From: Chaetoderma sp. LZ-2023a
Taxonomy: Eukaryota; Mollusca; Caudofoveata; Chaetodermatida; Chaetodermatidae
Direction: 5' to 3'
DNA: 64,000 bases
Assembly (NCBI GenBank): GCA_034401795.1
Contig: CM067360.1
Location: 119,978,109-120,042,108, forward strand
Shown here: piece after piece, positions 1 through 64,000 of the stretch
Layout of the letters: each line of letters starts with the position of its first letter
How positions within the stretch are numbered: position 1 is the stretch's first letter
Made by a program: the position numbers and the translations under genes
The notes under the pieces: generated by a model
Seen by the model: the letters and a program-made list of their open reading frames with translations, nothing else
Database searches by the model: none
What the model was told of the DNA's origin: nothing

Positions 1-45
1 AAAACGCACGTCCAGCGTCGTCTGCTCGGCTGATTTGGGACAGAG

Positions 46-3000
46 GTGACAATATCCCAGGTTGAAGGCAAGACAAACGTGGTCCCATTGACTGGTAGAG
101 CATCTTCTATCATACACGAATCATATGCAGCATCAACCATTGACGAGAGTAATGAAACCATGCGACGTGTTAGACTGATGGGATCTATGATTAATCAAAC
201 AATTACAGATATTGATCAACCATCAGATGTGCATCCAGAACCGTCCAGTTTAGACCTTGAACAGCTTGAAATAGATGTGCCAGATGCATTGAAACATCTT
301 ATTTCATGTATCTATTCTGAACCTCGTAGTAAATCTGCCAAGTTGAAAAATAAACTTAAGATGGTATCTGTATGTAATGTTATCATGCAAGCTGCTGTTG
401 GAAAGCAATCATTTGTATCACCACTGCTTTTGTCCATTGGTGTGTTCATCCACCAGTCTACCCGCTCCCGTGTGATCATAGATATGCTCTCATCCCTGGG
501 ACTCAGTGCTTCCTATGGCCAGGTAATTGCATTTCAGAGATCTGCAGTTGGAAGCACATCCGTTGAAGACCCGTGTCCTGGGCTCGTGGAGAAGAAGGAT
601 GGAGGGGGGTTCTGTCAATGGGTAGCTGACAATTTTGATTACAACGAGGACACGAGTTCTGGTCACGATACAACGCATGTGATGGGGATCATTTCGTGTC
701 AAACAATGGCATCAACCGAAAGCAGGGCTAACCCAGTTGTGGCAATATGTCGTAACACTATAACTGCTGATGAGATCAAAGAAGCTGGTGAGTTTGGGAG
801 CTTCATGCTACCCTACACGTCTTCTAATACATCCCTAATGGCAGATGTAAGGATAAAGACCATTAACCCCATCAGCTTACATATTGCTATGCACGGTCAA
901 TTAGACACATTGTGGTTGTACTCTAGCCTTCTCACAAGGCAGCCACACCTCTGACAGGGGTTCATGTCTGAAATAACGACATGCAACAATTGCCACTGCA
1001 CGGCAGTAGTTTACAACCCTATGGTACCTTTGAATGAAGCTGTATATAGTAACATGATGTATGTGCAGTCCCAATCCCTAAAGGCAGGACTGTGGTGCGC
1101 AACCATAATATGTGACTAGCCATTGTACTTAAGCTACACAATTAAGTAAGACACTCATCCACGTTTTAGGAACATGTATATAAGGCTGGGTAGCTTCCAT
1201 CAACTAATGTCCTTTCTTGGAGCGGGCTGTAAGATTATGGAGGGGAGTGGGATCGATGATTTGTGGCAACCGTGTATGCTAGGAATTCCCTACCTAGGAT
1301 AATGGAGGGAAAAGCTTACACACAGACATTAAGAGCATGCCTCCTTACAGATGCCGCATTGCATCTTTTGCTAATTCAACCCGATGTTGATATAATTTCT
1401 CTACAAGGCAGTGCTGCAGACAACACACCCAGCAGTACATATGGTGAATCTGAATTTGCAGGGCTGCAAGATGAAGAAAGTGATGTTGATCCTGATAGCG
1501 ATGACGCTTCGGATGAGCAAACAACCGAAACATAAACATGCTGTGAAAGTCACACACATATGTCAACGGATGATATGTGGTCAGAGCTGCGCAATTTATA
1601 CGATGCTATTATGTCACATGATATTTCAGCAGACGATGTTTGTGGCAATGACCATTTGCAAGACCTATGTAAGCAAGTTTCTAATTTGAAGGAAAACGTA
1701 GAACTGGTAAATTGTGGTCGTTGTTCATGGAATTTGTCGCCATTGTACGATTGTTCATCAGGGCTGAGCGTACTGGTAATTGGCTCCTTCATTTAAAGGC
1801 GACACAACTAATGTTGCCATTCTTTGCTGCTCCAGGGCACAACAATTACACAAAGTGTTGTCGCCTTTGCCTCCAAGATTCTGATGATCTATGTACTTGT
1901 CTGGATGGTCCCATGCACGAAGGGCACTTTGATGTACGCAGGAATGCTAAACTGTATTCGAGTGGTGCCTGGTCTGATATGACAATTGAACATAGTCTAA
2001 TGGGAGCTGGGACGACACAGGGTGGATTGATCAATATAACGCACAAGGAATCCGCTAGAACAAAATGGCATCTCACTGCACACATCATAGCACAGTACAC
2101 ACACGCTCTGCGGTCATTGACTGACACGTTCACCGGGACACGGTCGGAAGAACACAGAGATGTTCACCATGCAAATATGAGACGAGATGTAGAAGACATG
2201 ACGAAATTCACTCTGTTTCTCAGAGAACACAATCCATTCGCAGTTGAAGACGACCAACTGATAAATATCGCAACTGGTTTGATTGCAGACGATCCTGTTA
2301 CTGCCGCTGATGCCATTGATATTGGTCGAAGAATTCATGAGAAGTTAAATGAGAAAAGGTTTGGTGGCATTACGCTAAAGAAAGCAGATCAAGCTGTAAC
2401 ATTTGCTGTCATGCAACAGGTAGTTAAAGTAGGAAATGAAGATGTCCATATGTCTTCCCAGGAGCTGTACCATCGCTTAATGTCAACTGCATCTGTTTCA
2501 GGCCCTCCAGACAAAGCGATCTTTGAATACGAGCTTGCAACGGTATGTCCCGCCCTCTTCCACGATGACGGAACTATGAGGAAATCGCAAAAGTCACAAC
2601 TGGCGAAGTATATAATTGAAATAAACACATCTATGCTACATCAAGAGACAACATAGCCAGCTGCAAGAGTATTTGATGGCTGCGCACTTTTGCATCGGAT
2701 ACCATGGCCTAAAGTTGGATCAATGGAGACCGTTTGTAGCTCATTCGTAGCATCAGCAGTACATTATCAGAGGCGTGATGCGCCTGTATGCGTTATATTT
2801 GATAACTATCAAACTGAGACCACAAAAGATCAAGTACGGAAGCGACGACGACTTAATCAAGTTGGCGCTCCTGATGTAGCTGTCAAAGACAACACACCTG
2901 TTCCAGGAAACAAAACTGGATTTCTATCAAACAAACGCAACAAGCAGAATACCATAACTCTGTTGGCAACACATTTATCAGATGCAGGTGTTGAGGTGGT

Positions 3001-3811
3001 ACATGCTGTAGATGAAGGCGATGCTGAGGTGGTGATTGTAAGGAGAGCATTAGAATTGGCAGGAACTGAAAGAAAAACGATAGTTGTTGCTGATGATACA
3101 GACATATTGATCTTACTCCTCTATCAGGCAAGCACCTCTGCACATAGTTTCCTACACCAAAGCAACATAAGCTATGCATCAAAGTGGCCACAGATATCTT
3201 AGGCAAAGAATTGTGTATGTGCCTGCCATTCGTCCATAGTATGTCTGGATGTGACACGGCATCAGCTGTATATGGTATGGGCAAAGTAAAGCATATGAAC
3301 ATGACCCACTCTTCACCAACCCTCAGACAAGATGTACTTGCATTTGGCGACATCTCCAGATCAAAGGGAGATATAATGGTTATTCGTGAAAAGTACATTA
3401 AGTCTTTGCATAGTGCTGGATCAAGAAGTCCTGGCTTAGACAATCTCAGATACATGACTGCCATCTCTCCTAAGCATGTACCAGTTTGAAAGGATGCCAC
3501 CCACACGTAGGGCAGCATGCTTCCATAGCCTTCGGGTTCATCTTCAAGCAAGCACATGGCTTCACCTAAAAACTGTGTTAAAGAAAGAAGAGTATGGTTA
3601 TGCAGTAGAACAAGGATGAGTGACGGCGATCATTACGGACAAGTCAGCAGCGCCTCCGGAGATACTTCTAAATATAAGGTGGCAGTGTAAAAGCAGCACG
3701 CGTCTGAGTTCCTCGTGTAGTTGCTCCAAGAAAGGCATTCCCTGTAGCACACATTGTAAATGTGAAGGTCACTGCCGTAACAGCTCGAAATTTGAAAGTG
3801 ATAATGCATAG
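46..3811 (+). pseudogene. Decayed copy 1 of a FEN-like nuclease / CXC-cluster gene family
   Basis: This is a near full-length but broken copy of a multicopy invertebrate family of unknown function. Recognisable blocks in order: an N-terminal part (46-954) with VADNFDYNEDTSSGHDT; GSFHQLMSFLGAG near 1189; RAERTGNWLLHLKATQLMLP (about 1760-1810) within a 314-residue frame ending at 2656; a nuclease part (2657-3489); and a cysteine cluster (3620-3811, CSCSKKGIPCSTHCKCEGHC). The nuclease part resembles FEN1/XPG: CVIFDNYQTETTKD resembles the FEN VFDG...K block, DEGDAEVV resembles the EAEA block, VVADDTDILILLLY resembles the second acidic pair, and SGCDTASAVYGMGK resembles the GCDY...GIGPK helical-turn block. 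The frame changes several times and an in-frame stop separates the 314-residue part from the nuclease part, so it is not functional as read. The nuclease role is inferred from motifs. Whether the family is a host gene or a mobile-element gene is not shown here. Family membership is strong; function is tentative. Confidence 0.8.
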
Positions 3812-4149
3812 ACAAATTTCAGCCATTCTGGCTGTTCGCTGTGTTTCACAACAGTCGCTCAGTTTGCATTAAATTTTTAGTTTATCAAGTGATTTTGATG
3901 ATGACATACTTTAAACTGTACAACGCTTACCAAAACACGTTTTTTAGAGTCAAAATACATATTACCTGGTCATTGGTCATCGCCTTGGCGGCCATTTTGA
4001 ACTTCCTCTAAAAAACATATTTCCCCATGTGTGAATTTTGGAGAATTTTTCTGGGATGTATTTTGGGCCATACCGAAGTGATTAAAACACAAAATTGTCT
4101 GTTATACAAAATGTCCGGGTCCATGTCAATTTCTACTGTACTACCTGTA
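3812..4149. other. Spacer between two convergent decayed genes, with a short palindrome
   Basis: No gene is seen. Inverted arms around CGTTTTTTAGAG (about 3937-3953) and CTCTAAAAAACA (about 4009-4022) bracket about 55 bases. The spacer lies between the 3' ends of decayed copies 1 and 3 and may be tail sequence of one of them. Confidence 0.4.
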
Positions 4150-5895
4150 TAAAATAGTCAGTGGCATTTGCGAGAACAGGTGCTGATGTGCATTGTGTTT
4201 CTGTCCACAACCACATCTATCTCACTATGTCTCCACTGCTCTTTTCCATATCCATGTTCGATAGTTCGTCCTCAGCATGTGGCGATATAGATGCTCCTCT
4301 GTTGGTGGCAATAGATAGTTTTCTGACTGTTGCGTATCCAGCATTTCATACCTATGTGTGCAATATCAACGATCTGTAGTTGTCCATACATGTCACGCCA
4401 ACTTGCAGCAACCCTTCATGATATGTTTAGTAGTGCCTGTATTTAACCGAGTCACGCCCCATTACCGCACCGAAACCAATGATAGCATTTAGTCAGCGAT
4501 GGCGGGGACGTTTTGGCTATGGATCTGGCATCAACCAAACAGTGTATATTCAAGTTACCTGATTTGAAGTTGATACGTGCAGAATAACGCTCAGCATATG
4601 TTATCAGCAGTATATCTACATCAGAGTGTTTGCGTCCACGAGTCCGTGTATGTTGTATATTCAAGATCATTCAGGCATCTGTTTCCTCCAGAAAGCACAT
4701 ACGATCTTCACACAATTGTACATTGCAAGTGTTGCCATCAATCTTAAAATGTGTGTAGACACATATAGCCATTTTCCTGGTAGAAGTGCAATGTACTTTG
4801 TGATTGGCCACTCCTTCGACACGAACTCCGATAGAGACACTGCGTTCACTCTACCAACTAGAAATTGTTTTCTGCTCTACTGATTTGATGTTGTCCTTTG
4901 GTCTTCAACAGATATTCTGAAGTTTGCCATCCCTACCTCACTACTACGCTAAATACGCTCTGCATTTCTTATATAATTTAACTTGTAACATCAGCAACAC
5001 ATCTATCCGTTTGCCTCCTGGCCTGCAATGTGGTTATATGCATTGTAGGAATAGCTGTGCAGCAACTACGCCCAAAGTGTCTGGAGTATAACTGGCTATA
5101 GCATCAAATGAATACAGTTAAAATGTAGTCAATGAGGGAGAAACGGACTAAGCGGCACGACTTCTTCAGTGTTCGCTTCCATAACAGATTCGTGAATTTG
5201 AATTGTAACTTGTGGCGTTTTAATGACAATTCACGTCTTCTTTATAGTGATATATAAGTCGTCCTCTGCAGAGTAATGATCCTGGTAATAAATGATGTCA
5301 CTGCCTGCCCACCAATCTCTTTAAGCACGAGCTAACGTGTCTGTTGCTGTTGTGGGGTTATTAATGTCGAAGCCACAATTCAATATAGGCCTATTTATGC
5401 TACTTGTTGATGCAAAGGGAAATACACCCCAATCCGTGCAGGTTAGAAAAATCCAGCAGACATCCTCTTTCAATCAGGAATGACTCCACTGTCATCAATG
5501 TTGATCCCAGGCAGCGTACGGCATTTAACAGTCATGCTGTGATAAGATCCACCTAGCAACTTTCCTTCCGTGTTTCAGCTTGATTTAACAAGGCCACCTT
5601 TGCCAGGCATTGCACTGGCTTTTCTGTCACATAATCTAGTGGACGGTTGACAAACTTATTTGAAGGACCGAGTTGAGCTACAAAGCTACCGTTTACCAAA
5701 TATTGATGCGCTGCCCTATGTGATGGGTGTAACTCTAATATGTTAATGGGTTGGTATGTGAACAGACAGGCATATCTAGCAAGAAAATGATGAACAGTTG
5801 ACTCTGAGCAGATTTTGTTGTGGATATTATTGTGGGAATTTACGGGAAATGGTGGCACTTGTGAATCCAAGATGGCGGCCATAATGGGCACTTTT
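4150..5895 (-). pseudogene. Decayed copy 3 of the FEN-like nuclease family, a different subfamily
   Basis: On the minus strand, scattered conserved blocks appear in family order. The middle block (5891-5553) contains LELHPSHRAAHQYLVNGSF. A block at 4849-4667 contains SKEWPITKYIALLPGKWLYV. The nuclease core (4670-4452) has SDVDILLITYAERYSARI, which corresponds to the DTDxLxLL block of copy 1, followed by a weak remnant of the GCDS block. Near 4250 LPPTEEHLYRHMLRTNYR matches the family's C-terminal LPPT segment. Stops and frame changes separate every block. The blocks resemble the multicopy proteins annotated as uncharacterised in invertebrate genomes, and differ enough from copy 1 to be another subfamily. 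It converges on copy 1. I see no terminal repeats. About 600 bases between 5550 and 4960 hold no block I recognise. Confidence 0.68.
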
Positions 5896-5966
5896 TACAG
5901 TGGCAACGAGTGATTCTGGAGTCCTCTATGGACCCAGGTATTGCCCCACCACCCACCTCCACCCCG

Positions 5967-6866
<900 letters not shown>

Positions 6867-6944
6867 CACACACACACGAATGCACGCCCGCACGCCCGCA
6901 CGGCCGTACGCACGCACTTACGCACGCACTTACGCACGCACTTA

Positions 6945-7000
<56 letters not shown>

Positions 7001-7336
7001 CACATCTGAACGAATGCACGAATGCATGCAATAACACCTGCACACAGTAATACATGCACGAATGCACGCAATAATGCATGCATGAATGCATGCACGAACG
7101 AACGCACGAATGCATGCACGCACACACCCACGCACTAATGTACTCACGAATTAATGCACCCACACCCACATACACACACGCACACATACACCCGCGCAAG
7201 TATAGATGCACACACGTGCGGATGTACGAGCACACCCCCACACACATACACACATACGAACAAACGCCCGGACGCACGAACGAACGAACGAACGCACGCA
7301 CGAACGAACGCACGCACGCACGTACGCACACATACT
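6867..7336. repeat. Degenerate (ACGC)n / (CA)n microsatellite
   Basis: CACG-type tetranucleotides with interspersed AATG and CACA variants. Arg-Thr-His-Ala and Cys-Val-Arg-Ala frames on both strands are translation artefacts. The 3' end of the minus-strand Penelope-like element lies at or near its right edge. Confidence 0.95.
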
Positions 7337-7419
7337 TTTGCAGACACAAAATTAAAAGATGTCCTACGGATATGATTTCATGTTGCCCCACCATTGATTT
7401 TGGTTGGGATTAGATTTAT

Positions 7420-9786
7420 TTAAGAATAGGTAGGGAGGGATGAAACCTTGTCATTGTTATCAGGAACCATAAGGTCTAACTTTGATCTTACTAGCAAATC
7501 TTTCAGGTTTGGATTTCTATTGTAAGCTATTACTGGTCGTGCTTTGATCGGTTCCTTTAATTTAGATTGCAACTGTGAATATTCGTCTTTCATGGTTTTT
7601 GCTAATTCAACATTACGTCTATTGTATATGAGTTGAAATGGGATAATTTTGTTCTTTTGTGATATTCCCGAATCTACATTTATTCCAAATGGTGCTTTTG
7701 TTTGGAGTGTTCTAATCCAATGGCCTTCTCGGATTTTGCGAAACGAACTCGTTTCTTCCTCACTATCGAAGGTCGGAATCTGTTCTATTGGCATGATTTC
7801 AAAATGATGTTCAACTGAATGATCAGGAAGTTGGAAATGTTGAGCAATTGGCGTATCTGCTGAGGTGTTAATATCAGAAACGTGGCGTCTAGCACGCACT
7901 CTAAATGCATTTTTTGTTTCACCAACATACTGTTTCTGGCAAAGGGCACAATTGATCAAATAAACTACATTCTCAGAATCACAATGCATATTAGTTCGGA
8001 TATGATATTCATTATTAGTTTGAAAGCTCAGGAATGTTTGTTGGTTTACAATATAGTTGTTTACTTTGCATCTATTTTTGTCGCATTTAGAAACTGATCC
8101 ATCGCACATGATTGGTTTATTGTGTTTAATTTGGACAGGCTCAAACTCGGGTCCGCTATGAGGTTTTAGATTTTCAAGCTCATTGATGGTGTCTGCTTTA
8201 ATTTTTCGAAGAAAACGGGCTGAATAGCCTCGTGCTTTCAAAGCATCAAACAGAGTAGAGCATGCACTATTCAGATTTCGCCTGTTGCTAGAGTTTCGAA
8301 AAAATCTTATGATTTGCGATTTGATCAAACCTTTAAATGTGTGTGGAGGATGAAATGATTTTTTGTGAAGCAGCTGATGTGAGTCTGTTGGCTTAAAGAA
8401 TACTTTATATTCTAATTTTCCAGAGGAATCAAATTGAGGACCCTTATAGATCGTGACATCTAAAAAGTCAACAGATGTTCCACTAATAGTAGCTTTTAGC
8501 TTGGTATTTGAATCTTGGTTATTTAAAATGCGGAAAAATTCCCAAAAGTCTTCTTCTGAATGTTGCCAAACTATGAAGATGTCATCTAGATATCTGAGGT
8601 AAAGAAGAGGCTTTTTGGTTGATTTGTTCAGTGCCTCCACTTCCCACTCCGCAACATAAATCGTGGCAAAATTTGGGCTGAATCGTTTACCCATTGCGCA
8701 TCCACAGATTTGAAGGTAATTTTCACCATTAAATTGGAAATCGTTTCCTTTAAGACTTAGCTCTAATAATTTTAGAATTTCCGTGTCTGGTCGATCTGGA
8801 TCAGGAAATTTGACAAAAGAATTCTTAATAGCATTGACTCCAGCATCAATATCTATATTGGTATACATAGCATCTATGTCTAATGTGACTAAATATGCAT
8901 CTTTCGGAACTGACAATTTGGATAACTTTGAAAGAAAGTGTTCAGTGTTCTTGAGAAAGCTCTTGTGTCTATTAGCAATGGGCTTTAAATAGTAATCAAT
9001 ATATTCTGAAATGCCATAAGACTCACTGCCACAGTCTGAAATGATGGGTCGTCCAGGAGGTGTCAATGGATCTAACCAGGTGCTGATAGGTTTATGGATT
9101 TTAGGCAAGATATAAAATGTCCGATTTTGTGGATTATTCTCACCTAGCAGATACTTTAGCTGTTTCTTATCGATGTACTTATCTGTATGCAATGAATTAA
9201 GTATTTCAATGAAATTTTGTCGGTTTTGAGGCCAAATTAAATTATCAAGTTTTCTGTAATGCCTGGTGTTAGTTAACTGCCTTTCGGCCTCGCGGATGTA
9301 GTTTTCTCTAGACATAATCACAGTTGCTGAACCTTTATCGGCTGGTTTTATAATAATATTTTGATTTCTACGTAATTTGTTGATAGCCTGTTGTTCGAGA
9401 AATGAAAGGTTTTGCTTATTGTTTGTAACTGGCAATGATCTGGCTATACCAGCAACCGTTTTTATGGTTGCTTTAACATTGTCATCAACTAGCCTATCTG
9501 GAGGGTCCCAACCGGAGTTTCCAGTGAATGGTTTTGACTCTCCATTTAAATTTCGAAAATGATGGGCTATTTTTACTGAATGACCAAAATTAGCTACTTC
9601 AATAAGACCTGTGTCTAAAAGCAAATCTAATCCTGTTTTTGGTTTTGGAGTTGGTATAAAAGTAAGACCACGATCGAGAATTGATTTTTCAGATGGTGAG
9701 AGATCATAGTCAGCTGCTAAATTGACAAGGTTTGTTCCTAATCCTATGTTAGGGGAGCTATTGCCTTGACCCACATTTAGTTTAAA
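7420..9786 (-). CDS. PLE ORF2: reverse transcriptase with C-terminal GIY-YIG endonuclease
   Basis: This is the replication enzyme of the element: it should nick target DNA and copy the element RNA into it. Residues are numbered from the GTG at 9774. RT motifs: KPADKGSATVIM at 143-154, PKIHKP at 224-229, GRPIISD at 241-247, catalytic DxD in LVTLDIDAMYTNI (D299, D301), MGKRFSPNFA at 361-370, and YLDD at 395-398. A cysteine-rich linker (C557, C564, C569, C598) precedes the GIY-YIG domain: VVYLINCALCQKQYVG at 603-618 carries C609 and C612 between the two half-motifs, then RVRARRH (625-631), E683 and a WIRTLQTKAPFGINV tail. The frame is open from 9786, overlapping the end of ORF1. Its first methionine is about residue 154, inside the RT, so an independent AUG start is unlikely; -1 frameshifting from ORF1 fits. 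No premature stops. Confidence 0.93.
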   Translation of the reverse strand, partial: FKLNVGQGNSSPNIGLGTNLVNLAADYDLSPSEKSILDRGLTFIPTPKPKTGLDLLLDTGLIEVANFGHSVKIAHHFRNLNGESKPFTGNSGWDPPDRLVDDNVKATIKTVAGIARSLPVTNNKQNLSFLEQQAINKLRRNQNIIIKPADKGSATVIMSRENYIREAERQLTNTRHYRKLDNLIWPQNRQNFIEILNSLHTDKYIDKKQLKYLLGENNPQNRTFYILPKIHKPISTWLDPLTPPGRPIISDCGSESYGISEYIDYYLKPIANRHKSFLKNTEHFLSKLSKLSVPKDAYLVTLDIDAMYTNIDIDAGVNAIKNSFVKFPDPDRPDTEILKLLELSLKGNDFQFNGENYLQICGCAMGKRFSPNFATIYVAEWEVEALNKSTKKPLLYLRYLDDIFIVWQHSEEDFWEFFRILNNQDSNTKLKATISGTSVDFLDVTIYKGPQFDSSGKLEYKVFFKPTDSHQLLHKKSFHPPHTFKGLIKSQIIRFFRNSSNRRNLNSACSTLFDALKARGYSARFLRKIKADTINELENLKPHSGPEFEPVQIKHNKPIMCDGSVSKCDKNRCKVNNYIVNQQTFLSFQTNNEYHIRTNMHCDSENVVYLINCALCQKQYVGETKNAFRVRARRHVSDINTSADTPIAQHFQLPDHSVEHHFEIMPIEQIPTFDSEEETSSFRKIREGHWIRTLQTKAPFGINVDSGISQKNKIIPFQLIYNRRNVELAKTMKDEYSQLQSKLKEPIKARPVIAYNRNPNLKDLLVRSKLDLMVPDNNDKVSSLPTYS
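9726..9768 (-). promoter_or_regulatory. Candidate stimulatory stem-loop downstream of the slippery site
   Basis: In RNA sense, CAAGG (9768-9764) can pair with CCUUG (9730-9726), enclosing an inner hairpin CCUAA (9753-9749) with UUAGG (9741-9737). It begins 11 nucleotides after the heptamer, slightly more than the usual 5-9. The stems are short, so the structure is only plausible. Confidence 0.4.
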
Positions 9787-11483
9787 CTAAGTACCGTCAA
9801 CCAATGGTTATAAATACAATTAGCTGTTTCTTTCGTCCAATGTATTCTATCCTTCTCAACATGAAAATTCGCATCAGAAATTTTGGGGATGACCTTATCA
9901 ACGTGGCAGTTGGACCTTGCTGATTCGTTGATACGCTTGAGACAGTACCTTTGCCTGTCTGACAAGCTATCAGAGAAGTTAATCTCAGCAAAGTGCAACT
10001 CCGCATTAGGGAAGGTGTTTTTAAATTCACGAGCCATGAACCGTAAATGGCTTGAGGCTTTGGTTGGATGCTCATTTTTGGAGTTGATGCCAATATTCAA
10101 GATGATCTTCTCCGGGCTAGGGCCATCCTGGTGTCGCATAGCCATTGTTCTGAAATGTGATAATGCGGCACCAGGATAGCACTCAACCTGGATGTCAGGA
10201 TGGACATCTAAATCAATTCGGGCTAGATTAGAGGACCCTATCATCAGAATCTTTTTGGTGATTCTGGGGATCCTCCACAGGCCCTTGCTATGCGATTGAT
10301 GACGGTACTTAGCAAACTTCCTGTCAGACAGGTTACTATTATTCTCCATAGGAGGGAGAGGAGGTGGAGACAGAAGAAGAGGAGCAGAAGAAGGTGCGTG
10401 AGGAGAAGAGAGAGGAAGCGTAGGAGGAAGAGGAGGAGGAGGGATGGAGAGAGGAGATGCAAGAGGAGAAGATTGAGTATGAGGAGCAAGAGGCGGGATT
10501 GAGAGAGGAGATGCATAAAGAGAAGAAGGTTGAGGAGGAAGAGGAGGAGGCGGGATTGAGAGAGGAGATGCATGAAGAGAAGAAGTTTGAGGAGGAAGAG
10601 GAGGAGGCGGGATTGAGAGAGGAGAAGGAGGAAGAGGAGAAGATCGAGTCAGAAGGTGGCGAGGAGAAGATAGTGGAAGAGATGAGGAAGAGTTGCTAGG
10701 TGGTAGATTGGGGGAACAGTGAGTAACAACCCGACAACGGCGCACAGGAGGAGAATTTGTCTTTGGGAGAGCCGGCCATGACTCTGTTACATCATCAACA
10801 CCAGGTGCTGGTGTTGGTGATGTATACAGATTCGTCCGCTTGGAAGTGGTAGGCGAGGGTGTGAAGGTAGTTGGTGACCGTTGTCGTTTGTTAGTCATTG
10901 TTGAATGATAACCTGAACCTGTACTCGGTGTGGCCGCCGGTGTTGGTAGAGACATCACTCTATTTTGCTTATCACTAGCTATTTCTGCCAACAATTTCCA
11001 AAAATTTGTGATTGTCGTTGTGGCCAATTTATTTTCAAAATTGTGCCTACCCCATTTTAATGCTATGCCTTTGGCTCTGTCTAGATCAAGAATTACATTA
11101 GATTCGGCCACTTTTACCTCTGCCTTTAATGTGTCCAATTTGCTTCGATAATGGTTGATTACATTTTCTAAGCAGCTATGAGCCCAAATTTGGTTTATCA
11201 TGCTGGTCGATTTAAAAAATTCGTCATCTCGTAAGGCAGGGCAGAAAAACGAGTTCATCTCCTCCATTTTCATGCTGAGAGATTTCGGGAGAGAGTCTGA
11301 TGCCAAATGCTCTCGTAAAAGACCATAGTGATGCAAGCATTGCAACACATGGAAGTACATCTTAACCAGTCTCTGAAAGGCCTGAACAGACTGGTTAGGA
11401 GCACTTTTGGTTGAAGAAAAGTTGGACGCTGGGTTGCCAGATTTGCGTCCTTTACCCACTGGGCCGTTGAAATTCTTGGCCAT
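9777..11483 (-). CDS. PLE ORF1: helical N-domain, Ser/Pro linker and SGNH-hydrolase domain
   Basis: 568 residues starting at an ATG with good context (A at -3, G at +4). Residues about 30-185 are predicted mostly helical by eye (FQRLVKMYFHVLQCLHHYGL; SKLDTLKAEVKVAESNVI). Residues about 190-400 form a Ser/Thr/Pro-rich linker with repeated SPLSIPPPPLPPQ units. Residues 410-568 fit an SGNH/GDSL hydrolase: ILMIGSSNLARI (block I; likely nucleophile S418), CYPGAALSHF (block II glycine), LNIGINSKN (block III, N467), and KDRIHWT (block V, D545 and H548). So all four blocks are present. Esterase-like domains are known in ORF1 of CR1-type LINEs and in some telomeric PLE-associated ORFs; here the domain sits directly upstream of a GIY-YIG-bearing PLE. 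Its substrate is unknown. ORF1 may be expressed alone or as the N-terminus of a frameshift fusion with ORF2. Confidence 0.88.
   Translation of the reverse strand: MAKNFNGPVGKGRKSGNPASNFSSTKSAPNQSVQAFQRLVKMYFHVLQCLHHYGLLREHLASDSLPKSLSMKMEEMNSFFCPALRDDEFFKSTSMINQIWAHSCLENVINHYRSKLDTLKAEVKVAESNVILDLDRAKGIALKWGRHNFENKLATTTITNFWKLLAEIASDKQNRVMSLPTPAATPSTGSGYHSTMTNKRQRSPTTFTPSPTTSKRTNLYTSPTPAPGVDDVTESWPALPKTNSPPVRRCRVVTHCSPNLPPSNSSSSLPLSSPRHLLTRSSPLPPSPLSIPPPPLPPQTSSLHASPLSIPPPPLPPQPSSLYASPLSIPPLAPHTQSSPLASPLSIPPPPLPPTLPLSSPHAPSSAPLLLSPPPLPPMENNSNLSDRKFAKYRHQSHSKGLWRIPRITKKILMIGSSNLARIDLDVHPDIQVECYPGAALSHFRTMAMRHQDGPSPEKIILNIGINSKNEHPTKASSHLRFMAREFKNTFPNAELHFAEINFSDSLSDRQRYCLKRINESARSNCHVDKVIPKISDANFHVEKDRIHWTKETANCIYNHWLTVLSLN
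9780..9786 (-). promoter_or_regulatory. -1 ribosomal frameshift slippery heptamer UUUAAAC
   Basis: The last ORF1 codons read AGT TTA AAC TAA, giving U UUA AAC in exact X XXY YYZ phase with the stop immediately after. Slipping back one base continues as CTA AAT GTG GGT, which is the ORF2 frame. ORF2 has a stop (9787-9789) just upstream of the heptamer and no early AUG. UUUAAAC is one of the classical -1 slippery sequences. Function is inferred. Confidence 0.75.
10330..10690 (-). repeat. Purine-rich minisatellite encoding the Pro/Ser repeats of ORF1
   Basis: GGAGGAAGAGGAGGAGG-type units of about 60 bases on the plus strand encode repeated LSIPPPPLPP-rich segments of ORF1. The Glu/Arg-rich and Leu-rich frames over this stretch are shadows. 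Confidence 0.85.
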
Positions 11484-11650
11484 TTTAGAACGTAATCAAA
11501 TTTCTACAGATTTATGTCAAATTTAGTCAGAAAAGTTCAAAAAAGTTAACTACCAAATATTAACTAGAGCGATATGTGTTGAAACAATTTAGAGACTGAA
11601 AAATAAGAACAATTAATACAAGATTATTATATATATATAAAATTAAAGCT

Positions 11651-11834
<184 letters not shown>

Positions 11835-11951
11835 TCTTCATCTCACACATCAAATATGCTATCATGTCTGCAATGATAAACAGACTACATACTAGCAAGT
11901 AAAAGGCAAACGTCTGATTGACAAATACAGATTATGGCAAGACACTACCTA
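11835..11951 (+). repeat. Block C repeat, right half of the split copy
   Basis: Contains ATGCTATCATGTCTGC, CAGACTACATACTAG and CAAATACAGATTATGGCAAG. It matches 31345-31510 and 47085-47170, where the same sequence follows the left half directly. Confidence 0.72.
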
Positions 11952-12030
11952 ATTGAGGAATCCAGTTTTAGTTAAGCTCCACTCACGTTTTGCCCTGTGT
12001 TTAGGTAAGCAGTTGGATATTTTGAACACT
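11952..12030 (+). repeat. MITE family fragment (left end)
   Basis: Begins with GAGGAATCCAGTTTTAG and contains TTTAGGTAAGCAGTTGGATATTTTGAA, then loses similarity. As at 31528 and 47187, it directly follows block C. Confidence 0.65.
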
Positions 12031-12877
12031 AGGTGCATGCATATGTGGGATGCATGCTTATGTATGGAAATATTTCCGGATATACATTTGCACTCAACAT
12101 GCAATGGATATGTAATGTGTATTGCCATTGTGCTGTGTTTTATGTCATTAAATATTTGTTTTGAGATTAAGATTTTGTTTATAGCTATGGCTGGTATTTG
12201 GTCATGCATCACAAACACGTGCACACATATACAGTGCATGGCCGTCTACCTTTAGTAGAATGCATCTATTCGCTTGAAAAATAGGTGCAGACACAGCCGC
12301 TAGTACATACACGTTACTATTCACAGCACACCAGGATGTACATCAACACAGGGCCATCGGAATGGCATACCTATTATGCTTTCTTCAAGCCAATTATGTT
12401 TAAAAAATAGTATGACACAGTGAGTTCTAAAGAATATGCTGCTGTTGCTAAATGCGGTTGTGCAAAATCTACACTTGTAAAACCTAGCAACAATGACACA
12501 GGAGCAAAGAAGTCAGCTGTAAGATCCTGCATAAGGAAGGACTAATACTGTAATGTACAGCATGACTAAAATGTGCACAGAAGACATTCGTCTTTTATTT
12601 CCAATGGACGCTAAAAGGATTTAACAAGTCTGCAAGCAAAGTGGCAATGCTTTATAACACGGAGACGACACGTTGCATTTTAAGAAGTTTTAATCTGGAT
12701 CATTGACACACAATTTAAGATATATTATAGTTATGAGATACATAATGTACTTAATTTGGCACATGATAAAGGTACATACGAAAGCTTACGTGGATTATAA
12801 TTAGCGGTTTACATAGTCCACTTAATCACGGTTTCTACATGGTCCAGCTTGAAATTATCGTACGTGTGATGTTGTTT
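12031..12877. other. No gene seen
   Basis: AT-rich sequence with only short frames on both strands, none with family resemblance. No internal repeats were recognised. Confidence 0.4.
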
Positions 12878-13233
12878 AATGGACCTTTCCATCTGAAGCT
12901 ATGCCCCACCCATCTCTAGCTAAGCTCCGCCCACACTCCAACCGTGGTGGGATCGATCGATCTCTGAACTCCCTGATTATCAATTTCCAGAAAACTATGC
13001 AGGTACGCTGTTGGATATTTAGAAACTAATTTGACTGGGTGTTTCAAAATAGTCAACAGCGTGGTTATTAAATAATAGAGACATACAATTGTATCTGTGC
13101 AATGTGTCGGACTTTTAAGAGTTAAAGACGGGCCGTATAGAATCATTTATGACCCAATGATTATAATGTCATCATACACGTCGCTAAGCTGATTATGACG
13201 TCATATGACGTCGTTACTTTGGAAAAGTCCATT
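12878..13233 (+). mobile_element. MITE with AATGGACCTTTCCA-type ends (type B), near complete
   Basis: Left end AATGGACCTTTCCA and right end TGGAAAAGTCCATT are inverted repeats with one mismatch. The body follows the family pattern: CCACCCATCTCTAGC, GATCGATCGATC, CTATGCAGGTACGCTGTTG, then the AAACTAATTTGACTGGGTG half of the core and two TGACGTCA-like sites near 13196. The inner palindrome is reduced to one arm. Confidence 0.8.
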
Positions 13234-13690
13234 ATGCAGTAAATGTTTTTTGTGTACATTAATAGTGTATGTGAATGAGTAAAACGGTGGGCAAACTGTT
13301 GTTAAATGCAACCTGGCACTTAAATAATGTGAGTATAACGATTGCATTTATCATTCTGTGTTTTACTGAGATATAGAGAGTGGGATAATTAATTAGAGGT
13401 ACATCTTTAATTTGCAGCAAGTATTTGCTCAGTTCGCGTGTCTCTATTGCATCAAGTAAGTACTCCACATTTTACACTGTCAGCCAGCACATGTTATTTA
13501 GAATCAATACCCAACATTCACACTCTACTTCCCTTGACATCTTAATCTAATCCCAGCACACGTTCTAAAGTATGATGCCAGATGTCGGTATCTAATAAAG
13601 ACAATACCAGTAGAATATCATTAATCACAATATTCACATCGGCTTAGTGTCCTATAAGATCATGGCTGACACATAACCAATAGATTGAAC
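13234..13690. other. No gene seen
   Basis: A 69-residue minus-strand frame at 13259-13468 has no family resemblance. Nothing else recognised. Confidence 0.35.
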
Positions 13691-14052
13691 GGAGGAATCC
13701 AGTTTTAGCTATGCCCCGACCATGTGCTCAACCCACCCTTCGCTCATGTTTGAGTCGGTTGATCCCTGACCTCATTACTATCACATTCCAGAAAACTATA
13801 CAGGTACGCTGTTGAATAAGCTAGCAGTAATTTGACCGGGTGCCTAGGGCAGCAACAGCGCCCAGTCAAATGAGTTTCAAAACATTCAACAGCATGTGTA
13901 TTTAATAGTAAAGACATATACTGGTTAGTCCATCACCAATGGCGCATTCGTGACGAATTGATATGCGCCATTCATGACGTAATTGATTAGGACTTACGGC
14001 TACACGCCACGCTGTTGATTATGATATCATGCTTTGTGGATACACTGGAAAT
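13691..14052 (+). mobile_element. MITE with GGAGGAATCCAGT-type ends (type A)
   Basis: Left end GGAGGAATCCAGTTTTAGC, then the core with GACCGGGTGCCTAGGGCAGC and inverted CAGTCAAATGAGTTTCAAA, and a degraded right end near ACACTGGAAATG. Confidence 0.75.
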
Positions 14053-15006
14053 GTTCTTTCATCATCAGATGCATACAATCTGGTCTACATCTCGCAGGTC
14101 CCCTGTCTTTGTTATGAGCGGCACGATGCCTTGGCACTTTGAAACCGAAATACAAACAAATACGATCCTTTAGATTTTACTATATAGTCTGCTGAATATA
14201 TGTTTGTTATCAATTTTACTGGAAGCTCTTGCGGCCTATGGTAGCACATGTTCTCTGTCAAATTAATCGAAAGGTAGATTCTGGACAGTAATTGTCAAAC
14301 TGGTTAAATTATGACGAAGTGTTGCATTTGCTATCAGACCTGTACTCTCATCGCCCGTATGCTTATCATATACTGCTAGTGTGACCATGGTTCATACTGA
14401 CAGGTTGTGTTGCCTTTTGAAAGATAGGCACGGAGATATTGATGGTTGTCAGTCAGCAGTCAATTATATCTTTTAATCAGGGCATCCTACTGACTGTAGC
14501 ATTTGCTGGCATGTTAAGCAAGATGTCTGGTCGCCATTGACCATCCTCACTAAATTGCCAAATAGGTCTGAACGACATGCTCGCCATGTCTAATGTTGAA
14601 CTAAAGTTTGGATACTTTTTGGACAGCGTTTTAGTTGCAAAGCATCCATTCTGCACTTACCAAGTTGGCACTGGACTAGTATCCGTGCATCGCGTTGGAT
14701 GAACAGGCCGTATTTACATTCCCATGTGTAGACACTAAATTTAAAGCCTGAAGTTGTTAAAACCTGATGCGAAATGGCACTATATTAAAGAAATATAAAC
14801 TCAATATATTAAACTATGTTAATACGGCGGTATGTAATTTCGTCTACCCAAATTCCTTTCTAATTTCGCAAGAGGGTGATGCCCATGGTTATCTTGAAAT
14901 AAATGTTACCGATACATCAAGATCGAAACTGTTAATAGCTACACACATAATTGCTACCATTGATATAGTAAAACTGTTATTGAAATGAGCTTCCATTGTG
15001 TGTACA
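14053..15006. other. No gene seen
   Basis: Only small frames. Around 14517-14545 AAGATGTCTGGTCGCCATT resembles 48226-48247 in block X, so part may be a worn copy of that block. Confidence 0.35.
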
Positions 15007-15215
15007 GATCAGGCTTGGGTACAAGTGCAAATGCATTTGCATTTGCATTTGAATGCATTTGCACTTGCATTTACATTTAAATACAGTTATGAAATTGTGG
15101 ACGCATTTGCATTTGCACTTGCATTTGAATCTCATATATGTGCATTTGCATTTGCATAAAAAGGGCTGCATTTGCATTTGAGTTTTCAAATGCATTTGAG
15201 TTTTTTTCAAAGGCA
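15007..15215 (+). repeat. ATTTGCAT-rich hexamer satellite, copy 1
   Basis: Begins GATCAGGCTTGGGTACAAG, then about 170 bases of degenerate TGCATT/TGCAAA hexamers with many ATTTGCAT octamers, the consensus for POU/Oct factors. Lys-Cys and Met-Gln frames are artefacts. A copy in the opposite orientation lies at 17122-17316. Confidence 0.85.
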
Positions 15216-16009
15216 CTACTTTTTTCATTTCGCATTTCTTTCAAAATAGGACGGAGCCTAACTGCTGCTGCTGAAAATAGCAGCCATATCAACCAGTTAT
15301 ATTAATTTCAAAATAGTCAACCAAATTATTTGTTACGCCATAAAAATGGCAGTTCTCTTGCTAGAAATTAGAAATGTAATTCTCTGTGATTTATTAACAC
15401 ATTTTACTCTGAATATCTTAACATGTAGCTCTCAGCCATAAATATACATAGACATGTGTGCAAAGTCATACATATTTTGAAATTAGTCTACCATAAGTCA
15501 GTTGAGATCTAAGCAAACCAACACATTTTAATTAATTTGTTTTCGAGATAATCTACAGCAACGTATCTCTAGAGTATATTAAATATGATCACCTAAATAG
15601 TAAGGAATGGATGCCTCCATTCTCTTGTCCAATGTATTGGCCCTTTAACCCGTACATACAAAACCACTGAAAGCACTGCCTCGGTGATTGTATTCTCTTG
15701 GCCTGCACATTGGCATTTGTAAAGACCACGACAAAGGCCGATCTTTCCGGTTTGGGCATAAAAGGGTTAATAAGACAATTGGACTAAACGTTGTTGCTGC
15801 GTTAATAACTATGGTGAGTTTCAGCAATGGGCCCAATATACAGGTGGTCAGTAGAGCACTGTTGACTGTATAGTATGTTTAACAAGTACTTGCTATATTT
15901 GTGTGTCAAGATCCTTTCAAAGTAATTAGCGTGAGCTTAGTAACATAGCTCTCGTTGCTCAATCTATGAATAGGGTATTGTAACTCCATTCATTCAGAAA
16001 TCTCTTAAT
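15216..16009. other. No gene; possible palindrome at 15640-15790
   Basis: Arms near GGCCCTTTAACCCG (about 15639) and AAAAGGGTTAATAAG (about 15760) are inverted and resemble the ends of the foldback family at 49435, but the centre is different. No gene seen. Confidence 0.35.
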
Positions 16010-16220
16010 CCTTTATTTGTCAAGATTGGCCTTTTGAATGCCCATTTGCATTACAAGAGTAGACAATTTTTGAAAATGTATGACTGATATGACTGGCTTG
16101 GTAATCGAGTCAGTCATTCCAGTTGTAAATCTTCAGAGATTATCTTCTTGGAATGCAAATAGACAATTACCAAGTTCAATAAATAATATATGCTGACAAT
16201 TCTGCACGACATGGGTTAAT
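16010..16220 (+). mobile_element. Palindromic foldback family (FB2), worn copy
   Basis: Centre has TGACTGATATGACTGGC followed by inverted GAGTCAGTCATTCCAGTTG, flanked by inverted ATTTGCATTACAAGAG and CTTCTTGGAATGCAAAT. Same plan as 49435-49677. Confidence 0.65.
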
Positions 16221-16284
16221 TTGCTGTTCACCCATTGTGATTAGAAGCGCTTGCCATTCAGTTTAACCATCAGCCATAGGAATT

Positions 16285-16565
16285 AACATGTACACATTTG
16301 AATCCGGAAATGCGAGAATCTTAATTCAGGTATTGAACACGCTGATGAATATTTAGAAACAAATGACTGGAAACCTTCGCCTACAGCTTTTGAATGTAAT
16401 TTGACTGGATACCTGTTGCTGCCATAGGCACAGCAGCAGCTATCAATCAAATTACTTTCCAGATATTCAACATCATATTTGATAATTATTTTGAAAGTAA
16501 TTTGACTGGCACATGTTGTTTCCATGAACACAATAGCGATCAGTGAAATTATTTTCAAAATAGTT
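16285..16565 (-). mobile_element. MITE-related double hairpin core
   Basis: Two successive hairpins: TAATTTGACTGGATACCTGT with inverted ATCAATCAAATTACTTTCC (about 16385-16470), then TTTTGAAAGTAATTTGACTG with inverted CAGTGAAATTATTTTCAAAA (about 16488-16562). They are related to the family core. Outer ends are not recognised. Confidence 0.6.
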
Positions 16566-16589
16566 AAAAAAAGTCTGAAATTAAATTCT

Positions 16590-16821
16590 CTAATGGTTCC
16601 TCCTTAAAGGTGTACTAAGTATTATTTCTTTCATAGAAAGGTTCCATTTGCAAATAGAATATTTTTGAAAATTTTACACTGCAATAACTGGTTCGATAAG
16701 CGGCTCGCTCCAGTCATTCCAGTGGTAACATTTCTAAACTATTTTTTTGGTCTGAAAATTGACACTCTTAAGATCAATATAGAAGCCGTGTTTGATCAGT
16801 TTGACCATTCCTGGGTTAATG

Positions 16822-16860
<39 letters not shown>
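16590..16860 (+). mobile_element. FB2 foldback copy ending in an (AAT)n tract
   Basis: Contains CCATTTGCAAATAG, centre TAACTGG...CCAGTCATTCCAGTGGTAA, then GATCAGTTTGACCATT. The right end GGGTTAA joins a pure (ATA)n tract at 16817-16860. Confidence 0.65.
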
Positions 16861-17121
16861 TGCTATTCTATCATTGGCAGTACGTGTAATGTTGTTTGTC
16901 ATGCTTTAATAATCTGTAAATCCAAAAGAAATGGATTATTTTAATTTCTAACAGTGATTATTAAAAAAAATACAGTGAAATCAGTTCTCATACGTTAGAA
17001 CCCACTACATGAGTATGCTACACACTGTTTTCCCAAAGATAGTCACTCCCAGCAGATGCATAGTTGAGAGATGCATACCATGGTGTTCAAGAATTCCAGT
17101 GCCAGAGGTGTGTTCACATAT
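16861..17121. other. No gene seen
   Basis: AT-rich, nothing recognised. Confidence 0.35.
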
Positions 17122-17316
17122 TCACATGCATTTGTAAATGCATTTGCATTTGCACTTGCACTTGCATTTGAATAAATTGCAAACATTTGTATTTGCATTT
17201 AAATGCAATCGAGCTAGTGTGCATTTGCACATGCATTTGCATTTGAATCATTTGCAAACATTTGCATTTGCATTTAATGCAATACCCTGCACTTGCACCC
17301 AAGCCTGGTACGGATC
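17122..17316 (-). repeat. ATTTGCAT-rich hexamer satellite, copy 2 (inverted)
   Basis: Degenerate TGCATT hexamers end in TGCACTTGCACCCAAGCCTG...GATC, the reverse complement of the leader of the copy at 15007. The two satellites form an inverted pair about 1.9 kb apart. Confidence 0.85.
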
Positions 17317-17372
17317 TAGTTCCGTTATGACTCCTTAAGTAGCCATCATATTTAGCTAAGAAATCCCTCTGC

Positions 17373-17655
17373 TATGTGCGTGCATGTGTATGCGTGCGTG
17401 CGTCAGTAGGTGGACATGTTCAGCCCTGTGGGTGCGTGTGTGTGCGTGCGTGCGTACGTGTGTGCATGCGTGCGTGCGTGCGTGCGTGCGTGTGTGCGTG
17501 CGTGCTTGCGTGCGTGCGTGCGTGCGGGCGTGCGTGTACGTGCGCGTGCGTGCGCGTGCGTGCGCGTGCGTGCGCGTGCGTGCGTGCCTATGTGCGCGCG
17601 TACATGCGCACGGATGTGCGTGCGTGCCTATGTGCGTGTGTGCGCATGTGCACGG
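17373..17655. repeat. Degenerate (GTGC)n microsatellite
   Basis: GTGCGTGCG-type tetranucleotides with CGCG interruptions. Cys-Val-Arg-Ala frames are artefacts. The alternating purine-pyrimidine sequence could adopt Z-DNA. Confidence 0.93.
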
Positions 17656-18774
17656 TATGTACCAACTTGGTTACCTGCACAAGTACCATATCACAATTTC
17701 AAAAATGAACTTTTCTCTAATCTGATAATGTGGAAAGAATGCATGATAGACAGATAACGGTCTTCAAAATTGTGTCCAGAATGTGCGGTAAGAATTATAT
17801 CGCTATTTTGATCAAATTGATCTTCTATTACGACCAGTGTAGCAATAATCTATTGTTTCATGTTCGGAAATAAACGAAAAGTTGTCCATGTCTCTGAGAA
17901 AATGCAACATACTAAAACCATATATCTCCTATCATACACAACCACAAGTGACTATCCATATGGTTGATGCCACATATTCATTCAAATGTACATTATCGGC
18001 AGGTTAATTCCTCTATCAAACCCTACGGTAGTGTAATGTGAGAGTTATAGAAACAGTAATATCCGTTCTCAAAGTGTCCTTCCTAAAGCTGTAGGGAATC
18101 GCAGCATTCACTCATTGGATCGGTTATGTTACGTTTCGACATCCTTTGCTGTGGTCTGGTTAGCAGATGCTTGAATGCATACATGGCCAATTTGATCAAG
18201 TCTAGATGATCAGATCCTCTTTACAAGACCAGATTAACATGAATATAGGTCTTAATTAGGAGCAATGTGTTCCATTGAATAATGCACGCATCAAGTGCCT
18301 GAATGTGTGTGCTTGCGTGCGAGTGTGCCTGCCAATATACACATTCTATATGAGCGATATAATTCTAGCCATATACTCAGAATACATCACTTGGGATGTG
18401 GCCACATAATGAGGCCCTGGGTGTTGTCACCAAAGGCATGTAGGCTATTCTTGCAAATTAGTTGGTGTAGAATGACGAATGCGTGTTTTGGTTCAGTAAG
18501 CGGGTGATCACTGAAGATGTTTATTTCACTTTTGCAACCTACGTCTGATGCTACGTGATATATGCAATATAAGTATTAACTATGTAATGATTAAAGGCTA
18601 AGAATATCAAATTATCTGCTTAGTCAATGAATTCAATTATTTTATGAATGAAGGACCATGCTTACATACGGGCCTCTATCTGGCATCGGTGGAGATTTTG
18701 GCAGACGCATCCGTAACCATGGCAAGGAAGAATATATGGAGAGAAAAATTCTGAGCCTGCTAATGCGCCACTCG
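17656..18774. other. No gene seen
   Basis: Only short frames. No repeat recognised with confidence. Confidence 0.35.
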
Positions 18775-19035
18775 TTTGAGAATTCATGACGTTGTTTCAC
18801 ACTATTCATAGTGCTTTGCTAACTATTGACTTTCAGAAGGTGTGAACACGTGGCTCGGCGTGTATAATGCATGCTATGTAGTCCTTTTGCTGCATAGATA
18901 CAACAGAAACGCAGTTATAGGTGAGCTTAATGCATGTCACTGCAAAGACCTCCGTACCATAACACAACATAACTGGCCACAGCGCATACTTTCTAATGAT
19001 GTACTATTCATTATGTGCACACAGACGCGCCCGCC
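18775..19035 (+). pseudogene. LINE reverse transcriptase 3' scrap
   Basis: A short open frame (from 18842) reads NACHCKDLRTITQHNWPQRI then LSNDVLF. It aligns by eye with LDAWHRKQLRIITVYRWPDS then ILSNGAL of the decayed LINE at 43900-45320, and with the generic LINE pattern LDAFHRRQLR...WPxxIxNxxLY downstream of the RT. Only about 80 residues are recognisable. Confidence 0.55.
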
Positions 19036-22000
19036 ATGCAGATGGTAGTAGCGCAGTCAAGAGTGTCCTATATAGGACTATGCTCTTCAAACATTATCAC
19101 ATCCGCGTGCGCAGAGGGATGTCCTATTCGCAGCGATAGGCCTTGCCCTAACACCTATACAAAGTATGTTTACTTTCAGTTAGGCCTAGTCCTGGTTTGC
19201 CTTTTAAAAACCCGCTCAAAATGTTCAAATAAGAAAGGATTTGAAAATTCCGAACTGGTTTTTATAGGAAAAATTGGCATTTTTCGATATATGTCAGATT
19301 GTAGCATATGGCATGCGAAATAATGGTTGGAAATGACTTTATGGTTAATAGCGCTCAAGATATCTGAATACTGCTGTTATATTGAGTGAGATTAACAAAC
19401 ACATTTTCTAGAATAGCGAAACTGGGTCCTGTGGATCATGCCTGGCGCACGTGTATAGTCCACACAAAGCTAATCCCTGAAGAGGATAATCACGCTAACA
19501 TAGGTCCACATTACGAGAGAATGAGTCAAGTGTAGGTACATGACATATTTCCTATGGAGTTCTGATATTGATTATACAATACAGTTATATCTTTACACAT
19601 TACCCGCACGATGGCGTCATGTACCATCCATCAACAGTGCAGTCGCTTGGAAATAGAAACGCGTTGAACGGGCGACGCATAGAGTCTCCAAAGATCTATC
19701 TTCTTGATGGAGATATATCCCGTAGGAGACAGCTAAAGGACACACATCGCCTACACCAATGAATCACGTGCTAAGAGCATTACTTATTCATTGAATAAAC
19801 GCATGTGTTCGTCAGGAGAGTAGACTGCAAGTTGTGGCTTATTTTGAAACTAATTTGCTGAGGACTTGTTGCAGCCCTATACAGAAACAGCCTCAGTTCA
19901 ACTTACTTTCAGAATAACCAACCTGCACAAGGTATAGTTACCTTACAATATAGATACTGGGCGTACAGGTTTCACATAACTCGAGAAGAAACCAGTAATC
20001 ATAACAAACTCGTGCCTTAAAATATATTCGTTTTCTTCGAGAAGATATACACGATACTCCCATTGCCCATCATCAAGCCGTGCGTATTGAGAATGCCAAG
20101 TGCCTATATTGAAGCATAACGTGAACCATGTTGAGATCTCACACTTAATGTTAGTCTTCTGTACTTCGAATATCAGAGATATGTCATAGTGAGTACCGCC
20201 TGTGTATTAAACCGGCTAGTGACAATTGTAGTCATAGCCATGTTGAGCCCACAAGAAAGGTATGTTTTATGTAGCCTCTGGGGCTGCGCACTGGTCCTCC
20301 GGATACTCTCACGGTTACTCTCACGATGTGGCACCGCAAGCATACGGTATGTTGGGGCGAGACTTCACGTTAACCGAAGTTAAACCACACCGTCTCATCC
20401 CAGGTCCATTTGCTCCATTTGGAGTCTGGCATTATTAAATGCATGATTAATTATAACCTAACGAACACGCAATGGTACATGTTTGCTGTTACACGAGAGA
20501 AATCAAGTGCATAGGGCTGAGTTTGTAATAGGCCAACATGGTCGTCGCCAGACGTACCTCACAGATCTCTTATTGATATATTCAGCGAGGTATCCCCGCA
20601 AAGAAGGGTCCTAATGCTGCAACTGACCAAGTGTAATATAAACTAAATTAACCCCTAACACAAACATTATGCCTCGCGCGGGCCTCCGTCACAGGAAAAT
20701 GCATACACCGCCGAGGCGGAGGAAGAGAGATCGCACAACGGGCCACTCTCCTGTTTCAAAGCATGCTATGTAAAAATGAAGCAACCTAGTGAATGTATAA
20801 GTTAGTGTGATGCACGCTGTATTACGTGAAGATGAGGCGGATGATTTCCGCAGAATTCAAAGATACTGAATTAGTGGATGCGACTTTTTTATGTGGTCCT
20901 TCTGCCAGATCCTACCGTATATGTTAGTCTGTAGGCCCAGCTCAAGGTTAACCCGCAAGTGGCTGTGTGTTCTAACTATCTTTTACATATAAGCCTGACT
21001 GGCGAGAAGGCCCGGTGTCCGTATAGTCAAGCAACCACCCCCGCCCCCCTCAGATGGACAGCGTACAGATATGTCACTAGCTGGCAGCTCCAGAATCATA
21101 CACCGTTCTTGTCACCACCGCATCATGACCACATATAACAGCATAGGGACACGACACGGTACACACGCATTGAAAAGCGCACACAAGTTTAAGGTGGGGA
21201 ATAAGAGATATATATCCAACTGTAGTGGCCTTCCCGTGAGGGCGTGGTTAGTTCTAAGCCCGCGCCCAGGCACGTGTAGCGTTAGATGGCAATTTGTGTC
21301 CTGTCCATCACCCAGGGTGTCGGGGGCGGCGCGTGGCGGATCATGTGAGCTCCACACCCTAGGATTAACATGTTACCTATCTTTAGGGTTATGTAAATTC
21401 GGCCAGATATGCACAGTAAGCCAGTAATTATAATATGTTTGCAGGGCGTCCTACTTTGGCGTGGTTATCTAAGCTAACAAGTATTCGAATATACAGGGGG
21501 GAAGGGTTCTTTGCGGCCAATGCCACTTGGATTCTAACCGGTCTGAAACCAAACAGTATATAAGCCCTGAGGCTGGAGGAGCGCAGACAGAGACAATTAC
21601 TATTATATACATAAGCATAAGCGGCCTTATGGTATGTGGTCAATGTTTACAATCTAGCCGGTGTGCAGTGTTACAGCTCCTCTACTCCCAGAAAAGAGAC
21701 ACAAAATGTCTCCGACAGAGTAATCATCCCTTCCTACTATAAACATATCCTATCGCGCTAAACTAGTCCAGGTTTAGTCGGCCGCATGTCAGGTTCGCGT
21801 AGTAAGAACATGAACAGCGACCTCAGTAAAAAGTTGATGCTATGGGGGAACAAAGTGGTGTGGTTGTTGTTGCTGTATGGTGAACTGCGGGTCTAATGTT
21901 TTTGTATAAAATAAGCAAAACTTATAACTAGAATGGCTACTGTCATGTAACTAACAATCACAGTGCAGTACACTGAGAGGGCACACGACATTACGACGGT

Positions 22001-22090
22001 ATGGAATAACCATGAATATGGTCTGTTAATTCAAGTATTCGTATTGTGTAATATATTATACTAATCTCTTTACATCATGTTTCTCCCCCA
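19036..22090. other. Gene-poor stretch with one MITE core and a TATA-bearing segment
   Basis: A worn MITE core lies at 19838-19922 (TTTTGAAACTAATTTGCTGA with an inverted partner). AGTATATAAGCCCTGAGG near 21557 is a good TATA box, perhaps part of a solo LTR (see finding). A 118-residue plus frame at 21071-21427 and its minus shadow show no family resemblance. Confidence 0.4.

Positions 22091-22092
<2 letters not shown>

Positions 22093-22170
<78 letters not shown>
22093..22170. repeat. (TC)n microsatellite
   Basis: About 38 perfect units. Confidence 0.97.
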
Positions 22171-22173
<3 letters not shown>

Positions 22174-22324
22174 TCTTAATTTATTGTTTCTCTCGCACCG
22201 CTTTTTAGTGTTGTAAATCATTGGCTGCTTATACTAATTCTGTAGGGAGTGGGCAAATCTAAGTTGTAAGAACTTGTGCCCGATCCCATTGTGCAATTGT
22301 TACAATAAAGTATGTTTAAATCAA

Positions 22325-22510
22325 AACACGACATTGACGCTGCCTGTTAGTCATCGGGACAAATAAGAATACATATATACTGCTAAAATGTGTAAACTTA
22401 AAAAATATGCTCTCAGACGACCGTGCAGTACCTGTTAGTCATCGGTACCTTATAAAGAAATGAACACATTAATACAATGACAGAGTAGCTATTAGTCATC
22501 GGTATGGAAA
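22325..22510. repeat. Three spaced copies of GTTAGTCATCGG
   Basis: The motif occurs at about 22346, 22435 and 22493 (the last as ATTAGTCATCGG), unevenly spaced by about 90 and 58 bases. It lies just after AATAAAG and ACACGACA. Function unknown. Confidence 0.55.
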
Positions 22511-23150
22511 AGGTTCTAGGATCACTGTAGTTGAAGCGTCACATATTCAGAACGCGAGATGGCACGTTGCGGAGCTAGTTGCTAGGAAAATCTGCAGACG
22601 AAGTTAGTAATTTAAACGGTGGTTAGGCATTTCCGTACTGGTGCAGATGTTTGAAGTTTCCCTGCAGTTATGAAGGGATACATTTAAAAATTATTGATGC
22701 GGATGCATGCTGGCGGTTCACAAGGCTAGATACACCACATAGCTCGTGCGGTGCCTCATGATATGTCCCAAGACGGGGGTCGACACGTTTAATATTGAGC
22801 ACGACACATGTGCGGATTCGAACTACCGCTCTTCGACGTGGTGTGGCAGATTCGGGGAGCTTTCCATCAAAAGCACCACTCGCCCACTAATTTGACGAGT
22901 TTTACATCGGGGACAACAGGCCCGTCCGCAAGAAGGTCCCTCTGCGGTGTTGGTAGTTGGGGTTACACTTCACTTAAATATAGTTATTGGGATGTGGTGG
23001 CTAGTGCCCTAGAGACGAGTGCTCAAAACCGAGAGGCACCGTAGTAGGCTATAGGGAGCATGACTATAGAGTAAGCAGTTACCTACGACTCGCATATTCT
23101 CAGACCAGGCACATCACCACAACCTCTCTATTCTGACTGCGCTCGATTCT
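22511..23150. other. No gene seen
   Basis: A 78-residue frame at 22808-23044 has no family resemblance. Confidence 0.35.
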
Positions 23151-23169
23151 GATATTCCAGCTCCGTTTA

Positions 23170-23230
23170 TGCTACTCATGACGTCACACCTGGAGCGCCA
23201 CAACCAATCAGCGCGCGAGTTTCAGAGGCC
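23170..23230. promoter_or_regulatory. Promoter-like cluster: full CRE and CCAAT box
   Basis: CATGACGTCACACC (CRE at about 23179-23186) and AACCAATCAGCGCGC (CCAAT box at about 23203) lie within 40 bases, unlike the surrounding AT-rich sequence. No gene follows on either strand, so it may be an unattached promoter or part of a repeat. Confidence 0.35.
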
Positions 23231-23917
23231 TGGAAAGCGATTATGCTGTACGCTATCCTCCCCATTTACTAAGTACATACACACGCTTATGGCTTTTAGA
23301 GAACTATTTGGATAAACATATATAACTCACCGATTTCTTTTACCGATTTTAAAATGGTAAACAGATCTGGCATCCTCGCTTCATTCTTGTCATGATCGAT
23401 ACACCGAGAACACCGTGGAGAGTACAGTTTAAAGGAATCACATGCACCAACTCGGTACAAAATATGAGGCCATTCTCTCCAATGCTAACGTGGATTGGTA
23501 GGCAATCACTGACTTCCACGCATGCGCTAGGCGATCTTACGGACTTGTTTAGAACCTCTCTTCTGTTTCTTTTTGTCAATGCTTAGAACTCTCTGATATG
23601 GCTTCATACACGCGTACTGTCCTACACAGAGGGGCGTGCTTGGAACGTATCCGGATCGGCCGTTCCATACCCAGACATGCTGTGATGGTTCGCACCCAAC
23701 TGGTCGATCGGCGCTACATTTGCATGTGGTACTAGACTCTAGGAAATGGTGCAATGGATGGATCCGATCTGAAACTCAACGATATGACGGCATACTCAAA
23801 CACGGCACATGTTAGCAGACCTCACATTCAACACACAGTATAGGTCTGCCACAAAACTCGCAAAGTAGGTCATGAAGAAGTGTATGTCTGCTAGATATGT
23901 ACACTTTAATACATATT
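23231..23917. other. No gene seen
   Basis: Overlapping small frames at 23349-23754 on both strands carry no recognisable motif. Confidence 0.35.
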
Positions 23918-23993
23918 TTGTAAAATATTTTGAATCTTATTCGGCTGGATGTTATTGCTGCCGCCAGTTCAATTAGTTTCAAATTATTCAATC
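23918..23993 (+). repeat. MITE core hairpin, worn
   Basis: AAATATTTTGAATCTTATTC...TTCAATTAGTTTCAAATTATTCAA forms the family's core hairpin without its ends. Confidence 0.6.
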
Positions 23994-24199
23994 AAATACA
24001 TGTAAATGTACCTGGAAATTCCGATTATAGTGCAGTGTTCAAAGATTCTAAGAGCTGTCTCTGATGAATCTAGTAATATGGTATTTAAACAGATGCACGT
24101 TAGTAGACCGCGCAAAGAAAAAAAAATACTAAGAGACACATGGAATATTCCCTATTGAGTGATAAACCCCGCATATAATATGAATATCCTGATATGCTA

Positions 24200-24425
24200 A
24201 ATGAAACTACATCATTTACATGATTTGTGATACCTTTCCATTCTGGAACTGTGTTCTCAAAGACGCACTTTACACTGTAGTATGCGAGTTTAGAACTAAA
24301 TATTCATCTATTCGACTAATGTACATCCTATTGGAGGCATTCCAACGTCAGGAAATGTGCTACAGCAATAGAGCATACGACTGGTGAGATTTCGCTCTCG
24401 TCGGGTATAGGATAATATGTTTTTA
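24200..24425 (+). repeat. Block I remnant
   Basis: GAGGCATTCC, AGAGCATACGACTGG and TTTCGCTCTCGTCGGGTA match 41795-41880 and 58330-58420. The minus-strand frame over it is not convincing. Confidence 0.5.
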
Positions 24426-24784
24426 ATGGATTTATACGCCTAGTGGGTATTATTAAATTTGCCCTCATGCCTAATTTCCTTCCCCACGAGAAAATAGTTG
24501 ATGAGATTGACTGAAGTGAGGAGATGGAAGCGAACGTACATAAAACTGTAATTACAGAGACAAGCACAAATAAAAATACATCAATATTTAAATCGGCAAT
24601 ATGCCAGAACTGCAAACACGCTGAGAATACATGTGCACACTTATATTATATTAGCTCACTCTACAACTACTAGACAATAGTGTTGCTTTATTTTGTTCAC
24701 CTTTTAGTAGACATCGATTTCTGTGAGATGTATGATTGTATTCCTAGAAACATGTCCAGAACGGTTTGGTATTAAATAATCATA

Positions 24785-24975
24785 AGCACCACCGACACAA
24801 CCTCCACCACAAGCACCACCACCACCACGCCACCACCACCGCCGCCGCCGTCGTCACCACCGCCACCGCCACAACCACCACGCCCGCCACCACCACCACC
24901 ACCACCACCACGACCACCACCACTACCACCACCACCACGCTGCCACGGCCTCCACAACCACGAACACGTCCACCG
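24785..24975. repeat. (ACC)n-type microsatellite
   Basis: CCACCACCG-rich tract. Poly-Thr, poly-Gly and poly-Val frames across it are artefacts. Confidence 0.95.
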
Positions 24976-25380
24976 TCGTCGGAGCCGTCATCGTCATTTA
25001 CGGTACATAAGTCATTGACTTGTTCTTTGATCTTTCTGTGAAGTAAATCTCTAAATTGTTCTTGAATAATTCGACTGTTGTCACGTGATTCAAGACTTAA
25101 CGTATGCCTTAGGGCGCTACTGAGGTGCAAATAGGTGTTCTCTACATCAGCTGCTGTGGGCCACCTACACACATGATTGCACATGGTTACATCTTGCTGC
25201 GCCTAGCATTATATTATATTATTGAACTGTGGAGGCCGTAATTGGTCCCGTTTCTGTTTTTATCTTCTGTATTTAGTGTTACTCGAGGCTTTTTCTCTAT
25301 TCTTTCGTTATCCACAAAAATACGGATGTGGAAAAGCAGTGCCATATTTAATATGAATCCTTACCAAGTTTATTATAGCT

Positions 25381-25755
25381 ATATTAGTCCGTGGGCTGGA
25401 AGGGCTCACCTGGATGCACCGCCACTAATTGACGAAACCATATTTTTCTAACAGCTTTCGATGTTCCTTTACGATTTTGTATGTTAACATGTGATAGACT
25501 GGCCCTCAATTTGGGTATTGATGGGTTATAGTAAAGTTAATACGCACAGTGAAGCAGACGATATTAAGGGGTAGGGATATCAACAAACTGAGATTCGTTT
25601 TGATAGACTCATTGTGGATTGGTAATCAACCACTCAAAATGTGTCTTATAGTATCGTCTACGGTTGCATATGGTGTACATGCACATCAGAGGTCGGCAGT
25701 GGTAAAAAGGTCACAAATCTTCGCCACAGCTTAAAAGCTAGCAACTGTATGGTGC
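25381..25755 (+). repeat. Left inverted repeat flanking decayed copy 2
   Basis: CCGTGGGCTGG (about 25389) and then, after about 205 extra bases, CACTCAAAATG...ATCGTCTACG...TGCATATGG...TCTTCGCCACA...CTAGCAACTG match the reverse complement of 28140-28321 at roughly 80% by eye. Confidence 0.7.
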
Positions 25756-25760
25756 AGTAT

Positions 25761-27800
25761 GTTGCATACTTGTTGCATACGCACAATAGAGAATAATCCT
25801 TGTGTCTGTTTCTTCTTGGTCAGCTTCCATGGCTTGCATCTCTGACATCAGCACTGTGTTGCCATCAGTAGATGATAATTTGTCAACCTTGACAATACAA
25901 ATGGCAATAGCCATCGTATTAAGTAGTTTTGAACTAAATGTTGTATCACTCTTCCACAGACTTTCAGCATCAGTTGATGTTTGTTTTCGTTATTAGTGAG
26001 GAACACCTTCTAATCTCCAGATCTCTTTGTATGTTCACGCTTGGTTATAGAGTTCTCTCCAGGAGCCTATGCTTGTTCTTTCCATTGACTTGATAGCATT
26101 TTCCTTGTACATGTCCCTACTGAATATTACATTGGATTTCCCTACTGTGCCAATATAAAACAATTTTTGGTGTGTGTTGTAGGTTCCTGGCACATCTTTC
26201 ATACACTAGAAAGCGGCGTTTACATCTTCAGTGTTCAGTGTTTTGTGAGCAGACGGCGCGTCTGAATTTGATATTCCTTTGGTTAAGTAATCATACCCTT
26301 CACTTGTGTTTGTTTACAACAGCTACCCAGCAGTCGTGCCAATTGATGATGGTACCGGCATAAGTGGATAATGCAGCAGTTCTCCAATACCATGATTATC
26401 TGGCTTATTCGCTGATAGCACCAATAACTGGAAGGCAATATTTCCTTGTTGGCTGTATTCCGTTTCAGGATTCTTTGAAGTGTTCACAAGAGCACTTTTC
26501 GTCATGTCAGAAAACGTTTTCAGTTGTTGCTTTTTTATTGGTTCAAATAAATCTGTATTCTTTTCCAGTCTCGCTGTTATAAATGTATCTTTGGACAGTT
26601 TCCCAATTGACTCAGCAGCCATGCCATCGGTTTAGATATGGGTAGGTGCAGAAGCACCAGGCCCAACACGGAACAGATTATCATTATAATTGAGGCTGAA
26701 CGGATTCATGCCGTTTTCTATGGACGCCATTACATTTACAGTGGCTGCCTTACTTGTGCGCACATGTGAAGGGCGGGTATCCCAATGCCTATTGTTCCTG
26801 TCTGTCTCGTCTGTCATATATGCCATGTGGAGCATTGTTTCCACATATCTTGCTCGTTCCCGTGCCGTCTTTCCCCAGCGTCGATGTGCATAATAATTAT
26901 TCAAGATAGCAGATACGCCAGCCGCGCTTCCTCTTGCTCCTGCATGCGCGTTTGCGTGCTTCATACATGTCTCCTCTATTGTTTTGTATACTGCGCACAA
27001 CTTACCAGGCACAAAGGATCTTGCAAAACATATAGCACCGAGCTTAATCAGCTCCGCTGCTCCAGGGTGTGAGTCTTCCATGTTTGCCAAGAAAACAGAG
27101 CAGTAGGTAAGATACCTTGCATTCTTCTGCCCATCAAAACTAAAGAACAGGTAAGCAATTCGATTGAGACATGTTTCATACAGATAGTAATTGTTTGACT
27201 TAACTACATTGAGCAACAACAACCGAACATGATTCATGTAAGATAATCCCGACTGGGCAGACGTACCTAATTCGTCTTTGCTAACTCGCAATCACAAATA
27301 TGTCTAGTCATTTGGATATGGATGACATGCTGTATCATTCAACAATAGTTCGAAATTCTCTTTGGTTCTTACTTCCAATAATGTGGTTACTTTTGCCAAT
27401 AAATGTGGTGGCACATTTTCTTATAATCCATCGGTCCCTTTCTGAGAATGGTATTTGTAGAGTAGCAATCGTTAACGACTTTCAGCCATTGCTTTATGGC
27501 AGTAGATTGCCTGACTATAATACTTACCAAACACCACACCTTTAATAGATCCGGTAGACATTGGCCAGATTCTAGTAGGATCTCAGTGACTCCATATCCA
27601 CTCATCTTCTTTCCTACATGAGGTGTCACATAGGCGTACGCTAAATGAAAGGTACCAATCATAACTATGTGATCCGTGTAGTAGTCTGGGCTGTTTCCAA
27701 ATGATATGATACACTTTACTACGCACGCCTAGATCAAAGGTCATTATGGCATATTTCTGCCCAGCATCTTCCGATGCCTTTTTGGACATTCTTAGACACC
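25761..27800 (-). pseudogene. Decayed copy 2 of the nuclease-like family, inverted-repeat-flanked
   Basis: On the minus strand, conserved blocks appear in family order: QKYAIMTFDLGVRSKVYHII (27789-27700), GKKMSGYGVTEILLESGQ (27662-27590), then a 219-residue frame (27291-26632) with NARYLTYCSVFLANMEDSHP and IEETCMKHANAHAG, a 99-residue frame (26622-26323) with LFEPIKKQQLKTFSD and ELLHYPLMPVPSSI, and finally QEETDTRIILYCAYATS near 25844-25770. That last block precedes the DTD acidic pair in relatives, but here the inverted repeat begins at once and no nuclease core follows. It is a third subfamily, well preserved in the middle, with several frame breaks. Function unknown. It lies between inverted repeats, which suggests mobility. 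Confidence 0.75.
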
Positions 27801-28139
27801 CCTTTACAGTGGCATGTTCTGTTATTGATCAAATAATTCTAATTACATCTTACTTCTTTGATTGTTTTGCTCCTGGTGCCGTATGTGTTGGTTGATTTGC
27901 ATTTAAAATCCATCTGTATGTACAGCAATTACTTTACGCAATTTCGATTCGGTGATATGCTCATTTTAGTTTACAATGATTGCATTTTTCATCGATTCTC
28001 AAACATTAGCTGTGATGTCAGTTGCCATAGTAACCATATTCTATTATATGAGTAAACCGTTACTCATTATATTTGTCAAATGGTGCCTTTTAATCAATCT
28101 TAAGCTGTTATAACTAGAATGTCCCTTACCGGAGCGTGG
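27801..28139. other. No gene between decayed copy 2 and its right inverted repeat
   Basis: AT-rich; a 65-residue plus frame at 27858-28055 has no resemblance to anything known. Probably 5' sequence of the element. Confidence 0.35.
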
Positions 28140-28321
28140 TCAATGATAGCGACATGCAGTTGCTAGATTTTAAGATGTGGCGAAGATATGTGCCCCTTTG
28201 ACCTCTGCCGACATCATTATGAAACCGATTTGCATGTAAACCATATGCAATCGTAGACGATGCTATAAACAACATTTTGAGTGTGGGGCAAGGTGGGTCC
28301 ACTCCAGCCCACGGCCTATAT
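28140..28321 (-). repeat. Right inverted repeat flanking decayed copy 2
   Basis: Reverse complement of the left arm at 25381-25755, lacking about 205 bases of it. The minus-strand frame here is only the inverted repeat read through. Confidence 0.7.
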
Positions 28322-28717
28322 ATGCATGGCATTCTGAATCCAAGGTGTCTACGCTAGTGTCTCTTCATACGAACCCAAAATGCAGCCCCCGGAAGCAGAG
28401 AACATTATACAGGCATTTTGGAATGGTTATCAAGTATGCTTTTACCTATGCACGTCCTACTCAAAGAGCAGTCCACGGTATTGACAGAAGTGTACCATGA
28501 TTTGGTGACGGGCTGGTATACGTATGGGTAGCATAGGCAAATTCAAATGTGCTTTATTTTAAATAGATATCTAGTCTGTTCGTATAGGATTCGTGTGTTG
28601 TCGGTTCGGCTATTTTACCTAGCAGTGAATTCCACTTTGGCAACACGCTTTTAGTGAAAAGCCCTTGGAAATATCTTTGTTAACTGTGTCCTCCCTCTGA
28701 GTCTTGGCATATTAGCC
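28322..28717. other. No gene seen
   Basis: Nothing recognised between the inverted repeat and the next MITE. Confidence 0.3.
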
Positions 28718-29085
28718 AATGGAGGAATACAGGTGTATGTCCCACTCATCATTAGGTAACCTCCCAGCACGCTTTGCCCGTGTTGGTATCAGGCAATCCA
28801 TGCACTCACATACTATATTTTTTTTTCCTGAAACTATACAGGTAATCTGTTTAATATTTTAAAACCAATTTGACTGGGTATCGGGCCAAATTAGTTTCAA
28901 ATTATTCAACGGAATGGTCATTAAATTAGAAAAGACCTACACTGCGTACGACTTGGCGGACTATTAAGCGTGTAATACTGACTTAATCACGTCATGCATG
29001 ATGTACAGTAGTATGTCATCAGCCTACATGTCACGTAGCTGATTACGACGTCATATGATTGAATGGGAGCCTAGTTTCCTCAATT
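28718..29085 (+). mobile_element. MITE (type A)
   Basis: Left end GGAGGAATACAGGTG, core TTTGACTGGGTATCGGGCCAAATTAGTTTC split to stay within limits as TTTGACTGGGTATCG plus GGCCAAATTAG, right end CTAGTTTCCTCAATT. Confidence 0.72.
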
Positions 29086-29205
29086 ACATGAAAGTGTTGC
29101 GCAGTTAAACAGCATTGAGTAATACAGATGTTATTTCTTTTCAATAAGCAATCAATTTGCAGATTCTATCAACATGGTATAAATGAGAGCTCGTGACTAT
29201 GTCTA

Positions 29206-29292
<87 letters not shown>
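29206..29292. repeat. (AT)n microsatellite
   Basis: About 43 perfect AT units. Confidence 0.98.
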
Positions 29293-29294
<2 letters not shown>

Positions 29295-30360
29295 ACATTA
29301 AAGGCACATATCCGATTTTTAAATGCATATGCTGTCACTAGAAGCTACATCCATGATAGCATGAGTTATTGAGCATGGCCAATGCAAACACTGACCAGAA
29401 TAGTAATCATTAGTGTCCATGACCACGTCGCCCTTTTACAGTACTCGTTTTGAGCATTGCATCATCGAAGCACATATATGTGTTCCAGTGACTGACTATG
29501 TCGTTTAGCACGTCCAGTCATCCTCGGCGCTGCAATTTCCGCGAAATCTTACTATAATCACAAGAAAGATTTAAGAGCTGGATGGCAGAACCTATTATTA
29601 GATAAAAGCCAGCTTTGATTCCATCAACTAAAATCAATGTCAAAAGCAATGCAGTAATTATATTATTCTCATTAAATTACTGCTTTCAACGATTATGAAG
29701 GAGACCCAACAGGGTGTGTGTGATTATATTTGCCATACAAATATACTTGTGTTGTGGAGTTTATGGAACCAGGCAGAGTCGATGTGTTGGCAATCCTACC
29801 GCCACCCTCATCAGCTTCATAAATATCTCGTGTACACTCCTCAGAACGGAGAGCTAGTTTTGTAGTGATCACATGTAAATGACAACATGCGGTGTGTAGG
29901 CTATTACATATAAAATATATCAACGAGATATAAAAGTGTTGCCGTTGCACACATTGCCCAAATAATGATAAGGCAGGACCAGCTTCGTAGACGCTGAGGT
30001 CCAGATTCAAATATATGTGAGATATATTATAAATACCGCTTCCATTTTACAAGCGATACCAACAGTTTTTTTGACAAGGATTTGTTTGACAAATTATTGT
30101 CAAATCATGTCTGCAATGTCGTTATGTGTTGACACCGACGGTGGATATAACATATGTCGATAAAATTGTGCTTATTCGGGTATTCTACGAATCCTCGTAC
30201 ACAAAAACAGAGAGATCATATATTTTCGAAGATCAAATATGTCAAAATTGAAAACAATTTTACCGAGCGATTTGAAGTACCGTACATGTTTCTCGGGTCG
30301 CATGAAACTGTTTTACAATTTGTGTCTGAATATAATCCACAATAGACCAGTCCACTTTAT

Positions 30361-30393
30361 CCCTCCCCCCCCCCACCACCCCCCCCCCCCCAG
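30361..30393. repeat. C-rich tract
   Basis: C11 and C14 runs separated by ACCACC at the edge of the inserted MITE. The complement is G-quadruplex-capable. Confidence 0.9.
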
Positions 30394-30407
30394 TACATCA
30401 CGCCATA

Positions 30408-30759
30408 ATTAACTGCGCGACGTGTAGAATGACGTCATACTCAATGGCGGCATGAATGGCGTAGATGAGTACGTAGCGAACGAATATTTGAAGACTGGTT
30501 ATGCAGTCTTGTACAAAGTGTATGTCGTTACTATTTAATACAAATTATGTTGAATATGTTGACACTAATTTAACTGGGCGCTGATGCTGCCATAGTGCCC
30601 AGGCAATTTAGTTTCAAAATATCTAACAGCTTATCTGCATAGGTTTCTGGAAATTGACAGGCAGGGAGTTAAGTAATCGATCGATCCCAACACGAGGGAG
30701 GTGTGGGTGGAGCTTAGCTAGCGGTGGGCGGGGTTTAGCAACAGCTGGAAAGGTCCATT
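30408..30759 (-). mobile_element. MITE (type B), reverse, left end lost
   Basis: Reads TGACGTCATACTC, TTTAACTGGGCGCTG and its inverted partner, TGATCGATCGATCCC-like segment, and ends TGGAAAGGTCCATT. The opposite end is replaced by the C-rich tract. Confidence 0.75.
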
Positions 30760-31376
30760 CCCACAAATGTATGCAAAATGGGTCAAAATATTTCTCCAAA
30801 TTTCAAACAATAATCACCTACCAACTGTAATTCTACCATTCGTATCACTTATTGTGTCTACACGTGCATTACCACCGGGCCATTTTATCTAATACAGTGT
30901 AACCGTTGTCACCATTAGGTTGCTTATTTATATTGTGTTAATCGCATAGGTTACACGTTTCCAGCCAACACGATGAATCTAGTCAGATAGCATTAAAAAA
31001 GAGGTGCGTTATAGTGTGTATTGCTGACGTAATTGGCCAGTAGCGGTAGTCGATCCATAATATAGTCCCCTATGGAGTATTAAAAGCCGTGTCAGCACGC
31101 GTATATTCGCCTTGCATGATAAACTACCCAAAGAAAATGTGTTGTGGTATTGTTCTACTCTCGAGTCGCGTTGTCAAAGCGGCGTGTAGTGCCATTGCGC
31201 GTGAGATACTAGCTGAATAGTACCGTTATTTGATAGAGCTATGTTCGCCTGCGCAGACCCCAATCGTATACAAATCGTATACAAACTGGTTCACTAAAGT
31301 AGCCAGTATACGATTAGGTGTACTTCTCGCTGTCTCTCTTTCTCCCATCTACTATGCTAGTACGTGTGTATTGAGC

Positions 31377-31463
31377 GACAGACTACATATTAGTTGCGAC
31401 AGACTACATATTAGTTGCGACAGACTACATATTAGTTGCGACAGACCATATATTAGTTGTGAC
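31377..31463. repeat. 21-bp tandem repeat, four units
   Basis: GACAGACTACATATTAGTTGC repeated; the single-copy version is in block C at 47109-47131. A local expansion. Confidence 0.9.
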
Positions 31464-31527
31464 TAACAGGTAAAAAGCAAACTTCTTCTTGGCAAAGACA
31501 GATTATGGCAAGACGCTTCCGAATGCA

Positions 31528-31880
31528 AGGAATACAGTTTTAGCTATGTCCCGCCCATCTAAAGCTAAGCGCTACCTACGCTTTGCCCGTGTTGTGATCG
31601 ATCGAATCTTGTACTCTCTGAATCCCAATTTCCAGCAAAGTATACAGGTAAGCTGCTGAATATTTTGAAACTACTGTAACTGGTTGCTGCCTATGGTAGT
31701 TACAGTGTTCATCCAAATTGGATTCAAACTATGTAAAGACATACAATTCGTGCAACCTGTCGGACTATTTAGCGTTTAAAACAGACTAAATCGGGACATT
31801 CGTGACACAATTGATGATGACTTCATCGTGCACGTCAGGTAGATTATGAGGTTATATGATTGGTGGATAAACTGGAATCC
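31528..31880 (+). mobile_element. MITE (type A)
   Basis: Left end AGGAATACAGTTTTAGC, right end AAACTGGAATCCGCCATT. Follows block C directly and is collinear with 47187-47480. Confidence 0.75.
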
Positions 31881-32021
31881 GCCATTTGGTATTAGCAGGG
31901 CAACACACACCAGCTTATTGGGTAACTATTGTTTAACATCGTACACACCACATTCAAGAGTGGATGCATCCGATCTCTCATTCAACTCAATATCGCCATA
32001 CTCAATTAGAGCACATGTAGG

Positions 32022-32253
32022 TGTGGTGTTCTAGACTAGGACTTACGACGAAACCTGACTTCTGCCCGAAACACCCGAACTACATCAGTCACGGAAGGGT
32101 CATCACTAGAGGTGGATGTGTAGATATTGGACTCCGTGTCTCATGTATCATATAGCTTAGTTAGTAGTAATTAGCAATAGATAGGTATCTATAAATATAA
32201 TATCCAGTTAATAAACAGCAGTCCTGTGTAGTAATCAAATAATGAACACGACA
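32022..32253 (+). repeat. 5' LTR of the fossil element
   Basis: 232 bases, paired with 33481-33712. Confidence 0.9.
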
Positions 32254-32764
32254 ATGGCGACGAGGATTACAAGTTGGAATTTGTGTTACAACTTTCAATA
32301 TCAACATTGACATTGGAACATAGCAGAACCGTCACCAGGCGAGCGAGCAGACTTTGACTACATAGCAGCCAGTTTAGTAAACTGGCAGAAATTCGACAAT
32401 TTGTGACCTGGTCAAAAACATTAAAACGTCAGCCGGCGGAAATTTGTCAAAGTAATAAACTTCCTCAGCGAAATTCATCCGCTTTATCCAACACTGTGCT
32501 GATAGGGCTACAGACGGATCCAAATATTCTTCCAACGGGTCTTATTGTGTGAAACATATTATCGCTTAGTGCAAACAAATTATTAATCGGAACAGACTGT
32601 CCAAATTTTAAAAGACTTTTGAAAATCTTAAACGCTATGGTCACTGAAAGAAAAGAAGAGGGCGAGGGAGCTGATTGGAACATTAGTTACACAACGTTAT
32701 TAAGTCATCCCCTTAGATTAATAATCAGTACCAATTTCAGTGGATCAGGTCAATTGCAGGGGCA

Positions 32765-33080
32765 TGAAGGACTACGTGTCAGCCATCAACGACTATGTGT
32801 CAAGTAACAACGATTTTGTGTCAACCCTCCACGACTGAGTGTCAATCAATACTGGCTTTGCGTCAACCTCAACGACTGAGTGTCAATCAACAATGGCTGT
32901 GTATCAACCCTCGACGACTGAATGTCAATCAACAATGACTTTCTGTCAATCAACAACGACTTTGTGTCAACCCTCGACGACTGCGTGTCAATCAACAGCG
33001 GCCATGTGTCAGTCCATCAATGGCTACTATCGTCTCGTGGACGACTGTATGCTAACCTGTAATGACTGTGTGTCATGCCG
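32765..33080 (+). repeat. Degenerate tandem repeat inside the LTR element
   Basis: Irregular units around GTGTCAATCAACAACGACT, about 24-30 bases each, about a dozen units. Confidence 0.85.
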
Positions 33081-33480
33081 TGGACAATTCTATACATTGC
33101 TCTATTAATAGTTTCTCTGTGAACGATAGACACTCATGCTTTATCAATGTGTTTTATCAGAAGTCCACTGGCATGGATTACGTGGGTGCCCTCCTTGTGA
33201 ATATGTGTTTATTACTTCTATCAGCAAATGTATTAAAGCATGTTTACGTTTATAATAAATGCGTTTTCTATATAAGAGTCCACTGGCACAGGAGTACAAC
33301 GTGCCCTCCTGTGGATATGTGATTTATTTTATGTTCCATAGATCATCAATAATTATGTGCCTTCTTCTGAACGAATGACTGTCATACCATCAACGACGCG
33401 GTGTCATGCCGTGGACAATTTTAATTCAGTATCAGCCATGAATTATAAATCGCTATCATTAAACTGAAAGAAAGGAGGGG

Positions 33481-33712
33481 TGTGATGTTCTAGATTAGGA
33501 CTTACGACGAGACCCGACTTCTGCCGGAAACACCCGAACTACATCAGTCACGGACGGGTCATCACTAGAGGTGGACATGTAGTTATTGGACCCCGTGTCT
33601 CATGTATCATATAGCTTAGTTAGTAGTAATTAGCAATAGATAGTTATCTATAAATGTAATAGTCAGTTAATAAACAGCAGTCTTGCGTAGTAATCAAATA
33701 ATGAACACGACA
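33481..33712 (+). repeat. 3' LTR of the fossil element
   Basis: 232 bases, paired with 32022-32253; followed by GTAGG. Confidence 0.9.
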
Positions 33713-33940
33713 GTAGGCTGACGTCATCATCATAAGTGGCAGATAATACCCCGCCAGCTGGAATAATCCGTCGAATTACGAATTGTATGTATTTACTATT
33801 TAATAGAGCGTCTGTAGACTATTTTGAAACTAATTTGACTGTGAGCTCTTGCTGCAATAATCAGCAACAACACACAGTGAAATCAGTTTCAAAATAGGCA
33901 ACACCTTACCTGCACAATACCTTGAAAAGGGATTCCTGAT
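33713..33940 (-). repeat. MITE fragment, reverse
   Basis: CTGACGTCATCATC, then CTATTTTGAAACTAATTTGA and an inverted partner CAGTTTCAAAATAG-like. Collinear with 47660-47995. Confidence 0.65.
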
Positions 33941-33949
33941 TTATCGTTC

Positions 33950-34372
33950 AATTGACCATTACGCCTAAATGTACCAACTACAATCAAGGTATCTGATTCA
34001 AAGTGATTTTTCCTGTGAAGGCGAATGCCTCAACTTGAGAGAAAGCGATCCACGGTTTGGGGCTGCTTGCAATAACAGTCCACTCCATTTCTCAATAAGC
34101 TATGCAATTGGCTGCTGCCTCGTATTTTCCAATTAACTTTGCTCGATATGCTCGCCATGAGAAATCCTGTACTGGGATTAAATAGGTAACATGCTCGAGG
34201 GTGCAGTAAATCGTTTGATGAGTAGGATTTGTGTGCTTAGCATCCTGGTACAACATTCATTGAGTTATATGTGTCATGTTTGAGATGCGTGTACGTGAGT
34301 GGGCCAAACCGTGCATACAACCGCGCGTGCATGTATACGTCCGTACGTGCGTGCGTGCGTGCGTGCGTGCGC

Positions 34373-34407
<35 letters not shown>

Positions 34408-34800
34408 TAAATTGGATGGTTTCAAAAAGTCTTATATGTATAGACTAATTCACAAATTTGAATTTTATATCAAAGCGAATATCTGCTTCCACATATTGTA
34501 ACTGCCATGAAATTTGAGATACGTGACGCTGCATTGATATGGTTAATTTATATATCCAGCTTGTAGCATAGCGCATTATTTGCATAACAACTACCTAATA
34601 TGACGTGGGCGGGGTGTTGTGATATTTTCGTAAGATGGCCAAGGGACCTGACCGGGGAACATCCATTATAATTATCTGAATACGTGTTTTCCGAGTCGCA
34701 ATATTGCTTTTTGGAAATTATTCAAACACAACCTGCACTGGGATTCATTAACCGGGTGTGATATCACACATTAACCCTTTAACACTCGAATTTATAAAAG
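33950..34800 (+). repeat. Duplication block X, left copy
   Basis: Shares AAGCGATCCACGGTTTGGGG, CATCCTGGTACAACATTCAT, TATCTGCTTCCACATA and TTTTCCGAGTCG with 48030-48600 and 49250-49480. Contains a (GTGC)n tract at 34340-34408 and ends in half of an FB2 unit (34770-34900). Confidence 0.75.
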
Positions 34801-34902
34801 AAACTTAAAATTGTCTTATAGAAAATATCCATTTGCAGACCAAGAGAAGACTGCTTTTGAAAATTTACCACTGGAACGACGTGCTCGGTTATCGAGGTGT
34901 CC

Positions 34903-35205
34903 CACCTATATTTAGCTAAACTCCACCCGCACTTCGCCTGTGATGGAATCAATCGACCCATAAACTCTCTGAAACTCAATTTCCAGAAAAAAACACACAT
35001 TTATGTCGTTGTATATTTTGAAACTAATTTGTCTGAGTGATGTTGCTGCCTATGGCATACAATGCATACAACAACTCTTAGTCCGCACACGATTATGCGT
35101 TCGTGCCGAACGTGTCTACGTCATATATTACGTCATTGATTATGATGTCACCATACACGTTGCGTATGACGGCATGTGATTAATGGATAAACGGGATTCC
35201 TCAGT
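34903..35205 (+). mobile_element. MITE (type A), left end worn
   Basis: TTTAGCTAAACTCC, TGAAACTAATTTGTCTGAG, right end AAACGGGATTCCTCAGTT. Collinear with 51095-51425. Confidence 0.65.
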
Positions 35206-35880
35206 TGCTTTAACGACTAGACTTAAATGGAACAGGCATATTTGAACCAACCAGTCACTAAAAAACGTCCATAATATTAAAATGCTACTTTGTATTTGTG
35301 TTAATCATGTAGGTTACCAGTTTGTCGTACGCAAGAGAGCGGTTCCCGGTGGTACCAGTCATATAACATTGAAAAGGGCGCTCGTTAAAGTGAGTAGCAA
35401 TGAAGAAATCATGCACAGTTTGATGCGTGGTGTATTCCTTCTGGGGTGATGAAAACCTCTCTAAGCATCGTTATATCCAGTAATTTGTTTTGCTGGATAG
35501 ACTACCTCCTGCACATGTTTTGCGTGGCACCATTCAACTCCGGACTCGTCTAAACCCCAGACATACCGCTATACCGCTGTTGATTGCAGTATCACCTCTA
35601 TTTGACATCTTAAGTTCATGCAATCACATACACTAATGGAGCGTATGGTTGGGGATTTCACTTTCGCCGAATACGCTAATTTACTAGATGGCATATTATC
35701 TAATTCCACGCGTAACTAGAAACCCGCAGCTGACCTTCAATGATGCGAGAGTAACCGGCCACCGCGCTGTAATCATAGTGAATGGAGAGATACAGAAATC
35801 AAATACACCGCGCTCGTTGCTTCCCTGAGTCTATATTACTGTAGAGATGCAGAAGTTGTTTGCCAAAGTTAAGGTAGATG
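35206..35880 (+). repeat. Duplication block E, left copy
   Basis: Matches 51426-52060: TAATCATGTAGGTTACCAGT, CAGTCATATAACATTGAAAA, GTATTCCTTCTGGGGTGATG. No gene. Confidence 0.78.
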
Positions 35881-36521
35881 CATTTCTTTATATTTACACA
35901 TGGTATAGTGTACTAGACTCGTTGAGAGAAATTGATGTCCTCCAGATGGTAGCTTCGAATGTTCGATTCTGTATGTGTTGCCGTATTCCTATTTTTATTT
36001 CTTTATACTTCTGAACAGGAACTATTATACATGTTGATCCGTTGACGTGATTGTCCACAAACCACCGCAGAACGTCCATGTCGGCTCACCTCTGTTGTAA
36101 ATCCATGTAATGCGCCTTGCCAGTGTACCCGTCCATCTTATGCCGTCATAATCAAGTACGTGCCATCTATGATACTGTCATAACCAATAACGCCATGAAT
36201 GACACAGATACGCATATTTAGAACGCATAATTGATGATGGACTAAGCGTTGTTGTACGAATTGTATGCCGTTAATATGTAATAACCATACTGTTGATTAT
36301 TTCGAAACTAATTTGACTGGGCAACTATACTTTTTTTGCAATTTACCACTGGATGACTGACTTGCGCATCGAAAATAGTCGTCTCATGTTCCGCAAATCG
36401 GCATGCCTCAAAACCAATCCAGAAGCCGTTTTTACCAGCTTCGTCATGCAAGGGTTAAGGTAATGTATCGTTTGCTCTCATAATTATTTGTGATAGAACA
36501 TTTGTATCACACCTCGGCGCC
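35881..36521. other. Worn MITE half and FB2 half; no gene
   Basis: A reverse MITE half lies at about 36130-36330, and the right half of an FB2 unit at 36335-36460 (ACCACTGGATGACTG...AAGGGTTAAGG). Confidence 0.5.
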
Positions 36522-36905
36522 AATGAACCTTTCCAGATTAATGACATGATTATGACATCATAAACAGGTAGGCGGCGTATAGGATGATGGCATAATCATA
36601 ACGGCATACACGATTACATATGGCCCGTCTTTAATTCGTAATAGTCCGACACGTTGTACGGAGTGTATGTCTCCACCATTTAACACACATAATGTTGCTT
36701 ATTTTGAAACTAATTTGACTGGACGCTGTTGCTGCCATAGGCACCAACACCGCCCACCCAAATTAGTTTTAAAATAGTAAAAAGCGTACATGTATAGTTT
36801 TCTGAAAATTGATTGCCAGGGAGTTTAGAGATCGTCTGATCCCAACACGAGCGAAGTGGGTGGCTAGAGGGGGGCGTGCCATAGCTAAGCCTGGAAAGGT
36901 GAATT
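36522..36905 (-). mobile_element. MITE (type B), reverse, complete
   Basis: Ends AATGAACCTTTCCA and TGGAAAGGTGAATT are 14-bp inverted repeats with two mismatches. The core has TTTGACTGGACGCTGTTGC and its inverted partner. Confidence 0.8.
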
Positions 36906-38744
36906 AGATCGTGTTATTGTTGCGATATAGCCACGCCATATGACGATGACTGCTAAACATATGCCAGATGTAATTCAATTCAAATGTAAATGCCGTCAAA
37001 TATAAGCTCAGTTCTCATCTATTTCGAAAAATGGTGCTCTTTCTCTCATTTTGACAAGGCTCATTGAATATGCCATCTTTTAAATTATGTATTCATCAGC
37101 AAATCATATGGACTGTATTTCACTGATTCCATCTAGTTATTATACGCTGGTATGTTGCAGTCGAATTATCAATGACAAATTTGATATTGCATTGACCGGT
37201 CACTCCCACATAAGTAGATCCGGCTTTCGCTTCTGCTAATTTAGTTCATGTATGCGATGATTGACAACTGATGTCATTGTTAATGTTTTGTAACCTTTTA
37301 TGCACCAGGTATTTGTTGATAAACTATTGTATATCAGATGTGTGTAGTATTTGTATATTATAGGGGAGATATTATTCACAGACAGTGGAGCAGGTTATAT
37401 ATCCATCAGCTGGCCGCATAATCAACTAGCAGGTGCACGTTGCTGTCATTGGAAACAAACGCTCGCAGTCAAATTACCTTCACAATTGTCAAGAGAATAA
37501 TTATTGCATTGTAAATGGGTTTTTTACGTATTTGACCTTTCGTGTGTATACACATACGCCTATTATCCTGCGTAATGGCAACACCATCCATGGAGGTAAA
37601 TTGTAATTCAATTGCTGATTATGAATGGCTTGCACGTGCGCTGTATTTGCACGTTGCATATTAACCAATCCCTATAACGCGTATATGTTGTCGAATGAAG
37701 ATTTTCTCTAATGCAGTAAAGGAAATGCCACACGAATAACATCTGTGCTCAATATGCAGATGCTCCCATATGTCTAACTAGAATAGTATAGTGTACGTTA
37801 TATCGAGAGGACGTGGCATGGACACAAGACGTGACTCACACAGTGTTCGTCTACTACAAGCAGAGTAGCGATCTTATGTAGTCTCCTGTTCTGCCATATT
37901 GATATGAATCACTCAAGAAGAACATTACTGTCATGAAGGTAGTAACATATTATCTGTGTCTCAGTAGAATATGGTCAGGTCAAGTATAGTCTAGCGGCAC
38001 ATGCACACGTTAGTCTCTGCACAAATACTTGACCTTAAATACGGAGTTTGTATCGGACCTAATTGTTGGAATCCGAGAAGTATGGCTAAAACATTACCAT
38101 GGTTAGAATTGCAACATCCCCATATATCCCACCCTATCCTAAATATAAGGCGCATGCGATTATGCGCTCTCATGATGGTGTATGATCGTTGTATGCGGTC
38201 AGGCTGTATGTGCATCTCCAGAAACTTGACGTGTGCATGCACAGCTAATTTGACCGGAGTTTGTTTTAAACAGGATAGCCTCTGACATTGGGCAATGTCT
38301 GGGTCGAATTTGTGCATATATACATGCGTGTACACGTGTGCGCGTTTGTGCGTGGGCGCATGTGCGTGGGCGCATGTGCGTGGGCGCATGTGCGTGGGCG
38401 CGTGTGCGTGTGCTGATGTTGATCGTGTATACTTGACGAGCGACCGAAGTATTCTCCGCGATTTGCATTGTTCATATTATGGTCGATTAAATGGGCGAAT
38501 GCATTAGCAATAGCTACCATGAATGGTCTTGTAAATACTTAACAGGCTAGCAAATTGGTGATAATAGACAAGTTGGTGCTTAGTCAAATTCAATTGGCGT
38601 ACAAATTGATGCTGCGATAATACGGTCCAATGACCTATCAAAGGCAAGGCCACCTGCGTATGTACACGTATAAGAAACGTATTTAATATCGCCTTAGGAT
38701 TTGCATTCTGGAAATAGGTATGCATTAAATCATTAAAATTAGTT
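36906..38744. other. No gene; GTGCGTGGGCGCAT tandem array
   Basis: 38346-38410 holds about five 14-bp units GTGCGTGGGCGCAT. 38150-38330 resembles 63620-63830 (CGCTCTCATGATGGTGTATG). Frames at 37991-38520 are repeat artefacts. Confidence 0.5.
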
Positions 38745-39170
38745 CCCAGCTGTAATTTAGGCAGAAATGTGTTTGGTTTTGTACATCTTTCTATGCAATT
38801 GGGCTTCGCTGAAATTGCGCTGGTATCCATTTTCCTTGGAGGATTGAATTAGAGAGCAATTTGTCTTGTATCAAGTCATACTGATCTACCAGCCTATTGG
38901 TCATTAATGCAACTGACATGGATTCATTCGATCAAATGGAACTGGCATGTGCCGAGTAATACATTTTACAAATGCATTGGCGCGAATGTTACAAGCGCAG
39001 CAACAGCATTCAGTCATATTAGTTTCAAAATATTTGACAGCTTACCTGGATTATTTTCTGGAAATTGATAGTCAGAGAGTTCATGGATCGATCGCTTGAA
39101 ACACAAGCAACGGGTGAGTATAGCTTAGCTTAACATAGGCGGGCATAGTTGAGAATAGATTCCTCAATTG
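38745..39170 (+). repeat. Duplication block G (left) plus reverse MITE fragment
   Basis: 38745-38984 matches 52235-52500 (AGAGCAATTTGTCTTGTATC, ATTTTACAAATGCATTG). 38985-39170 is a reverse MITE half with CATATTAGTTTCAAAATATT and GATCGATCGCTTG. Confidence 0.68.
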
Positions 39171-39179
39171 GGGATTAAT

Positions 39180-39940
39180 TGAGCAGACATACGACTACAC
39201 AGAGAGGCACTGAGCAGCATGGGAAGACAAGATGCAGGCAGTCTGCCCAGCTAACTTAGAAAAGTTAAATACGTGGTGGCCACTTTTCATAAGAATGTAT
39301 GTTTTGATACAAATCCGGGCCTTGTTGTTCAACACAGTAGCACTTGCAAGGATATGCACGTGTGCGTGCAAGATACATTATTGAAATTAGTTAAACGACA
39401 CATGGCCCGTGAAGAATTCCTAGTTTGTAGTTGCCGCATACGCTGAGATGGCACGCCGTGATCTACGGTACGTGATGAGTACAGCTAACCTGAATCTATT
39501 AGGCAGACGATGCGTGTATGGTCAGCCAGTGTGTCCATGTTTGCAAACTCTCAGAGACCTTACGGTTAATGAGTTCGGTATTTAGCCGGAAATAGCTAAG
39601 TCAATCTCACCCGTTAGCTGTTCAAATATGGCGCATAGGATAATCCAAGTATACAATGTTGTCTTCACTTGGGATAAACGAGGTCTAGAAACCAAGTAAC
39701 ACCAAACTTAATCATACTTTTAACAATAATATGTTAGAAATAGAGCAGCAAGCAGTGAAGTATGCAACGCATGCCTATTCTGGCAAGCTCTTGCTTATCC
39801 GTGTTACCAGTCTACCAGTACAGAGTGGTAGTGAGTTAGTACCGGCCCAGACGAGTAACCTATGTTATCAGGGCCTCCGTTATGCATATCATAAAGTATA
39901 TAAGATGCTGAGTGAGTGGTGTTTGTTACTTTGTCATTGG
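39180..39940 (+). repeat. Duplication block F, left copy
   Basis: Matches 54690-55460: AGCTAACTTAGAAAAGTTAA, GGTCAGCCAGTGTGTC, CTTACGGTTAATGAGTTCG. No gene. Confidence 0.75.
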
Positions 39941-40245
39941 CGAATCCAGGTTTAACTGGGCTCCGCCAATCTCTTGCTACGCCAAAACCACCTTTCGCCA
40001 GTGTTGGGGTCAGTCGCTAACTAGAAATATCCAGAAATCTATACAAGTAAGCTGCTGAATATGTCCATACTAATTTAACTGGACCCCAGTCAAACTGGTT
40101 TCACAATATTCACAACTTGACGGACTAGTGCGTGTTTGAAATCGAGTCATTCATGGTGTAATTGAGTATGACGGCAGCTTACACGTCACAGTGTTGGCCA
40201 TGACGTCATATGCATGAGTGAATGAATAAATGAGAAACCGGATTC
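39941..40245 (+). mobile_element. MITE (type A)
   Basis: CGAATCCAGGTTTAACTGGG at the left, TGACGTCATATGCATG and AAACCGGATTC at the right. Collinear with 55461-55845. Confidence 0.65.
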
Positions 40246-40249
40246 ACGA

Positions 40250-40450
40250 ATACTGGAACATACAGGGATACATATCAACATATGTGCATAATGCGCATAT
40301 CTGTGGCATGTATACAATACAAACAAATACGCCTACATCATTATACCTAATAGTACGTGGCACTAAGACGTGATGCAGTGTGTGTTGGTAGTTATGTTTT
40401 TCCTCAAGCTAAATGTTTAATGTATTATTTACTGGTAATGGATAAATCAC
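40250..40450 (+). repeat. Duplication block H, left copy
   Basis: Matches 55850-56050: ACAAACAAATACGCCTACAT, TCATTATAC. Confidence 0.65.
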
Positions 40451-40464
40451 TGTTATTATTCACT

Positions 40465-41180
40465 CATATGACGTCATAAGCAAATACGTGAGGTGCAGGC
40501 TGACGTCAAACTCAATTGCGTTATGAATCATTCGATTTAGCCCGTCTTCAAAGCTTAATAGTTAGCCAGGTTGTACATATTCTATGTCTTTACTAATTAC
40601 AAATTAGGTTTTTGAAATTGTGACACCAATTTGACTGGATAACAAGTCAAATTAGTTTCAAAATATTCAACAGTTTATTTGTAACTACGTGTCATGTACG
40701 ATGCCGCTATAATAAATTACGTCATGAAAGACGTTGCGAGCCTCGTCACGACACTGAATTGAGGACGGACTAAATTCGACTGGACGCTGATGCTGCCATG
40801 GGCAGCAACAGCGTCCAGTCAAATTAGTTTCAAAATACTCAACAGCATGCATGTATATGTTTCTACGTGGGTGGGATGGGGGGGGGGCATATATAAAACT
40901 GAATTCCTCCATTAGAGTCGAACATCAGCAATTATGACAAGGACAAGTCCATCAAACAATGAAGATATCCGATCTGCCACTCAAGTCTATGACGTCGTAA
41001 TCAAGTACGTCACGTGTAGGCTTGCCTCACCTTCGGAATACATAATGAATACAATATCTATCTCCGTCATGAAAATTGAATAGCCCGTCAAGTCTATGGA
41101 CTATATGTTTTCTTTGAAGGAGTTACTGTTTAATTAGTATTATTTTGAATAGTTTAAAACTAATATGACTGGGTGCTGTC
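40465..41180 (-). repeat. Three successive reverse MITE fragments
   Basis: 40465-40683, 40690-40912 and 40980-41180. The second has the best core palindrome in this stretch (GACTGGACGCTGATGCTGC and inverted GCAGCAACAGCGTCCAGTC) and ends ACTGAATTCCTCCATT. Confidence 0.7.
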
Positions 41181-41229
41181 ACATCGATACGTGCATATCG
41201 TGGTTAGAATGCAAAGGGCGTGGCACAGC

Positions 41230-42227
41230 TAAAATGTATCACTTTAATAAAACTCTGGCATCTAAGCTGATAATCAGGACACATTGCATGAGAGGTGCCA
41301 TCCTGCATCCTCATTGATGTGGGCAATATGCACAGATGAAGTTTAATCACTAGCCATGTATAACTTAATCGCTTTTGCTCGTTATTTTTTTTTAAAGAAT
41401 TCGACTATATAAGAAGGCTAACAGAGTCGTGACCGTGGACTAATCTAAGTTATCTAATAGACTGCCATCTGTATTACACTTACACGCCGCATTTGCTTTC
41501 GATACTTATGCTAGTTACATACGTGCACACGTCACGCTAGCAGTGTGCGATGGGGCAGGCCAGCTAGCATGCTAAAACGCTCGTTAGCATGGGCGTTATT
41601 GAATGAATGGTACAGTCCCTAGCCTCACTATTATCTTAATATTCCACCCGACCCCGCCAGCCCTGAATGTGTCTTCTTGGATGCAGTGCACGTGGCCATG
41701 TTTTGTAATATCGCCACTCTGAAATGAAGAATCATGCTGAACTATTTATGTTTGTAGTCTAACTAAGTATACATCCATGTTCCCGAGTTGCATCCTTCTA
41801 GAGGCATCTCAAAGTCATGTAATTCTCGATATCAATGAAGCATACGGTCGGGGGATTTCTCTCTCGTAAAATCTCGTTATTTGCTAGTCATATGAGTATA
41901 CCTAGCTGGTTTCTGTAAATGTGTTTAATTCTACTCGACACTTCTAAATGTGTGGATTGCCCTAAGTTGAGTGATATTATCGAACACCAAACTTTAATCG
42001 TAGTGCATGAAGGAATACAAAAAACTAGCACATCATGCTCTCCAGTGTAATCGAAGGATTTGAAAAATTCTTGCCCAGAGAACACGGGTGTCGTTCACTT
42101 ACCATGGTGTGATCCATTTCTAGCCATGCACAGCCCATTTCTGGATATGCATCGCCCATTTCTGGATATGCATCGCCCATGTCTGGATAGGCTCCGGTCA
42201 TAGAGTGGACGCGATAGAATTGCTTTC
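41230..42227 (+). repeat. Duplication block I, left copy
   Basis: Matches 57830-58700: GTGGGCAATATGCACA, GAGGCATCTCAAAGTCATG, TATTTGCTAGTCAT. Includes three 21-bp units CGCCCATTTCTGGATATGCAT at 42128-42190. Confidence 0.72.
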
Positions 42228-42720
42228 GGTGTGTCAAGAATTATTTCCTAGAATCGGAATTCAAAGGTAACCATGCAGGCAGTATCTTGAATATTTTAAC
42301 ACTACGTTCACTGGTGAATGGGCGGGGTTTGTGGGGTGTGGCTGGTGGGCGCTGATACCACAACAGCTGCTGCATATGGGAGCAACAATACCCGACCGAG
42401 TTGAAATGTTTAATAGAGTTGAACATCGATCGTTGTGGCGCTAGTATTTTGACGACGGTGTGATGTCTCGACATGTTTAAGAGTGTCCGTGTACTTTCCA
42501 ATTGGATTGTTTGGTAAATGTAATAATTTTTTCTCTATTAAGGAACGTGTACGGCCAATGTAGAGTCCAGAATGAAATACACAACCTAAAAACAAATGTG
42601 CGCAACCGGCCAGAATTTATGTAAAAAATGAGTATGCGGTAAAAAATACGCCAATCAGAATTAGAAAGGGGGAGGCGTTAGATGCGCTTTGTTATTGGCT
42701 GCTACATGTTACATAATTGC
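42228..42720 (+). repeat. Duplication block J, left copy
   Basis: Matches 59157-59290 (TTCCTAGAATCGGAATTC, ACTATGCAGG-like) and 59790-59960, where a MITE interrupts the right copy. Confidence 0.6.
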
Positions 42721-43454
42721 GAGGGTGCTGGAAATAATTGTTCATATATGAAGTGCCTAAAAGAGCGCAAAGCCGCGCACCAGCTTATACCACGTTAGCA
42801 CATATTTATCGGACAGCTGGGGTTTGCGTCAGGGAAGATTAAGACGTAAGAAAGACAGTTCTAATGAATGTTTTTTTTATATTTAAAAACTGGCTACAGT
42901 GGTCTTCTACTAGCGTTCTAAGATATTACAAAATACACTCTAACGCACGCATTTTCATTGTTTCCTCTTCCTCTTCTTGCAACTCATGCACATCCGTGTA
43001 CATATGCAGAACATGTATTAGCATGTTGCACTAAAATAATTATAAGATCCATTACTACTAGTAATAGTTCTAACAATAATGAATGTATAATGAAAGCATC
43101 CACTAAAACTAGTACGGAAAGATGTTCACTCTAGCTCGCTCTGAATGAGCTGCAAAACGTATACTATGTATATCGGCCTCACCTTTCAATCAAAGCATCC
43201 GTGGATTGAGTATCCATGTAGCGAAGGACACACAATACGATTGGCTGAGCAATGGACGTACAATTCTCGATTAGCGCTGTAGCGATATACGCGTGTAAAT
43301 TATAGCCATGCTTGTCAGGCAAACTATTGATAGCCCTGTAGGTGATGGATGCACAATCTGATAGTATGAGATATATTTCATAGCGGTGTTTCACAATTGC
43401 ACAGTAATGAGTAATCAGATGCCACTTCCTTTCAATCAATTCACCTTTCAAGAG
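42721..43454. other. No gene; 43180-43454 is inverted relative to 60150-60440
   Basis: The reverse complement of 43180-43454 shares ATCGCTACA, TTGTGTGTCC and GATTGAAAGGTGAGG-like strings with the tandem array near 60150-60440. The 96-residue minus frame is therefore repeat-derived. Confidence 0.45.
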
Positions 43455-43799
43455 TACCCCACCCATCATATGACGTCATAATGAACTGCGCGATGTGTAC
43501 AATGACATCATAATGAATGGCGTCATGAATGACGTCGATAAGTACGTCAGGAACGCATATTTGAAGACGGTCTATGCGTTGTTGTACACATTGTTTGCTT
43601 CTACTTTTTAATAAATATGCTGTTGACTATTTTGAAACTAATTTGACTGGGCGCTGTTGCTGCCATAGTCAACAGCTTCCCTCTATAGTTTTCAGGAAAT
43701 TGATAGCTATGGCGTTTGGGGATCTATCAATCCCAACACGACGAGGTGTGGGTGGAGCTAGTGACGGGCGGGGCATAGCTGAACATGGAATGGTCCATT
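43455..43799 (-). mobile_element. MITE, reverse
   Basis: TATGACGTCATAATG, core CTATTTTGAAACTAATTTGA with GGGCGCTGTTGCTGCC, right end GGAATGGTCCATT (type B). Confidence 0.75.
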
Positions 43800-43899
43800 C
43801 GACGATTCTCTCAACGAGGTATGAATGGGAACACATGAGTGTGTATGAATGAGTACTGTATTCTGTGGCTGTAGTAGTAGAAACATCCTCCATCTGCAA

Positions 43900-45320
43900 T
43901 CAGTCCTTCTTCGCTTTTGCCCACTGTGTCTTGTCCTCAGACGAAATCCTTAGCTCCCTCATGTCCATTCTTGACTTGAGGGTACCGAGTCCTGCTTTCT
44001 TGCCGTCACCTCGTATCCCGCTTAGCCGATTTATGCAACGACGTCCTCCCCTGTCTTTGTAGGGAGAATTCCAAGGCGCTCTGTGCTGGTTCTCTTCTGG
44101 CATCCTTAGCATATGGCTAACTATGGGCCATCTTTACTGGACGACTTTTACAGAAAGCGGCGACGAATTACACACCTTGCATAGTGCGCCATTGGAAAGT
44201 ATGCTGTCTGGCCATCGGTATACAGTGATGATGCGTAGTTGTTTGCGGTGCCAGGCATCGAGTTTGTCTAGTGGAGCCGTTGCGGCTGGCCACCTGCTAC
44301 AGCTATACATCATCAAGGATACGCAGGTTGCATTGCATATACGTAGCCGTTTATTCAAGGGAAGGGCATCTTTGATCCACGAATTCATAGCTTCCAGACG
44401 AACTGGACAGCTATGTTCCCCATGACGCAGCGTGCATAAATGTCAGCAATACTGCAGAGCAGGGAGACCAGGATTGTACTCTTCCTCTATGGTTCATCGC
44501 CACGAGCTGGATCGTCATTTTCTGTACTTCCATGCTTCGTAGACAGGTATATGTGGGTGATCTCGGTTTTAAATTAATTTGTAAAGATATTCTCAATTTG
44601 CAGGTTGCTTGTGACTATTGTGAGATAGACCATCTCCCGTTGGGAAGACGATTAACGTCTCAAACTCTACGTACTTCACTGACTGGACTTGAAATCTTAG
44701 CTTGGTGTCTGCAAGCAATAGTCTCACTAGTCGTAGCTCATTTGGATTGCAGCTGGCCTGGTGTAGTATATCTAGGAGCTTTGAGCATGTAATTGTGTCG
44801 AAGGCTCGTGGTATGTCAATGACCCTTTTGTGGAAATCCCTGTGTCTGGGCATGACCACCTACACAAGCATGCGTTGAGCCCATACATGTGCTGCGTAGC
44901 TGCGTTCAATTTCTAAGTCAGTTTGACATGCTCCGGTGAAGTCACAGATCTTGTCTTGGATAGGATTTTCCGTATACTGTTGAGGAGTGCAATGGGTCGC
45001 AGATTGGCTGGGCGACCAGGTGGCTTCTTAGGATTGGGTAGTGCGATAAGTGTGCCTTGGCATACAGCGTCCATGGGAAGATGGTGCATAAAAGCTGAAT
45101 TGAGTTGGTGTGTTATCGGTTTTGTGATACTGCCACTTGCATATTTAAATAGTTCATTGCGCATGCCATCAACTCCAACTGCACGTCCATTGTGCAGGGC
45201 GTTAAGTGACTTCTCACCTTCTGCTGCTCTAATTGGTGTTAGTAATGGCCTGCGGTCTCCTGAAATGGGTGTAGGGGCTACTCTCGTGGTCAGTGAACTG
45301 TTCCTTGGACAATTCTAGAA
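43900..45320 (-). pseudogene. Decayed LINE reverse transcriptase
   Basis: Non-LTR RT remains in order on the minus strand: GTLIALPNPKKPPGRPANLR then PIALLNSIRKIL (45164-44913), motif A-like IDIPRAFDTI and motif B-like FPTGDGLSHN (44859-44593), then the RT C-terminal segment LDAWHRKQLRIITVYRWPDS (44388-44134) and HMLRMPEENQHRAPW (44112-43900). Several frame changes separate them. I do not see an apurinic endonuclease or ORF1. The clade is uncertain. It lies between the two large duplication units. Confidence 0.75.
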
Positions 45321-45539
45321 TGACTTCGGGTTTCCCCTGGTCGGTCCCAGAGTGAGTATACTCATGCATATCGACATCAAACGTACGTATGCGAGTAATG
45401 CTTAAATAGTATGTCACCAACAGAACATGCATTCCTGATAGCACAGGTTACTGGGTCGGTTGAGGTCAATACGGCATCAACGCAGCCACCCAGCAACTTG
45501 CATTGTCAGTTGCAGTGCATACAGTAACTAGATAATTAA

Positions 45540-47165
45540 CCATTCCTGTCCATGACCACGCCGTCCTTTTACAGTAATTTGGCTTGAGCATTGTATCCTC
45601 GAGGCAGTTATCATTTACTTATTAAATAATTTAACATTAATCCACATATTTGTCCCAGTAACTGACTATGTTGTTTAGCATGTATATCCATCATCGGTGC
45701 AACAATTTCCATGAACTATTCCTAGTATCACCGGAAAGATTTGAGAGCAGTATGGCAGACGCCATTATTAGATAAACCCCAGTTTTGATTCCATCAAATA
45801 AAATCAATGTGAAAAGCAATGTAGTAATTATACACTTCTCATTAAGTTACTGCTTTCCCCGCTTATGAACGAGACACAGCCCGAGGTGCTTCGATGTGTG
45901 TGATTACATTTGTCATACAGATAGACGTGTGTTGTGGGATATATGAAGCCCGGAAAAGAGTCGATGTGTTGGCAATTCTAACATAATCCGCATCAGCATA
46001 GTGGATCTATCTTCTACTCTACGGATAGCTGGCCGTGTAGTGATCGCAAATAATGGCAGCATGTGGTGTGTAGGCTATTACATGTACAATAGAGACAACG
46101 AGATTCCAAATTGTTGCCATTGCACACACTGCACAGATACTGATAAGGCAGAGCCAGATTCGTAGGCGCTTCGATTCAGATTCAAATATATATCGGATAT
46201 ATTATACAGACCTCTTACATTTTACAAGCAATATCGACAGTTTGTTTGCCATGGGGTTATTAAAAAAAGTATTGCCAACGCAATTGTGTAAATTCTGTAT
46301 GTGTCAATAGCGACAGCAGATATAAAATATATCAATGCAAGATGTGTTTATGCAGGTATTCTACTAACCCTCGTTCACAAACAAACAGAGATCATATATT
46401 TTTGAAAATCAAATATATCAAAATGAACACAATTGTACTGAGTCATTTCTCAGGTCGCATGGAATTGCTTTACGATTTGTGTTTGACTATAATCCACACT
46501 TCCCAAATATATAGGTAATATGCGTCTATAATTTTCCCCAGATCGCAAACAATACCCATCTACCAACAATAACTCAATCCAATAGTCTTTACAAAATTCC
46601 ATTGCACACGAGTGTTTGTCCCCTTACTACCATGCCATCCAATACACTTTAACAGTTATCACCATTAAGTTGTTTATTTCTGTATTTTTACTCGTGTAGG
46701 TTAGACGTGTGCAGCCCACAGGAGAACCGTTCTCGATGACTATAGACAGACAGCATTCATGAATGAGTTCATTATAGTGGCCATAGCTAAATTAGTGTGA
46801 CAGTAGTAGTAATAGAGGATCCATGATATATTCCTCATGGAGTGATATACGCTGTATCAGATAACATGAATATATTCGTCTTGTGCGATAATCTACCCAA
46901 AGCACATTAGTTTGTGTCCTTGTTCTACTCCCGAGGCGCGTGGTTAAATACGTAGTTAGTACCACTGTCTCTAAATAATTCAGCTATTTGATAGAGCTCT
47001 GCACACATGGCGATATCTCAATGGTATACACACGGGTGCACTAATGAAGCATACGATTGAGTTGAGTTCTCTCTCTCATCTAATATGCTATTATGTGTAT
47101 CTTGAGGGATAGACTATATATTGGTTGTGACGAGCTAGTTAAAGCAAACTTCTGATTGACAAATA
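45540..47165 (+). repeat. Duplication block D/C, right copy
   Basis: Collinear with 29395-31510 without the inserted MITE. Has the short CTCTCTCTC seed at about 47073 from which the microsatellites at 6303 and 11665 probably grew. Confidence 0.78.
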
Positions 47166-47186
47166 CAGATTATGTCAACACGCTTC

Positions 47187-47480
47187 CGAATGGAGGAATC
47201 CAGGTGTAGCGTATGCCCAGCCGATCTCTAGCTAAGCTCTGCCCACGTGTTGGTGAATATTTTGAAGCTAATTTAACTGGGTGTTGTAACTGCCTATGAA
47301 ATCAGATTCAAAATATTCAACAGTATACTTATTAAATAGTGACATATAATTCGTAAATCCTGCGGCCTATTTAGCGTTTTAAATGGACTAAGTCGGCTAT
47401 TCATGACGTAATTGATTATGACAGCAGTACACAAGTTACGTATTTGATTATGACGTTATATGCTTGATAGATAAACTGGA
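47187..47480 (+). mobile_element. MITE (type A)
   Basis: GGAGGAATCCAGGTGTAGC at the left, AAACTGGATTCCGC at the right; the core is reduced. Confidence 0.72.
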
Positions 47481-47659
47481 TTCCGCTATTAGCCAATCGT
47501 GTCACACGCCAGCTCTCTTTTCGGAAAGATAGGAGAGAACCTACTTATTGTATTAAAAGCAAACATCATTGCTATGGCGTTATTTTTAACATCTCACACG
47601 CCACATTCAATAGTTGATGAATCCGTTTCCCCACTCAACTATATAACGGCATAAAGTAT
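47481..47659. other. Short block shared with 31880-32021
   Basis: TCTCACACGCCACATTCAAT matches 31945-31965, giving the uninterrupted version of the sequence next to the LTR insertion. Confidence 0.55.
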
Positions 47660-47995
47660 TACATCACGTGTTGGCTAACCTCACCATCATAATTTACAGA
47701 TAGTGCCCCATAAAGAAGCTGAATCATGAATTGTATGTATTTACTATTTAATAAACAGTCTGCTAACTATTTTGAAACTAATTTGACGTGTTGCTATTCC
47801 TGCCACTGGCAGCAACAGCACCCAGTGACATCAGTCGCAAAATACCAAACAGCTTATCTGTACGAATACCTCGAAAATCGGACTCGTGGAGGCGAGGGTT
47901 CAAAGTAGATAAACTGATCCCAACACGCGTAAAGCGTGGGCGAAGATTAGTTAGAGATGGGCGCGACATAGCTGGATATGCATCCCTCAATTGAG
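47660..47995 (-). mobile_element. MITE, reverse
   Basis: CTATTTTGAAACTAATTTGA, CTGCCACTGGCAGCAACAGC core, GATCCCAACACG. Collinear with 33713-33940. Confidence 0.7.
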
Positions 47996-48029
47996 CATCA
48001 AGTTACACACACACCGATGCGCTAACTCT

Positions 48030-49434
48030 AACCAAGGCATTGATTTCGAAGTAATTGCTCCTATGATCGCTAATGACTCAACTTCAGAGAAAGCGATCCA
48101 TGGTTTGGGGCTGCTTACAATAACAGTCAATTCCATTTCGCAATAAGCTGAACAGCTTTTTATCTATGCAATTGTAGTCTGCAATGACAATTCGTGTGCG
48201 TCTGTCAGTCGATGTTATATGATTCAAGATGTCTAGTCGCCATTAGCTACTGCCTCTTATTTTCTAATTAAGTCTGATCGATATGTTCGCCATGTGAACT
48301 CCTGTACCGGGATTACATAGGTAACGTGCTCCAGGGGGCAATACATCGTTTGGTAAATAGGAATTATGTGCTTGGCATCCTGGTACAACATTCATTGAGT
48401 TATATGTGTCATGTTTTAGATACATTTCAACAATTCTATGTATAATCCCATTCACAGATTTGAATTTGACATCAAAGCGAGTATCTGCTTCCACATAGTG
48501 TAACTGCCTCGGAATGTGAGATACATGACACCGCATTGATATAGTTAGTTTATGTACCCATCTTGTGCCATAACGCATTATTTACATCAACACGCACACA
48601 TGTGTGGCTAGAGTTGACTGAGAAGTATGGTGATTATTTTAGAATATATAGACTGTAAGCTGTTGTAGCAACACTTTTCCTTGAAATTAGTATCAAGTCA
48701 GTAGCAGATTGTAATCGCATTGCCGAGTTATTATGTTGACAATCATTTGAATGAATGTTGTTGCTGTCAATATTGTCAAAATATATGAAAGCTTTCTCCA
48801 ATTTTCTCCTGGAAATTGACACGCTTGCGCTGAACGGTATTGAAATGCAGTGAATACGCTCATGCTTACGCTTCCCGAGCTGCAGAACAAATGACGATTG
48901 CACCTGCAGGTGGGTTGGTTTTGTTTGAGAAATCCTGGCCTATACACACAATAGACGAATAAACGAATATGGCGTCCAACAGTTACAGCGATTATGGAGT
49001 CAGGTAATTGCATTCTGGGTGGCGTCGCATGCTTGGTAGCATGGCATGCTGTGTAAATGGAACAGAAATTAGCAGACATCTCATATCTCGTACAACGGTG
49101 TTGACAGTTAATAGAACACAAGAGCCGTAATATGAACTCACAATTCGTAAGAAAGAGCAGTGTGCTTGCAGTCCGATTCCATCGTTCGTTTTGCCAGGAA
49201 TGTCCGATAGTGGAGTGTAGTCATATTGTATATGTGTACTAACTATAACGCTTCATCACACGTGGGCCGGGCGTTTTGATATGTTGCTAAGATGGCTAAG
49301 GGACTGAATCTGGCTGGCGAACACACGTTTTAATTATGCGAGTACTTATTTTCCGAGTCGTAATACTGCTTTTTTAACCATATCCAAACTCACCCGGCAC
49401 TGGATTCATTAACAGAGCGGTGTGATGTCACGCA
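48030..49434 (+). repeat. Duplication block X, right copy, with an inserted foldback arm
   Basis: 48030-48600 and 49250-49434 match 33950-34800. The part between, 48605-49128, is one arm of the foldback element at 56027-57347. Confidence 0.75.
48605..49128 (+). mobile_element. Solo arm of a foldback element
   Basis: Matches 56795-57347: ATTATTTTAGAATA, ACGAATATGGCGTCCAA, GACATCTCATATCTCG, ending TAATAGAACACAAGAGC. Confidence 0.7.
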
Positions 49435-49677
49435 TTAACCCGTTAACCCCAGAATGTGTTCAAGAAAATGTAAATTTTCTCATAAAAAATGTCCATTTTC
49501 AGACCAAGATACGACTATCTTTGAGAGTTTACTGCTGGAATGGCTGGCTCAGATATCGTGCCAGTCATTCTAGTGGTACCTATTCAAAAAAATTGTCTTC
49601 TCTTGGTCCGCAACTGGGCATTTATCAAGATCGACTGCAGACGCCGTTTTTGGATGATATGAGTGTTAAAGGGTTAA
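49435..49677 (+). mobile_element. FB2 foldback element, best copy
   Basis: Almost wholly palindromic: TTAACCCGTTAACC at the left and GTTAAAGGGTTAA at the right, TTTTCAGACCAAGA opposite CTTGGTCCGCAACTG, and centre CTGGAATGGCTGGC opposite GCCAGTCATTCTAG. Confidence 0.78.
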
Positions 49678-49948
49678 GAGTACTAAACGGTACCATACAA
49701 CTACTATGGCACTGCATTTCAAAATATGCATACATGCATACACGAATATAATGTTTTGCAGAGTTGAGGTATAAGTTTAGGTAAATATACGTTTTTGATA
49801 TTAGAGTAGCGACACGGACTCTGAACAGGATTCTTATATTGAGACTGCCGCATATCCCATTGTGGTGGTCTAAACCACTTGAACAGATGCATACAGCTAA
49901 TATGGCATTGGTTAGGTAGATGGTAGGTGTGTTGGTGTGTGCGCGACG
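49678..49948. other. No gene seen
   Basis: Nothing recognised; small frames only. Confidence 0.3.
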
Positions 49949-50182
<234 letters not shown>

Positions 50183-50189
50183 TTTGTAT

Positions 50190-51094
50190 TGACAATCACT
50201 TGATCAATGTTTGCATGTTCTCGGAAATCTTACAGTTAATGAGTTCGGCATTTAGCTGAGACCTGGTAAGTGAACCCCAGACACTCTCTGTCCAAATATG
50301 GACCACAGATGAATACGTGCATGTTATAGTGAGCTTACCAAGTAGCCATAGCTTCCAAGGTCAAGTTCGACTAGCTAACTGTAGTGAGTTGGCTGGTTTA
50401 CTGAACATGCGCAGTTGCTATGCCCAGTCAGACTCTAAATAGCTAACTATAGTTCGTTGGTACCCGGTTCCCCTTTGAATTACTATTGCGGAGCCGGTTA
50501 CCCGTCTCGATTAACCCTTTCTGTCGTTTGCTTTGTCCACAAAGATGTAAAAAAGCGTTCAAATGCTATACAGCTGGAAGAGAATCTGCGTTGGGAACAT
50601 TGATTTACCGAAGGCCACCATAATTTCTTCAAACCTATCTAGATTAGGGAAATATTAACATGTGTATGTGCATTTTACCGTGCAAGTGAACCCTATCGGC
50701 CATTTTGGATTTCATGGCAAATTCGTGCTAACCATTTAAAACTGAGCGCAGGTGCTGGTTCGACTATAGTTGCCTAGCTAGTTAACTGTTCGAAGTCCGA
50801 CTGGGAACCTAGATTGCTATATGTAACTATGGTATGGAGTCGTACTTACCCCAAGTCACACAAAACATACACTTGCCAATATCAATAACACGCCAGTAGT
50901 AAATATCAGAACAATTGCAGGTTGCAAAGTCCCATCTATTCTGTTCAGCTGATGCATTTACATGTTTAAAGATGTTGCCTCATTATGAATTTTGTTGGCA
51001 TCTATGTTCGATCAGGATTATAACGAGTGAAATGCCGACATAGCAATATGTAGCTCTTTACGAGATGTCTTAATATATTGAACAGTAGTGGCAA
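50190..51094. other. Block F fragment then unassigned DNA
   Basis: 50190-50310 resembles 39540-39650 (TTACAGTTAATGAGTTCGGC, CTGTCCAAATATGG). The rest has weakly inverted CTAGCTAACTGT and CTAGCTAGTTAACTGTTC segments at about 50373 and 50775. No gene. Confidence 0.45.
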
Positions 51095-51425
51095 TGGGGG
51101 AAGCCAGCTCTAGCTATGTCCCACCTTTGCTGGAAGCAATCGATCCATGAACTCTCTGAAACCCAATTTCCAGGAGGAAAAACATGCACGTAATCTGTTG
51201 TACATTTTGAAACTAATTTGACTGAGTGGTGTTGCTTACCATGGAAGCAAACGTGCCCAGTTAAAACTGGTTTCCAAATATCCAAGATAATGTGTATTAA
51301 ATAGTCCATCATCGATTGCGCGTTTGTGCCGAACTTGTCTACATCATCCATTACGCCATTGATTATGACGGCACCATAACCGTCACGCAGTTGATTATGA
51401 CGCCATGCGATTGATGGAGAAACGG
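51095..51425 (+). mobile_element. MITE, left end worn
   Basis: CAATCGATCCATGAACTC, TGAAACTAATTTGACTGAG with inverted GCCCAGTTAAAACTGGTTTC, right end AAACGGGATTTCTCCATT. Confidence 0.68.
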
Positions 51426-52060
51426 GATTTCTCCATTACGTTACCGACTAGAGTTAAATAGAGCAGACATATTTGAACCACACACAGCCACTAAAAAGAC
51501 ATCCATGTGCATCATACTAAAATACTAATATGTTCGTTAATCATGTAGGTTACCAGTCTGTAGTACCCAAGAGAGTTCCCGATGAGACTAGTCATATAAC
51601 ATTGAAAAGGACGCTGTTAAATTCAGTATCAATGAAGAAAGTATGCACACTTCGGTGCATGGAGTATTCCTTCTGGGGTGATGAAAACCTCTCTAATCAT
51701 CGATATAAACAGTAATTTGTTTTGTTGGATAAACTACCTCCTACACATGTGCTGCGTGGTATCATTCAACCACGGAGTCGTCTGAACCACAGACACGCGG
51801 TATGCTGGTGTTGATTGCAGCATCACCTCTATTTGACATCTCAAGTTCATGCAATCACATAAACCAATGACGCGTATGGTTGGCGTGTTTCACTTTCGCC
51901 TAATACGCTAATTTGCTAGATGGCACACGTAACTAGAAAATCACGGCTAACATTAAATGAAGCGAGAGTAACCGGCTACCAACCTGTACTCATAGTGAAT
52001 GAAGAGATACAGAACTCAAATACACCACGCATAAATGTAGAAATGGGATTTGCTAAGATA
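51426..52060 (+). repeat. Duplication block E, right copy
   Basis: Matches 35206-35880 in order and orientation. Confidence 0.78.
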
Positions 52061-52500
52061 CAGTTCAATGCACGATCAAATGCATGTCCATGCGGGTACA
52101 CTTCTAAGAAAGGTAGCTAATACCTTCATAGGCATTGCAATTTGAATATGTGTATGAATTGCAACATATCTAGTGTTGCTAACTCCCGCATCAACACGAG
52201 AGACTGCCCTGCAGTTATCTAGTCCTGGTGTCTGATTGGGTACCTAGTTGTAACTTAGGCAGTATATTCTTTAGTTGCCATGCCTCCTTTTATGCAAGGG
52301 GCTTGGACGGAATTGTCCTCATATCCATATTCCATCGAGGATTGAGTTATAGAGCAATTGGCCTTGTATCAATACCTACTGATCTACACGCCCAAAAATC
52401 AGTAATGCACATGACATGGATTTATGTTGTCCAATGAGACTGCCATGTATGGAGTAATATATTTTACAAATGCATTGAGACGAATGTTACATGATTGTTT
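52061..52500 (+). repeat. Unassigned start, then block G right copy (52235-52500)
   Basis: 52235-52500 matches 38745-38984; the left unit has about 2.7 kb extra between E and G. Confidence 0.65.
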
Positions 52501-52689
52501 TTAGGGCTCATTCCCCTAATTGAACACAATCAAGACAGTGATTACAGTCAAGTAATCAGGATAATTCATGAAACCTTCTAATCTCTACCAATTATATTGC
52601 CTGTGCTGTATTAGTTTGTGAGTTGTTCACGTTTCGAGAAATAATTGTAATCTTCAAGGTGACCAAGGAACGCAAATGCCATGTACAAG

Positions 52690-53040
52690 TTACACCTCTA
52701 GCTAAGTTCCACCCACACAATCGGTCGTGTTGGGATCGATCGATCCCTGAGCTCCCTGACTATGAATTTATAGAAAACTATACAGATAAGCTGCTAAATA
52801 TTTTGAAACTAATTTGACTAGATACTATTTGGCAGCGACGTACAGCACCCAGTCAAATTAGTTTCAAAATACTCAACATGATATTTGTTAAATAGTAACG
52901 ACATGCAATTCGTACAACAACGCATAGTCCCTCTTCAAGTGTGTGCTCGTGTCGTCATAATGGCGTCATTGATTATGATGACATTCTAAACGTCACGTAG
53001 TTAATTATCACGTCATATGATGGACGGATAAAGTGGAAGG
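52690..53040 (+). mobile_element. MITE, left end lost
   Basis: TGTTGGGATCGATCGATCCC, TTTTGAAACTAATTTGACTA with inverted CAGTCAAATTAGTTTCAAAA. Confidence 0.75.
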
Positions 53041-53442
53041 GTCTAATGATGAATGAATCCTCGTCAACAACAGGGTATACATTGCCAGATTTAACAAAGC
53101 ATTTGAGCATAGTTAATACTCGCTCGTCCCTTAACACTTGCCACGCTGATGTCAATAGTCTAGGTTTCACTGGATCAATATCAAATAAACTGGTGTACAT
53201 TTTTCAACACATTTGGAGGAAGATGTTGCTGACTGCGACAGCACCATCACCAACCAAATATGTTGAAAAAATAACACCAGTTCATCTTTTAATTTAATTT
53301 GAAATTTTATATTTTCGACACCAGCGTGGCAAGGGTTACCACGGTCTATGGGATTTGATTTTTCTGTAATGTGAGGTAATCAATGCTACTTCAAATAAAG
53401 CACACCGAATTGTGTAAAACACCGATGGTGGGTGCTTGAGAT
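53041..53442. other. No gene seen
   Basis: A plus frame at 53046-53297 has no family resemblance. Confidence 0.35.
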
Positions 53443-53820
53443 GGAGGAATCTAGTTTTACCTATGCCCCGCCAATCCCTAGATAAGATCCACCCACGGTT
53501 TGCCCATAATAGGATCAATTAATCCCTGTACTCTTTGCATCTCAACTTCAGGAAAACTAAGCATGCGCACTGCTGAATATTAGGATATTAATTTGACTGT
53601 GTGATGATGCTGTATTTGGCAGCAACAATGCTCAGTCAAATTAATTTCAAATGTGTCTTTAATAATAAAGGCATACAATTCGTACAGCTTAACTGACTTG
53701 TAACAATTTAAGACAGTCTAGATAAGCGTTTAATCATTACCTAACTGATTAAGACGCCAGCCTACGCGTGACCTAGTTGATGATGACGTCACATGATAGA
53801 CTGCGAAACTGGGTTCCTCA
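53443..53820 (+). mobile_element. MITE (type A), both ends present
   Basis: GGAGGAATCTAGTTTTACC at the left and AACTGGGTTCCTC at the right are inverted. A full TGACGTCA lies near 53784. Confidence 0.78.
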
Positions 53821-54274
53821 ATCGTGTTCAAATCGTAAGGAAAACACGTTATTATATCCAAACGACACTGCTCGATTGTGCTATGCCACGTATAATGTAC
53901 ATTATCCAGCCACTAATTGCTATATTTTGTGAGGCTTTCTATGTAACCTTGTTTACTTGATAAGCATACCCGTATTTGTATTTGCTAGTGTGCACACCTT
54001 CAGTGTTCATTGCTCATTCAGTGAATTGTGATTGCACACGCCCGGGAAACTCATATTCGGGCTATATAGCAGTTCGAACTCAACAAGTCTAATTGCAAAA
54101 ATATATTAACAGTAATAAATCGGCCAAATAGTTGTTTAATGTGTACCACAGATCGGTTGCATAACTGTCGGCAATTCACAATCCCGGGACATCAGACACC
54201 AATAGCAAAACACAATTGGTAAGTTTCTCTAAGCCTTTGCTTGTAAATGTATAACTGACCCAATTAATGAATAA
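53821..54274. other. No gene seen
   Basis: Nothing recognised. Confidence 0.3.
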
Positions 54275-54665
54275 TGGAGGAATCCAGGTTTAGCTATGAC
54301 ACGCCCATCCCTAGCTAAGCTGCACACTCGCTTTGCCCATGCTGGGGCTTATTGATCCATGCACTCCCTGCCTCTCACTTTCCAGAACAGTATGCAAGTA
54401 AGCTGAGGTAGGAACAGCGCCCAGTCAAAATTAGTTTCAAATTAATGTCAACATATTCAAAATATAACACATATTTAGCAGCATGTTTATTAAATAGCAC
54501 TGACATACAATTCATAAAACAACGCTGAGTCCGTCATCAAATAAGCGTTCATGGCGAACTTAGCTACGTCATCCATGGCGTAATTAATTATGACGACATC
54601 ATACATGACGCGTAGTTGAGTATGGCACCATATGATTGCTGGAGAAACTGGAAATCATCCGTTGT
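54275..54665 (+). mobile_element. MITE (type A)
   Basis: GGAGGAATCCAGGTTTAGC at the left; one core arm CAGTCAAAATTAGTTTC; right end AAACTGGAAATCATCC worn. Confidence 0.7.
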
Positions 54666-54689
54666 GCAGGTTTATGACAGTGTAGATAT

Positions 54690-55460
54690 GTACAGAATAG
54701 CGTTGGGGGACTAAATACAGGCGATCTGACCAGCTAACTCAGAAAAGTTAAATAATGATTGGTAACGTTTCAAATGAATATATGTGTCGATACACATCGG
54801 CGGCCATGTTGCTCAACGCAGTAGAACTTGCAAAGATAAAAATGCGCCTGCGCGCATGCGCGCGTGTGTGTGTGTGCGTGTATACGGCATATGCTAATGG
54901 TGCATTATTGGAATTGATGAAGTGCCATGTGTCTTGAGAAGACGTCCTATTTTCTTGTTAGTACATAGTACGAGGTGACGCGCCGTGATCTACGATACGT
55001 GATGAGTAAAGCTAAGCTGAATCGATTAGCTAGACGACGCCTGTATGGTCAGCCAGTCTATCAACGTGTGCAGGCTCTCAGGGATCTTACGGTTAATGAG
55101 TTCGACATTACTAGCCGGAACTAGCTAAGTCAATCTCACACGCTCTCTGTCCAAATATGGCGTATACGACAATCTTAGAAGGTTATTCTGTGTTAACTTG
55201 GGACACGAAATTTTGCTTCCAAGTCGCATCAACCTTAATCGTCCTTTTAACAATAGCGTGGTAGTATTATAGCCGCGAGCAGTGGAGGAAGCTACTCTGG
55301 CCACCTCTTGATTATCCGTGTTACTGGGCCGCTGATGAACCAATACGGTCTGGTATTGACTCAGGACCGGACCAGTAACCTCCGTTGTGAGAGACGGCTT
55401 CATATATATTATACATTTTGTAATATGTTAAATGAGTTATTTTGTATTCATTGTATATGT
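54690..55460 (+). repeat. Duplication block F, right copy, with a Z-DNA-prone tract
   Basis: Matches 39180-39940. 54843-54885 is alternating GCGCGCATGCGCGCGTGTGT. Confidence 0.75.
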
Positions 55461-55845
55461 AGGATTCCAGGTTTAGCTATGCCCCGCCCACCTCTAGCTA
55501 TGCCCCGCCCACACTTTCATCGTGGTGTGACCGATCCATCCCCGCTCTATCAGAACCTCAATTTCCAGACATCTATTCAGGTAAGCTACAACATATTTTG
55601 AAACTAATTTAACTGGGTTCTGTTGCTGCGTATGGCAGCAACAGCGCACGGTCAAAGTCGTTTCATAATATTCAACAGCATGATTATTAAATAGTAAAGA
55701 CATACAATTCGTACAACCTGGCGGACAATTAAGCGCATACGAAGAAATAATTTGATCTTTAACGCCATTGATTTTTACGTCAGCCGACACGTCGCATAGT
55801 GATTATGACGTCGTATGATTAACTGAGCAAATTGAATCCTCCATT
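55461..55845 (+). mobile_element. MITE (type A), both ends present
   Basis: AGGATTCCAGGTTTAGC at the left, TTGAATCCTCCATT at the right; core GGTTCTGTTGCTGC with inverted GCAGCAACAGCGC. Confidence 0.78.
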
Positions 55846-55849
55846 CTAG

Positions 55850-56026
55850 ATTATATATGGCGAATTCTCAACATATGCCCATACTGTGCATAACTTTGGC
55901 GTTTTTAAAATACAAACAAATATGCCTACATCATTATACTTGTTAGAACGCAGAAATTCGAAACGATACAGCGTATGTTGCTAGTTCTTCTTTCAGTCAA
56001 GCCAAATGAGTAAGTCATTGCTTAAA
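55850..56026 (+). repeat. Duplication block H, right copy
   Basis: Matches 40250-40450. Confidence 0.65.
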
Positions 56027-57347
56027 GCGCTAGTGTTCCATTAAATATAGACACTCTTGCACGACATATGAGATGCCTGTTCGATTTACCCAGCATGCAA
56101 TGCTACGCGGCATGCAATGCTACCCAGCATGCAATGCCCTGACACCCTAAGAATTAGCGCTTGAGGACGCCATATTCGTTTACTCTATTGTCTGCACAAG
56201 CCATACTTTCTCAAACGAAACCAACCTGCTTGCACGCGCAAACAGTCATTTGCCCTCCAACTCTGGAAGCGTATGCATACACGCAGTACATTCACGTAGT
56301 ACATTCGACAGTCTGTATTTCAATACTGTTCAGAGAAAGTGTGTCAATTTCCATGAGAAAATAGGAGAACGCGTTTATATGCATTGACAGTAATTTGCGT
56401 GAAAATTGTTGCTATACTAAGTTGTTGCTGACTAAGGCACAAGCAACATTGCCGAATTATTATCCATACGCTTGTACTCAAGATATTACTATTTAGGTAA
56501 CGTGAGCTTATACCTATATACGCGTTCTAGCAAATAATGTATGCTTAGCAAACTGAGTGCATGTTTCGTTGACAGATATGTGTATGTGATTGGAATGCAT
56601 TCGTCGAGCAGAAACGTGCACACGGTAGCTCGGCGACATATTTCCTTCGTGCAGGCAACGCGTATTTTGGCCATATACTCACTCTACTTAGATTGTAATA
56701 CTGAGCGCCGTGTGATTCTATCGACAACAATTTGATAACGTGTTGGTGCGTTAGTCAGCAACAAGTTAGTCAAATTGCTCTTCAAATCCGTAGAAAGTGT
56801 TGACTGAAATGTATCACGATTATTTTAGAATACATAAACTGAAAGCTGTTGCAGCAACACTTTTAAATACAATTTGTATCTGATATATAGAAGGTAGTAA
56901 GTGCATTACATACTAATTATTTTGACAATGATTTGACTGAATGTTGGTGCTGTCATTGATAGCAACAACTTTCATGCAAATTACTGTCAGTGTATATAAA
57001 TGCGTTCTCCTATTTTCTCCTGGACATTGACAAACATTCTCTGAACAGTATTGAAATACAGACTGTGGAATGTATTGCCGTGAATGCACTATGTGCATGT
57101 TTACTCTTCCAGAGCTGGAGGACAAATGACTATTTGCACGTACAAACAGGTAGGTCTTGATAGAAAAAGCCTGCATTGTGCAGACAATAGACTAAACGAA
57201 TATGGCGTCCAATAGTTCCAACGATTTCGGAGTCAGGGCGTTGCATGCTGAGTAGCTTTGCAAGCCGGTAGCATTGCATGGTGGGTAAATTGAGCAGGCA
57301 TCTCATATCTCGAGCAAAAGTGTCCATATTTAATGGAACACGAGAGC
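56027..57347 (+). mobile_element. Foldback element with long inverted arms
   Basis: Left arm 56027-56480 is the reverse complement of right arm 56890-57347 at about 80% by eye: GCGCTAGTGTTCCATTA opposite TAATGGAACACGAGAGC, CCATATTCGTTTA opposite TAAACGAATATGG, TCTGTATTTCAATACTGTTC opposite GAACAGTATTGAAATACAGA. The centre of about 400 bases carries no gene. An 18-bp tandem repeat ACCCAGCATGCAATGCT lies in the left arm (56089-56139). Confidence 0.8.
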
Positions 57348-57494
57348 TTTAATGCTATTTAGAAGTAGCGTATCTGGTGAACAATGGATTATATTTCGGG
57401 TCCATCATCGCAAGACACATGCATGTTTTCCTGTTATCTGCAATTATGGTAAGTGCAAGCGCGTACCGATGCAAATAATGAAGACATCTAATCT
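57348..57494. other. Short unassigned stretch
   Basis: Nothing recognised. Confidence 0.3.
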
Positions 57495-57840
57495 CCCACT
57501 CACGTATATGGCGTCATAATCAATAACGCCACATGTAGGCCGGCGGCACCGTCATATTTACATACTTAATCATGTGTAATAATTGCATGCCGTTAAAGGA
57601 TGAAAATCTAAAAAGCATTATGTTGAATATTTTGAAACTGATTTGACTCTGTGCTGCTGCTGCTGCCTAGGACATCATCAGCGGCCAGTCAAGTTAGTTT
57701 CTAAATATTCAACATCTTACCTGTATAGTTAGCTTGAAATGTGCATTCTGGGAATTCACGGTTCAATGTAGGGCGCATAGAAATCGATCACAATACGTGC
57801 AGACAGTGGTCGGAGCTTAGTTACATACATTGCTTGAGTG
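57495..57840 (-). mobile_element. MITE, reverse
   Basis: ATATTTTGAAACTGATTTGA with inverted CAGTCAAGTTAGTTTCTAAA; ends worn. Collinear with 40980-41180. Confidence 0.7.
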
Positions 57841-58700
57841 ATGTCATCCCCCATTCTCAGTATCGTGGGCAATATGCACAAATAAAAGTTAACGATCAAC
57901 CGTATGTAGTGTATCTTAATCGCTAGTGTTCACTATGTTTTTAGAGAATTTGGCTAAATAAGAAAGCTAACAGTGCCGTGACCATGGACTACACTAAATT
58001 ATCTAACTGACCTGCTACCGGTATTACGCTAAACCGGAGATGTTGCTTTAGATGATCATGCTAGTTGCATATGTGCACACAGCAAGCAAGCAGTTTCCAT
58101 GGAGGCAGGCCAGATAACATGATACGATGAATGGTACAAATGTCGATCCAGGAGATATTCCCCATACCTCATTATAATGTGAGGTTCCACCGCACGCCAG
58201 CATCCTGGAATGTGTCTAGTTGGATGCAGTGCATCATGACCATGTTGTGTAACATCTTTCCATTCTACACTGACGAAGCATGCTGTACTATTCCTTGTCG
58301 TAGTAAACTAAGTATCTATCTATTTGTCTGAGTTACATCGTGCGGCAATTCCAAGGTCATGTAATCCTCGACACTAATGAAGCATACGGTTGAGGGATTT
58401 CTCTCTCACCAAATCCGTTATTTGCTAGTCATGAGATTATGCCTAGCTGGCCTCTGTAGATTTGGCGTAATGTTTAATTTTACTCGACACTAGAAACGTG
58501 TGGCTGGCCTTAAATGAACCGAGGGTAATCGGACACCAAACTGTAAGCACGGTGCATGAAGAAATACAGACATCTAATAGACCAGGGCCGTTGCATCTTT
58601 GAATCCGGATAACCTGAATCGGTGTAGTGGAAGAAATTCCAAACCGCTTGCCCAAAGAACACGGGGAGGCGTTCATTTACCACATATTTACACATTTCAA
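57830..58700 (+). repeat. Duplication block I, right copy
   Basis: Matches 41230-42227. Confidence 0.75.
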
Positions 58701-58737
58701 TCTATGCTCCACTAATGTACATTTCCACTCTATCCAT

Positions 58738-59098
58738 CCAGGATATGACGTCATAATTAACTACGTGACGTTTATGACGAAATCACAATCAGTGATGGCA
58801 TGAATGGCGTAGATGTGTACGTTACGAACGCATATTCTAAGACGGACTATGCGTTGCTGTACGAATTGTATGTCTGTTTTTACTATTTAATAAAAGTATG
58901 TTGAATATTTTGAAACTAATTTGACGGGGCGCTGTTGACCCCTAGTCAAATTAGTTTCAACATATTTACCAGCTTATCTGTATAGTTTTCTGCAAATTGC
59001 TAGTCAGGGAGTTCAGGGATGGATCGCTCCAAACACGAGCGAGGTGGAGATTAGCTAGCTGTGAGCGGGGATTAGCAAAAGAATGGAAGGGTCAATTT
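58738..59098 (-). mobile_element. MITE (type B), reverse
   Basis: TATGACGTCATAATTAAC, ATATTTTGAAACTAATTTGA with inverted AGTCAAATTAGTTTCAACAT, right end TGGAAGGGTCAATT. Confidence 0.75.
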
Positions 59099-59156
59099 CT
59101 AGATAAGCACCCCCCCACCACCCACCCACTCCCTTTGTACATGTGTTAGAATCGAT

Positions 59157-59388
59157 TTGCTTCTTAGAAACGTTGTTTCCTAGAAGCGAAATTCCAACGT
59201 AACTATGCAGGTAAGAGTTTGTATCTTTTGACACTAATTTGACTGGGGGCTGTTGCTATGGGAAGAGCGGATCCCAATCGAGTCCGTTTCAAGATGTTTA
59301 ACATAATTGAATGCCCAGCTTTGTGACACTGGCATTTTGAATTACGGTGAGCTGTCTAGAGATATTTAAGATGTTCGGTCTTCTTTCT
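59157..59388 (+). repeat. Duplication block J, right copy (first part)
   Basis: TTTCCTAGAAGCGAAATTC and GACACTAATTTGACTGG match 42240-42330. Confidence 0.6.
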
Positions 59389-59782
59389 GATGGGCCTTTC
59401 CATTTTTAACTATTCCAGCCCATCTCTATCTAAGCTCCACCCACACCTCGCTTGTGTTGGGATCGGTCGATCTCTGAACTTCCTGACTATCAATTTTCAG
59501 AACACTATACAGGTAAGCTGTTGAATATTTTGAAACTCAATTGACTGGGTGCTGTTGCTGCCATAGGCAGCAACAGCGCCCCGTCAAATTAGTTTCAAAA
59601 TATTCAACAACATGTTTATTAAATAATAGAGGCATACAATTCTTACAACGTGACGGAGTTAAAGACCGATCTAATAGAATCAGTTATGACGCAATGCTTG
59701 TGAAATCATCCAACAAGTCGCTTAGCTGATTATGGCATCATATGACGACAACTCATCAATGGATACTCTGGAAAGGTGAATT
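59389..59782 (+). mobile_element. MITE (type B), best copy with intact core palindrome
   Basis: Ends GATGGGCCTTTCCA and TGGAAAGGTGAATT are inverted. The core 59520-59608 is a near-perfect 89-base palindrome: GTTGAATATTTTGAAACT opposite AGTTTCAAAATATTCAAC and GCTGTTGCTGCC opposite GGCAGCAACAGC. Confidence 0.85.
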
Positions 59783-60110
59783 GGATTGTTAGGTGACTAT
59801 AATCATTTCCTAGATTAATGAACTCTTGCGCACACATTGAATCCAACAAAATATGCAAAACATAATAACAAATATATGTGGCTAGTCGGAATTGTTGTAT
59901 AAAAGGAAAAGAGTATTCAGTAAAAATAGGCCAACACCATGAGATTAGAGGCCTCAAGTAAGTGGCAATCGATTATTGTAACTCTGGACCGTTTGCCTGA
60001 CGCAAAAAATACAAACCACACTGATATATTAGTGGGATAATGCTTAACTGCGCAATTGAAATGTTTATACTATTTTATGAGCATCTCTCAACACTGGCCT
60101 AATCGATAAG
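59783..60110 (+). repeat. Block J, right copy (second part), then unassigned
   Basis: AGAGTATTCAGTAAAAATAG and GCCAAC match 42625-42660. Confidence 0.5.
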
Positions 60111-60445
60111 TATGCATTCATCGTTCAGTCACTGAGATTGGGCACCCATCTCTAGAGAGGTAATCACTAACTTATACACATCTATCACCACATCCCTAAT
60201 CGTAATCACTCAGCCAGTCTGATTGTGCATCCATCGATACAAGGGTAATCTACAATGTATGCATGTCTATCGCTGCATCCATAATCGTACTTGCTCGTCC
60301 AACGCGGAGGCAATCAGAGTGCGTGGCCATCGCCACAGGGTTTGTCAGTAACACTATTGTCAGGTATGATTATAATGTATGCACTTCTATCGCTACAGCC
60401 CTAGCCCGAACACGTTGCTTTGATTGGCAGGTGAGGCTGATGTAA
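60110..60445. repeat. Roughly 100-bp tandem repeat, about three units
   Basis: Each unit has CATCCATCG or CCATCGCC, then GTATGCATGTCTATCGCTGC or a variant, then TAATCGTA. The region is inverted relative to 43180-43454. Confidence 0.6.
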
Positions 60446-60471
60446 ATATTGGACTCTGTTTTCTCCATCTC

Positions 60472-60797
<326 letters not shown>

Positions 60798-62217
60798 GAG
60801 CAGCTCGATGTACTAGTAGTAATGGAAGTTTACTTTATAATCTCAGTAGTGTTAGAACTAGTATTAGTAGTAATCTTTCTTATACTTATGCAACTGTTGG
60901 TAGTGTTAGTGTGTGAGTGCAACACTCCATATACATTCTACATATATAAACAGATTTACAGGATGTATAGGTGTCACAAGAAGAGTAAGAATGAACAACG
61001 AAATAGTAATTGTATGATCTTTATTAAAATGTCTTAGAAAAATGCCATAAGACCACTTTGTCCATTTAAAAAAACATTAAATAATACATCAATAATTAGA
61101 ACTTTCTTTCGTTTGATCATATGTGATAATTAATTGCGGGACAGTCGCCAGCTATAGGGGCACCCTTTGATTGGCTCTCACTAGGCACCGGATTTCGAAG
61201 GGATGGGACTTATTCGCCCAGAAATCGAGTGTCAAAAATGTGTGTGTGTGTTGTTGCGCGTGCACACGCCCCTTTTTGGTACGCCATAGATGGGCAATTA
61301 AGACCCGTCCCCTCGAAAGCACGGTCCTTGTGAGAGACAATCAAAACGCGCATCTACCCCCTCCCCACTCCCCCTTCCTACTAACAAATACTCTGCATGT
61401 TCAAATGTATTTATATCTATGAGATATTGTCGGATTAAAGGTGAACGCGCGTTGCCGTGTATGCTCAATACGCACATGTGCACCTTATTAGAAATGAAAT
61501 CATTTAAATTTGAAAATTTTAAAAACGTGACAAACCACAAAATTACAAGGGTCGACAATTCTCTGTTTCACTCGAGTCATCATTTTAATTGATATCCTAA
61601 ACTCGCCGCATGACACGGATGCTTACCTGCAGTAGCCATCATTCACACTCCAATTCCCAGATCATCTTACTCTAAACCCACACACGTGTTCCAGTATTAT
61701 GGTAAACGTGGTTATCAAATACGATTTCACGGGTACTGCACCAAATAGAACCAATGCCACTAGCAAGGTATTAATTGCAAGACTCTCACCATCGTACTAC
61801 ATTCTCTGCTATTGAGCAAAGCGAAACAGTGGAATTATATCCAACAAGTAACCTTTTCACCGAGAAATTCTCCGTGTCTTAATCCCAAGTCAAACAAACG
61901 TGATATTGTTCGAATAATTTTGAAATCAATGGAAGGCAGCACTGCGTCTGGTCGAAGCAATTTCAAAATGTCCCTCAGAATATGTAATGCGTTGTAAATA
62001 GTGTCCTTTTTTCAGGGAGTTCTTAGCCGTTAACCAGACTCATGGCAATCTCTGAAGAAAACCTAAGATTGCCACAAGTGTTGAACGTGCCTTCAACACA
62101 TTTGGAGATGCACCTACTACACTGCTCATGGTGCATAGCTCACTAGGCGGTACACGTCCAATTACTCATAGTGTGGTATACCGTATAAGGTGCTGCAATT
62201 CACCTTTCCAGAGTATC
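60798..62217. other. No gene seen
   Basis: Frames at 61152-61422 on both strands overlap a palindrome-like stretch (GGATTTCGAAGGGATGGGAC near 61190 and GACCCGTCCCCTCGAAAGC near 61302 are inverted), which explains their similar sequences. Nothing else recognised. Confidence 0.4.
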
Positions 62218-62432
62218 CATCCATCGTCTGACTTCAAATGACGTCATACTCAGCTCGGCCCGTGTATGATGACGTCACAATCATTACTTCACAAAGGGTT
62301 CCATATTGACGGTCCCCAAATCTCAAACAGTCTGACACGTCGCATGCCTTGTATGCATTTGTAATTATTTGCTATTTAATAAACACGCTGTTGAGTATTT
62401 TGAAACTAATTTGACTGGGTGCTGTTGCTGCC
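62218..62432 (-). repeat. MITE fragment, reverse
   Basis: Two TGACGTCA sites (about 62239 and 62270), then AGTATTTTGAAACTAATTTG and CTGTTGCTGCC; stops at the core. Confidence 0.7.
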
Positions 62433-62675
62433 TTAACAAGGATACCAAGATAACCATCATCGATATGCAGAACTTCTCATAGGGATGCCTACGTGAGTAT
62501 GTTTAATCCCTCGTGTATCAACAGTGCCTCAAAGCGCTCAGAATAATACTTTATATACCATTAAATCAAGTTGATGGCCAATATTTTCCAAGATATTCTA
62601 ATTTTAGAAGATTATTTTTTGCAAATGTATCGCTGACCTTTGTTTCTCCCCCACCCCCGACTTGATCATTAAAGT

Positions 62676-63014
62676 TGCATATTCACAGCACACTGGTTCA
62701 AAATAAAATTGTTAAAATTATATACTTTTAGAGGCTTACATTGTGTGCCCAGATGTAATGACACGAAATAAGTCATAGCATATGATGATTTCCTTACGTA
62801 TAAATTAGTATTTTTTTTTAAATTGTCAAATTGAATAAGAGGCACGAGTCCTTAATTCAAATTCAGGCTAAATCTAGGAACTGTATTTATATGGAATGAA
62901 ATCATCATATGTTAAACTGTATTTCGTTTCATTACATTGCGGTACACAATTTAAGCCTCTAAAAGTATATAATTTCAACACTCTTATTTTCAAGCAGTGT
63001 GGTGTGACTATGCA
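62676..63014. mobile_element. Snap-back inverted repeat
   Basis: Arms of about 120 bases, 62676-62800 and 62893-63014: TGCATATTCACAGCACAC opposite GTGTGGTGTGACTATGCA, ATTATATACTTTTAGAGGCT opposite AGCCTCTAAAAGTATATAAT, CATATGATGATTTCC opposite GAAATCATCATATG. The loop is about 90 bases. No gene. Confidence 0.85.
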
Positions 63015-63029
63015 CCTTTGAAGGGGTAA

Positions 63030-63235
63030 TGGTAAAGAAAATGAAACTTTTTACTTAGCCAGTGTCTATCCGCAGGCCGAGATTAGGGTATGCTTGAAAA
63101 TGTACCACTATAATAACCAGTCGTTATAGTGGTAAATATTCAAAAATACTCTTTTCTAGTTCTTTAAAATAGCCATGTCTGAAGACCACTGCAAAGTTGT
63201 TTTTGGTCAGTTTGACCATTACATTGTTATGTCGA
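63030..63235 (+). mobile_element. FB2 foldback copy
   Basis: GAAAATGTACCACTATAATA opposite GTTATAGTGGTAAATATTC at the centre; right part GGTCAGTTTGACCATTAC as in 16785-16810. Confidence 0.65.
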
Positions 63236-64000
63236 AAGAAGATAATTCTATCGATATGATTTGCTATAGACACGGGCAGAGAGGCAAGCATATACTAAAA
63301 CAATCTCTGTATCAATCGACAACTATTCTGCCATATTAATTGAAATGGTTCATTTTTGTCGGACCTCTACAGTAATGGCAACAGAGACTATTGCAATTAA
63401 TGTAGCTGATACAAATCTGAAGGACAAGATCGTATATCGACATATAATCTTATATACACGAGTTTATGTACACCTAATCGATGTCAAATGGGCAAGCTGT
63501 TATGTTTGAATCCAACCTTGAAGATGTAATGTGAAAGTTATTACGGGAGATATAATATCCTCTGATAAAATATGATCCATTGCGATGATCGCTTATATTT
63601 TGCCATCATAAATCTGATGTGAATCTAATTATACGCTCTCATGCTGGTGTATGATAGGTTTATGCCGTCAGGGTTGTTCGCTAATCGATAAAAGCTTGAA
63701 TACATACAAAGCCAATTTGATATGCTGTAGATGGCAAGATTTGTTAGATTACTGCCGTTTAGAAAGTAACTTAGCTAGCTTCTTCTTTGGTATTGCCCAT
63801 ATATCTGGTGCGAGAATATGTATACGTGTATGCGTATGCATGTATTTGTATGCATGTATGCGCGTATACGTGTATGCTCGCACGTGTGTGTGTTTGGGCG
63901 ATTCAAGATATGTTCTTCCTCTGTTAAGGGCACTGTTAAATCCAATTATGAATACGTGCAGTTCTGAGGTCAGCATCAGAGTCAGTGTTTGACTACACAT
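63236..64000. other. Repeat fragment and alternating purine-pyrimidine tract; no gene
   Basis: 63620-63830 resembles 38150-38330. 63815-63890 is GTATACGTGTATGCG-type alternating sequence. The two opposed frames to the window edge overlap this tract and show no family resemblance. Confidence 0.45.

Follow-up and report, generated by a model that had tools for sequence, protein, structure and literature searches.

The reverse transcriptase of a Penelope-like element

The locus raises the question of how the reverse transcriptase (RT) of a Penelope-like element (PLE) is produced when the first Met of its reading frame lies far inside the coding region. PLEs are usually described by their RT/endonuclease open reading frame (ORF), and to our knowledge the production and packaging of the PLE RT have been little studied. 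In the window, which is the whole 64,000-nucleotide stretch of DNA analysed here, the list of open reading frames contains two overlapping open frames on the minus strand at 7420-11483, and production of the RT appears to depend on a one-base backward slip of the ribosome at the sequence UUUAAAC. The features of the element and its surroundings are as follows.

6303-6677, no strand: (TCTG)n microsatellite adjoining the 3' end of the copy
6676-11657, minus: copy of the element in the window, truncated at its 5' end (blastn against other copies)
6676-7419, minus: 3' untranslated region with CACG/GTGC-type microsatellites
7420-9786, minus: ORF2, 788 codons between stops, frame -1 with respect to that of ORF1
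7699-7968, minus: GIY-YIG endonuclease, ORF2 residues 607-696 (Pfam GIY-YIG)
7939-8109, minus: Cys-rich segment between RT and endonuclease
8497-8931, minus: RT core, ORF2 residues 286-430, YLDD at 399-402 (Pfam RVT_1)
9752-9772, minus: weak, non-significant candidate for a stimulatory hairpin, 7 nt downstream of the heptamer
9777-11483, minus: ORF1, 568 aa plus UAA stop, ATG at 11483
9780-9786, minus: slippery heptamer U UUA AAC in the ORF1 frame, directly before the UAA (9777-9779)
9780-10283, minus: SGNH hydrolase domain, ORF1 residues 401-568
10284-10943, minus: Pro/Ser-rich linker, ORF1 residues 181-400, with an internal tandem repeat of a 57-bp unit
10944-11483, minus: conserved N-terminal domain, ORF1 residues 1-180 (cross-family identity)
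11484-11657, minus: residual 5' leader upstream of ORF1
11680-11837, no strand: (TC)n microsatellite adjoining the 5' end of the copy

ORF2 encodes an RT and a GIY-YIG endonuclease and has no early start codon

An earlier note on this DNA had described an intact element with two uninterrupted frames. Both frames are indeed open where it placed them (ORF1 at 11483-9777 and ORF2 at 9786-7420, minus strand), but the copy itself lacks upstream sequence. Comparison by blastn showed that the window and the other copies have sequence in common up to 11657, with about 99% identity on the ORF side, and that the window matches the copy at locus L034 with 98.1% identity across about 6670-11657. The L034 unit extends 1664 bp further upstream of the point at which the window copy begins, and at least the 3' part of this region was matched in 26 of the 29 other loci examined, with no more than about 1.33 kb of it present in any locus other than L034. 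Two loci (L014 and L026) had no match of more than 100 bases to L034 in the upstream region, and L022 had only a weak match, though its last bases before the junction were identical. Since upstream sequence is present in most of the other loci examined, the window copy is 5'-truncated at 11657; full-length units measure about 6.6 kb. A hammerhead ribozyme was considered for the 3' end of this upstream sequence and dropped, as Rfam returned none. The Rfam search around the element gave 16 weak matches (E-values up to 5), all far below the gathering scores and mostly within microsatellites.

The combination of an RT with a C-terminal GIY-YIG domain, read from motifs in the earlier note, was borne out by profile searches. 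ORF2 matched Pfam RVT_1 with an E-value of 2.8e-6 (27.6 bits against a cut-off of 29.6), and the whole of ORF2 matched GIY-YIG with an E-value of 3.8e-4 (21.1 bits, just below the cut-off of 22.6), while its C-terminal 250 aa alone scored 23.0 bits, above that cut-off. These were the only two Pfam families matched at E-values up to 1, and no AP-type endonuclease was found among them. We take the motifs KPADKG and YLDDIF of ORF2 to be PLE-like. Five cysteines of ORF2 (C568, C573, C602, C613 and C616) are invariant across four families of the element. Neptune-like PLEs are characterised, according to the available portions of PMC3846280, by a cysteine-rich stretch that separates the RT from the endonuclease, and ORF2 carries such a Neptune-type segment, an assignment made from this description.

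In the window's ORF2 no Met precedes residue 158, which lies beyond the conserved IIKPADKGSATV motif. Residues 1-157 share 49-51% identity with those of three other families and are therefore coding; with no AUG before codon 158, they must be reached either from ORF1 or from a non-AUG start. The earlier note overlooked this missing start codon and thus passed over the mode of translation of ORF2, which we regard as the more unusual feature of the element.

A slippery heptamer lies at the ORF1/ORF2 junction

In the sense of the element, ORF1 ends with CTT AGT TTA AAC TAA. In the -1 frame a TAG stands immediately before the TTT of the heptamer, and ORF2 is open exactly from the heptamer onwards. 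The two frames overlap by ten bases, which leaves room for one codon-pair position, and the TTTAAAC found there is an in-frame X XXY YYZ heptamer within a 0/-1 overlap. UUUAAAC is the slippery sequence of coronaviruses, read as U UUA AAC. Canonical heptamers occur at 95 of the 64,000 minus-strand positions of the window (TTTAAAC at 7 of them), so that the probability of meeting one by chance at the single possible junction position is about 0.0015. From the codon use of the window's ORFs, TTA AAC is expected for a Leu-Asn pair at a frequency of 0.088.

The heptamer is conserved in seven families

To survey related elements, an RT-motif pattern in which GAT replaces the GAC of the window family was searched in the element's own genome (2.44 Gb), yielding 2120 matches (reversed control, 0); a second RT-motif pattern gave 7 matches and a third 1252 (controls, 0). 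TTTAAACTRR was present upstream in 26 of the 37 loci examined from the first two patterns. All 25 pattern loci with a tblastn match beginning at ORF2 residue 1 had the heptamer, a count that leans slightly in its favour because the FKL residues encoded by the heptamer help the match to begin at residue 1. Among the 11 loci without it, five (L040, L046, L051, L058 and L075) have matches confined to a portion of ORF2 and look like truncated or rearranged copies, and six (L039, L048, L052 and L061-L063) were sorted by us, at 25-45% identity, as apparently more distant PLEs.

Grouping by RT motif and ORF2 sequence gave seven families: A, the window's own; B, C and D; E, decayed (L076 and L083); F (L086); and G (L091, L092 and the older L077). 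UUUAAAC is kept in all seven, which all come from this one genome and whose histories are not fully independent. The stop codon after the heptamer is UAA in families A-E and UAG in F and G. Loci L087-L090, with no TTTAAAC and no recognisable ORF1, were taken as truncated copies and were not counted as families. In ORF2, family A shares 57.3% identity with C, 58.8% with D and 59.7% with B; at four-fold sites the corresponding identities are 0.349, 0.327 and 0.314, which is near saturation. Families B, C and D lie nearer to each other, with four-fold identities of 0.46-0.54. In ORF1, the identity of family A to C, D and B is 36-37%.

The junction was also searched with a codon-degenerate pattern comprising every Leu, Asn and stop codon (and, through its degeneracy, also Phe and Trp codons), with the GQG motif of ORF2 required at the appropriate spacing downstream. 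This gave 3840 matches in the own genome (reversed control, 51), of which 3387 contained TTTAAAC (control, 1). The 453 matches without TTTAAAC exceed the roughly 50 expected by chance, so some of them are real copies. Variants include a copy of family F that reads TTAAAT and, among those listed, a copy whose stop codon is replaced by TGG. Because copies share ancestry, the evidence for conservation counts by family and not by copy. The first Met of ORF2 differs by family (residue 158 in A, 14 in C, 47 in D and 5 in B), while the heptamer is constant.

ORF1, ORF2 and two of the RT patterns found no relatives in a collection of viral contigs, and one RT pattern searched against a collection of genome contigs returned 3 bacterial stretches; no relative of the element outside its own genome, and no named PLE sequence, was found in these searches.

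Frameshifting as the probable route to the RT

Taking the junction and its conservation together, we consider it highly probable that this is a PLE with an SGNH ORF1 whose RT is made by -1 programmed frameshifting at U UUA AAC, the most economical reading of the junction. The product of ORF1 would be a ribonucleoprotein (RNP)-type protein in which a Pro/Ser-rich linker joins the conserved N-terminal domain to an SGNH hydrolase at the C terminus. At the UAA most ribosomes would terminate and release the ORF1 protein, and a minority would slip by -1 on the heptamer U UUA AAC and read on through ORF2, producing a fusion of about 1354 aa (the 568 residues of ORF1 plus ORF2 residues 3-788) that would carry the RT and the GIY-YIG endonuclease. 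Such minority slippage would supply ORF1 protein and RT in a gag-pol-like ratio from one RNA; both the slippage and its efficiency are what we infer from the sequence. By analogy with the ORF1 protein of the zebrafish element ZfL2-1, the SGNH domain would probably act as a weak esterase and bind lipid during RNP assembly or transport, after which the endonuclease would nick the target and the RT would copy the RNA there. It is also likely that a whole clade of endonuclease-bearing PLEs makes an ORF1(SGNH)-RT-endonuclease fusion through a -1 frameshift at UUUAAAC, with the esterase in the place of Gag.

Among the alternatives for the junction, ORF2 might be translated separately, by re-initiation or from a non-AUG start, the heptamer being a by-product of conserved codons. 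The position of the ORF1 stop within a short overlap would suit this, as would the AUG at ORF2 codon 5 in some family-B copies (L042 and L056), but other copies of the same family have ACG at that codon (L055 and L060) and in the window family no AUG occurs until codon 158. Moreover, AUG positions vary while all seven bases of UUUAAAC stay, despite near-random four-fold sites (window family) and the low frequency expected for TTA AAC; separate translation is therefore improbable. A splicing event joining ORF1 to ORF2 would explain why ORF2 has no start of its own, and introns do occur in PLEs, one rotifer PLE having a spliceosomal intron inside its ORF (PMC3846280, available portions); the frames, however, overlap by ten bases and leave no gap to remove, and the conserved UUUAAAC with its immediate stop would be left unexplained, which makes splicing very improbable. 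That the window copy is a pseudogene in which a single frame was broken by an indel is hardly credible, since the one-base offset that would suggest it recurs identically, together with the heptamer, in seven families and thousands of copies, and since ORF2 is free of stops in 57 of 57 and ORF1 in 76 of 77 of the best matches listed.

RNA structure downstream of the heptamer

Several observations weigh against frameshifting at the heptamer: the UAG of families F and G, the origin of all families in one genome, the real copies without TTTAAAC, and the RNA that follows the heptamer. In the window, no significant structure was found downstream (z = -0.07; a second test, z = -0.16 to 0.68), and a pseudoknot placed after the heptamer was equalled in 154 of 200 shuffles. 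Most families could form a GGGU...ACCC hairpin (inner GGU/ACC) 7 nt after the heptamer. This hairpin was borderline by RNAalifold across six families, with 10 of 200 column shuffles as good, and its pair counts were no better than those of shuffles, 246 of 500 being as high for cells paired and 178 of 500 for covariation; the alignment contains a single two-sided change. We do not claim a shared hairpin after the heptamer.

ORF1 carries an SGNH domain under purifying selection

ORF1 contains all four SGNH blocks noted previously, at G416-S-S418-N, P-G438-A, G465-I-N467 and D545-R-I-H548. From the SGNH block scheme, S418, D545 and H548 are predicted to be catalytic and G438 and N467 to form the oxyanion hole. 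Profile searches gave a divided answer: the window's ORF1 alone matched no relevant family in Pfam, NCBIfam or PHROGs, but an ORF1 homologue from another family of the own genome matched Lipase_GDSL_2 with an E-value of 1.2e-5, below Pfam's cut-off. A structure modelled from a seven-row alignment of the domain adopted a flavodoxin-like SGNH fold, and fold searches with this model returned PDB matches, which supports the assignment at the level of predicted structure. The solved ZfL2-1 esterase was absent from the best 50 matches of each of two fold searches, a result that excludes nothing. Sequence searches against solved structures gave no match for ORF2 or the SGNH region and one, at an E-value of 3.8 and ignored, for ORF1. 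The N-terminal residues 1-180 have no meaningful Pfam match and are 32-33% identical to ORF1 of three other families.

The SGNH end of ORF1 lies upstream of ORF2 in all seven families, so that the proposal of a GIY-YIG-bearing PLE lineage with an SGNH ORF1 is supported and no family was found to lack it. Together with the positive fold search, this means that both refutations suggested in the earlier note failed. In family E this end is only a decayed remnant, and ORF1 of family F contains one stop.

We infer that the SGNH domain is an enzyme. It is unlikely to be a catalytically dead binding module of the kind found in Oskar, since S418, G438, N467, D545 and H548 are all present in the window and recur at the same alignment positions wherever a sequence from family B, C, D or G extends over them.

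Selection on the domain, which the earlier note had thought probable, was supported by the comparison between families. Over the SGNH region the window is 38-44% identical to six sequences (two from family B and one each from C, D, F (partial) and G), and the catalytic blocks are kept; with synonymous sites near saturation, as measured in ORF2 for A against B, C and D, this indicates purifying selection on the SGNH protein. Comparison within families was less uniform. In the window family (30 loci), pN/pS was 0.19 over ORF1 as a whole and 0.13 over residues 401-568 (3 nonsynonymous and 6 synonymous changes), low values that are biased downwards because the loci were ranked by protein similarity. 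For the other families, whose loci were listed by chromosome position and with codons differing at more than one base left out, the ORF2 ratios were mixed: 1.31 in C (6 copies; 10 nonsynonymous, 2 synonymous), 0.26 in D (3 copies; 5 and 5) and 0.57 in B (10 copies; 168 and 78, besides 5 nonsense changes). In the final 100 codons of ORF1, C and D had no changes, and B had 19 nonsynonymous, 16 synonymous and 2 nonsense changes (ratio 0.31). Counts within B, C and D mix selection with neutral decay after insertion; as the within-family counts are thus mixed and partly biased, the case for selection rests on the comparison between families.

Relation to known elements

ZfL2-1 is a LINE with an AP-type endonuclease in its ORF2. 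The available portions of PMC3905857 report esterase-type ORF1 proteins in ZfL2-1 (CR1/L2 LINEs), RTEX and some Repbase Penelope elements, stating that the esterase occurs 'even in Penelope-like elements', and describe the solved ZfL2-1 domain with its weak esterase activity and its binding to negatively charged liposomes (Schneider et al.). Like the present ORF1 protein, that of ZfL2-1 has an N-terminal region and a linker of low conservation, followed at the C terminus by an SGNH domain in which the catalytic residues are present, whereas the present ORF2 has GIY-YIG and matched no other endonuclease family. GDSL ORFs also accompany the rotifer Athena PLEs (PMC5408684, available portions). 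An SGNH ORF1 in a PLE, which the earlier note read as gained or kept, is accordingly not new in itself. The Athena/Terminon elements likewise associate a PLE RT with a GDSL/SGNH ORF, but they are endonuclease-deficient, telomere-associated giants with GDSL in accessory ORFs (PMC5408684 and PMC6431247, available portions).

Neptune-type PLEs share with the present element the RT, the Cys-rich segment, the C-terminal GIY-YIG domain, 5' truncation and tandem copies; the present element has in addition a full SGNH ORF1 and an RT whose expression would be coupled to it through the UUUAAAC junction. The coronavirus ORF1a/1b cassette has the same heptamer in the same phase (U UUA AAC), whereas here the stop follows the heptamer directly and no significant pseudoknot was found. 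A search of the PLE literature, as far as its accessible text extends, found no description of a UUUAAAC or frameshift junction, nor do the available portions of PMC3846280, PMC5408684, PMC6431247, PMC5718144, PMC3905857 and PMC3849965 contain one; Repbase or further PLE papers may have it. What is new here would be the conserved slippery junction that probably couples an SGNH ORF1 to a PLE RT, which may be known already.

If it operates as proposed, the junction would make RT levels depend on those of the ORF1 protein and link the RT physically to the esterase module, and it would allow the expression of PLE proteins to be assayed directly with a reporter. PLEs share ancestry with telomerase RT (PMC5718144, available portions). 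A single genome carries over three thousand copies of the UUUAAAC junction signal, and the thousands of copies in at least seven families make comparative testing easy.

The element has been amplified recently

At least 77 full-length copies of ORF1, the window's included, were found among the best candidates listed, 76 of them without an internal stop, and at least 57 copies of ORF2 close to the window's (its own included) among the best candidates listed, all 57 fully open. An exact 30-base piece of ORF2 occurs 714 times in the own genome (control, 0). The median difference among 30 loci examined was 0.25%; these were top-ranked loci and the true spread is wider. From this median the burst of amplification appears recent, and the element is, judged by its sequence, a young, highly amplified and recently active Penelope-like retrotransposon. 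Array copies are spaced about 6.6 kb apart, with 99.6% identity over 3.4 kb between two neighbouring units; together with the truncated copy in the window, these arrays display the PLE trait of tandem and 5'-truncated copies.

Upstream region and genomic copies

The full-length unit of the window family (locus L034) carries a region that is missing from the window copy:

L034:1965-3628, 1664 bp: upstream region of the full-length unit

This region, which is probably the promoter region, contains internal repeats of about 125 bp as well as TATAAATA, and a CAGTTGC/GCAACTG inverted repeat lies close to its end. Elsewhere in the genome, two ORF2 copies among the best matches listed (G000:C13:84116647 and 84120072) are spaced by 3.4 kb, less than a full unit, and probably represent a tandem of a truncated copy and a longer one. 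More distant lineages were also present:

L039, L048, L052 and L061-L063, same genome as the window: distant PLE lineages, YIDD replacing YLDD

The UUUAAAC junction was not found in the examined flank of these loci. The PLE load of the 2.44-Gb Chaetoderma genome is very large; two RT-motif patterns gave 2120 and 1252 matches (counts that overlap slightly, a few places fitting both), and their reversed versions gave 0.

Other frames within the window

Two further features were recorded, neither matching Pfam at 0.01:

34-3486, + strand: several long frames in succession, all broken (306, 323, 181 and 113 aa)
44916-45314, − strand: short frame containing GVDGMRNELFKYA

The former looks like a decayed gene or mobile element, and GVDGMRNELFKYA in the latter is LINE-RT-like wording.
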